IMG/VR virus record: IMGVR_UViG_3300009177_000063
Coordinates: 1-43,602 of that record
Length of the DNA: 43,602 nt
Source: a virus
Reading direction: 5' to 3' (one strand)
Shown: positions 1 through 43,602 of the stretch, in pieces
Position numbering within the stretch: position 1 is the stretch's first letter
Layout: every line of letters begins with the position of its first letter
Made by a program: the position numbers and the translations under genes
The notes under the pieces: generated by a model
Told to the model about the DNA's origin: nothing
The model's input: only the letters and a program-made list of their open reading frames with translations
Databases searched by the model: none

Positions 1-1655
1 GCCCAGCTATGCACCTGACGAATCGTCGGGTCGCTGCTGTAAAGCGGCAGCACGGCAGCCGCAGGGCCAACCACAGTGTCGGTCGTCGTGGTTTCCGAGC
101 AATCAGCTTTGTTGATCTGGATGCTGTCCACGATCTCGCCAGCCAGATTGACCAGCTCGTACCGCAGTGAACAGGTCGTCGCGATGATGCGGCCAGCACC
201 GAATCCGTCGGCGTTTCGAAACTCGCTGTGGCTGTCAGCACCGCCGCTCACCGGTAGAATGGTTCGGCCTCCGAGGCCGTTCAAAATGTAGGGGATGGCA
301 TCGACCGTCAGGCGCTCATACTGCCCAAGGTCGCCGCTGAGCACCATTGACGCGCCCCAGGTTGCGAATGGCCATTGCAGACCGACAACGCCGCCTTGAG
401 AAGCGAACGGGCTGCGATTCAGCACGACTATTTTCCACGCCGCGGCAGACAATGCGAGCTTTGCCTGTAGCCAGTTGCCTTGAACCGAGGACGACGTGTT
501 GCCGTCGGGCTCCAAATCATCATCACTCAGGAAGAAGAAATGCACCTTGCCAATTACCACGTCGTAGTAGCGCTCGTTCCCGGGCAGGGTGAAGAAGTCC
601 TGGTAAGGCACCAGAGCCGCATCAGCCCAATCCACGGACCCAGGAGACGGCCAAAAGTAGTTGGTGTCTGAGCCAGAGCCGAAGGCCCCAGCGTATCCTT
701 TCAGGAAGTCGTGATAGAACTGGCCGACATCGAGATCGTAGTCGCCACTGCCGCTGTTATTGCCGCTGGTGATGATGGCTGAAGGCGGAAACCCACGTAA
801 CAAGGCTGCCACTTGCTGGGCATTGGTATCACCGCTGCCATAATTGCCGATATGAGCAATTGTGAGCATGGTGGCCGGCACGTCGTCAGCAATCTCGCTG
901 AACCATCGGTTGCGCTCAATGCCGCTCTCGTGAGTCGGCCGTAGTTTGGTTTCCTCGTTGCACTGCCACATGAGGTCCGCGAGTGCCTGGTCAAAGCCAC
1001 CAGTCCCCGGAGGGTCGCCCATCTTGTAGCGCCTGGCATCCGCAGCGTCTCCGTAATCGCGCTCGTGCCCATGCTGATAATACATCTTCAACGCCTTCTT
1101 GTAGTCCTGGGCGTCGTTTACTGGGTCGTCGTCAGTCCACTCGGCCTTGATGCCTTCCCACTCGATGACCACGACCTCGTTGCTCTGAATCCAGGGCGCG
1201 ATGTAAATGTTGCCGTCGTGAACGCACCACACACCGGCCCGCGCGCGACCGCATAGACTGTCGTTGGTGGCGTCCGCGTAGGCGAAACCGAATGGCAAGC
1301 GTTGGGGCAGTCCGGATGCCGCTGGGCTGACGAAAAGGTTGCGTGCCCAATCCTCGGGGACGGGCCAAAGAGTTTGGCGCAGGAACACAGGATCACACCA
1401 CTGCTTGTTCGCCAGCGTGTAAACCCTCTTGATAATCCCACGCGGCGCCCGCACAACCGTCATCCCGCACTTGTAGTTCGTCTTACAGAACTCGACCACG
1501 TTGACGTTGCGGTCCTGCTCGCACTTGACCCACTTGGCGATCTCCGCGGCGCCCTCTTGAAAAATCTGGTTGTGGGCATCGACAAGATTCTCCGCTTGGC
1601 CTGATGGGAAGCACTGAGCAATGATCTCGGCGCGAAGTTCGGAGTAGGTTTTCAC
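1..1655 (-). CDS. Tail/connector protein with degenerate purple-acid-phosphatase domain (partial)
   Basis: This gene is open for about 551 codons and runs off the left edge. It starts at a GTG that overlaps the previous stop (GTGA). Residues 1-210 look like a phage tail or adaptor domain I cannot name. Residues about 250-520 follow the plan of bacterial purple acid phosphatases: a Rossmann-like start, the strand KVHFFFLSDD (370-379), the helix after GNWLQAKL, WKIVVLNRSPF, GDLGQYER (441-448), YILNGLGG and a C-terminal EIVDSIQINK strand. The usual metal ligands appear replaced: GNYG for GDxG (N271), GNN for GDN (N299), GSVDW for GNHDW, N413 for the His before the Pro, and GDLG for GHxH. I infer a non-catalytic phosphatase fold reused as a virion or carbohydrate-binding module. 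Its position after the head genes suggests a tail role. The fold match is strong by eye; the function is unknown. Confidence 0.7.
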   Translation of the reverse strand, partial: MKTYSELRAEIIAQCFPSGQAENLVDAHNQIFQEGAAEIAKWVKCEQDRNVNVVEFCKTNYKCGMTVVRAPRGIIKRVYTLANKQWCDPVFLRQTLWPVPEDWARNLFVSPAASGLPQRLPFGFAYADATNDSLCGRARAGVWCVHDGNIYIAPWIQSNEVVVIEWEGIKAEWTDDDPVNDAQDYKKALKMYYQHGHERDYGDAADARRYKMGDPPGTGGFDQALADLMWQCNEETKLRPTHESGIERNRWFSEIADDVPATMLTIAHIGNYGSGDTNAQQVAALLRGFPPSAIITSGNNSGSGDYDLDVGQFYHDFLKGYAGAFGSGSDTNYFWPSPGSVDWADAALVPYQDFFTLPGNERYYDVVIGKVHFFFLSDDDLEPDGNTSSSVQGNWLQAKLALSAAAWKIVVLNRSPFASQGGVVGLQWPFATWGASMVLSGDLGQYERLTVDAIPYILNGLGGRTILPVSGGADSHSEFRNADGFGAGRIIATTCSLRYELVNLAGEIVDSIQINKADCSETTTTDTVVGPAAAVLPLYSSDPTIRQVHSW

Positions 1656-1855
1656 TTCGGAAATGCAGCGATGCGCTCGCCGAGGATGTCTGAGTAAGTG
1701 CCCATTGCCTCAAGTTGCCGCTCAAGCCGATCCCGCTCAGAAGCGTCGAGCGAGTGGTAAACCGCTCCGCCGGTAAAACTCCGAAGCTTCTGGCATCTGT
1801 CGTCCAGTTGCTCCTTCTCGGCTATAACTCGTTCCTGGTATGCAAACATAATCAT
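1652..1855 (-). CDS. Small coiled-coil protein between head and tail genes
   Basis: A 67-residue, charged, probably helical protein with Glu/Arg/Gln heptad-like spacing (residues 8-50). It is coupled at both ends by 4-nt overlaps: its ATG overlaps the stop of the 168-aa gene, and its TGA overlaps the GTG of the phosphatase-fold tail gene. This implies one transcript and translational coupling. No family is recognised. A small connector or chaperone for the following tail protein is a guess from position. Confidence 0.65.
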   Translation of the reverse strand: MIMFAYQERVIAEKEQLDDRCQKLRSFTGGAVYHSLDASERDRLERQLEAMGTYSDILGERIAAFPK

Positions 1856-2358
1856 TCTCCTGCCGGTGGAACCGCCAACCCATCCTTCGTGAAACTTGCC
1901 AGCTTCGACTTACGCTTGCCGACCGTCGGTTTGAACTCGGCTTTCTCACCAGTGGCAGGCGGCGGGTCGTTCACCCGAACCTGTTGCGAGACTGGCGCGG
2001 GCGTATCAGGACCACTAACCCCCACCACAGCAGCGACTCTTTCGCTTCCCAGCGCCTGGACTGGCGACAGTGACTTTAACGCTCCCTTGCCCATCTCCTC
2101 TCTCCAAAGCGGCTTTGATGCTCCCGACGGATTCTCTTTTTTTTTGTCAATCCATTCGGTCTTGAACTCTTCGGCGCTGACTTCAGTCACACCTGAGCGG
2201 CCCTCTCTAATGCACGCCTCTAGTTCAGCTTGAACTTGCGGATTATCGTGCGCAAACCAGCCGACCAGATTGTCCAGCGTCGGAAACTTGATTCTTCCAA
2301 CCGTCGGGCAAAGGACATCATTCGAGGGACCCAGCTTTTTGAAATAGCGCATTGCCAT
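1852..2358 (-). CDS. Hypothetical structural-region protein, 168 aa
   Basis: The first ATG is preceded by AAAGG at a 6-nt spacing, so I prefer it to a TTG two codons upstream. The N-terminal 60 residues look folded (WFAHDNPQVQAEL). The C-terminal half is Pro/Ser/Lys-rich and probably disordered. It lies after the terminator that closes the HNH gene and heads the short tail operon. The family is unknown. A head-completion protein is possible from position only. Confidence 0.6.
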   Translation of the reverse strand: MAMRYFKKLGPSNDVLCPTVGRIKFPTLDNLVGWFAHDNPQVQAELEACIREGRSGVTEVSAEEFKTEWIDKKKENPSGASKPLWREEMGKGALKSLSPVQALGSERVAAVVGVSGPDTPAPVSQQVRVNDPPPATGEKAEFKPTVGKRKSKLASFTKDGLAVPPAGE

Positions 2359-2396
2359 GGGCAACCTTTAGACCTTCCTCTATCCACCGTCAAATG

Positions 2397-2430
2397 AAAA
2401 ACCGGCGCCCCTTTATGCGAGAGGCGCCGG
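2397..2430 (-). terminator. Rho-independent terminator after the HNH gene
   Basis: Perfect 8-bp GC stem (CCGGCGCC/GGCGCCGG, 2402-2409 and 2423-2430) with a 13-nt loop. On the minus strand it is followed by a run of T residues (A run 2397-2401 on the plus strand). It sits between the HNH stop and the next tail gene. Confidence 0.75.
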
Positions 2431-2466
2431 AACCGACCTCAGTTCACCCCAACCATTCAGTTTTGG

Positions 2467-3279
2467 TTACGCGATCTGGGGAGGGTTGGCAAGGGGGATT
2501 GTGGCGCCTTTTGACAGATTATCAAATTCCCAAAGGGGCTGGATATTAGAGAAATGAAAGCAAATTTTCTGCTGCTCTGGGTCCGTCAGATCAAAAGAAC
2601 TACATGGTCGCTTATGATCCAGATGGATTTTCCCGCTCATTATTCCCTCCATGCTCATGCCCTCGGTAAATTGCGATTCAAGGTGGGCGATGAGTTCTGG
2701 AATGGTACAGCCAATCAGTTCCATGGTTTTCTTTGCTTTCTTGGCCCGACCTCGGAGCGCGTGCCAGAGACGCGAACGAAGTCGGTTGCCGATATTGTAC
2801 TGCGGATCGGTTTGCCTTTTGTGGCGTTGCCAGAGCTTGATGTATTCACGGTCGCGATCAGCGGTGATGTGCTTCCGTGCTTTTATCCGATCGTACTGCT
2901 TCTGTTTGTTGCGCATGAAATAGTCCATGCCTCGCTTTTTGCACTCGGCGTTGTAGAAAAGGTCTCCGTAGTACTTGTCGTTGCGCTGCTTTATTCTCCT
3001 CTCCCTAATTTTCGGCTGCATGTTTTCAGCCCTCATCTTGGCGAGCACGTCTGGGTCGCTCATCCTGCGGTGGATGTACTGAATGTTCCAAAATTTCTCC
3101 CGATTGAGCAGGAGTATCCAGACGTATAACCGGGAGTTTTTATTACATAGAATTGCGGGCCAAAGCGGCGACACGTCTATAAAATCCACGGCGTCTGCGC
3201 GTTTGTTTTTCCTCCATGCTCGAACGATGGGCGACCAATCAACGGGTTCCGAATTTGGCTTTCTTAATGGGTGCGACAT
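2467..3279 (-). CDS. HNH homing-type endonuclease
   Basis: A 270-aa protein with a long basic helical N-terminal region and a C-terminal HNH-like module: LDHKRP (the catalytic histidine region), then FHFSNIQPLWEFDNLSKG. The latter is the Asn/His part typical of free-standing phage HNH enzymes. I chose the ATG beginning MSHPLRK; a TTG 18 codons upstream has no better support. It lies between the probable capsid gene and the tail genes, with terminators on both sides. This is what is expected of a selfish homing gene placed in an intergenic gap of the structural operon. Confidence 0.8.
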   Translation of the reverse strand: MSHPLRKPNSEPVDWSPIVRAWRKNKRADAVDFIDVSPLWPAILCNKNSRLYVWILLLNREKFWNIQYIHRRMSDPDVLAKMRAENMQPKIRERRIKQRNDKYYGDLFYNAECKKRGMDYFMRNKQKQYDRIKARKHITADRDREYIKLWQRHKRQTDPQYNIGNRLRSRLWHALRGRAKKAKKTMELIGCTIPELIAHLESQFTEGMSMEGIMSGKIHLDHKRPCSSFDLTDPEQQKICFHFSNIQPLWEFDNLSKGATIPLANPPQIA

Positions 3280-3425
3280 AAGTTTTTGAAGCGCCCCGTG
3301 ATGCGTGTCGCACCTTGCAGCAGGGAGCCGCAAGCACGTAACACGGAGCGAAGTTGTTCGGTGACGAATTCATTCGGGTGCGAACCGAGGGAAAAATAAT
3401 GGCCGCCATCTCGAACAAACGCAAC

Positions 3426-3453
3426 AAAAAACCCTCGCCAATTACGGCGAGGG
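3426..3453 (-). terminator. Rho-independent terminator after the capsid gene
   Basis: Stem CCCTCGCC (3432-3439)/GGCGAGGG (3446-3453) with a 6-nt loop. On the minus strand six T residues follow (plus-strand A run 3426-3431). It lies 22 bases past the stop of the 650-aa gene, so it should end the head transcript. Confidence 0.85.
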
Positions 3454-3474
3454 TGTGAATAGTTTGGTTTGAAC

Positions 3475-5427
3475 TTAGACCAAAGAACTCAGCGCAGTGA
3501 ATGCAACCGAGAGTCCGATTAGTAGCCAGCCTAATCCGGCGTAAAGGTTACTATAAGATGGGTTCAAACTGCGCCCTGAAGTTGAAGGCACCACGTCTGC
3601 GATCCCCAGAATCGCCAGCGAATTTGCGGGGCATTCCACAATGGCCGTTTTTGTGACGCTAGTAAGCGTGATCTCCTGCGTCACATTCTCCATCGTGCAA
3701 GCAAATGTCGGGTCGAGCCTTGCGAGGTTTTCGAGTTCGCCGAGCGTGCGATTCTTCCGGTTGCTGTCGATCATGCCGGGATAGATCGTGCCGCCTTTAG
3801 GTCCAGGCTGGCCGATGTCGAGCACCAGCATCATACGACCTTGCGAACTGATATTCTCCGTCGAGAACGCGTTGAACCAGTCGTCGAAGTATTCGTGCGT
3901 GATGATGTTGATCGTCACACCCTGCGGGAACTTCGGCTGGAAGCTGGTCCAGTGGAAGCCGAGTTCGTTCTTGCCGGTCTCGATGTTGAGCCGAACGATG
4001 TCGCCGTATTCGAGCTTCATGTAGTTCACAAAAGCGGTTTCGAACAGCGCGGCCATGCGCGAGTCCGTGTAAACGTCGATGGAGTCCGAGTTGCGGCCCT
4101 GGCTCTTGCGAGCACGCATGATGTTGTAAATCTCGTCGAAGAACTCGTAGAGATTGAGCGCGTTGTTTTGCAGGTCGCGAACACGGTCGCAGGCTCGTAA
4201 CTGCTCGATGACGCCGATTTGATACGCCTCGTAGGCGACCAGCTTGCCGCCGGTGCCGGGGTCGATCTGCGAGCCGGTAACGGTCAGGATCTGGCGCAGG
4301 GATTGCCAGAGCGCCATCGTCTGGTTCGAGGACACAGCCTTACCCCAGAAGAACGCATTGACCTGCTCATTCTGGAACTGCATTTCATCCTGGCGATTGC
4401 GTTCGGCCATCGGGAGGTCCCCGAGTTGACGCCAGGCTTCGTTGGACTCCATCAGGCGGGCGAACACTTTCTTATATTCCGAATCCACGCAGCGGGAGCG
4501 GCGGACGGTTTCGATCCAGAACGGAATGCGTTTGCGAGGGTCGAGCGTTGGCCGGTTATGGCACCAGCTTTCGAAGTCGTTCGCAAATGCGCCGGTCTTG
4601 ATCAGCACGCCCGAAGTAGGCGCGGTGTCGAAGGGAGTCGCGCTGCCAGAGTTTTGGCTGGTGATCAGCACGTCAACGTAGGACGAGTCAGCGGCGGCCG
4701 CCGATGCCAATACTTTCCACTGGCCTTGAGTGCCGACACCACTGCCGGCGCGGCCAAAGATTTGCACGCGATCGCGGTCAACGAACCAGTTGGCATCGAG
4801 GTCAACTCCGTAGCGGCTGACAACTCGGACGACGCGGTCGCCAGCGGCGCCCAATGCCTTCTGTGCGGTCGTTAGCGGCCCGGTAACCAAGGCGGTGTAC
4901 GCGGAATTCGCCTGACCTTGAGTGATGGCCCAGAAATCGACGTTGATGACGCTGTCCTGCCGAGCGAGCACGAATGGCTGCAACAGCGAAGGCCCGCGGT
5001 CGAGCTTGGTCGTGTTGATGAGCGACTTCATGTTGCGCGCACTGGACATGATCCAGTCATACACGCCATTGGTCTTCACGCCGCACGCCTGCATTTCAAA
5101 CGCGGTTCTCCACCAGGCATCCATATCGGCGTATAAGCCACCGGGACGGAATAGGGTGTCGAGGTCAGCGGGCGTCAGGTGGGCGACCGTAGCGCGAGTC
5201 ACGGTGCCGCAGGTATCGTAGTTGTTTCCAACCACGACTTGGCACGGGGTACTCTTGAAGCGCGTGGCGAGTGCGGTAACAGCCATCGTGACGCCTTTGA
5301 CGGGCGTCAGCAGCTTGGCGAGGAATAAGCCGGCAACTCCCCAAGCGGGATTGTCGAGCGTGAAAGCGGCTGCGGCGAGAACCAGCAGCGCGCTGAGGAT
5401 AAGTAGCGGTCGTAATGTTCGTTTCAT
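3475..5427 (-). CDS. Probable major capsid protein with hydrophobic termini
   Basis: A 650-aa protein. The call rests on gene order (portal, small connectors, scaffold-like protein, then this gene, then a strong terminator) and on its size and mixed alpha/beta composition. I see no diagnostic motif. Unusually, residues 1-45 look like a signal anchor (KRTLRPLLILSALLVLAA, then a second hydrophobic stretch), and the last 25 residues form another hydrophobic segment (GLGWLLIGLSVAFTALSSLV). An internal ATG at codon 48 (position 5286) has AAAGG upstream at a good spacing and would remove the N-terminal segment. The annotated ATG has no clear ribosome site and abuts an inverted repeat. A membrane-associated or cleaved virion protein is the alternative reading. 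Confidence 0.55.
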   Translation of the reverse strand: MKRTLRPLLILSALLVLAAAAFTLDNPAWGVAGLFLAKLLTPVKGVTMAVTALATRFKSTPCQVVVGNNYDTCGTVTRATVAHLTPADLDTLFRPGGLYADMDAWWRTAFEMQACGVKTNGVYDWIMSSARNMKSLINTTKLDRGPSLLQPFVLARQDSVINVDFWAITQGQANSAYTALVTGPLTTAQKALGAAGDRVVRVVSRYGVDLDANWFVDRDRVQIFGRAGSGVGTQGQWKVLASAAAADSSYVDVLITSQNSGSATPFDTAPTSGVLIKTGAFANDFESWCHNRPTLDPRKRIPFWIETVRRSRCVDSEYKKVFARLMESNEAWRQLGDLPMAERNRQDEMQFQNEQVNAFFWGKAVSSNQTMALWQSLRQILTVTGSQIDPGTGGKLVAYEAYQIGVIEQLRACDRVRDLQNNALNLYEFFDEIYNIMRARKSQGRNSDSIDVYTDSRMAALFETAFVNYMKLEYGDIVRLNIETGKNELGFHWTSFQPKFPQGVTINIITHEYFDDWFNAFSTENISSQGRMMLVLDIGQPGPKGGTIYPGMIDSNRKNRTLGELENLARLDPTFACTMENVTQEITLTSVTKTAIVECPANSLAILGIADVVPSTSGRSLNPSYSNLYAGLGWLLIGLSVAFTALSSLV

Positions 5428-5474
5428 CTTGTTGCGTTTTGCCGGCGCGACATGCGCTCGACTTACGCAACAAG
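5428..5474. repeat. 10-bp perfect inverted repeat before the capsid start
   Basis: CTTGTTGCGT (5428-5437) and ACGCAACAAG (5465-5474) are perfectly complementary across 27 bases and fill the gap between the scaffold-like stop and the capsid ATG. On the minus-strand transcript the 3' arm ends exactly at the ATG, so a hairpin would cover the ribosome site. There is no T run, so it is not a classic terminator. Confidence 0.6.
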
Positions 5475-5476
5475 AA

Positions 5477-6967
5477 TCACTTAAACATCACGTCAATGAT
5501 CTGCTGCTGCGTGGTTTTCGCCGGGGTAGGACCATTATTTGCCGTAGTCACGATGTCGGACGCTGAGGCAACTGAGGGCGAACGCGGTTTTCCCGCTGGC
5601 GTTGGGGCAATTGGCGCGGCTGGACGCGCAACTTGCGTGCCCGGTCGGACGCCATTTGTGGGTGGGGCCTCGGGTTTATACTTCCTTTTAGCCAGCGCAT
5701 CGGTTTGTTGGATGAGATTTCGTGCCTTTTTCCCGTAATCGTCGGTAATAAGGTCCACCACATTGTCGATTGTCAGCGTCCAGTGGCGGGCATCGTATTC
5801 CTGAAGCTTGCGTTGCTGCTCCTGGCCGGTCGAGGTATCGCGGATCTGTTTGAAGTCTTTGGCCTTCTGCTCAAGGCTCACCCATTGCCGCCCATTGACG
5901 TTCTGCACTTCTGCCGGGGCCTGCCGCAACTGATTCTCAGCCTCCCACCGATAGCCGTCGATGATTGCGTGGATCTGATTCTTGTCCGGTTGAAGCTTGA
6001 ACGGGTAATTGCCATTGGCATCGCGCACTGTGGATTTTTCCAACTCGCGAAGGATAGGGTCAATCTCGGCCGCAGTCGCGTCGAGGACGGTTGCGGCGAT
6101 AGCGTCGGCCTCGTGAACCTTCTCGACTGCTTCGGTGCTCAGGTTGGGATTCTTGCCGTCTGCCGCGGTGACCAGCGCTACCAGTTCGGGCGCGGCCACA
6201 GCCACAAGCTTGAGAATTCCCCTGGCAACGTTCATTTCGATGCTCGGGCGCGCCGATTCTAAGGCTTTTTCGGCATCCATCATGTCAATGCGGGGCTTCA
6301 CCTTCTCGGCAAACCGCTGCTCGACGCGCTGCTCGACCTTCATGTCAATCAGCCCGTTTTCGATGGTCTCCTTGTCCACCGGGATCGGATTCGAAGCAAA
6401 CCAGTCCGCGTGCTCGTCAGCTGATGGGTCCCATGTCTTGTCGGGATTTTCCTTCTCCCATTTGTCCTGGTAATCGTAAACAGACTTCACGTAATCGAGG
6501 AAAGCTTTAGCCTTGCCGCTGAACTTCGCGGGGTCCTGCTTCTCCAAAAATTGCAGCACTGCGTATTCCTGGGCATCGGAAGCGCTCATTTCGAACGTCA
6601 CCATGGTTGGCTCTGGCGTGGCAGGGGCGGCGGCAGGTTCCGGTCTCCGCATGGCCTCCGCAGTCTCGCGCGCCGTGCGCGTAATCAGGTCCTGGGCGTC
6701 GAACGGGCGTGCCTGCGGCTCAGGCTCTGGTTCTGGCTCAGGTTCGGCTTGCGGCTGCGGCTCAGGGGCGGCAGCGGGCTCTACGGGCGCAATGGCGGCG
6801 GGTTCCGGCTGCGGCTCAGGCTCTGGCGCGGGGTCGCCGAATAACGAATCAACGGCCACTTTGGCCGCTGCCTTTAGTTCCTCGGCATTAGGCACGTCTT
6901 TTGGGTCGGGTTCGGCAGGGGGAGCAGGCTTCACAATCGGCGCTGCTTTAACGAAGTTTATCGGCAT
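5477..6967 (-). CDS. Scaffold-like or internal head protein
   Basis: About 496 aa, acidic and Ala/Pro/Glu-rich. Residues 20-110 contain a low-complexity Pro-Glu tract (repeated PEPEPQ). The middle part is helical with many charged residues, and the C-terminus is Pro/Thr-rich and ends QQQIIDVMFK. Low-complexity acidic N-terminus, helical core and a position just before the probable capsid gene suggest a scaffold or assembly protein. I see no protease motif. A TTG at 6988 overlapping the previous stop is a possible longer start; the ATG at MPINFVK is used here. Confidence 0.6.
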   Translation of the reverse strand: MPINFVKAAPIVKPAPPAEPDPKDVPNAEELKAAAKVAVDSLFGDPAPEPEPQPEPAAIAPVEPAAAPEPQPQAEPEPEPEPEPQARPFDAQDLITRTARETAEAMRRPEPAAAPATPEPTMVTFEMSASDAQEYAVLQFLEKQDPAKFSGKAKAFLDYVKSVYDYQDKWEKENPDKTWDPSADEHADWFASNPIPVDKETIENGLIDMKVEQRVEQRFAEKVKPRIDMMDAEKALESARPSIEMNVARGILKLVAVAAPELVALVTAADGKNPNLSTEAVEKVHEADAIAATVLDATAAEIDPILRELEKSTVRDANGNYPFKLQPDKNQIHAIIDGYRWEAENQLRQAPAEVQNVNGRQWVSLEQKAKDFKQIRDTSTGQEQQRKLQEYDARHWTLTIDNVVDLITDDYGKKARNLIQQTDALAKRKYKPEAPPTNGVRPGTQVARPAAPIAPTPAGKPRSPSVASASDIVTTANNGPTPAKTTQQQIIDVMFK

Positions 6968-6984
6968 AAAAGTTCGGCGTTCAA

Positions 6985-7314
6985 TCAATCGGTCTTGGCT
7001 ACTTCTAGCACTGGCATGGGCTGCAAGTCAACCCCTTGGAAAGAAAACGGGCCTTCGTCTGGCTGACGGTTGCCCTGTGTCGTCTGGATGAACTTGATCA
7101 TGAACTGAATCTGGCGGGCAAGTTCGCCAGCGGCTTCGGCGTCCTCTTTGTCCCCCTGCTCGTTCTTCACCAGAAGGTTTCCAGCGTCGGCGGTGAGTTG
7201 CGCTGACTGCTCGGAAAGGTATCGGAGGAAGAGGGCACAGGCTGGCAATCGTAGCCAATCCTGAAGCTGTTTAGCGCGGTCGTCCGGGTAGGCTGTGGTC
7301 TCGACTTGGATCAT
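6985..7314 (-). CDS. Small head-operon protein, 109 aa
   Basis: Mostly helical, with an acidic mid-section (EQGDKEDAEAAGEL) and a C-terminus rich in Pro/Val. Its ATG overlaps the stop of the preceding 83-aa gene. The family is not recognised. Its place between portal and scaffold suggests a virion accessory or packaging role. Confidence 0.7.
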   Translation of the reverse strand: MIQVETTAYPDDRAKQLQDWLRLPACALFLRYLSEQSAQLTADAGNLLVKNEQGDKEDAEAAGELARQIQFMIKFIQTTQGNRQPDEGPFSFQGVDLQPMPVLEVAKTD

Positions 7315-7562
7315 GCGCTTGTTTTAGCAACTAAGTCAGCCAGCTTTTTCTCAGCCTCGACGGGGTCCATTCTAGCCCACGGTCGGTCTTCAATTACGGC
7401 AAGGGCCTCGCAGGGGCTAAGCCCGTGGCGTTCCTCTAATCGGCGCAGTGTTTGGCTGTGGTTAAGCTGGGCTTGACGCTCATGTCCTGCTATCAGCGAC
7501 CACGGAATAGAACGCAGGACTTGCTTGTCGTGACCTTTCTGGATTGGAAAGTCGCCGATCAT
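7311..7562 (-). CDS. Small head-operon protein, 83 aa
   Basis: Joined by 4-nt overlaps to the portal gene upstream and the 109-aa gene downstream. The sequence is helical with a motif RLEERHGLSPCEALAVIEDR. No family is recognised. Tight coupling to the portal suggests a stoichiometric partner, but that is inference. Confidence 0.7.
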   Translation of the reverse strand: MIGDFPIQKGHDKQVLRSIPWSLIAGHERQAQLNHSQTLRRLEERHGLSPCEALAVIEDRPWARMDPVEAEKKLADLVAKTSA

Positions 7563-10075
7563 GCGCCGTTAGCCATCATCGGCTGATTCACGGGCGGAAG
7601 TTGCGGCGTTAGCGGTGGCCCTGGCTCTCGTCCTGGCGGCATCATCGGCGGCGTCCCAGGCATCGGCGGCCCGCTCGGCGGCATCATCGGCGCAACAATC
7701 ATTCCGACCATCTGCTGCAACACCTTCAGGTCATCCGAGTTTTTCTTAGTCGCCTCAAGCAACGGTTGCAACTCAGGTTGAAGCTGCTGCATCACTTGGT
7801 CCACGACCTGTTTTAGCTGCTGCTCAGCCTGTGCCTTCTGTTCCTCGGGCGTCGTGTTTGGCCCGACGTTCCGGAGTTTGAAGTCCCGATCCACGCCAGC
7901 CTTTTGCGCGATCTGGTTGGCGATGTCAATGAGCTGGTCGGCACCCAATGCCTGAACCATGCCCGGGATTTGAAGCAACGGTTGCATAAGTTGGCTCATG
8001 GCAATTGCGACCTGGGCGTCGTTCGTGCGGTCTTCGCCGTCGCGGGTCGAAGCAAAGAGCCACATGTCGATAGCGGTGGCCTGCTTCTTCACGCGCGCCG
8101 TGTGGTATTTGTCCCGCACGTTGAGATCCTTGTCCACGAAAGTAAAGCCCATGGCGTTCAGTTGCTCCTTGGTCAGTGGGGTCTCAGCGGGGATATGCGC
8201 GTACATGTCGTCGTCGCCGTAGGCCATCAGGCCGCAGTAGATTTGCCGCTTCCAAGCCTCGCAGAGAATATCGACTGGCGTAGCGGTGAACGTCTGCCGG
8301 CTGGAAGTGCTCTGCGCGATGTTCCGGACCTCTTCGCGCGTCTGCTCATGGCTGGCGGCCTGAGCGACTTCGTGGCTGCTCATTACCAATAGCCGTTCGA
8401 GTACGTCGAGGATGGTCTTTAGGACGTTGATCAACTCGGCGGTGTTGCCCTTGGGCAGCGCGAAAGTCTGGACGGCTTCACTGACCTTGTTCTGGCCACG
8501 GCTGGCTTTCTTGCCTGAGTAGCCGAACACGTTCAGAAAACGGTAAAGCCCCTCGCCGATGCCTGCGATGCGCTTCTTCGTGTCCTCCGGTATCTGGTCC
8601 TCATCGACCATCGTGATGTTGGCGAGGTTCTGCTTCGCCGTCAGGATGATCTGGTTGAGGACATTCGTGAACTGGTCTTGGAACGGCAGGATTTCCAGAC
8701 TCATTGAGGCATTGCGGCTGCGGCTTTCGTCGGCGTCATACCCGGCGTAGAGCACCGGGCAGTAGGGCAGGGGTGCCGCGTAGATGATCGTGCAACCGTC
8801 GCCGGCAAGGACAAACCTGAACCAGACGGGATGGTCGTAGTCGCCAAGCCCGTTCTCACTCGGCACCAACTTTTCGAAATATTCGGTCACCAGAACGCCT
8901 TGGTCCAAGTGGTCGGTGCCGTAGTATTGATTAGCCAAATCCTTCTCACGGTCGAGTTGGCCGGTGCCGACTCCAGCCGTGTAAACCGGGGCTGCGCCGT
9001 CGATTGCTGGCGCCGGGGCTGGTGGAACAGCCACGCCCATTTTCATCGTGCAAGCGGAATAGACAGAGGTGAAGAACAGGCGATTGTTGACCAGCAGATC
9101 CGCGGTGCCCAGGCTCACCTTGTCCGTGTTCCAGAAGCCGCTGGTGAGAATGTCGCGGTAACGCGCCACGCGCCAGGCACCGAAAAACTGGCAGCCGCTG
9201 TCCGAGTTGTAGGTATAAGCGCCGTGGGCGAGGTCTTTGAAATATCGGGTGGGATGCCAGTGCTGGTAGCGCAATCCCTCGCGGGTGGTCACCTTGATTT
9301 CATCCCCGGCATTGACCGGTGTGCCATCCTCCTTCTTCTTTTCCATCAGGACATCTTCCTGATCGGCAATCTTCACCTGCGTCTCCGAGTGCCACTCCTC
9401 TTTCGGAGTCATAAAGCACTCGCCGTAATGGAGCATTTTGAAAACGCCCTGCTTCAGCACGTCGAAGTAACTGTATTGCGTCGAGATGCCCTGGACGCGA
9501 TCGGTCAGCGCCTCGCACTTTACCCGCAACTGCGTCGTGGCTTTCACCGGCTCGTACTTGAGGAACGGTATCAGCCGACGGTCGTTCATCAGCTTCGCCC
9601 AGCGGATCGTCAGGTAGGCGCGGACCAGTGGAACGAAAACATTGAAGAAAATCGGCAGGTTGAAAACCTTCTTCCCGGTGTCGGCGCCGGTTCTCGGGTC
9701 CTTCTGCTGCTCGATTAGCGACGTCAGTCCCCAGTCCTGAAGCTGTTTGTAAACCGTGTCCTCATCGGGGTTGCTGTCGATCAGGGAAGCGATCAAGGTC
9801 GGGCTTATTTGCCGAAACGGGGTGTCCCATGCCTGGTCGAGCGCGTAGTAGGTTTTCCAGTCACGAAAGTTTCGGTCCATGCCCTCCTGAACACGCGACC
9901 TGATTCGGTTCCACAGCGCCCAGCGTTTGTCCTGCTGTGTTGCGGTCAGCGGGTCGTAGCCAGGATCGCCGAGTTTTGCGCTGCCGTGCTGCAGGTCCTT
10001 CGGGTCGCCCTGCAAATTCTGGCGCAGGGTTTCGGCGGTGATGCCCCGCTTGGTAAGGATTGTAAGATCGATCAT
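7559..10075 (-). CDS. Portal protein
   Basis: An 838-aa protein in the size range of large podovirus-type portals. Evidence is mixed. It leads the head operon and faces the terminase across a short divergent gap. It has the long helical region typical of portals late in the chain (LINVLKTILDVLERLLVMSS, then EVAQAASHEQTREEV). The C-terminus is Gln-rich coiled coil followed by a Met/Pro-rich tail (PPMPGTPPMMPPG). The portal forms the dodecameric ring at the head vertex through which DNA is pumped. The start ATG lies 4 bases after the preceding gene's stop. Confidence 0.8.
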   Translation of the reverse strand: MIDLTILTKRGITAETLRQNLQGDPKDLQHGSAKLGDPGYDPLTATQQDKRWALWNRIRSRVQEGMDRNFRDWKTYYALDQAWDTPFRQISPTLIASLIDSNPDEDTVYKQLQDWGLTSLIEQQKDPRTGADTGKKVFNLPIFFNVFVPLVRAYLTIRWAKLMNDRRLIPFLKYEPVKATTQLRVKCEALTDRVQGISTQYSYFDVLKQGVFKMLHYGECFMTPKEEWHSETQVKIADQEDVLMEKKKEDGTPVNAGDEIKVTTREGLRYQHWHPTRYFKDLAHGAYTYNSDSGCQFFGAWRVARYRDILTSGFWNTDKVSLGTADLLVNNRLFFTSVYSACTMKMGVAVPPAPAPAIDGAAPVYTAGVGTGQLDREKDLANQYYGTDHLDQGVLVTEYFEKLVPSENGLGDYDHPVWFRFVLAGDGCTIIYAAPLPYCPVLYAGYDADESRSRNASMSLEILPFQDQFTNVLNQIILTAKQNLANITMVDEDQIPEDTKKRIAGIGEGLYRFLNVFGYSGKKASRGQNKVSEAVQTFALPKGNTAELINVLKTILDVLERLLVMSSHEVAQAASHEQTREEVRNIAQSTSSRQTFTATPVDILCEAWKRQIYCGLMAYGDDDMYAHIPAETPLTKEQLNAMGFTFVDKDLNVRDKYHTARVKKQATAIDMWLFASTRDGEDRTNDAQVAIAMSQLMQPLLQIPGMVQALGADQLIDIANQIAQKAGVDRDFKLRNVGPNTTPEEQKAQAEQQLKQVVDQVMQQLQPELQPLLEATKKNSDDLKVLQQMVGMIVAPMMPPSGPPMPGTPPMMPPGREPGPPLTPQLPPVNQPMMANGA

Positions 10076-10079
10076 GAAA

Positions 10080-10361
10080 TCAGTAGGCTTCGGCCTTCTT
10101 GCCCGTCTGCTTCGACTTCAGGTAGTCCATCGGCTTAATCGGCGCGGCTTTTGGTTTGGCGGGCACAGCTTTGACCTTGGTAATGCTCTGCACGTCGGCC
10201 ATGATCTGCGCCTCGCCTTCTGGCTCTGCCTCGGAGTCCGCTTCTTCCCCCTCTTCACCAGGGAGGGTTTTGACTTTTACCATGAGCACATCGCCGGGCA
10301 GACAACCTTTGAGTGCGGGATGGTCACTTGGCAGCGCAATCTGAATTGGCGGCTTCATCAT
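10080..10361 (-). CDS. Small acidic protein heading the portal operon
   Basis: 93 aa. A clear AGGAG lies 6 bases before the first of two tandem ATGs. The centre is acidic (GEEGEEADSEAEPEGEAQ) and the C-terminus is Lys/Pro-rich. It is the first gene of the leftward head operon. The family is unknown; low complexity suggests a disordered partner of the portal or scaffold. Confidence 0.7.
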   Translation of the reverse strand: MMKPPIQIALPSDHPALKGCLPGDVLMVKVKTLPGEEGEEADSEAEPEGEAQIMADVQSITKVKAVPAKPKAAPIKPMDYLKSKQTGKKAEAY

Positions 10362-10374
10362 GGGCTACTCCTAC

Positions 10375-10398
10375 GCTTGCAACTGGCCACGCGCAAGC
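10375..10398. promoter_or_regulatory. Inverted repeat in the divergent portal/terminase gap
   Basis: GCTTGC (10375-10380) and GCAAGC (10393-10398) form a 6-bp dyad with a 12-base centre in the only 51-base gap between the leftward head operon and the rightward terminase operon. An operator shared by both promoters is plausible. No convincing -35/-10 pair is visible. Confidence 0.35.
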
Positions 10399-10412
10399 TT
10401 AATGTTTCCGCC

Positions 10413-10619
10413 ATGACCGACGAATGGCAAGATAACACGCAAGAAAATCCGTTCTTCAAATCCCGTCAGCCAGTTGAAGTTGAATACACAGACGGAAAAA
10501 CCCGCGTGATTGGCTGCCCTCGTTGCGCCACCGGCAGCTTTCTTTTAGTCAAACGCTGGCGCGTCAAACCTCAAACCACCCAACCAAATGAAACTACTCG
10601 GCAACCGAATCCTCATTGA
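10413..10619 (+). CDS. Small CxxC protein before the co-chaperonin
   Basis: 68 aa, with one CPRC zinc-knuckle-like pair (residues about 38-41) and a basic C-terminal tail. It overlaps the start of the next gene by 32 bases. It is the first gene of the rightward terminase operon. The family is not recognised. Confidence 0.6.
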   Translation: MTDEWQDNTQENPFFKSRQPVEVEYTDGKTRVIGCPRCATGSFLLVKRWRVKPQTTQPNETTRQPNPH

Positions 10620-10851
10620 ACCCATCGAAGAAGCCTCTGGCCCTATCGAAGCCCCGCAACTTTCCAAGCGCGTCACGCCTTTTGGCCGGGTCGCGATGCT
10701 CGGTGATGGGCCTCACATGCCACCCGAACTCGCCATCGGCCAGCGGGTCCATGTCGATGTTGACCGTGGCCACGTCGCCGTCGCTCACGAAGGCCGCCCG
10801 CATCGCATCGTCTCCGTGCTCGACGTGCAACTGATCTTCGCCGATGCCTAA
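10588..10851 (+). CDS. GroES-like co-chaperonin
   Basis: 87 aa, about the length of a GroES subunit. It follows the GroES pattern: MKLLGNRILIEPIEE (first strand), a short mobile-loop region, TPFGRVAMLGDG (the G.V...G.G signature), IGQRVHVDVDRG and HRIVSVLDVQLIFA at the end. GroES caps the GroEL chamber; phage versions such as T4 gp31 retune the host chaperonin for the capsid protein. It lies just before the terminase and divergent from the capsid genes, which fits a capsid-folding role. Its mobile loop is short, so direct GroEL binding needs testing. Confidence 0.75.
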   Translation: MKLLGNRILIEPIEEASGPIEAPQLSKRVTPFGRVAMLGDGPHMPPELAIGQRVHVDVDRGHVAVAHEGRPHRIVSVLDVQLIFADA

Positions 10852-12403
10852 CGACGCCGATGGTAATTGGTATCCCGACTTGTTCGATAAGCAGTTGGAA
10901 GTTCTAAATTCCCAGGCGCGCGCCCTTCTTGTTAGCGGCCCACGCCTGAGTGGCAAAACTCGAGGTACCCTTCACCGTATCGTTCGCCATCTCTGGGAAA
11001 CTCCAGATGCCCGTGTGGCGATGTTCTCGCGCACGGTCAAAAACTCCAAAGAAGGCGGCACTTGGTCCCTGCTGCACGATGTCGTTCTAAAGGAGTGGAT
11101 CGACGCAAAAATCGGCTTGCGATACACGACCCTGAGTGCCGAGAAGCGGCCCGGTTTCAAGCTCGACAGCCTCAGCCGCACCCTTTACTTCCGCATCCGC
11201 AATGTCCATGGCGGCGAGTCCACCTGCATGTTGTTCTCACTCGACCATGACCCGGACATCGAGGACAAGCTGAAGGAGATGGAGTTTTCCATGATTTATT
11301 TCTCCGAGCTTTCTAAATTCCACGACCGAAAGATCCTCGGGGTGTCGCTGCTTTCGCTTCGCATGTCCCATATTCCTTACGAAAGCCACATGTGGATTGC
11401 TGATACCAACCCAGCCGACGAAGGCGAGTTGTCGTGGATCTATCGAGTGTTCTACGTGGAACGTGTCCAAGATTACGCTGAGTATGTTGTCTGCCAAAAG
11501 AAACTCGGCTTACCGGTACTTGAAGAACGGTTGTTCCTGGCACAGCAACGCGATCTCGCGCTCATTGAGATTAAGCCCGGCGAAAACCCCAGGTTGGACC
11601 CGAGGCAACTCGACGAACTCAAGTCCCAGAACGCCTACGATGCCGGGTTGTGGGCTAAGTACGTCGAAGGCAAGTGGATTTACGGCGAGGGCGATGCCTC
11701 AATGCACTTCAGGGCTTATTTCAAGCGCAACCTGCACATCGTCGGGGACTGCACGTCGCCTAATGAAGAAGACTGGACCTACGCGAACCCATCACCCGGA
11801 GCCTTCGAATTAGTGCTCGGCCTGGACATCGGCGATGTAAACCATGCGGGCGTTATCCTTAACCGGGATGTCATTAACGGTCGCTCACACTTCACCCTTA
11901 TTGACGAACTGGTTTACCTCAAAAAGGAAATCGCGGTCACCACTTTCACCGAGGATTTCATGGAGTTAATTGAGGCCCACGAGAAAGCGGCCGGGCGGCA
12001 GTATAATCTCGACCGGGCCTGGTCGGACAGCAACTCCATCGAAAAGTACAGCGCGGTGGCCGCTACGTTTCCCTACCTGCAAGTCTATGCAGCGTCGGGC
12101 AATCGCATATTTCTCCGCGCGCTGCCCAAAGCCCAGTCCAAGGGCGGAGTGCGGCAGCGAGTGTCATTGGTGAAAATGCTGCTGCACACTGGCCGGCTAA
12201 AAGTCTCCGCTCATTGCCATTTCGCCATCGCCATGTTTGAGGGTCTTAAAAAGGGGAAGGTGGATTATATCCCGACAGAGGACCCGATGAAGCACATTTT
12301 TGACGCGCTCAGTTATGCGCTCTTTATGGAATGTGCCGAAGAACTCGAAGAGATGCCAGAATCCGGCGGGAGATCAACCGGGATGATTGTGCATGTCCGT
12401 TAG
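10844..12403 (+). CDS. terL: Terminase large subunit
   Basis: A 519-aa two-domain packaging motor. The N-terminal ATPase has a Walker A SGPRLSGKT (31-39) and a hydrophobic Walker B region SMIYFSEL (about 149-156). The C-terminal RNase H-like nuclease has LGLDIGD as the first acidic site, SDSNS in the middle, and HIFDALSYALF near the end, where the last metal-binding Asp is expected. It cuts and pumps DNA through the portal. It overlaps the co-chaperonin stop by 8 bases. No separate small subunit is recognised nearby. Its 3' end overlaps the convergent HTH gene by 30 bases. Confidence 0.93.
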   Translation: MPNDADGNWYPDLFDKQLEVLNSQARALLVSGPRLSGKTRGTLHRIVRHLWETPDARVAMFSRTVKNSKEGGTWSLLHDVVLKEWIDAKIGLRYTTLSAEKRPGFKLDSLSRTLYFRIRNVHGGESTCMLFSLDHDPDIEDKLKEMEFSMIYFSELSKFHDRKILGVSLLSLRMSHIPYESHMWIADTNPADEGELSWIYRVFYVERVQDYAEYVVCQKKLGLPVLEERLFLAQQRDLALIEIKPGENPRLDPRQLDELKSQNAYDAGLWAKYVEGKWIYGEGDASMHFRAYFKRNLHIVGDCTSPNEEDWTYANPSPGAFELVLGLDIGDVNHAGVILNRDVINGRSHFTLIDELVYLKKEIAVTTFTEDFMELIEAHEKAAGRQYNLDRAWSDSNSIEKYSAVAATFPYLQVYAASGNRIFLRALPKAQSKGGVRQRVSLVKMLLHTGRLKVSAHCHFAIAMFEGLKKGKVDYIPTEDPMKHIFDALSYALFMECAEELEEMPESGGRSTGMIVHVR

Positions 12404-12721
12404 CAGGCGGGCGAACATCCTGCGCTGCTGCGGTGTCGCCCGGTCGAGATAGGCCAGCTTTTTCTTCCTCCAAAACCTGAGTTGCCGGCCAGGTGCCAGC
12501 AGGTTCACGCCACAACCCTCACTGAACGCAGCCACCACACGCAAAGTCATGCCGTCCCACCGTTCGCACGTCGAGATTTTGCAGATGGTGGATAGCGCCA
12601 GTCCCGAACGCCGCGCGATCTCGTCGTTGGTCATCGGGGACAAACCGTGGCTTTTGCGGGCCAGAAAGCGGCACATTTTCGGCGTGAGCAGATTCAGGTC
12701 TGAGAGGGTGCGGACTTTCAT
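12374..12721 (-). CDS. HTH DNA-binding protein
   Basis: 115 aa. Residues about 30-60 (MTNDEIARRSGLALSTICKI) form a Cro/C1-like helix-turn-helix. The remainder is basic with a helical C-terminus. It is convergent with and overlaps the terminase end. Such proteins usually regulate transcription; the target is not visible. Confidence 0.7.
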   Translation of the reverse strand: MKVRTLSDLNLLTPKMCRFLARKSHGLSPMTNDEIARRSGLALSTICKISTCERWDGMTLRVVAAFSEGCGVNLLAPGRQLRFWRKKKLAYLDRATPQQRRMFARLLTDMHNHPG

Positions 12722-12767
12722 GGCACGAGGCTAAGGCGTTCTGGCATGGAAAGAGTTTGGCTCGCAC

Positions 12768-13073
12768 TTAGGCGGCGAGAGCTTTAGGCAATGGCTTCCT
12801 GCGGGTCAGATGATGAAGGCGGCACTGCAATCCAGTTGTTATCACCCCACAGTTTGGATGAGAGCAGCGATTGTAACGACTTGGGGTCTTAAAGAATTGC
12901 TTCACCTGACTAAGCTCGGCGGCTAGTCGGTCATCGCCTGCGCGTCTGGCCGCGATGATTTTGTATTTGACCAAGCGAGCTAAACCCGCTCGGTTTGCTT
13001 CTCCCGAAAAGCTGACTCGTTGTTTATGGGGAAGGCCAAGCAGAGACTTGACCCGCATATAGCTGATTTTCAT
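12768..13073 (-). CDS. Small putative zinc-binding protein
   Basis: 101 aa with a basic helical body and a C-terminal cluster CSHPNCG...CRLHH (about residues 70-88) that could hold a metal. The first ATG overlaps the stop of the upstream 234-aa gene (ATGA). The family is not recognised. Confidence 0.65.
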   Translation of the reverse strand: MKISYMRVKSLLGLPHKQRVSFSGEANRAGLARLVKYKIIAARRAGDDRLAAELSQVKQFFKTPSRYNRCSHPNCGVITTGLQCRLHHLTRRKPLPKALAA

Positions 13074-13774
13074 TCCCGAATCTGATAGGGGTCCACGTTG
13101 TTGGTACGAACAAAGCCAACCCGATAGTAGCCCTGACTCCCCGGAGCATTGGTCACTACCACACTTGCCGCCGGCAACTTAGCCCAGTTGGTCGTGTCGT
13201 GGGTGATTTCCACTGTTACTGGGTCGTAAGTAATGATCGGCTGCGGCCATTGGAACGGCATTGAAAGGTCGCTGTTGGTGCCCGGTGCCAGTGTCTCGGC
13301 TTGAATCCAGTATTTTGAGCCATACAGCAAGTGTGGAATGGCATTGAAATTGGTTGGTGTGAAAAAGTTGGTGCTCACGTCCACTGCTCGGCCTTGGGCT
13401 ATTGGCGTGACGAAGATTTGATAGCCACTCGCGCCGGGCACCGGGTCGAACTTTAGATACTTCAACGAATACGTCGCTGGATTGGTCGCGCCAACAACCA
13501 CCACATCGGGCGGCATTGGTGGAAGTTCTATCGCGGCAAGCCTTGCCGCCTGTGGGTCGGGTAGGTGATGCGCAGTTTCTTCCTGAGTGTAGATCGGCGG
13601 ATTCCACTGCACCGGCTCAGAGGTCACGGAATGAAACTGCGCTGGTGGCGTGAACGGCTGCCCCATCGCAACCACTTGGAGCATGACAGGTGCCGCGATG
13701 AAGGCTGGGTTAAATGGAACGATGCGCGGGATAGCCCTTATGCTCTCCCACAAGATGGCTGCAAGCGTAATCAT
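13070..13774 (-). CDS. Fibronectin-like structural or secreted protein
   Basis: 234 aa. The N-terminus is hydrophobic and Pro-rich. Residues about 95-185 look like one fibronectin type III domain (LKYLKFDPVPGASGYQIFVT, then YGSKYWIQAETLAPGTNSD). The end (VVVTNAPGSQGYYRVGFVR) resembles a C-terminal element I associate with Verrucomicrobiota extracellular proteins. Coupled to its neighbours by ATGA overlaps on both sides. A virion decoration or host-surface binding role is inferred. Confidence 0.6.
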   Translation of the reverse strand: MITLAAILWESIRAIPRIVPFNPAFIAAPVMLQVVAMGQPFTPPAQFHSVTSEPVQWNPPIYTQEETAHHLPDPQAARLAAIELPPMPPDVVVVGATNPATYSLKYLKFDPVPGASGYQIFVTPIAQGRAVDVSTNFFTPTNFNAIPHLLYGSKYWIQAETLAPGTNSDLSMPFQWPQPIITYDPVTVEITHDTTNWAKLPAASVVVTNAPGSQGYYRVGFVRTNNVDPYQIRE

Positions 13775-14085
13775 TTGGCCCCTTTCACCGCCCCAGCGAC
13801 CGCTCCTTGCACGATGAGGCCAATCAGTTGATCCAAATTTGAACTTGTCACAGAGGCATCATAAGCGCCGATGGTTGATCCACTCGGGTAAGCCCAGACA
13901 TTGCTTCCGGTCCCCGCTTGACCCGTGGTGTTCCTGAATTTCGTCAGCGACGATGTGCTGTCAAAGAAAGTGCAAACCCTTACAATGGTGTTTTCAGAAC
14001 CGTCCGGCTTCTTGGTGGTGCTTGAGCGGAGATAAGCGCAGCCGCACAGCAGGGCCAGTGGTAGGATTAGGGCGAGTCTTTTCAT
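13771..14085 (-). CDS. Lipoprotein
   Basis: 104 aa with a textbook lipoprotein signal: KR, then a hydrophobic stretch, then lipobox LCGC with Cys16 as the lipidated residue. The mature part is Ser/Thr-rich and ends in a Gly/Ala helix. An outer spanin or a superinfection-exclusion lipoprotein are both possible. It lies close to the membrane proteins at 15109-16047, which favours a lysis role weakly. Confidence 0.65.
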   Translation of the reverse strand: MKRLALILPLALLCGCAYLRSSTTKKPDGSENTIVRVCTFFDSTSSLTKFRNTTGQAGTGSNVWAYPSGSTIGAYDASVTSSNLDQLIGLIVQGAVAGAVKGAK

Positions 14086-14087
14086 AA

Positions 14088-14309
14088 TCAGTAGTCGTCT
14101 GCGGTGTAAGGGTAGGATTGTCGTTTCGTATTTGCCTGGTTCAGCCCAAGGCGTCGAATTAAGCTGGATTCCGTGCGCTTGACTTGCTTGACGGTGGTTC
14201 GAAGCTCGCGGGCGGTTTGCTCCGGGGGTGCGCCGACAAACATTGCTTGCAGAATTCTCGCCTGTCGCTCATCGGAAGTTAGATGTTTTCGGGCGCTCAA
14301 TCTGTACAA
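14088..14309 (-). CDS. Small LuxR/sigma-region-4-like HTH protein
   Basis: 73 aa. Residues about 12-52 (DERQARILQAMFVGAPPEQT, then ARELRTTVKQVKR and SLIRRLGL) have the four-helix layout of a LuxR-type or sigma region 4 HTH. The start is a TTG and no good ribosome site is seen; an ATG at codon 23 is an alternative. It follows a hairpin and precedes the lipoprotein gene. Confidence 0.5.
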   Translation of the reverse strand: MYRLSARKHLTSDERQARILQAMFVGAPPEQTARELRTTVKQVKRTESSLIRRLGLNQANTKRQSYPYTADDY

Positions 14310-14315
14310 GCAATA

Positions 14316-14335
14316 CGCCCGTCCGAAGACGGGCG
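14316..14335 (-). terminator. Strong hairpin, terminator-like
   Basis: CGCCCGTC/GACGGGCG, 8 bp with a CGAA tetraloop, just after the stop of the 108-aa gene. On the minus strand it is followed by TATTGCTTG rather than a full T run, so it may slow or process the transcript rather than end it. Confidence 0.5.
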
Positions 14336-14360
14336 CAAGCTTTGAATTGAACCGATTGGC

Positions 14361-14687
14361 TTACGGCTTGGCGGTTGGCGCGCCGAGCGTCAATCCCAAG
14401 TTTGCAGCATTAGCTCCGGTCGTGTGGACCAGGATCGTGTCCTGAACATCCACAACTCCAGATCCGAGATCGGCATCGCCATCGACCAAATAGGTCGTAT
14501 CGTCCGGGGAGTCGGGCGTTACCAGAGTCGCGGACATGCCATCAGCGGCGGGTGTTACGGTGCCAGCGCCGGATACCACAGACCAGACGGGAATGCCGTC
14601 GAGTTTTGCAGGCTTTCCGGTGGCAGTTACGGGCTTTAGTGTGGCAACAACTTGCTGCTCATTTGTCAGTGTGATTTCTGCGGGCAT
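14361..14687 (-). CDS. Ig-like small virion protein
   Basis: 108 aa from the ATG beginning MPAEITLTNEQQ, which has AAAGG about 10 bases upstream. A longer in-frame start at 14843 would add 52 basic residues but has no ribosome site. The sequence (VVATLKPVTATGKPAKL, then VWSVVSGAGTVTPAADG) is a bacterial Ig-like beta-sandwich. Such domains decorate capsids or tails. Confidence 0.65.
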   Translation of the reverse strand: MPAEITLTNEQQVVATLKPVTATGKPAKLDGIPVWSVVSGAGTVTPAADGMSATLVTPDSPDDTTYLVDGDADLGSGVVDVQDTILVHTTGANAANLGLTLGAPTAKP

Positions 14688-14866
14688 ATGATTTTGACCT
14701 TTCTTATTGAAGGGAAGCCCGAAACCGAAATTGAGCCGGGCGGCCCGTCGTTTTTTGTTCTTCTTACACTTCGCCTCAAGTTGTGAGGCAAATTCTTTAA
14801 TCGCTTTACGCATGGCCTTTTTCATTCGTTCAATCCAGTCCATTCGGAGAGAGCCAGAATCTAGCC

Positions 14867-15109
14867 CTAATCATGGCGCTTGTCACGCGGGGGATTGTCC
14901 TTACCTTTCTTGCCGTTGGGTGTTACCTCCCCGCGCATAAGTTCACCAGCCGGAAAGATTGCCAGCGGACGATATTCCCGCCCCGCCTCGCCCGCCCAAT
15001 GGATTACCGCGACGGCGACCTGTCCATCGCGCTCACTTTCCCAAACGACGCCAGCCCCACATTGCGATGCGCCCTTGAGTCGGAATATGATTTTTTCACC
15101 GCGAATCAT
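14867..15109 (-). CDS. Hypothetical protein, 80 aa
   Basis: Starts at an ATG sharing one base with the upstream TAA (TAATG). The body is a beta-rich stretch (MIRGEKIIFRLKG, VWESERDGQVAVAVIHWAGE) and the end is very charged (NGKKGKDNPPRDKRHD). The family is unknown. Its coupling to the two-helix membrane protein suggests a shared role, possibly lysis. Confidence 0.55.
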   Translation of the reverse strand: MIRGEKIIFRLKGASQCGAGVVWESERDGQVAVAVIHWAGEAGREYRPLAIFPAGELMRGEVTPNGKKGKDNPPRDKRHD

Positions 15110-15282
15110 TACGAGTGAACTGGCTGGCCGAACACTTTCCAACCCAGCAATAAAAGCAGGATGAAAAGCAGCAGTGTGCCGCCGAGTGGTTTGAACGGGC
15201 TTCCGGTCGCTGGCCAGTTTGACCAGAGGCCGAACACCAGCCATAGAAGCATTAAAACCCAATAGATTAATTGAAAACTCAT
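15109..15282 (-). CDS. Small two-helix membrane protein (holin candidate)
   Basis: 57 aa. Two hydrophobic helices (LIYWVLMLLWLVFGLW, about 5-20, and GTLLLFILLLLLGW, about 35-48) are joined by a short polar loop containing NWPATGSP. This is holin-like in size and layout. The TAA overlaps the next ATG by one base. Confidence 0.65.
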   Translation of the reverse strand: MSFQLIYWVLMLLWLVFGLWSNWPATGSPFKPLGGTLLLFILLLLLGWKVFGQPVHS

Positions 15283-15346
15283 AATTTGCCTTTCGTTGTT
15301 GTGTGCAAGCCTAAGCCCTAATCGCCTTTTGGCAATGGGGCCATTT

Positions 15347-15694
15347 TCATATCAGCTTACTCTTGATCTCAGCAACCATGCGCTTAGTTTCCTGGGCGGC
15401 TGCTTCCATTCGGACAACCGCGTCCAGCGTCTCCTCTGCCTTTCGGATGCGGGTATGATAATTGTCTAGCCGATCCTCAATGCGGGTTAGCGTGACGGCA
15501 TTTTCCTGCCTGACTATCACCGCAGACTTGTCGTTCTCCTTCATTTCCCGTTCCAACTCGGCGAGTTGTTTGCTCATGGATTCTTGGTTGAATTGAGAGC
15601 GAAACCAGGTAGCCGCTCCAGCGAGCAGGATGCCGATCCAAGTAACCACGTTCCCAATCGTGATTTCCAAAAAGTTCTTCGGGTCTTGTGCCAT
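15347..15694 (-). CDS. Membrane-anchored coiled-coil protein
   Basis: 115 aa: one transmembrane segment (VVTWIGILLAGAATWF, about 16-31) followed by a long coiled coil (SKQLAELEREMKENDK to the C-terminus). This topology is that of inner spanins or holin-associated proteins. With the lipoprotein at 13771 it could form a spanin pair, which is an inference from topology. Confidence 0.65.
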   Translation of the reverse strand: MAQDPKNFLEITIGNVVTWIGILLAGAATWFRSQFNQESMSKQLAELEREMKENDKSAVIVRQENAVTLTRIEDRLDNYHTRIRKAEETLDAVVRMEAAAQETKRMVAEIKSKLI

Positions 15695-15729
15695 GCGAGC
15701 GTCATGTTAATCACCGTGTTTGATTTGGG

Positions 15730-16047
15730 CTAAGGCTTTTTCTTAGAGAGAGCTTCATCGAGTTTATTCTGTGATGCGAGATGCGCCTTATATTCTTTCT
15801 CTGCTTGTACGGCTCGTTCCTGATAGGACTGATTCTCCGGGCTGCTGTCGGCAAGCTGCCGAAGCGCAACCGCGCCCACCCCAAGGGCAGCGCCCATTGC
15901 TTTGTTGCTCAGGGCGTGAATCGCAACTGTGTCGGTCTTCACGTCCTTAATGTCGTCGCCGTTTCGCCAGGATTTGATGAAGCTTCCCAACGCCAGAATG
16001 GTCGGCGCTATGGCAACGATTAGAGCGGTTTGAACGGCGTCGGTCAT
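15730..16047 (-). CDS. Small membrane protein, holin-like
   Basis: 105 aa. An N-terminal hydrophobic helix (ALIVAIAPTILALGSFI, about 8-24) is followed by a Gly/Ala-rich middle and a basic, Lys-rich end. Its ATG shares one base with the upstream stop (TAATG). The location beside the fibre gene is a usual place for lysis genes. Confidence 0.6.
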   Translation of the reverse strand: MTDAVQTALIVAIAPTILALGSFIKSWRNGDDIKDVKTDTVAIHALSNKAMGAALGVGAVALRQLADSSPENQSYQERAVQAEKEYKAHLASQNKLDEALSKKKP

Positions 16048-17981
16048 TACCGCACCCTCCTTGCGCGAATCGATCCGTAGGCGGAAACGGTGCCTGCGCT
16101 GAAGGTCGCCTTGCCAATTAAATACACCGTAGTGGTCGCGCTCACATTGATTTGCTTAGCTGGAACCGTCAGTCCATCAGTAACAGATACGGCGGTGAAC
16201 TGAGCGCCGGAATTGACTTCCGTTCCGTCGGTCGCAAGCGTGGCTGACGTGGTGCCAATTGACCCCGCCGAACCTGTGTAGGTCGCCGTGCCGCCTGCGA
16301 AGCTGATGTTGCCCGATACGTCCCAATCGCCTGCGGTGAGTGAGATGCTGGTGACGTTTGCTGCGGTCGCCGTCGTTAAGGAAACCGCACTTCCCGAGGC
16401 TACCAGCGATGAAATCACTTCGCCCACTATCCCCGAGGCGGCGCTGCTACCGGCGACGTAGCCGATGATGCCGTTGGAGAAACTTCCCGTGTTGGTGGCG
16501 ATGACATTGCGAGCCAGCAAGTCTCGGTAATTGGCAGTTGTACCGTTATTAACTTCTACAATTCCAGAGTTTGCCGCATAAAGCCCCGCTTGAACTGTCG
16601 AGAAAGAAGTGTCGTTGTAGAAAAGTACTTTTGTGTTCGGTAATCCTATACCGCCCGCAGTAAAACGGCCAGCAACACCACTTCCGGCTGCGAACCAAAG
16701 TTGGCTCCCAAACGGGTTATACATACCCGTTCCGGGGTCAGCCCCAAATGCGAACCCAGGCCGTGACGTGCTTCCAATTTGAGCTAAGAAAATGCCGTTT
16801 GTGATCCTGGCTTCCAACCCCAAAGATCCATTGCTGATACTCAGGCTATCGTTCGTTGCAAAAATAAACCCCTTAGTCGCCGCATTCGTAACCGAAAACC
16901 CATTAGTAACCGTTGTTGATCCGAGTGTTACTGGCGCCCCAAAGCTAGTAGCCACGCTCTCTCCATTGGTAAGAATATTGCCTGGTGCCAGGATATTCGC
17001 AATGTTCGTCGCCGTGCTGCTCAGCTTGAGCGTGTTCGCGCTGAAGGTAAAGTCCGAGGACAAGTTGATGTTGCTCACCGTGTTGTCGCCTTCGAGTGCG
17101 AGGAGAGAGTTGACCACTGCGTTACTCAAGCTCAACTGATGCGCCGCATCGAGTGTGAAATTGTTGGACCCGCGCACAACGAAGGTGAAGGTCTGGGTGA
17201 CGATGGTTCCGGGGCTCGCAATCGATGCTATGGTCAACACCCCGCCACTACTCGCGCCGGTATGCGTATGTTGCGCGCTCGTAAAATCCGAAATGGCAGG
17301 CTGGTTCAATAACGGATTCGCCGCGAATACCGCCGCTCCGCTCCCTGTCTCATCCGTTAACGCCGTCGCCAATTGCCCCGAACTCAATGATAACCTTGCC
17401 GGCGGCAATATCCCACTCGTCAGCTGCGAAGCATTCAGCGCTGTCAATCCAACTCCGATTCCTGCGATCTCCCCCAAGGAACTGATAGTGGCTAATCCTC
17501 CAGCAAAACTGGCCAGCCCCGTCCCATTTCCATCTCCAAGGACAATGGCGCTGTTGTCCACCGACATGCTGCGCTTGTTGGTGGTGTAATTATCAAACAC
17601 CGTTCCGGTAATGTGAAGGTCGTTGCCAGCGTTACCGTTGGTTACACCTCCAGAGAGCGCGTTGGTCTGGAAAAACGGGTAGGAAGATGTGATCCCGTTA
17701 GTTGCCGCCTGGGCTGCGGCCGCGGCTACATTTGTTACCAGTAATTTCGAAACATCGGCCGACACCGTGACAAGATGGCCGTTTGTAATCAGGATCACGT
17801 TTGTTCCTGAACGAACAAAATAACCAGCCGATCCGACCAGCGCTACTCGATTGGTATTCACTAGAATGAATCCCCCATTCGTCCAAACGAAGTCATTGGT
17901 CGAAAAAGACTGATAAGACGGGTTTGCCGCACGTCCACAAAGGCAGGACAGCAACAGTAGGACCGACAATAATTTCTTCAT
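16047..17981 (-). CDS. Fibre-like protein with Sec signal peptide
   Basis: 644 aa. The N-terminus is a clear Sec signal (KKLLSVLLLLSCLCGRAA, cleavage expected after AxA near 18-19). The rest is Asn/Thr/Ser/Gly-rich beta repeat sequence as in phage fibres, with a conserved-looking C-terminal part (about 480-644) of short strands and many Thr/Ser. The ATG overlaps the stop of the Tat-signal gene. Structural phage proteins rarely carry export signals. It could be a fibre that is processed, or a secreted protein riding in the tail region. A lysis-related role is unlikely. Confidence 0.65.
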   Translation of the reverse strand: MKKLLSVLLLLSCLCGRAANPSYQSFSTNDFVWTNGGFILVNTNRVALVGSAGYFVRSGTNVILITNGHLVTVSADVSKLLVTNVAAAAAQAATNGITSSYPFFQTNALSGGVTNGNAGNDLHITGTVFDNYTTNKRSMSVDNSAIVLGDGNGTGLASFAGGLATISSLGEIAGIGVGLTALNASQLTSGILPPARLSLSSGQLATALTDETGSGAAVFAANPLLNQPAISDFTSAQHTHTGASSGGVLTIASIASPGTIVTQTFTFVVRGSNNFTLDAAHQLSLSNAVVNSLLALEGDNTVSNINLSSDFTFSANTLKLSSTATNIANILAPGNILTNGESVATSFGAPVTLGSTTVTNGFSVTNAATKGFIFATNDSLSISNGSLGLEARITNGIFLAQIGSTSRPGFAFGADPGTGMYNPFGSQLWFAAGSGVAGRFTAGGIGLPNTKVLFYNDTSFSTVQAGLYAANSGIVEVNNGTTANYRDLLARNVIATNTGSFSNGIIGYVAGSSAASGIVGEVISSLVASGSAVSLTTATAANVTSISLTAGDWDVSGNISFAGGTATYTGSAGSIGTTSATLATDGTEVNSGAQFTAVSVTDGLTVPAKQINVSATTTVYLIGKATFSAGTVSAYGSIRARRVR

Positions 17982-18937
17982 AGGTAACCTCCACCAAGAG
18001 CCACGCGCAAAGCCTGTACTCGGTCGGCGTGCTTTTGCACCTGCGCCGCGCTCATCCCCTGGGTCACGCCCAGGTAAGAATTGCGGCCGTCAATCCAGCC
18101 GCTGATACTTCCAAGACTGTTTAGCGCAAAGGCTACGATCGGGTAAGTGGCAATCGTCGTTCCGGTCTGTGCCGAACTTCCAGAGATCACGCTTTTAATA
18201 GGTGTAATACTGCTGTTTTGCCGATAAAGAGTTAAGGCCCCGGAGCCCGAAGCCGCAGTCCGCATTCCTGCCGAATAACCTCGATACCCAAAGCTACCCA
18301 CTGCTGAGTCAGAGTCCTGGACAAAATCAGTGTTCGCGTTCTGGAACCTCCAGCAATAAATCCCTTCGATGTTGCTGGCGTAGTAAAGGGCAAAATGCGA
18401 ACTGTCATTAACCCCGCCGACGCCAAAACTATAGCCATGCCCGGTGGTGTCCAACGTGTGGATGTAAGCCGCCAGTCCCGCATTGGTCGCGGTCATCGGC
18501 GATGCGCTGCTGGTGATGATGCCCGTGTCGAGATACTTGCTGGTGCCATCACCCTTGAGCCCGTTAATCGTCAAGTCGCCGCCGACAAAGCTATGGTTGG
18601 TCCACGGGTCGCTTCCGACCGAATGGAAAAATGGCGTAGTCGCCCCAATCAAACTGCTCGAGACTACGAGTATGTCGCTCAGTATCATTGAGTCGATGCC
18701 GTCCGTGACACAGCCACGGTAGTAGGCATCTGCCGCCAGCAGCTCGCCGGCAGTCGGGTAGGTTCCACCGTTGGCCACCACCCGCGCCGCCCAGGCCAGC
18801 GTAAATGAGGCCAATGGTCGCACATTACCCATCCACGGCTGGTCTCGAAACGTGTAGGCCTGCGCGCGCAGCAACTTCGGGATGAAGAGTGTGGGCACAA
18901 ACAAAGCGCCGCGTTTTATAAAGGATCGGCGGTTCAT
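17978..18937 (-). CDS. Lectin/LamG-like protein with Tat signal
   Basis: 319 aa. It starts MNRRSFIKRG followed by a hydrophobic stretch and LLRAQA, matching the twin-arginine consensus (RRxFxK) with an AxA cleavage site near 25. The body (about 100-300) has the strand pattern of a concanavalin/LamG jelly roll (GYSFGVGGVNDSSHFALYY and similar) and ends with AAQVQKHADRVQALRVALGG. Tat carries folded proteins across the inner membrane. The neighbours are also exported fibre-like proteins. A carbohydrate-binding virion or host-surface protein is the likely role. Confidence 0.6.
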   Translation of the reverse strand: MNRRSFIKRGALFVPTLFIPKLLRAQAYTFRDQPWMGNVRPLASFTLAWAARVVANGGTYPTAGELLAADAYYRGCVTDGIDSMILSDILVVSSSLIGATTPFFHSVGSDPWTNHSFVGGDLTINGLKGDGTSKYLDTGIITSSASPMTATNAGLAAYIHTLDTTGHGYSFGVGGVNDSSHFALYYASNIEGIYCWRFQNANTDFVQDSDSAVGSFGYRGYSAGMRTAASGSGALTLYRQNSSITPIKSVISGSSAQTGTTIATYPIVAFALNSLGSISGWIDGRNSYLGVTQGMSAAQVQKHADRVQALRVALGGGYL

Positions 18938-19017
18938 GGTTGCATCACGAGAGCGACAGGGTTAAAGTGAAAACGCTCGCCCGGGCCTGTAACCCAAGCG
19001 AGCATCAAACTAACACG

Positions 19018-19593
19018 ATGCAAAAGATTACCGCTGAGTATCTTGCTGAGCAAGGACTTTCCGCAAACTTCCCCTCTTACTTTTTTGAACGAGTTGAAAT
19101 TACTGGAAGTTGTTGGTTTTGGACCGGCTCCCACAGGAAGAAGGGAGTGGCTTATGGAAACGTTTATCGAGGTCTTGGCCGATCTGGCAACAGTGGCACA
19201 ATTCTCGCGCATCGAGCGTCCTGGCTCTTGCATTTTGGTCCGGTGCCGAATGGGCTTCAGGTCTGCCATGATTGTCCTGACGGCGATTGCCCCTATTGCG
19301 TTAATCCAGGTCATCTTTGGCTTGGCACCATTACCGAGAACCTTCAGGACATGGCCAGAAAAGGAAGGCACTGGAGTCCTGTCGGTCGCTACACTGGGCA
19401 GAAGAGCGCCAATGCGGCGTTCACCGATGCGCAAGCCGATAAGATCCGAACGGAGTATAAGCCGCGTCGAGTGACACTGGATTTCTTGGCGACCAGATAC
19501 CAAGTTTCCAAGCAGGTAATCTACCGTATCGTTCATGCCAAGACTTACAACAACACTGGCGCTGCCGATGTGGGATCGTTCAAGCATAAGTGA
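19018..19593 (+). CDS. HNH endonuclease with C-terminal HTH, inserted
   Basis: 191 aa. The nuclease core runs from CWFWTG (about 32-37) through AHRASWLLHFG, CHDCPDGDCPYCVNPGHLWLG (paired Cys plus the N-H motif) and TENLQDMARKG. Residues about 140-180 carry a NUMOD/HTH-like DNA-binding tail (LDFLATRYQVSKQVIYRIV). It is the only plus-strand gene inside a long minus-strand operon and ends exactly one base before the fibre gene's downstream stop, as expected for a free-standing homing gene in a gene gap. Confidence 0.85.
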   Translation: MQKITAEYLAEQGLSANFPSYFFERVEITGSCWFWTGSHRKKGVAYGNVYRGLGRSGNSGTILAHRASWLLHFGPVPNGLQVCHDCPDGDCPYCVNPGHLWLGTITENLQDMARKGRHWSPVGRYTGQKSANAAFTDAQADKIRTEYKPRRVTLDFLATRYQVSKQVIYRIVHAKTYNNTGAADVGSFKHK

Positions 19594-19818
19594 TCACCAA
19601 ATGGGAAGCGCGATGGCATTCGTCCACTTTTGGGCATGTTGGCTGAAGGTAATAGCGGTCAGGTTAGTACAAAACCAAGTGCCAACCTGATGCACATTTG
19701 CTGGAGCGGTGATCGCGATTGCGACCGCTGTGCTGTTAGTTACGTAAAAAACTGTCGTTTGGTCCAAGGTCTTTGTCGTATCCACGCCGACTGGGGCCAG
19801 AACCGTAAACGCCGCATT
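19594..19818 (-). pseudogene. C-terminal fibre segment in the shifted frame
   Basis: About 74 codons, read from 19818 down to a TGA at 19594, continue the fibre gene at 19736-20623 after a +1 shift. Sequence NAAFTVLAPVGV, then FYVTNSTAVAIAIT, is a typical beta-rich fibre tip. It joins smoothly to the upstream frame at LLDQ, whereas the unshifted tail (CGVYGSGPSRRGYDKDLG) looks random. There is no credible start of its own, so it is the displaced end of the same gene. Confidence 0.65.
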
Positions 19819-20623
19819 GGTCGAGCAGCGTGTAGCCTTTGGTGAAGTCTGGGGCGGTCGCCGTGGCACTCACGTTGGTTGTGTAATGCGCCTGCGTGGT
19901 CACCAATGGAACGCTCAGCGTGAGTGAATTGGTGGACAACAAAGCCATCCGCGTTTCTTCCGTCCCGTTGTCATCGCTGCTCTGCGTGAATTCCAGAAAG
20001 CGCTCTGCGTTGTTGGTGGTCCCTGGAACGATGCCGCGCAGCGATAGCATAAAGTCCTGCGCACCAGACCCGTTCCAAACACTGGTGTTGAAGTTGAACC
20101 GCTTGGTTGGTCGATTTGATCCATTGCTCGCGCTTCCATCTTTCTGAATTTTTACCGTGCCGCCGTTCGCGCCAGCAAACCCGAGCTGGATGATACTGTT
20201 GTTTCCCTCTGACGTGAGCGAAATCGATTGAGCATCGAAAATCAACTTGCCCGCTGAGTCGCTCACAAACACTTTCGCCAAGCAGTTCACGCCATCCAGT
20301 GTGAACATAATTCCGCGGTTATTTTGGTCGGTCCAAAACAGCAGGTTCTCGCCACGAAAAACTTCAGTCATTACCCCCAGCGTAGCCGTGAGCCCTGAAT
20401 CGAAGGCGCGACCGTTTCCAATAACAGTCGTTCCCAGAAACGTCGCGTTGGTTCCGAAGCCCGACTCCTTCGCGATGGCGTTTCCGCTAACGACGTTGGT
20501 TGCCAGCGATTTGTTGATGTTGGTGAGCACTGTCCCACTGTTGGTTGTGCCAAACTGCAACCTAACCGGCTGAGCCGAGAGCAGCAGCGGCCATAAAGCG
20601 ATGAGTGCAAAAAGTTTCTTCAT
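19736..20623 (-). CDS. Fibre-like protein with signal peptide, frameshifted end
   Basis: 295 aa as read. The N-terminus KKLFALIALWPLLLSAQP is a Sec signal. The rest is Asn/Thr-rich fibre sequence (GTTNSGTVLTNINKSLATNV) with beta strands such as FNTSVWNGSGAQDFMLSLRG. The true C-terminus is probably the +1-frame segment at 19594-19818; joined, the protein would be about 342 aa. The shift may be a mutation, a sequence error, or a programmed event. It lies in the exported-fibre cluster. Confidence 0.6.
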   Translation of the reverse strand: MKKLFALIALWPLLLSAQPVRLQFGTTNSGTVLTNINKSLATNVVSGNAIAKESGFGTNATFLGTTVIGNGRAFDSGLTATLGVMTEVFRGENLLFWTDQNNRGIMFTLDGVNCLAKVFVSDSAGKLIFDAQSISLTSEGNNSIIQLGFAGANGGTVKIQKDGSASNGSNRPTKRFNFNTSVWNGSGAQDFMLSLRGIVPGTTNNAERFLEFTQSSDDNGTEETRMALLSTNSLTLSVPLVTTQAHYTTNVSATATAPDFTKGYTLLDQCGVYGSGPSRRGYDKDLGPNDSFLRN

Positions 20624-20627
20624 AAAA

Positions 20628-20876
20628 TTAAGGTCCGATGATTTGATCCCAGGCCGTGTTGGTCAGTCCCGTCGATTGCCAGACGCTGTGGGGCACGTTC
20701 TGGTCGGTGTAAAGTTGGCCGATTGACGTCGGGGTCACTACGCCTACCGGAGAACCCGTTCCGCTGAGATTTCCAGTGCCGGTGCCATCGCTGCCGCCGT
20801 TGTCTTCGCAGCAGGTGGTCATATTCGCAGGGTCGGGATGATGTATTCCGGTCGTTGGGTCGTAAGAATCACTCAT
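20628..20876 (-). CDS. Small HPDPA-motif protein with collar-like end
   Basis: 82 aa. The N-terminus carries HHPDPANMTTCCEDNGG, related to the HPDPAHEC motif of the next two genes upstream. The C-terminal half (SPVGVVTPTSIGQLYTDQN, then WQSTGLTNTAWDQI) matches the trimeric collar or spike strand seen next to phage fibres. A virion protein is likely. Confidence 0.55.
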   Translation of the reverse strand: MSDSYDPTTGIHHPDPANMTTCCEDNGGSDGTGTGNLSGTGSPVGVVTPTSIGQLYTDQNVPHSVWQSTGLTNTAWDQIIGP

Positions 20877-20882
20877 AGGTTT

Positions 20883-21299
20883 TTATATCAGTGTGATGGT
20901 GAACTCGCTGGAATAGTCGCTGACCCGAGAACCCCCGAGGGTCCATGCGGCTTCAGCTGCAAATTGGTCTCCCAGCCCTGCGTCGGAAATTAACGTAATT
21001 GCCCCAGGTGACCCCGGAACATCAGGCACTGAAAAATCGCCACTGGGAAAAGGTCTCCAGCGAAAACTTATCCCGTCCGCGCCGGCGGGAGCGCTGGTAA
21101 GCCAATTGGCAAGCACGTCTGCCCCAAATTGTTGCAGTGTCCAGTCAGTTCCGTGGACCGGCGCAGGTAGTAGCACTGAATCCGATTCCGGTGTGATGCC
21201 AGCCCATCCCGTCGGCGGACTCTGAACTTCTCCGCCGCTGTGAGATTGGCACTCATGCGCGGGGTCTGGATGGCGTAACGATGGAACATATCCGCTCAT
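20883..21299 (-). CDS. HPDPA-motif structural protein, 138 aa
   Basis: Starts at MSGYVPSLRHPDPAHEC. The remainder is a Gly/Ser/Pro-rich beta protein with TITL at the C-terminus. Its first 30 residues closely resemble those of the small gene immediately upstream. Function unknown. Confidence 0.55.
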   Translation of the reverse strand: MSGYVPSLRHPDPAHECQSHSGGEVQSPPTGWAGITPESDSVLLPAPVHGTDWTLQQFGADVLANWLTSAPAGADGISFRWRPFPSGDFSVPDVPGSPGAITLISDAGLGDQFAAEAAWTLGGSRVSDYSSEFTITLI

Positions 21300-21301
21300 A
21301 A

Positions 21302-21460
21302 TCAATCAGGAGGATTGTCATTAATCGGCGCTTCTGGATCGCCATTCCAGTCCGATGGATGAGACTGCGGTTCGCCTCCACTATGGGACGTACATTCATG
21401 CGCTGGGTCTGGATGCTTCAACCCGGGCACGTAAAGGAAGCCATTGCCGTCGCCGTTCAT
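21302..21460 (-). CDS. Small HPDPA-motif protein, 52 aa
   Basis: This small frame begins MNGDGNGFLYVPGLKHPDPA and carries HECTSHSGGE. The match to the 138-aa neighbour covers residues 10-30. It ends only 2 bases before the next ATG. It is acidic and polar, with no membrane segment. The function is unknown, but conservation of His/Cys in the paralogues suggests metal or protein binding. Confidence 0.6.
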   Translation of the reverse strand: MNGDGNGFLYVPGLKHPDPAHECTSHSGGEPQSHPSDWNGDPEAPINDNPPD

Positions 21461-21540
21461 GGGCGCACCCTATGCCGCGAACGGCACGGGGTCAAAGGCT
21501 ATTTTTGGAACTGGGCGCCTTGGCACGCCCGTAAAGAAGA

Positions 21541-21897
21541 CTACTTTGAACCGTTTTTCTCGCCTTCGGCAGGCTCTGCAGGCGCGGGATCTCCTTTGCG
21601 GCCACCCCGTCCGGTGTTCTGCATGATGCTGAATGTGCCCTGAGCGTTGTCCACCGTGGACGTCCGCTCGTCGGTGTAGGTCTCGCAGAACCGGATCTTG
21701 GTATTGACCACCGGCTCGCTCTCGGAGCAGTCAATTTCATTGCTGAAATTGACGTTGATGGACTTCTTTTGAGCCCGATTGCGGATGTTCTGAATCTGCT
21801 CAATGTGCTCGTCATAGAGCGCTTCGATCTGCGCCATGATCGCCTCTTTGATGCCTTCTTCGCTGATGTTTTTAACTGGGTTTTCTGTAGTCGCCAT
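21541..21897 (-). CDS. Hypothetical protein, 118 aa
   Basis: A helical N-terminal part (EEGIKEAIMAQIEALYDEHI) is followed by a Lys/Asn/Asp-rich segment and a disordered Gly/Pro/Glu-rich tail. The family is unknown. It separates the recombination block from the HPDPA genes. Confidence 0.6.
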   Translation of the reverse strand: MATTENPVKNISEEGIKEAIMAQIEALYDEHIEQIQNIRNRAQKKSINVNFSNEIDCSESEPVVNTKIRFCETYTDERTSTVDNAQGTFSIMQNTGRGGRKGDPAPAEPAEGEKNGSK

Positions 21898-21915
21898 GGG
21901 TTTTGTGTTGATGGT

Positions 21916-22155
21916 TTACTGGTCTAAGAAATCGACTTCTTCGTGCTCCAATATCCCGATAACCGGGTTCGCTGGTGAAAACGAGTGCGTCCAGAAGGGG
22001 TGCTTTACGAGCATCACAATTTCAGGAGCGGCTGGATCCGGATGCAGTCCAGTAACGATGGCAGCGCCTCCTGGGTATCCACCGATTGCTTCGGTCATTA
22101 TCACGCGGCCAATCGCCGAACGTCCGTAGATGTTTACGAACGATCCGGCGTTCAC
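21916..22155 (-). CDS. Small beta-rich protein, 79 aa
   Basis: Its GTG overlaps the exonuclease stop (GTGA), so it is translationally coupled. The sequence is beta-rich (AIVTGLHPDPAAPEIVMLVK, then VIGILEHEEVDF). HPDPA appears here as well, perhaps by chance. Function unknown. Confidence 0.6.
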   Translation of the reverse strand: MNAGSFVNIYGRSAIGRVIMTEAIGGYPGGAAIVTGLHPDPAAPEIVMLVKHPFWTHSFSPANPVIGILEHEEVDFLDQ

Positions 22156-23933
22156 GGCGTCACCCCAATATCCTCGTAGCTTTCTTGGGATCGGCCTGCT
22201 GCGATGTCGTCGGCAAAAGCCATCTTCACTCGCGGCGGAGGCGGGCCACCGTTCAATTCGATCAGCCGAGCCATCGCACGGTCGAACTTGCCGAGGAAGA
22301 TTTCGAGGGCTTCGGCGAGTTTTTCCTGAAAGATTTCGTCGCGTGGAACGGTGATCACCAGCGCAGGGAAATGCCTTCTGTAACTTATGAACTGCCATTC
22401 CTTGCGGCCCGTGACGAACATCGCTCCCTGAATTTGGCTGATGTGTTCTTTTGGGACCTCGTTCTTGAGCAGATATTTGACGTGTGTTTCGGCGGCGGGG
22501 CACTTTATCTCCACGCCCGAGTAGTCGCCGATAAGGCCGTCGGGCGAGCAGTTGCCAACCCAGGTAAACCGACCACCTCTTCGAACCAAAACAATCCCCG
22601 TATGGGTAGTTACGCAAAACACATCATCGTCGTGCTGGATTACATTGAACCCAAGCGCTCTGTTTGGGTCTTTGGAAATCACATGATAAGCCTTTCCAGT
22701 TTTCCGTATGTTAATGTGGTATTGGATCTTAGACCATCCGGTTCTGCCGCGAATATTCCAACGCCGCGGCGAACGGATGTGTAATGATGGCCACCAGCCG
22801 GCCCGGATTACCAACTCGCACAAATCATCGGCGAGCGCTTTATTTGATGTGAATAAAGACCTCTGACCGTTACGACCGGTCCATCCGTCGCCTATCATAA
22901 ATCCGCCCAAGAAGGCTCGAATGGCCTTTCGCGATCCGAAACGAATGTAACTCGGGACTCGCTTTCCAAACGTCCCGCTTCCGCAAGATAATACGAGCGC
23001 CTCGGCGAGTGCCCGGCGTTCGGTTGTCCAGCCATTCTTTTTTTGGCACCATCTAACCGGAATTGCTTTTATGATCTCTTTTGCAGCATCAAGTTTTCCT
23101 GCTGCAGTTTGAGCTATTCCAACTTTTCCTAGGTTGGTGCCTTGGCGGTTTTTCTCTGTCCACCCTTCCGCTATCCATAGACCTACAAATCGAGCCCAGT
23201 CAATAAACGGAACTCTGAATCCCAGTGGCCCTTTGGGGTGATTTTTTACGGGTGTAAGTTCTTGGACTTCATATTCCTTAGGGTCAACCTGCTCCTGGTG
23301 CCATATCTCAGGAACCTGCACAAATTCTCCGCTTCCTCCAAGATCCTGGCTTTCGATGAACCCCGTTCTCTCGGTCCTGCGCCTTCCTCCAACCCATTTC
23401 ACAATCGTTCCCCAAAGTCGATGATTGGGCGTAACAACAAGATTCACTACAGCATCCCCGTAGTGGTGCATTGGCCCTGTGTAATGATAGCGAATCAAAC
23501 GAAGAACGGGCGACCACTTGATTTTGTTGCTGTCGGGATCAAGATTAGCAATTAGATCAGTGCTTTTTACGTCCTGCACGGGAACAAATCCACGGTGTGT
23601 AAGAATATCTGTTTTTCTATCAAAACACCCAATGCGTCCGTCATCGGTCGTCACCAAGCCGACGCGCTCGATCTTCCAGCCAAATTCAAACTCAGCCCAC
23701 GGGATGGCTTCGCCTTCGAGGATTTGGCCTTGCTCGGTCGCGAAGGAGCCGAACCCGGGCAGCGGTCCATTCCATGCCTCGGCGAGTTTGCGGCAGAGAA
23801 AGGTTTTGGGAGTTTCACCTTCCCTCGGCTTGCCGTCGGGGCTAATGAGGCAATCGAACTCGCTGGCAGTCGGAATTCCACATCGAGCTTCTATCCATTC
23901 TACGGACTGCTGTTGACATTCTACGATCTTCAT
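22152..23933 (-). CDS. YqaJ-type exonuclease interrupted by a LAGLIDADG intein
   Basis: 593 aa. The host protein is a lambda-exo/YqaJ-type 5'-3' exonuclease: residues 8-33 (QQSVEWIEARCGIPTASEFD) match the YqaJ start, and the catalytic PD-(D/E)xK block is SPDGLIGDYSGVEIKCP. An intein splits the chain directly before that block. With the ERF annealing protein upstream, the pair would do single-strand annealing recombination. The ATG overlaps the HNH stop (ATGA). The exonuclease should be inactive until splicing restores the C-terminal half. Confidence 0.85.
   Translation of the reverse strand: MKIVECQQQSVEWIEARCGIPTASEFDCLISPDGKPREGETPKTFLCRKLAEAWNGPLPGFGSFATEQGQILEGEAIPWAEFEFGWKIERVGLVTTDDGRIGCFDRKTDILTHRGFVPVQDVKSTDLIANLDPDSNKIKWSPVLRLIRYHYTGPMHHYGDAVVNLVVTPNHRLWGTIVKWVGGRRRTERTGFIESQDLGGSGEFVQVPEIWHQEQVDPKEYEVQELTPVKNHPKGPLGFRVPFIDWARFVGLWIAEGWTEKNRQGTNLGKVGIAQTAAGKLDAAKEIIKAIPVRWCQKKNGWTTERRALAEALVLSCGSGTFGKRVPSYIRFGSRKAIRAFLGGFMIGDGWTGRNGQRSLFTSNKALADDLCELVIRAGWWPSLHIRSPRRWNIRGRTGWSKIQYHINIRKTGKAYHVISKDPNRALGFNVIQHDDDVFCVTTHTGIVLVRRGGRFTWVGNCSPDGLIGDYSGVEIKCPAAETHVKYLLKNEVPKEHISQIQGAMFVTGRKEWQFISYRRHFPALVITVPRDEIFQEKLAEALEIFLGKFDRAMARLIELNGGPPPPRVKMAFADDIAAGRSQESYEDIGVTP
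22551..23627 (-). mobile_element. LAGLIDADG intein within the exonuclease gene
   Basis: Codons 103-461 (359 aa). Block A starts at C103 (CFDRKTDILTHRG), block B is VVTPNHRLW (the T-x-x-H), the two LAGLIDADG helices are FVGLWIAEGW (about 249-258) and FLGGFMIGDGW (about 341-351), block F is VFCVTTHTGIVLVRR, and the end is WVGN followed by Cys+1 of SPDGL. The usual penultimate His is a Gly here. The insertion point is next to the catalytic SPDG motif, as is common for inteins. Splicing would leave RIG-CSPDGLIGD. Confidence 0.88.
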
Positions 23934-24559
23934 ACGCTTGCCCATCTTCGAACAGGTGCCGTTAGCGTCTTTTCCACTATCCACCCGCTTCTCATTCTTG
24001 AATTTACGATCTGACGCGGGAGATTGAGATGCCTTTCCCACTGAGCGGGGGTCATCGTAAGCCCAGAGAAGGTGATTTTTTTGGAATTGCGGTGGTTGTT
24101 GGCCTGGGTAATCGCGTCTGCCCAGCGACAATTTTTAGGCTCATAGTTGCCATCAGGATCAATCCGATCTATGGAGTGTTTCGGCGTTGGCTTTGATCCC
24201 ATGTCTGCGTAGAATTGAGCGAAGTTATCCCACGCGCCACAGATCGTTACGCAGCTTCCTCCGTACCTGTGAAACTCGTTATTATTGGGATCTTTGCAGC
24301 GACCTCGCATTTTCATCCAACTTCGCCATTCTGGACTTCTGTGCATTCCGTGCCGCCTGGCGCGGTTTCCAATCATCTCGTTAGCGAGGCATCCGCACGA
24401 CTGTATTTTGCCTGCGCAAAGATGGCCAACTCTAACCTTTGTGGTTTTTCCACAATCGCACAAACAGAGCCAGTACGTATCGTAGCCACGTCTCTCGAAA
24501 TCAGCGGTAACGGCAAGCCTTCCAAACCTCTGCCCAGCCAAATTTTTGAATTTGTGCAT
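23930..24559 (-). CDS. HNH homing endonuclease (AP2/NUMOD type)
   Basis: 209 aa. The start ATG has AGGAG at the right spacing. N-terminal CLCDCGKTTKVR, then QSCGCLAN (paired-Cys motif), is followed by the block HSIDRIDPDGNYEPKNCRWA, then NHRNSK: the classic HNH of phage homing enzymes. It sits between the ERF and exonuclease genes and overlaps the latter start by four bases, so it has been fully integrated into the operon. Confidence 0.87.
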   Translation of the reverse strand: MHKFKNLAGQRFGRLAVTADFERRGYDTYWLCLCDCGKTTKVRVGHLCAGKIQSCGCLANEMIGNRARRHGMHRSPEWRSWMKMRGRCKDPNNNEFHRYGGSCVTICGAWDNFAQFYADMGSKPTPKHSIDRIDPDGNYEPKNCRWADAITQANNHRNSKKITFSGLTMTPAQWERHLNLPRQIVNSRMRSGWIVEKTLTAPVRRWASV

Positions 24560-24560
24560 C

Positions 24561-25298
24561 CTAAGTCTTCTCCTTTTTTGCCAGCGTCCGATCCAGAAGA
24601 TCGTACTTCGCCGACGGGATTTCCTCGTAGGTTTTCGCGCCACTAAATTTCAGGAACGCAGCTTCGTCCGACCCTGTGGACATTACGCGCTCGCGCAAAT
24701 TCTTCGCCTGCTCTGGCGTGATGGGAGCACCCTCCATTCTCGCGTCGTTGTCCTGCCTCACGACAATATTGAGCGCGTCGCAAAAGACGCCGCGTTGCGC
24801 GTAGCTGGCGGCGCTACCGTCGGCCTGGCTCTCACTTGCTCCTGGCGGGCCTTGACCGATTCGCACCGTGAACTCGTTGGTGACCGAATGGCCGGCAGAG
24901 TGCATGAGCGTACACATCATCGTCACCTTGCCGCTGTCGATTTTGGAACTGAAACGAACGCTGAAACCGTGCTTGTTCAGGTACGGCTGCACCTGCTTCA
25001 TGATCGCTTCGAACGGCGCGTATTTGTATTTGATGTTGCCGTGCTTGTCAGGCACGGGCTTGAGTGCTTGAACGGTCGGCATCTCCTGCTGCAAGAGCGT
25101 GAACGCCCGATTGAACTCGCGCGCGGCATTCCTGTCCTCCATGCGCTCGCTCAGCTTCACCAGTTCGGTAAAGGCAGCGACGTTCGACTCCGTGATGCCT
25201 GCCTTGATCATCGCCTGCATCATCTCGCCTGGGGCCGGTGTCGCCAGCGGCATCGGTTCCATGCGCGTCAGGGATTGGTTTTCGGTTTCGTCGCTCAC
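24561..25298 (-). CDS. ERF-family ssDNA annealing protein
   Basis: 245 aa. The ERF core is residues 60-200: REFNRAFTLLQQEMP, KYKYAPFEAIMKQVQPYLNK, HGFSVRFSSKID, then MHSAGHSVTNEFTVR and SYAQRGVFCDALNIVV. The C-terminal part contains EGAPITPEQAKNLRE. ERF proteins anneal complementary single strands during phage recombination; the partner exonuclease is two genes downstream. Confidence 0.88.
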   Translation of the reverse strand: MSDETENQSLTRMEPMPLATPAPGEMMQAMIKAGITESNVAAFTELVKLSERMEDRNAAREFNRAFTLLQQEMPTVQALKPVPDKHGNIKYKYAPFEAIMKQVQPYLNKHGFSVRFSSKIDSGKVTMMCTLMHSAGHSVTNEFTVRIGQGPPGASESQADGSAASYAQRGVFCDALNIVVRQDNDARMEGAPITPEQAKNLRERVMSTGSDEAAFLKFSGAKTYEEIPSAKYDLLDRTLAKKEKT

Positions 25299-25477
25299 AG
25301 GAAACTTTCCTCCTTCTGCGCCTTGACGGGAGCTTCAGGTTTCGATTTCTCCAAAGCCTCATAAGTCAAATCCAGCGCGGTCTTGATGGCCGTGACTGGA
25401 ATGTCGTTGTGCGTGACAGCCAAGTCTAAAGCCTGTTTAAGTCCGTCCTGAAAGCCTTTGTTGTAATCCTCGCTCAT
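25295..25477 (-). CDS. Small helical protein, 60 aa
   Basis: Amphipathic helices (NKGFQDGLKQALDLAVTH). It is tied to the ERF gene by a 4-nt overlap, so it may act with it. The family is not recognised. Confidence 0.6.
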   Translation of the reverse strand: MSEDYNKGFQDGLKQALDLAVTHNDIPVTAIKTALDLTYEALEKSKPEAPVKAQKEESFL

Positions 25478-25764
25478 GCGGCACCCACTTTCTCTGGTGC
25501 GACGGCCGGGACGACTTTGGGTGTGCGCTTTCTCGTTCCGCCATTTATCTTCCTGGCGCTTGGCTTCGACGAAGGCTTCATCGTGAGGCAGTCGATTACT
25601 TTTTCGCGCAACGATAGAATGGCGTCAGCAATTTCCCTGTTGGTCTCTGGAACCGTTTTGAGCGCCGGGGCAAGGAGAAGTTCCAGCGAATGCTTTTGCG
25701 CTTCCTCGATGGTGTTGAACATTTGACCGTCGTCAGTTTTGAAAGATGTTGCTTTTTGGATCAT
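25474..25764 (-). CDS. Small recombination-operon protein, 96 aa
   Basis: The start is the ATG that overlaps the upstream HNH stop. The helical middle is NREIADAILSLREKVIDCL and the end is basic, Lys/Pro-rich. The family is unknown; DNA binding by the basic tail is possible. Confidence 0.6.
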   Translation of the reverse strand: MIQKATSFKTDDGQMFNTIEEAQKHSLELLLAPALKTVPETNREIADAILSLREKVIDCLTMKPSSKPSARKINGGTRKRTPKVVPAVAPEKVGAA

Positions 25765-26216
25765 GTGTTTTTGGTCTGTTTTTTGTGTTGTTCTACAGTT
25801 CTCTTGCCGTGACACGACAAGCAAAGCATTACGGTGTCCTCCTTCGTATAATCTTCGTGATGTCTCGATAGCCCGACGCCAAGTTTTCCGCAGTCAGAGC
25901 ATTTTTCTACTTTGCGTTCCGGCCCGCGCCTTTGCACTAGGACATATTGTTGAGCCCGCTGATGAGAAAAACCGAAGTGTTTTCCTATTTGGCTGTAGCT
26001 AAGACCCCTCGCCTTCATTTCCATCACCCGCTCGCGAGTCTCTGTGTTCTTAAAGCCTCGCGGCCTTCCTGCTTTGAACGGGGGTATGCCTAATTTTCTC
26101 CGGACGTAGCATATCGAAGAACCGGTCGTTTGGACTGATTTTTGAATCTCTCTCGGTTTCTTGCCTTCGATTAGCAACTTTTCAATCTGATGATAGGTGG
26201 TCCTAGGGCGAGACAT
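25761..26216 (-). CDS. HTH-HNH hybrid nuclease
   Basis: 151 aa. Two HTH-like segments (HQIEKLLIEGKKPREIQ, about 8-24, and YSQIGKHFGFSHQRAQQYV, about 74-92) precede a C-terminal CSDCG...SRHHEDYTKEDTVMLC module with a C..C ... HH.DY ... C..CH layout of HNH nucleases. It behaves like a compact homing enzyme whose specificity lies in the HTH repeats. Confidence 0.75.
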   Translation of the reverse strand: MSRPRTTYHQIEKLLIEGKKPREIQKSVQTTGSSICYVRRKLGIPPFKAGRPRGFKNTETRERVMEMKARGLSYSQIGKHFGFSHQRAQQYVLVQRRGPERKVEKCSDCGKLGVGLSRHHEDYTKEDTVMLCLSCHGKRTVEQHKKQTKNT

Positions 26217-26219
26217 AAA

Positions 26220-26393
26220 CTAGAATACCTCTGGTAGGTCTTTGGCTTGCTCGACGAATGGAAGTTGTGCGACAAGGCAGTAGCGGACCATCGCGCCAAG
26301 ACTTTTTGCGTGCCGCTTGCAGGCGGTTTCCAGCCGCTGTTCAAGCTTTTCGTTAATTTGAATCGTGATTCTCCGTCTGTTCTTCTTTGCCAT
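26220..26393 (-). CDS. RHH (Arc/MetJ-like) repressor
   Basis: 57 aa. MAKKNRRRITIQINEKLEQR gives the N-terminal strand, then helices (ETACKRHAKSLGAMVRYCLV). It heads the leftward recombination operon; an inverted-repeat-like site lies just upstream, so autoregulation is plausible. The earlier in-frame start would lie within the promoter region, so the inner ATG is used. Confidence 0.75.
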   Translation of the reverse strand: MAKKNRRRITIQINEKLEQRLETACKRHAKSLGAMVRYCLVAQLPFVEQAKDLPEVF

Positions 26394-26402
26394 GCCGAAT
26401 AC

Positions 26403-26432
26403 TGGTAACACGGTTGTCAGACAAATGTCAAC
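26403..26432 (-). promoter_or_regulatory. Possible promoter/operator of the recombination operon
   Basis: On the minus strand TTGACA lies 17 bases before a weak -10 (TTACCA). The plus-strand GTTGTCA (26413-26419) and TGTCAAC (26426-26432) form a near dyad with one mismatch. The predicted start of transcription lies about three bases before the ATG, so a leaderless message is possible. No other good promoter is seen in this divergent gap. Confidence 0.3.
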
Positions 26433-26491
26433 ACTTTTGCTGAATTATTTTTTACAGAGACTTTTTGGACAGAATCGACTAAGTTGCCCAA

Positions 26492-26884
26492 ATGATACCG
26501 GTTCGCTACTGGTTACCGATGCTCTGGGCTGCTGCCGTGGCCACCCTGGTTTTGCTCTGCCGACTGCGGTTTCGCACTCTGGCGGGTAAGATCCTCGACT
26601 TCCTGTCGCTGCTGATTTCCTACGACTGGGTGTCCAATTTGCGGCACTTCCGCATGTCGCATTGCCGCCGGTGCGAACTGTTCGACGCCAAGCGACAAAC
26701 CTGCGGACGGGCATCGCTGACAAAAGAAAGCTGGTATGAATCCCCAAGGACTGGGCGCTCCGAGCCCTACGGGTGCTGGTGCTATCTCCCGGTCAAAGCC
26801 GCGACTCCCTGCAACTGCTGGCTCTACGAACGCACCAATGGCGAATCTGGCTGGCCGGCGGCGCTCAACAGCTTTCCGTTATGA
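26492..26884 (+). CDS. Membrane-anchored Cys-rich protein
   Basis: 130 aa. A hydrophobic helix at 9-25 (MLWAAAVATLVLLCRLRF) is followed by a cluster CRRCELF, CGR, GCWCYLP and CNCWLY that may bind zinc. It is the first gene of the rightward early operon. The C-terminal Cys pattern is common in small phage proteins of unknown role. Confidence 0.6.
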   Translation: MIPVRYWLPMLWAAAVATLVLLCRLRFRTLAGKILDFLSLLISYDWVSNLRHFRMSHCRRCELFDAKRQTCGRASLTKESWYESPRTGRSEPYGCWCYLPVKAATPCNCWLYERTNGESGWPAALNSFPL

Positions 26885-27315
26885 GCGAATGTTGGGGTGT
26901 CACACTGCGGTTGCCGGGCGAGTCCGACCAGGATTACAAGGCTCGGCTGCAATCCAAAGCGGCAAACGCGCGCGAGGCCCTGGCCCGCAAGCACAGGGAC
27001 CTGAAAGAAAACCCGCGGCCTGACATGATCATGATGCTGGAAATCGCCGCGACCGCTGTTTTTCGCAATATCGAACGGCTCAGGGCTAAGCCATCGTACC
27101 AGACCAAGCACAGCGTCGAGTTACGCGCGCTCACCCGGGAGCTGACGACCATCACCGCCAAGATCGTCGATTACAAGGAGTCCCAGAAGCCCAAGAAGTA
27201 TAAGCCTCGCAAGGGCAAAGGCGAAGTGGTCGAGGAAGAGGCCCCGATTCAAAAGGCGTTCTCGCCTGGCCGCGTGATTCAGCCGGGGAATGGGTCTGGC
27301 GCTCCGGCGGAATAG
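26881..27315 (+). CDS. Hypothetical helical protein, 144 aa
   Basis: ATGA-coupled to the upstream gene. It is basic and helical (residues 15-110), with a Lys/Pro-rich disordered end (KPKKYKPRKGKG). The family is not recognised; nucleic-acid binding is plausible from charge. Confidence 0.6.
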   Translation: MSECWGVTLRLPGESDQDYKARLQSKAANAREALARKHRDLKENPRPDMIMMLEIAATAVFRNIERLRAKPSYQTKHSVELRALTRELTTITAKIVDYKESQKPKKYKPRKGKGEVVEEEAPIQKAFSPGRVIQPGNGSGAPAE

Positions 27316-27318
27316 CCC

Positions 27319-27605
27319 ATGTCCATTTTTGCCTCCTCATCGGAGACAGAAAAAATGGAAACGCTCAGCGCCGTCCGCCTTTCACACGATTCAAATTTGG
27401 ATTCCTCTTCCGGGCCGCGCTGCTGGCCCGCCTGGTTGACGCGGCCAACTCCGCGCTCGCACGTTTCGTCGAAATGCCCTGGCGCCGCGCCATGCTGCTT
27501 GCCACGCTCTTAAAGCTCATGCCCGCATCATCCTCGGAAAAAAAGTTGCGTCAACACCAGATTTTTGTTGCGTATGGCGAAATACGGACGCAGAATCGGC
27601 GGCGT
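27319..27605 (+). CDS. Doubtful ORF with possible frameshift
   Basis: From the ATG at 27319, frame 0 gives 64 codons to a TAA at 27511 with an uninformative Ser/Pro/Cys-rich sequence. A -1 slip at a six-A run (about 27350) would give RFKFGFLFRAALLARLVDAA and LLATLLKLMP, ending at a TGA near 27605, which looks more like a protein. No start codon is found in the second frame. Treat the region as either a small frameshifted gene or non-coding. Confidence 0.25.
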
Positions 27606-27644
27606 CACTTGTGACACGGCGTCGAACCGCCAACAAAAATGAAC

Positions 27645-27749
27645 GTTCTAAATTCAAATCCGCACCCACCGATGGGCCTTTTGGTACGCGCGCCCGCGCT
27701 TCCTTTTTTGGCCGTTCGCATCGGCTGGGTGCGGTTTCGAGTTTAGAAC
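27645..27749 (+). ncRNA. Long hairpin, about 32 bp stem, upstream of the HNH gene
   Basis: The sequence at 27645-27678 (GTTCTAAATTCAAATCCGC and on) pairs with 27710-27749 (GGCC ... TTTAGAAC): GTTCTAAA, CCGCACCCA and CCGATG pair without mismatch, two positions are G-U wobbles and two are single bulges, with a loop of about 31 bases. The 3' arm ends two bases before the HNH ATG. G-U wobbles suggest selection on RNA, not DNA. It may control translation of the HNH gene. Confidence 0.5.
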
Positions 27750-27750
27750 C

Positions 27751-28131
27751 ATGACCTACTCCGATAAACTGCGCGACCCGCGCTGGCAAAAAAAACGCCT
27801 GGAAATTCTCCAGCAGCGCAATTGGACCTGTGAGGATTGCGGAGACACAAAGTCCACGCTGCACGTGCACCACTGTTATTACGCACGTGCCTTCGAACCA
27901 TGGGAATATTCAGATAATGCGCTGAAGTGCCTTTGCTGGAGCTGCCACGAACAAAGGGAGGACTTGGAAGCTGACATCAGAATGGAGTTGTCCAAATTCA
28001 GCAAGTCCTCCCTTGTTGATATTCTAACTTGCGTGCTTCAGGTGGCGAAGAAAATTGGAACGCCTGAACTTTGTAACACACTCTGTGAATTAGAGGCTTC
28101 GCAGGTGGAGCGTGCGGAGACAAAGCCGTGA
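27751..28131 (+). CDS. HNH endonuclease
   Basis: 126 aa. RDPRWQKKRLEILQQRNWTC leads into CEDCG...LHVHHCYYARAFEPWEY and LKCLCWSCHEQRED, the C..C ... HH ... C..CH plan of HNH nucleases. The start is hidden behind a large hairpin. The stop overlaps the GTG of the replication gene. A plain nuclease or homing gene. Confidence 0.8.
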   Translation: MTYSDKLRDPRWQKKRLEILQQRNWTCEDCGDTKSTLHVHHCYYARAFEPWEYSDNALKCLCWSCHEQREDLEADIRMELSKFSKSSLVDILTCVLQVAKKIGTPELCNTLCELEASQVERAETKP

Positions 28132-29084
28132 AACTATATCGCATCCGCGACTGGTCTGACCACTTCGAAAACAACCGCTCGAAGACCGTGGTAAGCCTCT
28201 CCTGGGTCGCCATCCCGAATCGGCATGACGGCGAAAACTATTCTTCCATCGTCACTCACGAGGACGGCGCCAAGATATTCAGCGCCTGGATTTTGATGCT
28301 CCAAGTCGCCAGCAAGTGCGACCCTCGCGGAACGCTCATTCGGGACAACAAGACCCCCCACACCCCCCTCTCCCTCTCCCTTAAAACCCGCGCTCCACAG
28401 GAATGGTTCGAAATTGCCCTCGACTTTCTCGTATCCAACACGGATTGGCTTGAATACGAGGAACTTGCAGGAGACTGTCAGCCGACTGTCAGGCAACTGA
28501 CGCCCGAGTGCGCCTCGCGCGCGCGCGCGGAATGGAATGGAAAGGAGGGAATGGAAAGAAAGGAAGTGGAGTCTTGCGCTGTCGCGCCTCCTCCTGAAAA
28601 AACTACTAAAGAAGCGAAAAACTCAGAACACCAGAAGTTTATTGATTTCTGGTGTCGGGCGTTTCAAGACAGGTTCGGGCTCCCTTACGCTTTCGCTGGT
28701 GGAAAAGACGGAATGGCGGTGAAATCTCTGCTTTCCATGAAAATCCACCCGAATCAGTTAATTGAAATCGCGAGACGTGCTTGGGCCAAGACGGATGGGC
28801 GGCTCTATTGGGCTTGTTGCAACCAAAGTCAAACCCTGGCTGGGTTTAACGGTGCGCTGAACAAAATCAACGCGGAACTGGCTAAAGACGGCGGTGGTGG
28901 ACCCTCCATCTCCACTGATTCACTTCCCGACATCTACGAAATCGACGGCCACAAGTGGGCGATGAACGGTCCTGGACCCCAACGGAGCGACTTTGGCCCC
29001 GGGGAAGAGGGCGACGGCAACTTCTCGGGGTTCACTAAAGCGTTCGCGCATCGAAAGGAGAAATGGCTAAACGCGCGGAAATAG
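28128..29084 (+). CDS. Replisome-organiser-like protein (helicase loader)
   Basis: 318 aa. The N-terminal region (DWSDHFENNRSKTVVSLSWV, then GAKIFSAWILMLQVASKCDP and DTDWLEYEE-like sequence) matches phage replication initiation proteins, with a winged-helix-like domain to about 130. A Lys/Glu linker and a C-terminal DnaD/loader-like domain (about 165-265) follow. The gene is GTGA-coupled to the HNH gene and overlaps the helicase by 22 bases, as a loader should. Its GC-repeat tract (28516-28529) encodes an Arg/Ala segment. Confidence 0.7.
   Translation: MKLYRIRDWSDHFENNRSKTVVSLSWVAIPNRHDGENYSSIVTHEDGAKIFSAWILMLQVASKCDPRGTLIRDNKTPHTPLSLSLKTRAPQEWFEIALDFLVSNTDWLEYEELAGDCQPTVRQLTPECASRARAEWNGKEGMERKEVESCAVAPPPEKTTKEAKNSEHQKFIDFWCRAFQDRFGLPYAFAGGKDGMAVKSLLSMKIHPNQLIEIARRAWAKTDGRLYWACCNQSQTLAGFNGALNKINAELAKDGGGGPSISTDSLPDIYEIDGHKWAMNGPGPQRSDFGPGEEGDGNFSGFTKAFAHRKEKWLNARK
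28516..28529 (+). repeat. (CG)7 simple repeat within the replication gene
   Basis: Seven CG dinucleotides in a row code for alternating Arg-Ala. This is a slippage-prone site, so length variation is possible. Confidence 0.9.
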
Positions 29085-30451
29085 ACCGGTTACCGCCATG
29101 GGACGATGCCGCTGAGCGCGCCGTCCTGGGGTGTGTCTTTTTGTCCCCAATCGACTCAATGACCGAGTGCCTGCTGAAACTACGCGCCGGCGCGGAGATG
29201 TTCTACGACCTGCGCCATCAGGAAATCTACAGCACGTTCCTTTACCTTCACGGCCACTCGAAGCCGATAGACCTGATTCTCGTGCATGACTACCTGAAAA
29301 CCAAGGATTTACTCGACCATGTCGGAGGGGTGGCCTACCTGTCACAGCTTCCAGACGCCTGCGCGAGCGCGCTGAACCTTCCGGAGTATATCGACATCGT
29401 CCAGCGCAAGCACCTACTGCGAACGATCATCCGGACCTGCACGGACACCGCGGCGGCCGCCTACGAGGTAAACGGGGAAGCCCGGGAGTTTCTCGACAGG
29501 TTCGAAGCCAAGTCGCTGTCCATCCGCGGTGCCACCGAGCCGCTGAGTGGGTTCATCGACCTCCTGGCCATTCGCGGCAGTTTACTTCAGGACTACGATA
29601 ACGCCCAGACGAAGCAGCGCCCGATGGGGATGCCAACCGGGTTCGATGACCTGGACCGCATATCCGGTGGGATGATGGATCAGGAAATGATTGTCCTGGC
29701 CGGATTGCGCTCGACCGGAAAGACATCGCTGGCGACCTCTATCGCGTTCAACGTCGCCCGTTCTGGCACCGGAGTTGGATTCATTTCCCTCGAGACTTCC
29801 GGCAAGAAAATCGTTCATCGCATGGCCTGCGCCGCCGGGCACGTCGATGGCAGCAAGCTCTTGGCTGGTTCGGTGAGCGCCGCTGAGAGCCAGGCGACCA
29901 TGGCTGGGTTTAGTAGATTGATTTCGTGCGCGGATAAGTTACTGATTTCCGATGCTGGGCCCCTGAGCCCCGAGCAACTTTGCTCCGTCTGCCGGCGCAT
30001 GTATCAGAAGGGTGCCCGCCTATTCATCGTCGATTATCTTCAACTTCTCAACTGCCCCGGGCAGAAGGAGTATGATCGGGCGACCTACGCCTCGCGCGCT
30101 ATCAAAAACCTCGGCAAAGAAATGAACTGCCCAGTCATCGTGCTGTCGTCGCTGAATCGTGAGAGCGACAAGGACCAGCGGCGCCCGCGACTCTCTGACC
30201 TGCGCGCCTCGGGCCAAATCGAGTACGACGCCGACAAGGTCTGGCTGCTGTCGAACGATTCGAAGCAGCAGCAGGACGAACTCGCCCGCCGGGTGATACT
30301 CGATGTTGTGAAGAACAAAGACGGCCCGACCAAGGACTGCCGATTGATGTTCTTCGCCTCGGAGTTTCGAATGCAAAACGCAGCCAGGATTGATGACCGA
30401 GACGTTCAGGCCGAATTTATTGACGCTCCAAATACCCCATACCCCGATTGA
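29063..30451 (+). CDS. dnaB: DnaB-type replicative helicase
   Basis: 462 aa. The N-terminal DnaB domain spans about 10-130 (PPWDDAAERAVLGCVFLSP, then QEIYSTFLYL). The RecA-like motor has Walker A GLRSTGKTS (about 214-222), then GTGVGFISLE, Walker B LFIVDYLQLL (about 312-321), and KEMNCPVIVLSSLNRESDK, with DLRASGQIEYDADKVWLL near the end. It unwinds DNA at the fork as a hexamer. It overlaps its likely loader. Confidence 0.95.
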   Translation: MAKRAEIDRLPPWDDAAERAVLGCVFLSPIDSMTECLLKLRAGAEMFYDLRHQEIYSTFLYLHGHSKPIDLILVHDYLKTKDLLDHVGGVAYLSQLPDACASALNLPEYIDIVQRKHLLRTIIRTCTDTAAAAYEVNGEAREFLDRFEAKSLSIRGATEPLSGFIDLLAIRGSLLQDYDNAQTKQRPMGMPTGFDDLDRISGGMMDQEMIVLAGLRSTGKTSLATSIAFNVARSGTGVGFISLETSGKKIVHRMACAAGHVDGSKLLAGSVSAAESQATMAGFSRLISCADKLLISDAGPLSPEQLCSVCRRMYQKGARLFIVDYLQLLNCPGQKEYDRATYASRAIKNLGKEMNCPVIVLSSLNRESDKDQRRPRLSDLRASGQIEYDADKVWLLSNDSKQQQDELARRVILDVVKNKDGPTKDCRLMFFASEFRMQNAARIDDRDVQAEFIDAPNTPYPD

Positions 30452-30495
30452 CCAATGATCATCTCCCCCAAACGCCTGCTTGGTGACAGCCCGCT

Positions 30496-30756
30496 ATGAA
30501 CAAAGACGAGCACTTGGCACAACCCCCTGTAAGTTCGGTTGCCGACTTGACGAATGAACTTCACGCCCGAAGGCATGCCATGAATGAGATTTGTGACGCC
30601 GTGGGATCTGACAATCCTGAGCGAGTGAGCGAGTGCTTTCGGTTAATGGAGGCCGAGTTGTTCAGTCTCAGGAAAGAGCTTAAAGTTTTCAAACAAAGCA
30701 GACCGCGCCCGCATTGCGCAGGAACGGGATGGGTGAAGATGACACCGCCGCTCTAA
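30496..30756 (+). CDS. Small helical protein, 86 aa
   Basis: Helical, Glu/Arg/Leu-rich (residues 15-66), with a CAGTGWVKM tail. The family is unknown. Confidence 0.6.
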   Translation: MNKDEHLAQPPVSSVADLTNELHARRHAMNEICDAVGSDNPERVSECFRLMEAELFSLRKELKVFKQSRPRPHCAGTGWVKMTPPL

Positions 30757-30785
30757 ACTTTTCTCCGCCTGACCAAAGAAAACCG

Positions 30786-30814
30786 TTGACACTTTCCCCA
30801 ACCTCGCGTAAAAC
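30786..30814 (+). promoter_or_regulatory. Possible promoter TTGACA-N17-TAAAAC
   Basis: Strong -35 and fair -10 at the optimal 17-base spacing in a 114-base gap inside the rightward operon. Expected start near 30821, just before a GTG leader frame. The spacer shares CCCCA-N-C-N3-GCG with a second site at 32653. Confidence 0.4.
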
Positions 30815-30823
30815 AGCCGCACA

Positions 30824-30874
30824 GTGAACGCCGAAATTATCAAAATCTTCGAAACAAACCCCCGCTTCCTATGA
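30824..30874 (+). CDS. Possible 16-residue leader peptide
   Basis: GTG at 30824 gives MNAEIIKIFETNPRFL and its TGA overlaps the ATG of the next gene (ATGA), so ribosomes could reinitiate. It may be a regulatory leader or a remnant. Confidence 0.35.
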   Translation: MNAEIIKIFETNPRFL

Positions 30875-31377
30875 GCCTCTACAACATTCTGTTCGGTAAA
30901 AACCAATACGCCGATCTTCTGCTGGCCACACTTGGACTAAAGCAATCAGATTGCGGTCGGTTTCGTGACTGCTACCCGTCGGAGGACGGCACAAAAATAA
31001 TTGTCCATACACGGAACGGCGGCGGGAACCGTGAGGAGTACCAAAGCGTGATTGATGAGCTTGCCGATCATCCTTGCTATGTGAGCGACAATGACGACGA
31101 TTTCGATTGCACCTACGCGGACATTATTTTCCGCGTGCCCGATGGAGCTGAGGCGTTTGTCAAAAGCGTGGCTGATGCGACCGACACAACTCCGCCAGCC
31201 GAACGCTGGAAAAAACTCCTGGCCGACATGCAATCTGGAAAGGACAGCGCCGTGGTGTCTCGTGCTATGGATGTTGGCAAACAAATATTCAGCGCGATTG
31301 ATGCTGCGGCACCCACAGCAGAAGTAAAAACACCAGAGGGTTCGGTGATCATATCCTCCATTGAATCCAAGCCGTGA
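30871..31377 (+). CDS. Hypothetical protein, 168 aa
   Basis: Mixed alpha/beta N-terminus (KIIVHTRNGGGNREEYQSV, then ADIIFRVPDGAEAFVK), then a helical tail. A known phage family resembles this shape, but I cannot name it. Its stop overlaps the GTG of the KH-domain gene. Confidence 0.6.
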   Translation: MSLYNILFGKNQYADLLLATLGLKQSDCGRFRDCYPSEDGTKIIVHTRNGGGNREEYQSVIDELADHPCYVSDNDDDFDCTYADIIFRVPDGAEAFVKSVADATDTTPPAERWKKLLADMQSGKDSAVVSRAMDVGKQIFSAIDAAAPTAEVKTPEGSVIISSIESKP

Positions 31378-31940
31378 AGCCCAAGGTCACCGCCGCTCAC
31401 ACAATGAATTCTCTTTCCGAACTCCTGTTTCCTTTGCTTCGCGGCATGGTAACCGATCCGCAGGGACTCAAGATTGTCGAACAACCGCCGGTCAATCGCA
31501 TGGCGCTGATCGCTGTCACGCCAGCCGCTGCGGATTATCGCATCCTCTGCGGGACCGGAGGCCGCACCATCCGCGCGCTGTCGGCCCTCACGTCGCTCCT
31601 AGGCCATGCGCTCGGCACGCCGGCCAGGCTCGAATTGCGGGAGAACTTTCAGTATAACCAGGCACCCAACGTCCCGTTCATCCAAAACGACGACTTCGAC
31701 AAGCGGGCCTGCATTGACAACATCAAACAGTTCTGCGCCGTGCTGTTCGACCGCGAAGTGCCGATTACGTGGAACCCGAATGCGCCAGGGGTACTCGAGG
31801 TTTGGATCGACGCAGACCTTGACGACGCTAAGGAAGTCTCGACGGTGTTTGCGCTCGGAGAAAGCTTCTACCCATACGGCTATCGGCAGGGGACTATGAT
31901 CAAAATCAAGACCCTCAAGAAGTCGCTCAAACGAAAATGA
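31374..31940 (+). CDS. KH-domain (KhpA-like) RNA-binding protein
   Basis: 188 aa. Residues about 14-85 match the KhpA-type KH domain: a short helix (LSELLFPLLRGMV), DPQGLKIVEQ, then ALIAVTPAAADYRILCGTGG with the GxxG loop at 60-63, followed by RTIRALSALTSLL. The C-terminal half (about 100-188) is a separate unknown alpha/beta domain. KH domains bind single-stranded RNA or DNA. In bacteria KhpA works with KhpB in RNA control. The alternative ATG at codon 11 is equally good as a start. Confidence 0.7.
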   Translation: MKPKVTAAHTMNSLSELLFPLLRGMVTDPQGLKIVEQPPVNRMALIAVTPAAADYRILCGTGGRTIRALSALTSLLGHALGTPARLELRENFQYNQAPNVPFIQNDDFDKRACIDNIKQFCAVLFDREVPITWNPNAPGVLEVWIDADLDDAKEVSTVFALGESFYPYGYRQGTMIKIKTLKKSLKRK

Positions 31941-32215
31941 AACCAAAACCCATCATCATCGCGCTCACCGGCTCTCTCAGTCAGGTTCAGAAAAAGGAAC
32001 TCTCGGATTCTGGCTACATTGTGATCATGGCAGAGCGGCCAGAGGACGTGCGGTTGATTAAACCCAGTTCGCTTGGGTTCGACGCCGACATGCTGTCCAT
32101 GGCCGCGCTCGGAGCCATTATGGGCAACGAGTCGAGTGCTGAGAGATCCGCTTTCGTGCGACTGCTCTTTGCCGCGCTGAAGGATGAACAGGTCAAAAAC
32201 GAAAATACCAAATGA
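31937..32215 (+). CDS. Hypothetical protein, 92 aa
   Basis: ATGA-linked on both sides. The N-terminus (PIIIALTGSLSQVQKKELSD) is Rossmann-like in pattern. Family unknown. Confidence 0.6.
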   Translation: MKPKPIIIALTGSLSQVQKKELSDSGYIVIMAERPEDVRLIKPSSLGFDADMLSMAALGAIMGNESSAERSAFVRLLFAALKDEQVKNENTK

Positions 32216-32649
32216 GCCGTGACGAAATCATCTCCAAGTTTCCAAGAGCCACAGAGGACTTTATTCGACTCAACGCCACAGACGTTGACCATCGAGATCA
32301 AGGGCATCGGGAAAGTTCCATCATTCAAAACGGGCAAGCGGGCGTTCGGCTGGCTGGACAAAAAGACCAAGAGGATAATGGCCCGACCGATAACCCAGCC
32401 AGAGCACCGTATCTGGATGCAAAAAGCACTGCTGCTTATCGAGTCGAAATTACGCTCCGATTTTCAGATCGGAGACGCATCGACTCAGACGGTTGCGTCT
32501 CTACGATCTTTGATGTGCTTACTACCGTCCGACGATTGCTGGTCCGTGATCCCAGAGCACTCCGTAAGCTGCGAACTGTGCGAACCTGGAAGCGAAGGGG
32601 CGACGATCAGGATAACCCGGATACTGTGAATGAAGCGGTGCCATTTTAG
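32212..32649 (+). other. Alternative frame carrying the RusA catalytic motif
   Basis: This frame starts by ATGA overlap with the previous gene, but its first 75 residues look arbitrary. Its C-terminal part has VEITLRFSDRRRIDSDGC, then VSTIFDVLTTV, the R-x-D-x-D-G/N acidic motif of RusA resolvases. It therefore appears to hold the middle of the resolvase whose ends lie in the +2 frame at 32219-32629. Confidence 0.4.
32219..32629 (+). CDS. RusA-like Holliday junction resolvase, motifs split over two frames
   Basis: 136 aa from a GTG. The start (TLTIEIKGIGKVPSFKTGKR) and end (LPSDDCWSVI, then GSEGATIRITRI) fit RusA. The acidic motif that belongs in the middle (RIDSDGC) appears only in the other frame from about 32440 to 32530. 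Either two compensating frameshifts broke the gene, or a sequence error did. RusA cuts branched recombination intermediates, fitting the nearby replication genes. Confidence 0.5.
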   Translation: MTKSSPSFQEPQRTLFDSTPQTLTIEIKGIGKVPSFKTGKRAFGWLDKKTKRIMARPITQPEHRIWMQKALLLIESKLRSDFQIGDASTQTVASLRSLMCLLPSDDCWSVIPEHSVSCELCEPGSEGATIRITRIL

Positions 32650-32652
32650 TTA

Positions 32653-32681
32653 TTGACAAAAACCCCAGCGGTGCGGATTAT
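32653..32681 (+). promoter_or_regulatory. Possible promoter TTGACA-N17-GATTAT
   Basis: Shares spacer bases with the site at 30786. The predicted start would lie a few bases after the ATG of the 55-aa gene, which argues against a simple role. Kept as low confidence. Confidence 0.25.
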
Positions 32682-32683
32682 TT

Positions 32684-32851
32684 ATGAATGCAAAAAATCA
32701 ATATGCGGTTCAGCTCGGAAGACTTGGCGGAAGCCGTGCAACCAAAGCTCAAAAAGAAGCGGCAAGGAGGAACGGTAAAATGGGTGGCAGGCCAAAAGCG
32801 AAAAAGCCTGTTCGACCGATTCACCGAAAAAATAACCCCGGCAGAAAATAG
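32684..32851 (+). CDS. Small LGRLGG-motif protein, 55 aa
   Basis: YAVQLGRLGGSRATKAQKEA, then RRNGKMGGRP, resembles a small basic phage family with a repeated LGRLGG/GKMGGR core. It is nested partly within the HNH gene in another frame. Function unknown; DNA or RNA binding likely from charge. Confidence 0.5.
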   Translation: MNAKNQYAVQLGRLGGSRATKAQKEAARRNGKMGGRPKAKKPVRPIHRKNNPGRK

Positions 32852-33251
32852 TTGCTGGTTATGGCAAGCCAATATCCTGCCAAACAGTTATGGGACATTT
32901 ACAGCCTTTCAAAAAACCCAATACGCACACCGATTCGCTTACGAATTGTTCAGGGCAGAGATACCAAAAGGGCTGACCTTAGATCACAGATGCCGCACTC
33001 GGCATTGCGTAAACCCATTTCATTTGTTTCCGGAGACCCGGGGAAACAACGTAATAATCGGAGATACCATCGCCGCAAGGAATGCGGCAAAAACTCATTG
33101 CCCAAAAGGGCATCCATACAGTGATGAAAACACTTACAGGCCCAAACGCGGAGGCAGAATGTGCAATGAGTGCCGAAGGATTCGAGATAGAGCAAAGAGC
33201 CAGAGCGAATCAGAATTGAAATCTACAGGACTGAATAAAATTCCGTTTTGA
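32784..33251 (+). CDS. HNH homing endonuclease
   Basis: 155 aa. FTEKITPAENSCWLW, then AHRFAYELFRAEIPKGLTLD, HRCRTRHCVNPFHLFPETR and a C-terminal HCPKGHPYSDENTY, CNECRR zinc element make a standard HNH enzyme of the CWLW type. The start is uncertain: the GTG has an AAGGAGG 13 bases upstream; a longer ATG start (32688) would overlap the 55-aa gene almost wholly. Confidence 0.75.
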   Translation: MAGQKRKSLFDRFTEKITPAENSCWLWQANILPNSYGTFTAFQKTQYAHRFAYELFRAEIPKGLTLDHRCRTRHCVNPFHLFPETRGNNVIIGDTIAARNAAKTHCPKGHPYSDENTYRPKRGGRMCNECRRIRDRAKSQSESELKSTGLNKIPF

Positions 33252-33253
33252 CC

Positions 33254-33973
33254 ATGAAAGCCATCACCGCAACGCAGACCGTCATCGAGAAGCCGATCCT
33301 TTTCAGCGGCCCGATGATCAACGCGATTCTGGAAGGCAGGAAAAGTCAAACCCGCCGCGTCATTAATCCGCAGCCAATCATCGACGACAGCCTCCTCGAA
33401 GGCGGCACTTCTTCCGAATACGGCGTCCATGTGGGCGAGCGTCGCAGGAACCACTTAATTTGGACGGGCAAGCGGGGATGTCATACCACGTTCGGCCAAG
33501 GGCTGAAGTGGATGGCAGAGCGCAGCCCATACGGCGGAGTCTCAGATAGGCTTTGGGTGCGGGAAACTTTTGGGTATGCCGACGAGAGCGACGGAAAACA
33601 GGTAGTCTATCGCGCCGACTCAGGTCCCGTTCACGAAGCCACAACCAAATGGAAACCGTCAATCTTCATGCCCCGATGGGCATCGCGCCTCACCTTGGAA
33701 ATTGTCAGCGTGAGAGTTGAGCGGTTGAAGGACATAAGCGAGGAAGATGCGATAGCTGAGGCCATCGAAGGCCGATGGCACCCAAAAGACCCGAAGTGCT
33801 GGACTTGGAAGGACTATGGAAGATCGGTGAGATTCAATGAGGACATTTTTCACTACGGTTCTGCGGTGACTCCTATTTCTACTTTCGAATCACTCTGGAA
33901 TTCTATAAACGGAAAGAAGCATCCTTGGAACTCTAACCCGTTCGTTTGGGCCATCACGTTCCGACGGCTATGA
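33254..33973 (+). CDS. ASCH-domain-like phage protein
   Basis: 239 aa. KPILFSGPMINAILEGRKSQ, then TRRVI at the N-terminus, LWVRETFG in the middle, IFMPRWASRLTLEIVSVRVE and a C-terminal FESLWNSINGKKHPWNSNPF are all hallmarks of a common phage protein with an ASCH-like beta-barrel. ASCH domains are proposed to bind RNA. The ATG lies two bases after the HNH stop. Confidence 0.75.
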   Translation: MKAITATQTVIEKPILFSGPMINAILEGRKSQTRRVINPQPIIDDSLLEGGTSSEYGVHVGERRRNHLIWTGKRGCHTTFGQGLKWMAERSPYGGVSDRLWVRETFGYADESDGKQVVYRADSGPVHEATTKWKPSIFMPRWASRLTLEIVSVRVERLKDISEEDAIAEAIEGRWHPKDPKCWTWKDYGRSVRFNEDIFHYGSAVTPISTFESLWNSINGKKHPWNSNPFVWAITFRRL

Positions 33974-34239
33974 AAGACGAGCACGACATCCGCAAAGAGA
34001 AATTGGTGGACGCCCAGATCGCCCAGGCCGAGCACAAGGCCGAACTGGAAGCCAAGCCCGAACTCATCCCCTGCGCCTGCGTCCATCACGACGCCTACGA
34101 GTGCGCGCGGATACGCGACCGCATCGACGACGCGCCAGACCCATTCGATGATCCAAACCCGCGAGACCAAGAACGTCGCGCCTGCGAATGCTGCTGCCAC
34201 GAGAAAGACCAGGACGAATTGGAGGACGTGCCGTGGTGA
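33970..34239 (+). CDS. Acidic Cys/His protein, 89 aa
   Basis: ATGA overlap. The C-terminal half has CACVHH and CECCCHEKDQDELED, a possible metal-binding cluster in an acidic chain. No family is recognised. Confidence 0.6.
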   Translation: MKDEHDIRKEKLVDAQIAQAEHKAELEAKPELIPCACVHHDAYECARIRDRIDDAPDPFDDPNPRDQERRACECCCHEKDQDELEDVPW

Positions 34240-34553
34240 GTCGAACACCGAATTACGTCACCGGAGGTCCTGAGATTTACCCTCGCCATGAAGAGGTTGA
34301 TTTCTCCGACGACCAATGCCCGAACTGCGGCCATGAGTGTTTCACGTGCCCCTGTTCGGATTGCGGCGGCGATGGATGTCACGACGGATACGAAGAAGAC
34401 CCGCTGCTGTTTGACCCTGGCGATGTATTTGAGTGTCACATGTGCCGAGGCGAAGGACATTTTTGTTGGTGCCCAAGGTGCGGCTGGGACATGAACCTTC
34501 CCGAGAAATATAACACGCCCCGTCATCGCGGGGTTGAACTGATGAAACCATGA
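34236..34553 (+). CDS. DnaJ-type zinc-finger protein
   Basis: 105 aa from a GTG overlapping the previous stop. CPNCGHECFTCPCSDCGGDG, then CHMCRGEGHFCWCPRCGWD, matches the CxxCxGxG repeats of the DnaJ central zinc domain without a J-domain. In phages such fingers often bind nucleic acid or protein. Confidence 0.7.
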   Translation: MSRTPNYVTGGPEIYPRHEEVDFSDDQCPNCGHECFTCPCSDCGGDGCHDGYEEDPLLFDPGDVFECHMCRGEGHFCWCPRCGWDMNLPEKYNTPRHRGVELMKP

Positions 34554-34744
34554 TCAAAATCGAAATCATCATAGAGGAGCACGCTGATAGAGCCGTCAGG
34601 ATGACCCTTAAAGCCGAGCAAAGTGACGGCGCAACGATATTTGAGCAGCGAATTGCTGACGGAATAATTGATGCCATAACCAAGCGTGATGAAGTTGATG
34701 TCACGATGGTTTCTATGACGGACATAAAATACGACAAGCCATGA
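34550..34744 (+). CDS. Small beta-rich protein, 64 aa
   Basis: ATGA-coupled. IKIEIIIEEHADRAVRMTLK, then ATIFEQRIADGIIDAITK: a small alpha/beta protein. Family unknown. Confidence 0.6.
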   Translation: MIKIEIIIEEHADRAVRMTLKAEQSDGATIFEQRIADGIIDAITKRDEVDVTMVSMTDIKYDKP

Positions 34745-35079
34745 CACCCTCAAATCTCGACCCCGAACTCCTGCGCCAGGCATTGGCCAAAATCAAGCCG
34801 CAGCCTGTGGCCAAGTCTCGCGCCCGCGTGCTGCCGACCAAGTACCAGCACGTAATATGCTGCGATTGGTTCAGGGTTTTTACATGGCCTGAGCGATTCA
34901 AAATCCTGTTCGGCTACAAGTTGAATGTCCTTATCCGCCTGCGCGCGCCTCACAATCCAGGAAATTGTGACCCTGTAGTCGCCGGTGAAGTCACGCCCTA
35001 CACGACGCCATCCGAACTCCTGCGCTCGCGCATCGAGAAAGACCTGGCCAAACTCAACACGGCGCCAACCATCGAATGA
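34741..35079 (+). CDS. Hypothetical phage protein, 112 aa
   Basis: Contains HVICCDWFRVFTWPERFKIL, FGYKLNVLIRL and EVTPYTTPSE. The WPER-like segment recurs in small phage proteins of unknown role. It overlaps both neighbours by four bases. Confidence 0.6.
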   Translation: MTPSNLDPELLRQALAKIKPQPVAKSRARVLPTKYQHVICCDWFRVFTWPERFKILFGYKLNVLIRLRAPHNPGNCDPVVAGEVTPYTTPSELLRSRIEKDLAKLNTAPTIE

Positions 35080-35597
35080 CGCTAGAGTTTATGGCCATGT
35101 CCTGGTTGAGATTTGAGAAGCGATGTCCAGTCGCGCTGTTCGGACGGTCGCCGCGTCATTCAAACGGCTTGCCGGATGTCATGGGCATCACGCGGGACCG
35201 CTACCTTTACGAGATCGAAATCAAGCGCTCGGTATCGGACTTCAAAGCCAATGCCAAAAAGCCGTTTCACATGTCCCGCAACATCGCTGGCGACACTAAA
35301 CGGCACCCGGCTCTCTTTTGGTTCCTCACGCCGGCAGAACTCACGGAGAAAGTTTTACCGTTAGTTCCTGGGTGGGCTGGCTTGCTTCGCGGTCCATTGC
35401 CGAACGATGTTCAAGGGGTATTCATGGTCAAGAAAGCGCCGCGCAACAAACTCTCGCAGCGCCTCTGCACCCGTGAGTGCGTCCAACTCGCGCATTGCAT
35501 GGCTAACCAGATTTACTCGTTTGCCAGAATCGTTTCAGGCCGCGAGGAATGGGATCGTCACAACGCCAAATTTCTCACCCAGGATTACGAGATATGA
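35076..35597 (+). CDS. PD-(D/E)xK nuclease-like protein
   Basis: 173 aa. GLPDVMGITRDRYLYEIEIK (31-50) gives PD at 33-34 and E48-x-K50, the PD-(D/E)xK catalytic layout, followed by KRSVSDFKANAKKP as in MmcB/VRR-like enzymes. It is likely a nuclease in replication or repair. Confidence 0.7.
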   Translation: MTLEFMAMSWLRFEKRCPVALFGRSPRHSNGLPDVMGITRDRYLYEIEIKRSVSDFKANAKKPFHMSRNIAGDTKRHPALFWFLTPAELTEKVLPLVPGWAGLLRGPLPNDVQGVFMVKKAPRNKLSQRLCTRECVQLAHCMANQIYSFARIVSGREEWDRHNAKFLTQDYEI

Positions 35598-35767
35598 GCG
35601 AGCCCAAACACTTCTGGGATCTTCGCGTCCCTTTGGAAACCCACCCGTTCAAACAGGACGCCAAAAACGATTTCGTCTGCGAGGTTTGCAAGAAGCCGCG
35701 GGCGATGCACGGCGAGGCTGTCGTGCTGCTGGAACCTAAACCTGAACCACCGAGAAAGACGCCATGA
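35594..35767 (+). CDS. Small CxxC protein, 57 aa
   Basis: ATGA start. One CEVCKKP pair and many Pro/Glu. Unknown family. Confidence 0.55.
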   Translation: MSEPKHFWDLRVPLETHPFKQDAKNDFVCEVCKKPRAMHGEAVVLLEPKPEPPRKTP

Positions 35768-36006
35768 ATAAAAAAATATCCGCTGAAATTCAATCGGCTC
35801 AAAATCACGGCAGGCAAAAATACGGCAAAGGGCCGAACGACTTTGCGCACGACGACGCGAACCGAAATCACGTTTGGCACGACTGCATTGAAGATCATCT
35901 TCGCCGTGCGAGGTTCGCGACGCCAATGGACAGGCGCGAGCATCTCGTAAAACTCGCTGGGCTTGCCGTTTCGGCGATTGAATCTTTCGACCGCAAAAAC
36001 TCATGA
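35764..36006 (+). CDS. Hypothetical protein, 80 aa
   Basis: HDDANRNHVWHDCIEDHLRR and REHLVKLAGLAVSAIESFDR: helical, coupled at both ends by ATGA. Family unknown, though the helical end recalls common phage early proteins. Confidence 0.6.
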   Translation: MNKKISAEIQSAQNHGRQKYGKGPNDFAHDDANRNHVWHDCIEDHLRRARFATPMDRREHLVKLAGLAVSAIESFDRKNS

Positions 36007-36182
36007 ACGCCATCGAATGGTTCGTCTTAGCCAACCCGGAGATTGCGGTGATGGATCTCCTTCAGGACGCGGCAATCATCAGCGACAACTGCGTGCTGCC
36101 ATCTGACATCGCGGCTGCTGACCATGACCGCGCGCTGGATTATCTCCAAAAGAAAATCAGCCCGGCGGCAAAACCGGGCTGA
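36003..36182 (+). CDS. Small protein, 59 aa
   Basis: ATGA start. Helical (PEIAVMDLLQDAAIISD, then DHDRALDYLQKK). Its stop is inside a perfect hairpin, which may end or stabilise the operon message. Confidence 0.6.
   Translation: MNAIEWFVLANPEIAVMDLLQDAAIISDNCVLPSDIAAADHDRALDYLQKKISPAAKPG
36157..36182 (+). terminator. Perfect 9-bp hairpin at the end of an operon block
   Basis: TCAGCCCGG/CCGGGCTGA with an 8-base loop, ending exactly at the TGA. No T run follows, so it may be a Rho-assisted end or a 3' stabilising stem. Confidence 0.5.
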
Positions 36183-36260
36183 CAAGAATGGAAACCATTG
36201 ATTTATGACTAAGACGCTTCACACTCTCTCGAAACCTCAACCGAGTCAACAACCAAAATT

Positions 36261-36560
36261 ATGCTACGACCAACCCAACTAAATCCAGTCTGCGGAAATG
36301 CCGCAGTTGAGAAAACTCCGTCTGCCATCGAGCAGGAACTGCAACAGCTTGCATCCCTGGCCCACGAGTTGTCAGATGCGCTCGCCGGATTGGAGGAACG
36401 CATCGCGCCCATCATCCGCCGCTGCGATCCATTACCCGTGCCGCCCGATAAAGAGCCTGAGATTAGCCCACCACTCGCCAATAGGCTGCGCGTGATGAAT
36501 CGCAACCTGGGTGAGCGAATCGAAAATCTGCGCGGTCTGGTGCGCCTCATCGACCTATGA
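36261..36560 (+). CDS. Hypothetical coiled protein, 99 aa
   Basis: Helical Glu/Ala/Leu-rich N-terminus (QELQQLASLAHELSDALAGL) with a basic C-terminus. No family. Confidence 0.6.
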   Translation: MLRPTQLNPVCGNAAVEKTPSAIEQELQQLASLAHELSDALAGLEERIAPIIRRCDPLPVPPDKEPEISPPLANRLRVMNRNLGERIENLRGLVRLIDL

Positions 36561-36811
36561 CCTCCTTCGAAGTCGTGCGCCAGGGCCTGCGCGAACTCGG
36601 CCTGGATGAACAGCGCATCGACGACATGTTCGCCATGGAATTGAAGATGAACCCGCACAGCGAGCTCGATCGGCGATGCCAGATCCCCGATGACCAAATC
36701 CCTCACATTATCGCACTGGTAAAACGCATGTGGCATGTGCCGCCGTCCGTCCAAAATCAAATGCGCGAAGAAGCCGAGCGCAACATCGCCAGGTTCGCGG
36801 AGAAGAATTGA
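36557..36811 (+). CDS. Hypothetical protein, 84 aa
   Basis: ATGA start; VVRQGLRELGLDEQRIDDMF, then a charged helical end. Unknown. Confidence 0.6.
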   Translation: MTSFEVVRQGLRELGLDEQRIDDMFAMELKMNPHSELDRRCQIPDDQIPHIIALVKRMWHVPPSVQNQMREEAERNIARFAEKN

Positions 36812-36814
36812 CCT

Positions 36815-37066
36815 ATGCTCGCACGCGATATTCTCAAAAAGGCCCTCATCAGACACGGCTACAGCAAACGCAAAGCGCATCAAACCGTGACCACGATGTC
36901 CAAGCTGCCCCAATTCGCGCTGTTCCTCGCCAAGAACTTCCCGCCTGGCCAGGTGCCAAAGCAGACCATGATTTTGGAAACTGTTTTTCACCTTCCGATT
37001 ACGGCCGTAGAAGCGCTGTCCAGAGCAGGCGACATGGTGGAGGCCGCAAACGCAAAGAAGAATTGA
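36815..37066 (+). CDS. Hypothetical protein, 83 aa
   Basis: Basic helical (DILKKALIRHGYSKRKAHQT). Unknown family; likely nucleic-acid interaction from charge. Confidence 0.6.
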   Translation: MLARDILKKALIRHGYSKRKAHQTVTTMSKLPQFALFLAKNFPPGQVPKQTMILETVFHLPITAVEALSRAGDMVEAANAKKN

Positions 37067-37068
37067 AA

Positions 37069-37395
37069 ATGAAAACTATCCACAAATACCCGCTGGCGAT
37101 CGAGGCCGAGCTTGTTGTCATGCTGCCCGTCGAAGCACAGATACTTGACGTCCAATTTCAGCGCAACGACCTCTGCCTCTGGGCGCTGGTTGACCGCGAG
37201 GCCGCCAAAGAACCCATCACCCTTCGCATGTTAGGCACCGGCCACCACGTCGAACTCAAGCCTGACGCGCAATACCTGGCCACCGTCCAGCAATACGGCG
37301 GCACCTTCGTCTGGCACATTTTCAAGGATGGGAAATCGCAGGAAGAAATAACGCAGGATGACATTCACGCAATGGACCCGCGCACATGGCCATGA
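37069..37395 (+). CDS. DUF7352-like phage protein
   Basis: 108 aa. IHKYPLAIEAELVVMLPVEA, then LWALVDREAAKEPITLRMLG and TGHHVEL match a very common phage small-protein family. Function unknown. A 13-codon frame (37392-37433) follows by ATGA overlap and may be a remnant. Confidence 0.75.
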   Translation: MKTIHKYPLAIEAELVVMLPVEAQILDVQFQRNDLCLWALVDREAAKEPITLRMLGTGHHVELKPDAQYLATVQQYGGTFVWHIFKDGKSQEEITQDDIHAMDPRTWP

Positions 37396-37438
37396 CCCTC
37401 CCTCAATCCATCGCCCTGCTGTTTGAATCCTAAAACCT

Positions 37439-37669
37439 ATGAGCAAACCAATCTTGCATCACTTCGTAATTGAGACCTCAGAAGGGTTGTGCTTCACATG
37501 GATTGGCGGCCGCCTGATCCCAGACGGCAAGGATCACGTCTGGCTGACCACGCCAGGAGGAAGAAAGGTGTTTCGTGCGCTACGGAAGGAAGTGTCCCCG
37601 TCCTCTCCCGAGGACTTCATAAAGCGAGTCAAAAACGACCAGCTAATGAATCGGGCCCCGAACAACTAG
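37439..37669 (+). CDS. Hypothetical protein, 76 aa
   Basis: Beta-rich start (HHFVIETSEGLCFTWIGGRL), Ser/Pro middle. Unknown. Confidence 0.6.
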   Translation: MSKPILHHFVIETSEGLCFTWIGGRLIPDGKDHVWLTTPGGRKVFRALRKEVSPSSPEDFIKRVKNDQLMNRAPNN

Positions 37670-37716
37670 CGATTCGAAGTTTTTCCCCTCCACCCAAAAC
37701 CTGGCATGAAAGCAGC

Positions 37717-37968
37717 ATGACCATCTCCGGACGAATCCTTCGCGCCGTCAAGCGCGCGCCAGCCACCGCGCCGGAACTCGGCGCCATGCTCTGGCCGAAG
37801 ATGTCGCTCTACGACAGCAGGCGAAAAGCGTCCTCGCATCTCTGCAACCTCAGGACCCGCGGCAAGCTCGTGGTCATCGGCAAAGTCGCCCGTGACGGCT
37901 ACAAGGACGGGGTAAAATCAAGCAGGGTCATGGCCAACCTTTACACGGCTCGCAAATATTCCCTTTAA
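37717..37968 (+). CDS. Winged-helix-like protein, 83 aa
   Basis: ISGRILRAVKRAPATAPELG, then SSHLCNLRTRGKLVVIGKVA, and an ARKYSL end. The pattern is a small winged helix that may regulate transcription. It closes the rightward operon; genes beyond are convergent. Confidence 0.6.
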   Translation: MTISGRILRAVKRAPATAPELGAMLWPKMSLYDSRRKASSHLCNLRTRGKLVVIGKVARDGYKDGVKSSRVMANLYTARKYSL

Positions 37969-37983
37969 CAGATTCGCCGCGGG

Positions 37984-38187
37984 CTACTTCCAAAACCACG
38001 CGGCCTTCATAGCAGTCAACCTCTGCCTGGCCGAGCCCGGGCACATGCCGACCATCCAGCCCAGCGGATCATCTGCGCGGCCGCATTTCCAAACCTTGTT
38101 CTCTTTCACCCACTCAGCCCACAGCGTCAGGTTGCCAATGTGGATTCGAAGATGCAGGATTTTAGTGTTCTGGTTGCGGGTCGCCAT
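37984..38187 (-). CDS. Hypothetical protein, 67 aa
   Basis: Trp-rich (LWAEWVKENKVWKCG), overlapping the upstream gene's end by 26 bases. Unknown family. Confidence 0.55.
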   Translation of the reverse strand: MATRNQNTKILHLRIHIGNLTLWAEWVKENKVWKCGRADDPLGWMVGMCPGSARQRLTAMKAAWFWK

Positions 38188-38680
38188 CCAGCACCTGCTC
38201 CGATCTTATCCATTCCTCTGTCGCTTCGTGCGCGGCCTTGTTGGCGTCAGTGACCTTAGAGAACTTATCGGCTATCACGGAAGCTTCCTCCGCAGTTGGC
38301 GGGCGGCGCGGATTTTTTTTGGATCGATACTCAGATTGCTTTACTCGCTGATACTCATTGCGATTGGCTTTCCTCATCAAATTTTGATAGTGCTCGGCGT
38401 TGAGTATCAGCCATCCGCCTTCCACTTTTTTCAACCTCCTGCCCTCGTTAAGTTGCGGCTCCATCCTCTTGGTGTCCGGAGACTCCAGCACGCGAATCGC
38501 TTGCAGCGCCTCCGCCTCGGTTTTGCGCGACCACTTCCCCACGTTATATGCCGTTGCCCTGACCACGTTGTCGGGGTCCTTTTTCGCCAGCATCGTCAGG
38601 TAAACTTTCACCACCAAATCCGACTCGTCCCACAATGACGAATCCACTATCTTCGAAAAAATCGGCACGTAAAAATTCAT
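38162..38680 (-). CDS. Second replication-initiator-like protein
   Basis: 172 aa. FSKIVDSSLWDESDLVVKVY, then LTMLAKKDPDNVVRATAYNV and EALQAIRVLESPDTKRMEP, GRRLKKVEGGWLILNAEHYQ: a winged-helix phage replisome-organiser start. The end is a basic disordered tail. Its presence beside the larger one at 28128 suggests different origins or a regulated pair. Confidence 0.65.
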   Translation of the reverse strand: MNFYVPIFSKIVDSSLWDESDLVVKVYLTMLAKKDPDNVVRATAYNVGKWSRKTEAEALQAIRVLESPDTKRMEPQLNEGRRLKKVEGGWLILNAEHYQNLMRKANRNEYQRVKQSEYRSKKNPRRPPTAEEASVIADKFSKVTDANKAAHEATEEWIRSEQVLDGDPQPEH

Positions 38681-39138
38681 GCGAACATTCCTTTCTCAAA
38701 TTTTGACTGCGTTAACCAGACTTGACCAACGTGGAATTTAACAGCGGTGTCTTTGGGTTCTGGGGGATACCACTTCATCGCCCATTCCAGGAATGATTTG
38801 TCCCGCTCCCTCAACCCGCGCCCGCTGTATATCATCAGCTTCAAGCAGTGCAGCCGGTGCATCATAGCGCTGAAAAAATAGTCCTCCCGGTAGAGCATAA
38901 ATGGCGCGCTTCGGACCTCCACAATTCCATGAACTTTGGCGTGACACCCGCGACACAGAACTTTCAAGTCGGCCTCCGTCGTCGCGTACCAATCCTCTGG
39001 ATACCTCCAATGATGACTCTGCAAGTTCCGCCGGCTTCCGCAACCTTCACACCTCCCAGCAGACCGCCTCTTCCTGGTCGATAGTTCCTTCCAGAAATCA
39101 CTCTTCAAAAACTTCCGATATGCCTGCTTGCTGCTCAC
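38677..39138 (-). CDS. HNH endonuclease
   Basis: 153 aa. CEGCGSRRNLQSHHWRYPED, then LKVLCRGCHAKVHG is a complete HNH. The C-terminal part (about 85-150) is helical. It heads the minus operon with the initiator-like gene. Confidence 0.8.
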   Translation of the reverse strand: MSSKQAYRKFLKSDFWKELSTRKRRSAGRCEGCGSRRNLQSHHWRYPEDWYATTEADLKVLCRGCHAKVHGIVEVRSAPFMLYREDYFFSAMMHRLHCLKLMIYSGRGLRERDKSFLEWAMKWYPPEPKDTAVKFHVGQVWLTQSKFEKGMFA

Positions 39139-39173
39139 TCAAAAAGACTATCAACCCCACACAAAACATCAAT

Positions 39174-39218
39174 GTAAATGTTTACAAAGTTTAGCTTTCG
39201 TTTACACCCCATTTACAC
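39174..39218. promoter_or_regulatory. TTTACA-type repeats ahead of the HNH/initiator operon
   Basis: GTAAATGTTTAC (39174-39185) is a palindrome; GTTTACAA, GTTTACAC and ATTTACAC follow at 39180, 39200 and 39211. Likely a binding site for a regulator or initiator upstream of the leftward operon. Confidence 0.45.
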
Positions 39219-39773
39219 CATAATACTGAACGCAGTAAGACAGTACTAGCGCGAAGCCGCACCCCCAATTTCGTTATCCAAATAGTCCGCCCGCCCCGAA
39301 AACCGTGCTTTGCTGAATTCCCTACGGTTTTGGATCGTTATCCTTAACGAACCGTCCGAAATCCCAGCCTTGAAAAAAAAATCGAGTTCCATCAGAGGGG
39401 CATCCCCCCGTTTTCGGGCACCCCCGGCCATACCCCCGCTAACCCCCCACCCCGATTTCGTCCAGGCCCGAACCTGCCTGGCGTGGTCTGTCCGTCATAA
39501 TCCAGCCATTCCGACGGCAAACCATGCGGAAACCTTAGCAAAACAGCGAAAACGTACAAAATAGCCCATTTTGAACGGTGGTCTCGGACCGAGGTCCAGC
39601 CGAACCAGGTCGCCGCCGGCCAGACCAGACCGCGGGCTGCAGGTCGTGATGCGCGCAGAACTGAAAACGGCCTTTTCGCAAGGTTGAGAAAAGACGGATG
39701 CTCCCTCCCGTCAATCGGTCAGTCTGAAAGTCGAGCGGTCGAGTAGAGATTGGGCAACTCCTCGTTCCTATAT

Positions 39774-39814
39774 CCTGTATAGCTCGTATTGGTATGTCCT
39801 ATACAGCGTATAGG
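39774..39814. promoter_or_regulatory. CTGTATAG/CCTATAC operator cluster
   Basis: CCTATAC AGC GTATAGG (39798-39814) is a perfect 7-bp dyad with a 3-base centre, and an inverted half copy (CTGTATAG) begins at 39775. This is the form of a phage repressor operator. Confidence 0.5.
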
Positions 39815-40069
39815 TATGGAAAGCACTACTGGCCGGGAAATGAGCGGAATTGCCGTTTTCCCGCGTTTTTGGTGTCGTTGGCATAGATTGGACGTTCGGA
39901 AGCGTCTGGTGGGCGGTGGTTTGGCTGGGATTGCGGGCTGGGAGGCCTGGTCGAGGTGGGAAAGGAGGGTTGCTCGATGGCTGGCGGGGTTCGGTTGGGG
40001 CCGTGGGCAAGTATCGGCCGCTGGAGCGAGCTGGCCGGCAAGTCGGTACTCGAGCCCAGACGCAGCAAA

Positions 40070-40105
40070 CCCCGGGCAAGCGAGGTTTACGGCGCCGGCC
40101 CGGGG
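40070..40105 (+). ncRNA. GC-rich stem-loop in the non-coding region
   Basis: CCCCGGG (40070-40076) pairs with CCCGGGG (40099-40105). Just before it, CGGCC and GGCCG arms plus GCT/AGC form another stem. This suggests a structured RNA or folded DNA. Confidence 0.35.
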
Positions 40106-40175
40106 TGAAAAACACGCTGTGTAGGTTATTTCATTCGGTTGCTCCTGGGGTTGAGGGTTAAGCCGGGGGTCTGGA

Positions 40176-40559
40176 TCAATCCAGGTCCGGCGTTGCTTCT
40201 GCCGCGCGTTCCGGGCTATCCGTCGGCGAGGGCAGAAAAGGGTTGAGGCTTTCAAACATGGCCCGCGCGCCTTTGGATTTGGCGTCCTGCTGGCATTCGC
40301 GGAACGTCATCCAGGGCGCGATCTCGTGACCGTCGGCGGTGGTCTCGCTGTAGCCATTGCGCCAGTCATAACCGGGCTTGCCGTTCCCGCGTTCGATGCG
40401 GCCTCGGAACGTGTAAACGATAGTCGGAACAGGTTCGGCGAAGTCGGCGCCGCAGTTCGGGCATTGGACGGCGTTGCTCTGGGTCGTGACTTCCGGCCTC
40501 ACGTTGCATTCGTCAGTGGGGAAGGAAGCTTTGCAGTCGGGGCAAGTGTAGGTTTTCAT
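40176..40559 (-). CDS. Zinc-ribbon protein, 127 aa
   Basis: Start at MKTYTCPDCKASF. CPDC (6-9) and CPNCGADF (about 33-40) make a zinc ribbon. The rest contains a beta region (TIVYTFRGRIERGNGKPG) and a disordered tail. It follows the 97-aa gene by two bases. Confidence 0.65.
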   Translation of the reverse strand: MKTYTCPDCKASFPTDECNVRPEVTTQSNAVQCPNCGADFAEPVPTIVYTFRGRIERGNGKPGYDWRNGYSETTADGHEIAPWMTFRECQQDAKSKGARAMFESLNPFLPSPTDSPERAAEATPDLD

Positions 40560-40561
40560 GA

Positions 40562-40855
40562 TCAATCCCAGGATCCAACCGCACAACGGTTGTGCAAGTC
40601 AACTGTGTGGCTGAAGCCCAGCCAGCAACAAGAGCACTTCGGATGATAACGGATATTGCCCTCGCCGTGGGGATAATCGCGCGCCACCGAGGACACGTCA
40701 TCTTTGCCGGCGGCGAAGCGCCTTTCATTCACCGGCCTTTTCTCCGTGAAGCTGGTGTAGGTGTCAACTCGGAACCATCCGCCGCCATCGCGGTCACGGT
40801 ACGGGGTCCCGATTTGGTTTGTCCCGTACTTCAGTGTTTCAATCGTGCCGATCAT
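40562..40855 (-). CDS. Hypothetical protein, 97 aa
   Basis: The ATG is preceded by a strong GGGAGG at 7 bases, so it is chosen over an upstream ATG. PYRDRDGGGWFRVDTYTSFT, then CSCCWLGF: beta-rich with a Cys cluster. Unknown family. Confidence 0.65.
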   Translation of the reverse strand: MIGTIETLKYGTNQIGTPYRDRDGGGWFRVDTYTSFTEKRPVNERRFAAGKDDVSSVARDYPHGEGNIRYHPKCSCCWLGFSHTVDLHNRCAVGSWD

Positions 40856-40926
40856 AGCATTGCCTCCCGTGCAATCTCGCGTGTGGCCTTTGTGTTCAAG
40901 TGTTTCGCGCATAGTCTTATCCTCGA

Positions 40927-41106
40927 TTAGCGTTTTATATACGCGTTTACTCCCACGACAACCGGCTTGCCGTCAATCAGGACGGAGGTTGTCAAATTGC
41001 CGTGCGAGCTGGCGACGACAAGAGTTTTCCCGGAAGCACTAGGCGCCGGCGTGGGGTTAATGGGCAGGGTTAGCACCAAGTTACCGTCTTTTATTTCAGC
41101 TTTCAT
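40927..41106 (-). CDS. Small phage protein, 59 aa
   Basis: SASGKTLVVASSHGNLTTSV followed by LIDGKPVVVGVNAYIKR matches a small phage family with a conserved SGKTLVVAS core. It heads the divergent minus set. Function unknown. Confidence 0.65.
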   Translation of the reverse strand: MKAEIKDGNLVLTLPINPTPAPSASGKTLVVASSHGNLTTSVLIDGKPVVVGVNAYIKR

Positions 41107-41441
41107 TTTGTTTCTCTGTTCTCTGTTGGGTCAGACGTGATTGCCTGACTGAGTGGAATATAGCAGAGGGGATGCCAAGAGATTTTGAGCGTGAGCCGAA
41201 AGGGGTCAGTGTAATATTTTGCTGTACTCGAGCCTGGAACAGCTCGCAATGGCCTATTTAGGCAGCCACTTTGAGCCGATTAACATTGAACGAAAAGGAC
41301 TTCTGTAAAAACCGCCGACTTTTGCCTTTGCGACAAATAACCCACTTTCACCCAATTACAGCCGAATCAAAGTCGCGATCATGCTGTAAAGACTTCTTAC
41401 ACTAATTTTGGCCTAGTGAGCTATTCACGCTCAAAATCCAT
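41107..41441. other. Divergent intergenic region
   Basis: About 335 bases with no convincing frame, between a leftward and a rightward operon. Its right edge leads into the sigma-54 site, so upstream activator sites for an enhancer protein could lie here, though no clear dyad is visible. Confidence 0.45.
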
Positions 41442-41457
41442 TGGCACGGTGGTTGCT
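41442..41457 (+). promoter_or_regulatory. Sigma-54-type promoter, -24/-12
   Basis: TGGCACG-N4-TTGCT matches the full sigma-54 consensus (TGGCACGN4TTGCW) with no mismatch. The start of transcription would be near 41468, three bases before the ATG at 41471. Such promoters need an ATP-using activator, so the next operon may be switched by host signals. Confidence 0.6.
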
Positions 41458-41470
41458 TAGGTTGGCGTGA

Positions 41471-41884
41471 ATGAATGCGATTACAACAAGACCTTTGGCC
41501 GATTTCATTCGTGAAGTCGGATTGACGATGACGAGCGAACAGACGGACTCTAACCCACACATGGAGGACTCCGGCAATATGGATCACTGGAAGTGTCTGC
41601 TCCGTTGCGGGCGATCCAGGATGACGATCCATTTTTCAAAAGGCGTGGGGCACCACGGAAGCGAGCCGGAGGTTGACGAAGTGATTGATTGCCTGGCGTC
41701 TGATTCGGCTGGCGTGGAGAATGCCAGCACGTTTGAAAACTGGTGCGACGAGTACGGGTACGATCACGACAGCCGCAAAGCGGAAAAGACTTACAAGGTA
41801 TGTCTGGACCAAGCGGCGAAGCTCAAAAAGTTTTTGGGCGAATCCGCATTTGAAACCCTGCTTTGGAATATTGATAGGCTTTAA
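41471..41884 (+). CDS. Common phage/plasmid small protein, 137 aa
   Basis: ADFIREVGLTMTSEQTDSNP, then MDHWKCLLRCGRSRMTIHFS, DCLASDSAGVENASTFENWC, YGYDHDSRKAEKTYKVC: a widespread, very conserved family of unknown function. The ATG follows the sigma-54 site directly. Confidence 0.75.
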   Translation: MNAITTRPLADFIREVGLTMTSEQTDSNPHMEDSGNMDHWKCLLRCGRSRMTIHFSKGVGHHGSEPEVDEVIDCLASDSAGVENASTFENWCDEYGYDHDSRKAEKTYKVCLDQAAKLKKFLGESAFETLLWNIDRL

Positions 41885-41943
41885 TTCCAGCCAACTTTCC
41901 CCCGTTCTGGTCCCACTTGGGGCCAGACCGGAAGAAAGACAAA

Positions 41944-42153
41944 ATGAAAACCTACGTTGAAATTAAGCGGTCAGAAGTGCCCGGTGGGGTGCGATTCGAC
42001 GTGCCGCGCCGCAACCAGGGGCAGATTGTTGAGATTGCTTACGGCGGTTTTGCTCGCAGCGAACACGACGAAGGAGACCCGTACAAGCGAGAGACAGACC
42101 GCAGCTTGCCGGCGGAGCAACGAACAAAATTCTACAAACTCCGCACCGCCTAA
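41944..42153 (+). CDS. Hypothetical protein, 69 aa
   Basis: The ATG beginning MKTYVEIKRSEVPGG has GGAAG upstream and is chosen over an earlier ATG. Charged beta/helical chain. Unknown. Confidence 0.6.
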   Translation: MKTYVEIKRSEVPGGVRFDVPRRNQGQIVEIAYGGFARSEHDEGDPYKRETDRSLPAEQRTKFYKLRTA

Positions 42154-42500
42154 TGACCCCCCAAACACAAATCCCCCTTTACGAGGACGATCTAGTCGCC
42201 GTGTTTCCAGACTACGAGTTGCGCGGCGGCCGCAGCGTCATCGTGATTCACCGCGGCAGCCGGGCCATGAGCATGGAATCAACCGCAACCTGGGGTAAAC
42301 GCATCCGCAAGTATTGGCTGGATCTGATGGCGAGGAAGTGCGTTGTGCATCCCGACCGCCAGGCGGCCCGTTACTCGTGGAAACCCAAAATGCCCGGCGA
42401 GATGATCCCCGTCTGTGCCGAGTGTGGGGACGGAAGCCCGCAGTCAATCAATGCAATTTTTCAAACCCGGGCGGCGATGGTGCGCGCGGGGAAACTGTGA
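42153..42500 (+). CDS. Hypothetical protein, 115 aa
   Basis: One-base overlap (TAATG). It has a beta-rich start (LVAVFPDYELRGGRSVIVIH) and a CVVHPDR...CAEC metal-like pair. Unknown. Confidence 0.6.
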   Translation: MTPQTQIPLYEDDLVAVFPDYELRGGRSVIVIHRGSRAMSMESTATWGKRIRKYWLDLMARKCVVHPDRQAARYSWKPKMPGEMIPVCAECGDGSPQSINAIFQTRAAMVRAGKL

Positions 42501-42504
42501 TCGT

Positions 42505-42738
42505 ATGAATAAAAATCAAACTGCACGCGCCGAGCATCTTGCTTGGTGCAAGACCCGGGCGCTCGGGTACGTGGACCTTGGCGACATGGCTTCAGCCCTC
42601 GCCAGTATGGGCAGCGATCTGGACAAGCACCCGCAGACAAAAGGCCACCCCGGGACCGAACTGGGCACAATGCTACTCATTAACGGGAACCTGGGGACAG
42701 CCGCAGAAATGCGCAAATTCATCGAGGGATTCAACTAA
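42505..42738 (+). CDS. Common phage protein, 77 aa
   Basis: EHLAWCKTRALGYVDLGDMA, then MGSDLDKHPQTKGHPGTELG, and the end MRKFIEGFN match a very widespread small phage family. Function unknown. Confidence 0.75.
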   Translation: MNKNQTARAEHLAWCKTRALGYVDLGDMASALASMGSDLDKHPQTKGHPGTELGTMLLINGNLGTAAEMRKFIEGFN

Positions 42739-42878
42739 TGACCGACCCCGAACTATTCTTCGGCGCCCTGTTCATCCTGGGCGCGGTGATTTCCGCCTTC
42801 TCCATTGGCCGCGCGTGGGGCAAGTGCGAGCAGGAGATCCAAACGTTCAAAACCGTATTTCACATCCGCAGAAACTAA
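42738..42878 (+). CDS. Small one-helix membrane protein, 46 aa
   Basis: DPELFFGALFILGAVISAFS gives one transmembrane helix, then a charged tail. TAATG junctions on both sides. Function unknown. Confidence 0.65.
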   Translation: MTDPELFFGALFILGAVISAFSIGRAWGKCEQEIQTFKTVFHIRRN

Positions 42879-43276
42879 TGGGCCAGTTCAAAATCAATCC
42901 CGAGCCGTGCTCCTCCTGCCCGTATCGCCGCGACACGCCACCCGGCATTTGGGATCGCGAGGAGTACGACAAGCTTCCGGCCTGGGACGATGAAAAAAAC
43001 ATGGCCGCTGGCGCGTTCCTGTGCCACCAAGGACAACGGCAATTCCTGTGCCGTGGCTGGTCTGAGGTCCATCATCGCAACTGGGCGGTGAGAATTGCCC
43101 TGTTGCAGTGCGCGCCGCCGCCAGGAGGCTGGAAGCCGTGCGCGGCGCCGCTTTACGAGACCGGTGCAAAAGCGCGGCTTGCTGGTCTGCGTGGCATCAA
43201 GAAGCCCGGCAAAGCGGCGCGGCAGACGATTGCCAAGCTGATTAAGGCGCGGGCTGAAAAAGGAGTTGACTCGTGA
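42878..43276 (+). CDS. DUF6283-like protein
   Basis: 132 aa. CSSCPYRRDTPPGIWDREEY, then FLCHQGQRQFLCRGWSEVHH: the Cys/His pattern of DUF6283, which likely binds metal. Start shares one base with the upstream stop (TAATG). Confidence 0.75.
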   Translation: MGQFKINPEPCSSCPYRRDTPPGIWDREEYDKLPAWDDEKNMAAGAFLCHQGQRQFLCRGWSEVHHRNWAVRIALLQCAPPPGGWKPCAAPLYETGAKARLAGLRGIKKPGKAARQTIAKLIKARAEKGVDS

Positions 43277-43602
43277 GGCACAACGTGCCATTGTTTCATC
43301 GTTCGGGCCGTAGTGGGCCTGCAAGCGATGAAAAAGAACAATTTAGATTCCTGTTCTACTCACTTACGACTGCCGCCAGGTGGTCGCGGGTGCTCCGCGC
43401 TTGTGGAGTCCACTACAGAACAGGTTTCGTACCCAAGTTGAGCAATCAGCTTGGGGATTTTTCCTGTCGGCTTGAACCATTGCCGTTCAGCGGTGAGAAA
43501 TGGACGCGAGGGTCGGCAATGGATTGCGGTACTCGGGAACTGATTACTACCGCACACGTGGGCGCGAATGGGCCAGAGCGTGATTCAGCAGCCTTATACC
43601 CA
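43273..43602 (+). CDS. Partial gene at the right edge
   Basis: GTG overlaps the preceding stop (GTGA). Open for 110 codons to the window end (HNVPLFHRSGRSGPASDEKE and so on). No family is recognised. Base use is like its neighbours. Confidence 0.5.
   Translation, partial: MRHNVPLFHRSGRSGPASDEKEQFRFLFYSLTTAARWSRVLRACGVHYRTGFVPKLSNQLGDFSCRLEPLPFSGEKWTRGSAMDCGTRELITTAHVGANGPERDSAALYP

Follow-up and report, generated by a model that had tools for sequence, protein, structure and literature searches.

A functional purple acid phosphatase (PAP) carries seven metal ligands (D, D, Y, N, H, H, and H) distributed over five motifs. Bacterial PAP-like metallophosphoesterases (PF00149; such as those of Hymenobacter and Anaerolineales), which share the same core and C-terminal strands and 37-46% identity over the whole domain with the protein described here, keep all of the ligands and are free proteins, some with secretion tags, but show no fusion to a virion protein. 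The metallophosphatase fold is also used as an anchor or scaffold by Plasmodium GAP50 and by VPS29 of the retromer, although these are eukaryotic proteins with other partners, and GAP50 has been reported as an active acid phosphatase as well (PMC8949495). Among phages, PAP-like genes are found in Microbacterium phages Rowlf (gp26) and cluster EK1, where their functions are given as unknown and the EK1 gene is present or absent among close phages; unlike the family studied here, neither ligand loss nor adaptor fusion is described for them in the available portions of these reports (PMC12352085, PMC13014141). In addition, ORF22 of P1312 carries a carbohydrate-binding module alongside its metallophosphatase domain (PMC4569894). 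The head-tail adaptor of podophage SU10 forms a dodecamer between portal and nozzle on which long tail fibres dock, and the accessible part of that report describes no PAP extension of SU10 or GP4 adaptors (PMC9509320), in contrast to the protein considered below.

The window, i.e., the whole 43,602-nucleotide stretch of virus record IMGVR_UViG_3300009177_000063, contains an adaptor-PAP fusion gene whose 3' end is open at its left edge (base 3). The initial annotation had read this gene correctly, with two corrections: it lies on the minus strand and it is truncated in the window. A sister contig (L002, IMGVR_UViG_3300025941_000018; 75,295 bases), identical to the window across their common 7,655 bases, encodes the full-length protein of 589 aa at positions 6001-7770. 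The features are listed in Table 1. The low-confidence extension of ~65 aa that follows the PAP domain (L002:7579-7767) was seen in the window phage only; it ends in ...GDPNGHVYSVSPAITIDTTNGVIWQKNDGISSSNGWH and resembles a phage tail-protein end motif.

Table 1. Features of the adaptor-PAP fusion gene in the window (residue numbers refer to the encoded protein)
Feature	Position	Strand	Basis or remark
Adaptor-pseudoPAP fusion gene	3..1655	(-)	GTG start at 1655; cut by window edge, 551/589 codons
Head-tail adaptor (tail tubular A-like) domain, residues 1-240	936..1655	(-)	AF2 blocks mostly >90; Foldseek
Flexible linker, residues 241-260	876..935	(-)	pLDDT <50 (alignment-based AF2)
PAP-like domain without metal ligands, residues 264-520	96..866	(-)	Homology, profile, AF2, Foldseek
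Start of C-terminal extension (residues 521-589 in L002)	3..95	(-)	Low confidence; not in compared relatives
N271, replaces ligand Asp of GDxG	843..845	(-)	Asn in 6/6 dead members
N299, replaces ligand Asp of GDN	759..761	(-)	Ligand Tyr three residues further also gone
S340 V341, replace ligand Asn and catalytic His of GNHD	633..638	(-)	Alignment columns
N413, replaces ligand His of FHHxP	417..419	(-)	Bacterial columns and TRAP alignment
D442 and G444, replace both ligand His of GHxH	324..332	(-)	Alignment columns

No sequence-level match to residues 1-240 was present in PDB. Foldseek searches with the model of this region, however, retrieved chains of the SU10 tail (7z47_A, E 7.7e-6) and of the GP4 portal-tail complex (8jov_G, E 1.1e-5), together with viral models annotated as 'Head to tail adaptor' or 'Tail tubular protein A', which places it in the podovirus head-tail adaptor fold. 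The SU10, GP4, and T7 gp11-like adaptors also have the same siting among virion genes: downstream of the fusion gene lie genes for an Ig-domain protein (Big_3_5, Big_2), a Phage Tail Collar domain protein, and a phrog_3287 virion protein. The protein had initially been described as a tail protein, and its tail location stands, whereas a tail-tip position does not, because the N-terminal half has the adaptor fold. Considering this fold and the virion-gene neighbours, we infer that the PAP-like domain hangs from the adaptor ring at the collar; by analogy with SU10, the ring is probably a 12-mer.

A PAP-like domain had been proposed by eye from about residue 250, and homology, AlphaFold2 (AF2), and Foldseek agree on it with borders at residues ~264-520; all of the motifs quoted at that time (GNYG, GNN, GSVDW, N413, GDLGQYER, YILNGLGG, and EIVDSIQINK) are present. 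Hymenobacter metallophosphoesterases encoded on plasmids matched 97% of the domain with 41% identity (tblastn, E 3e-53), and 336 stretches of GTDB genomes encode relatives, the best 80 of which (from Bacteroidota, Chloroflexota, and others) show 37-46% identity. A profile built from bacterial PAPs only matched the window in a six-frame search (E 2.5e-85) as well as 27 complete or nearly complete phage proteins (E 1e-57 to 4e-100). The single domain sequence had no match in Pfam-A, nor in PDB by phmmer, and the window protein did not reach the gathering cut-off of PF00149 (Metallophos), whereas intact fused relatives passed this cut-off (E to 1.6e-16); the fusion gene had no PHROG match. The family profile, by contrast, matched human, rat, and pig PAPs (E to 8e-16), plant PAPs, and GAP50 in PDB. 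AF2 yielded a pLDDT of only 34 for the full protein from the single sequence, but with an alignment of 88 sequences it gave two confident domains separated by a disordered linker (241-260) at a pLDDT of 85.1, with most PAP-domain blocks at 92-98. Foldseek placed PAPs first for this model, with rat PAP at the top (E 2e-15), and GAP50 and VPS29 were also among the matches. Thus, whole-domain homology and predicted structure assign the domain to the PAP fold of the metallophosphatase superfamily. A single-sequence PDB match to glycosyltransferase GtfA (E 0.009) covered residues 168-321, straddling the domain border, was not reproduced, and was attributed to chance.

In bacterial relatives, each of the seven metal ligands and the catalytic His is intact in 81-82 of 82 sequences, whereas the window protein has N271, N299, no Tyr, S340, V341, N413, D442, and G444 at these eight positions; not one of the seven ligands (0/7) occurs in it or in five relatives. 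Among 70 columns that are each at least 95% conserved in bacterial PAP domains, the window protein keeps 0/8 ligand or catalytic columns versus 54/62 others (Fisher p 1.4e-6), where selection of the bacterial set by similarity to the window may slightly inflate 54/62 but not 0/8. The coordinated loss of metal ligands proposed from inspection of the sequence is therefore confirmed, and it extends to the Tyr ligand, which had not been listed. N413 had been assigned to the right column: the metal-binding His is the first His of FHHxP, a position that 82/82 bacterial sequences fill with His and that lines up with the TRAP His; R414, at the second His, was rejected as a ligand position considering that it is His in only 72/82 bacteria and considering the TRAP alignment. 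Whole-domain alignments with relatives also exclude intact Asp or His ligands elsewhere in the domain. Since the PAP fold is retained while all ligands have been lost together, a non-catalytic use of the domain, at least as a phosphatase, is supported as originally suggested, judging from sequence comparison.

The adaptor was found at 51 loci in scans of IMG/VR, and PAP matches were obtained for 29 distinct proteins, including the heavily truncated L134 and L144. About 19 other fusions from uncultivated phages (L117-L133 except L130, together with L138, L142, and L155) have the same two domains and keep the active site; some of the mostly ligand-keeping fusions are without the Tyr or without His at the variable second His position, and L137 also has an altered E. 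These intact relatives appear, from their residues, to be working phosphatases. L130 and L135 are partly degraded, and all seven ligands are lost in six distinct complete proteins with differing replacements: L136 (that of the window), L009, L139, L140 (contig L010), L141 (contig L007), and L143 (contig L012); the truncated L144 agrees with this dead set over its extent. In a PAP-domain tree built with the ligand columns masked, the fused phage domains are separated from 29 bacterial domains (support 100/98), and the fully dead set forms one clade (98/83) within the phage PAP clade. L130 is placed inside the intact clade, and therefore degradation has happened more than once. Because the same fusion has an intact site in most relatives, the window branch is one branch of a larger series from enzyme to pseudoenzyme. 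A second, active PAP gene was looked for in the window and in PAP-less sister loci, and none was found.

A partly degraded PAP domain, with both His of GHxH lost, also forms the C-terminal end of another protein, of 819 aa (L171:2328-4787), whose gene follows a 354-aa gene within a cluster of virion-type genes. This domain is a separate recruitment of the same fold, and the 819-aa protein may be a nozzle.

The dead domain is under purifying selection: its reading frame is intact in 6/6 dead members, and among four close ones (L009, L139, L140, and L141; 70-82% identical in the domain) its dN/dS is 0.095-0.144 versus 0.054-0.139 for the adaptor half, values that are approximate because dS is high (1.1-2.4) and that are not informative on positive selection at single sites. 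With catalytic residues gone and fold and selection kept, the window domain would be classed on these comparisons as a pseudoenzyme, a dead PAP. In the close dead members (70-84% identical), 18/32 positions lying no more than two residues from an old ligand vary versus 86/239 elsewhere (one-sided p 0.023), whereas two quartets from intact clades show the opposite (9/32 and 15/32 variable near ligands). Such variability could reflect either relaxed constraint or a binding site that is diversifying.

The PAP domain occupies an exchangeable slot. In other phages the adaptor C-terminus carries CHB_HEX_C_1/Fn3_assoc domains, DUF5977 repeats, or no domain, and such replacement of PAP by chitobiase C-terminal/Fn3-associated domains or DUF5977 repeats was seen at L146, L156-L161, L148-L153, and L162-L165. 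In the adaptor tree, the group of ten that includes the window (100/100) comprises six members with dead, four with absent, and none with intact PAP domains. Considering that the slot is swappable and that some sister adaptors have no PAP domain, the domain is not obligatory for the ring, and an accessory role is favoured. Adjoining genes carry adhesion-type domains (Big_3_5/Big_2, vWA, and laminin-G). The gene after the adaptor appears as a second variable slot, occupied by Ig-like plus von Willebrand A, laminin-G-like, or DUF5122 beta-propeller proteins (L012:9581-11608, L014:8771-9853, L016:6209-7545, L007:4488-5339, and L015:6338-9538; the von Willebrand-like protein of L016 was read by eye and is seemingly split across two frames). 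Two further ORFs on the minus strand of the window were observed: one for a YqaJ recombinase (22152-24131), broken by Hint/LAGLIDADG-type sequence with the look of an intein with a homing endonuclease, and an HNH-like-looking ORF among the virion genes (2467-3333), without a Pfam match and perhaps a free-standing homing endonuclease.

We propose that the gene encodes a head-tail adaptor, probably dodecameric, to whose C-terminus a flexible linker ties a PAP domain, presumably displayed outward at the collar. In the ancestor, the fused domain was probably an active metallophosphatase arranged around the tail collar, such as most relatives still appear to carry, and it may have acted on the host surface. 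In the window branch the di-metal centre would have been wholly lost while purifying selection held the fold, which suggests that the domain now works without phosphatase catalysis. Its likeliest current role would be that of an accessory module for binding (adhesion), present in several copies close to the ring where fibres attach and touching the host surface, a surface glycan, or a phosphate group; we give this present use as a binding module roughly an even chance.

A possible but rather doubtful alternative is a structural module that makes no host contact, with the dead domain packing on or anchoring the tail fibres, the Ig-domain protein, or the collar protein. Long tail fibres do dock on SU10 adaptors, according to the available part of that report (PMC9509320), PAP-like GAP50 is a known motor-complex anchor (PMC8949495), VPS29 is another scaffold of this fold among the Foldseek matches, and deeply conserved patches persist (QWPFxxWG, EPDG, and YERL). 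However, these patches mostly represent the fold core since most are common to free bacterial PAPs, the predicted linker between the PAP domain and the adaptor is disordered, and sister adaptors with unrelated domains or none indicate that the ring does not require the domain. Changed catalysis or metal use in the altered cleft (a new or single-metal site, or metal-free hydrolysis) seems improbable: N271 is invariant in 6/6 dead members, E447 of YER is retained, and the cleft offers N, D, Q, and E side chains, but a catalytic site would be expected to be conserved, and the cleft residues vary among members (D/G/Q; at the His position, N/A/Y/D/W/E). A functionless relic of a phosphatase being lost, as four domain-less relatives in the same adaptor clade and the variable old active site might suggest, was rejected as very improbable on the dN/dS of ~0.1, equal to that of the adaptor half, the intact frame in six members, and the 54/62 other PAP positions kept in the window protein.

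Returning to the binding module, the proposed turn of a phosphatase into a non-catalytic module resembles, by analogy, GAP50 and VPS29. No report of the adaptor-PAP fusion or of its dead branch was found in the literature searched, coverage of which was partial, and the isolate phages in the collection examined gave no tblastn match from the family of the window. The first match in that phage collection, MT837099, was set aside as an unverified fecal scaffold whose remaining ORFs look bacterial, and other fecal scaffolds gave weak matches only.

An unannotated phage gene is now tied to two known folds, and a phosphatase-type domain is found to be borne by a tail-joint protein and not by a fibre. 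Automated annotation would miss such genes, or would label their relatives 'metallophosphoesterase' and presume activity. The broader view that a virion ring displays a host-envelope phosphatase, which several lineages have turned into a non-catalytic receptor-binding module through loss of the metal site, is offered tentatively, at somewhat less than an even chance. On this view, the series from intact L117 through partly degraded L130, L135, and L171 to the dead clade of the window would document how a tail enzyme became an adhesin. The graded relatives (intact, partly degraded, dead, swapped out, and absent) form a direct test set for the change from enzyme to pseudoenzyme on a virion.
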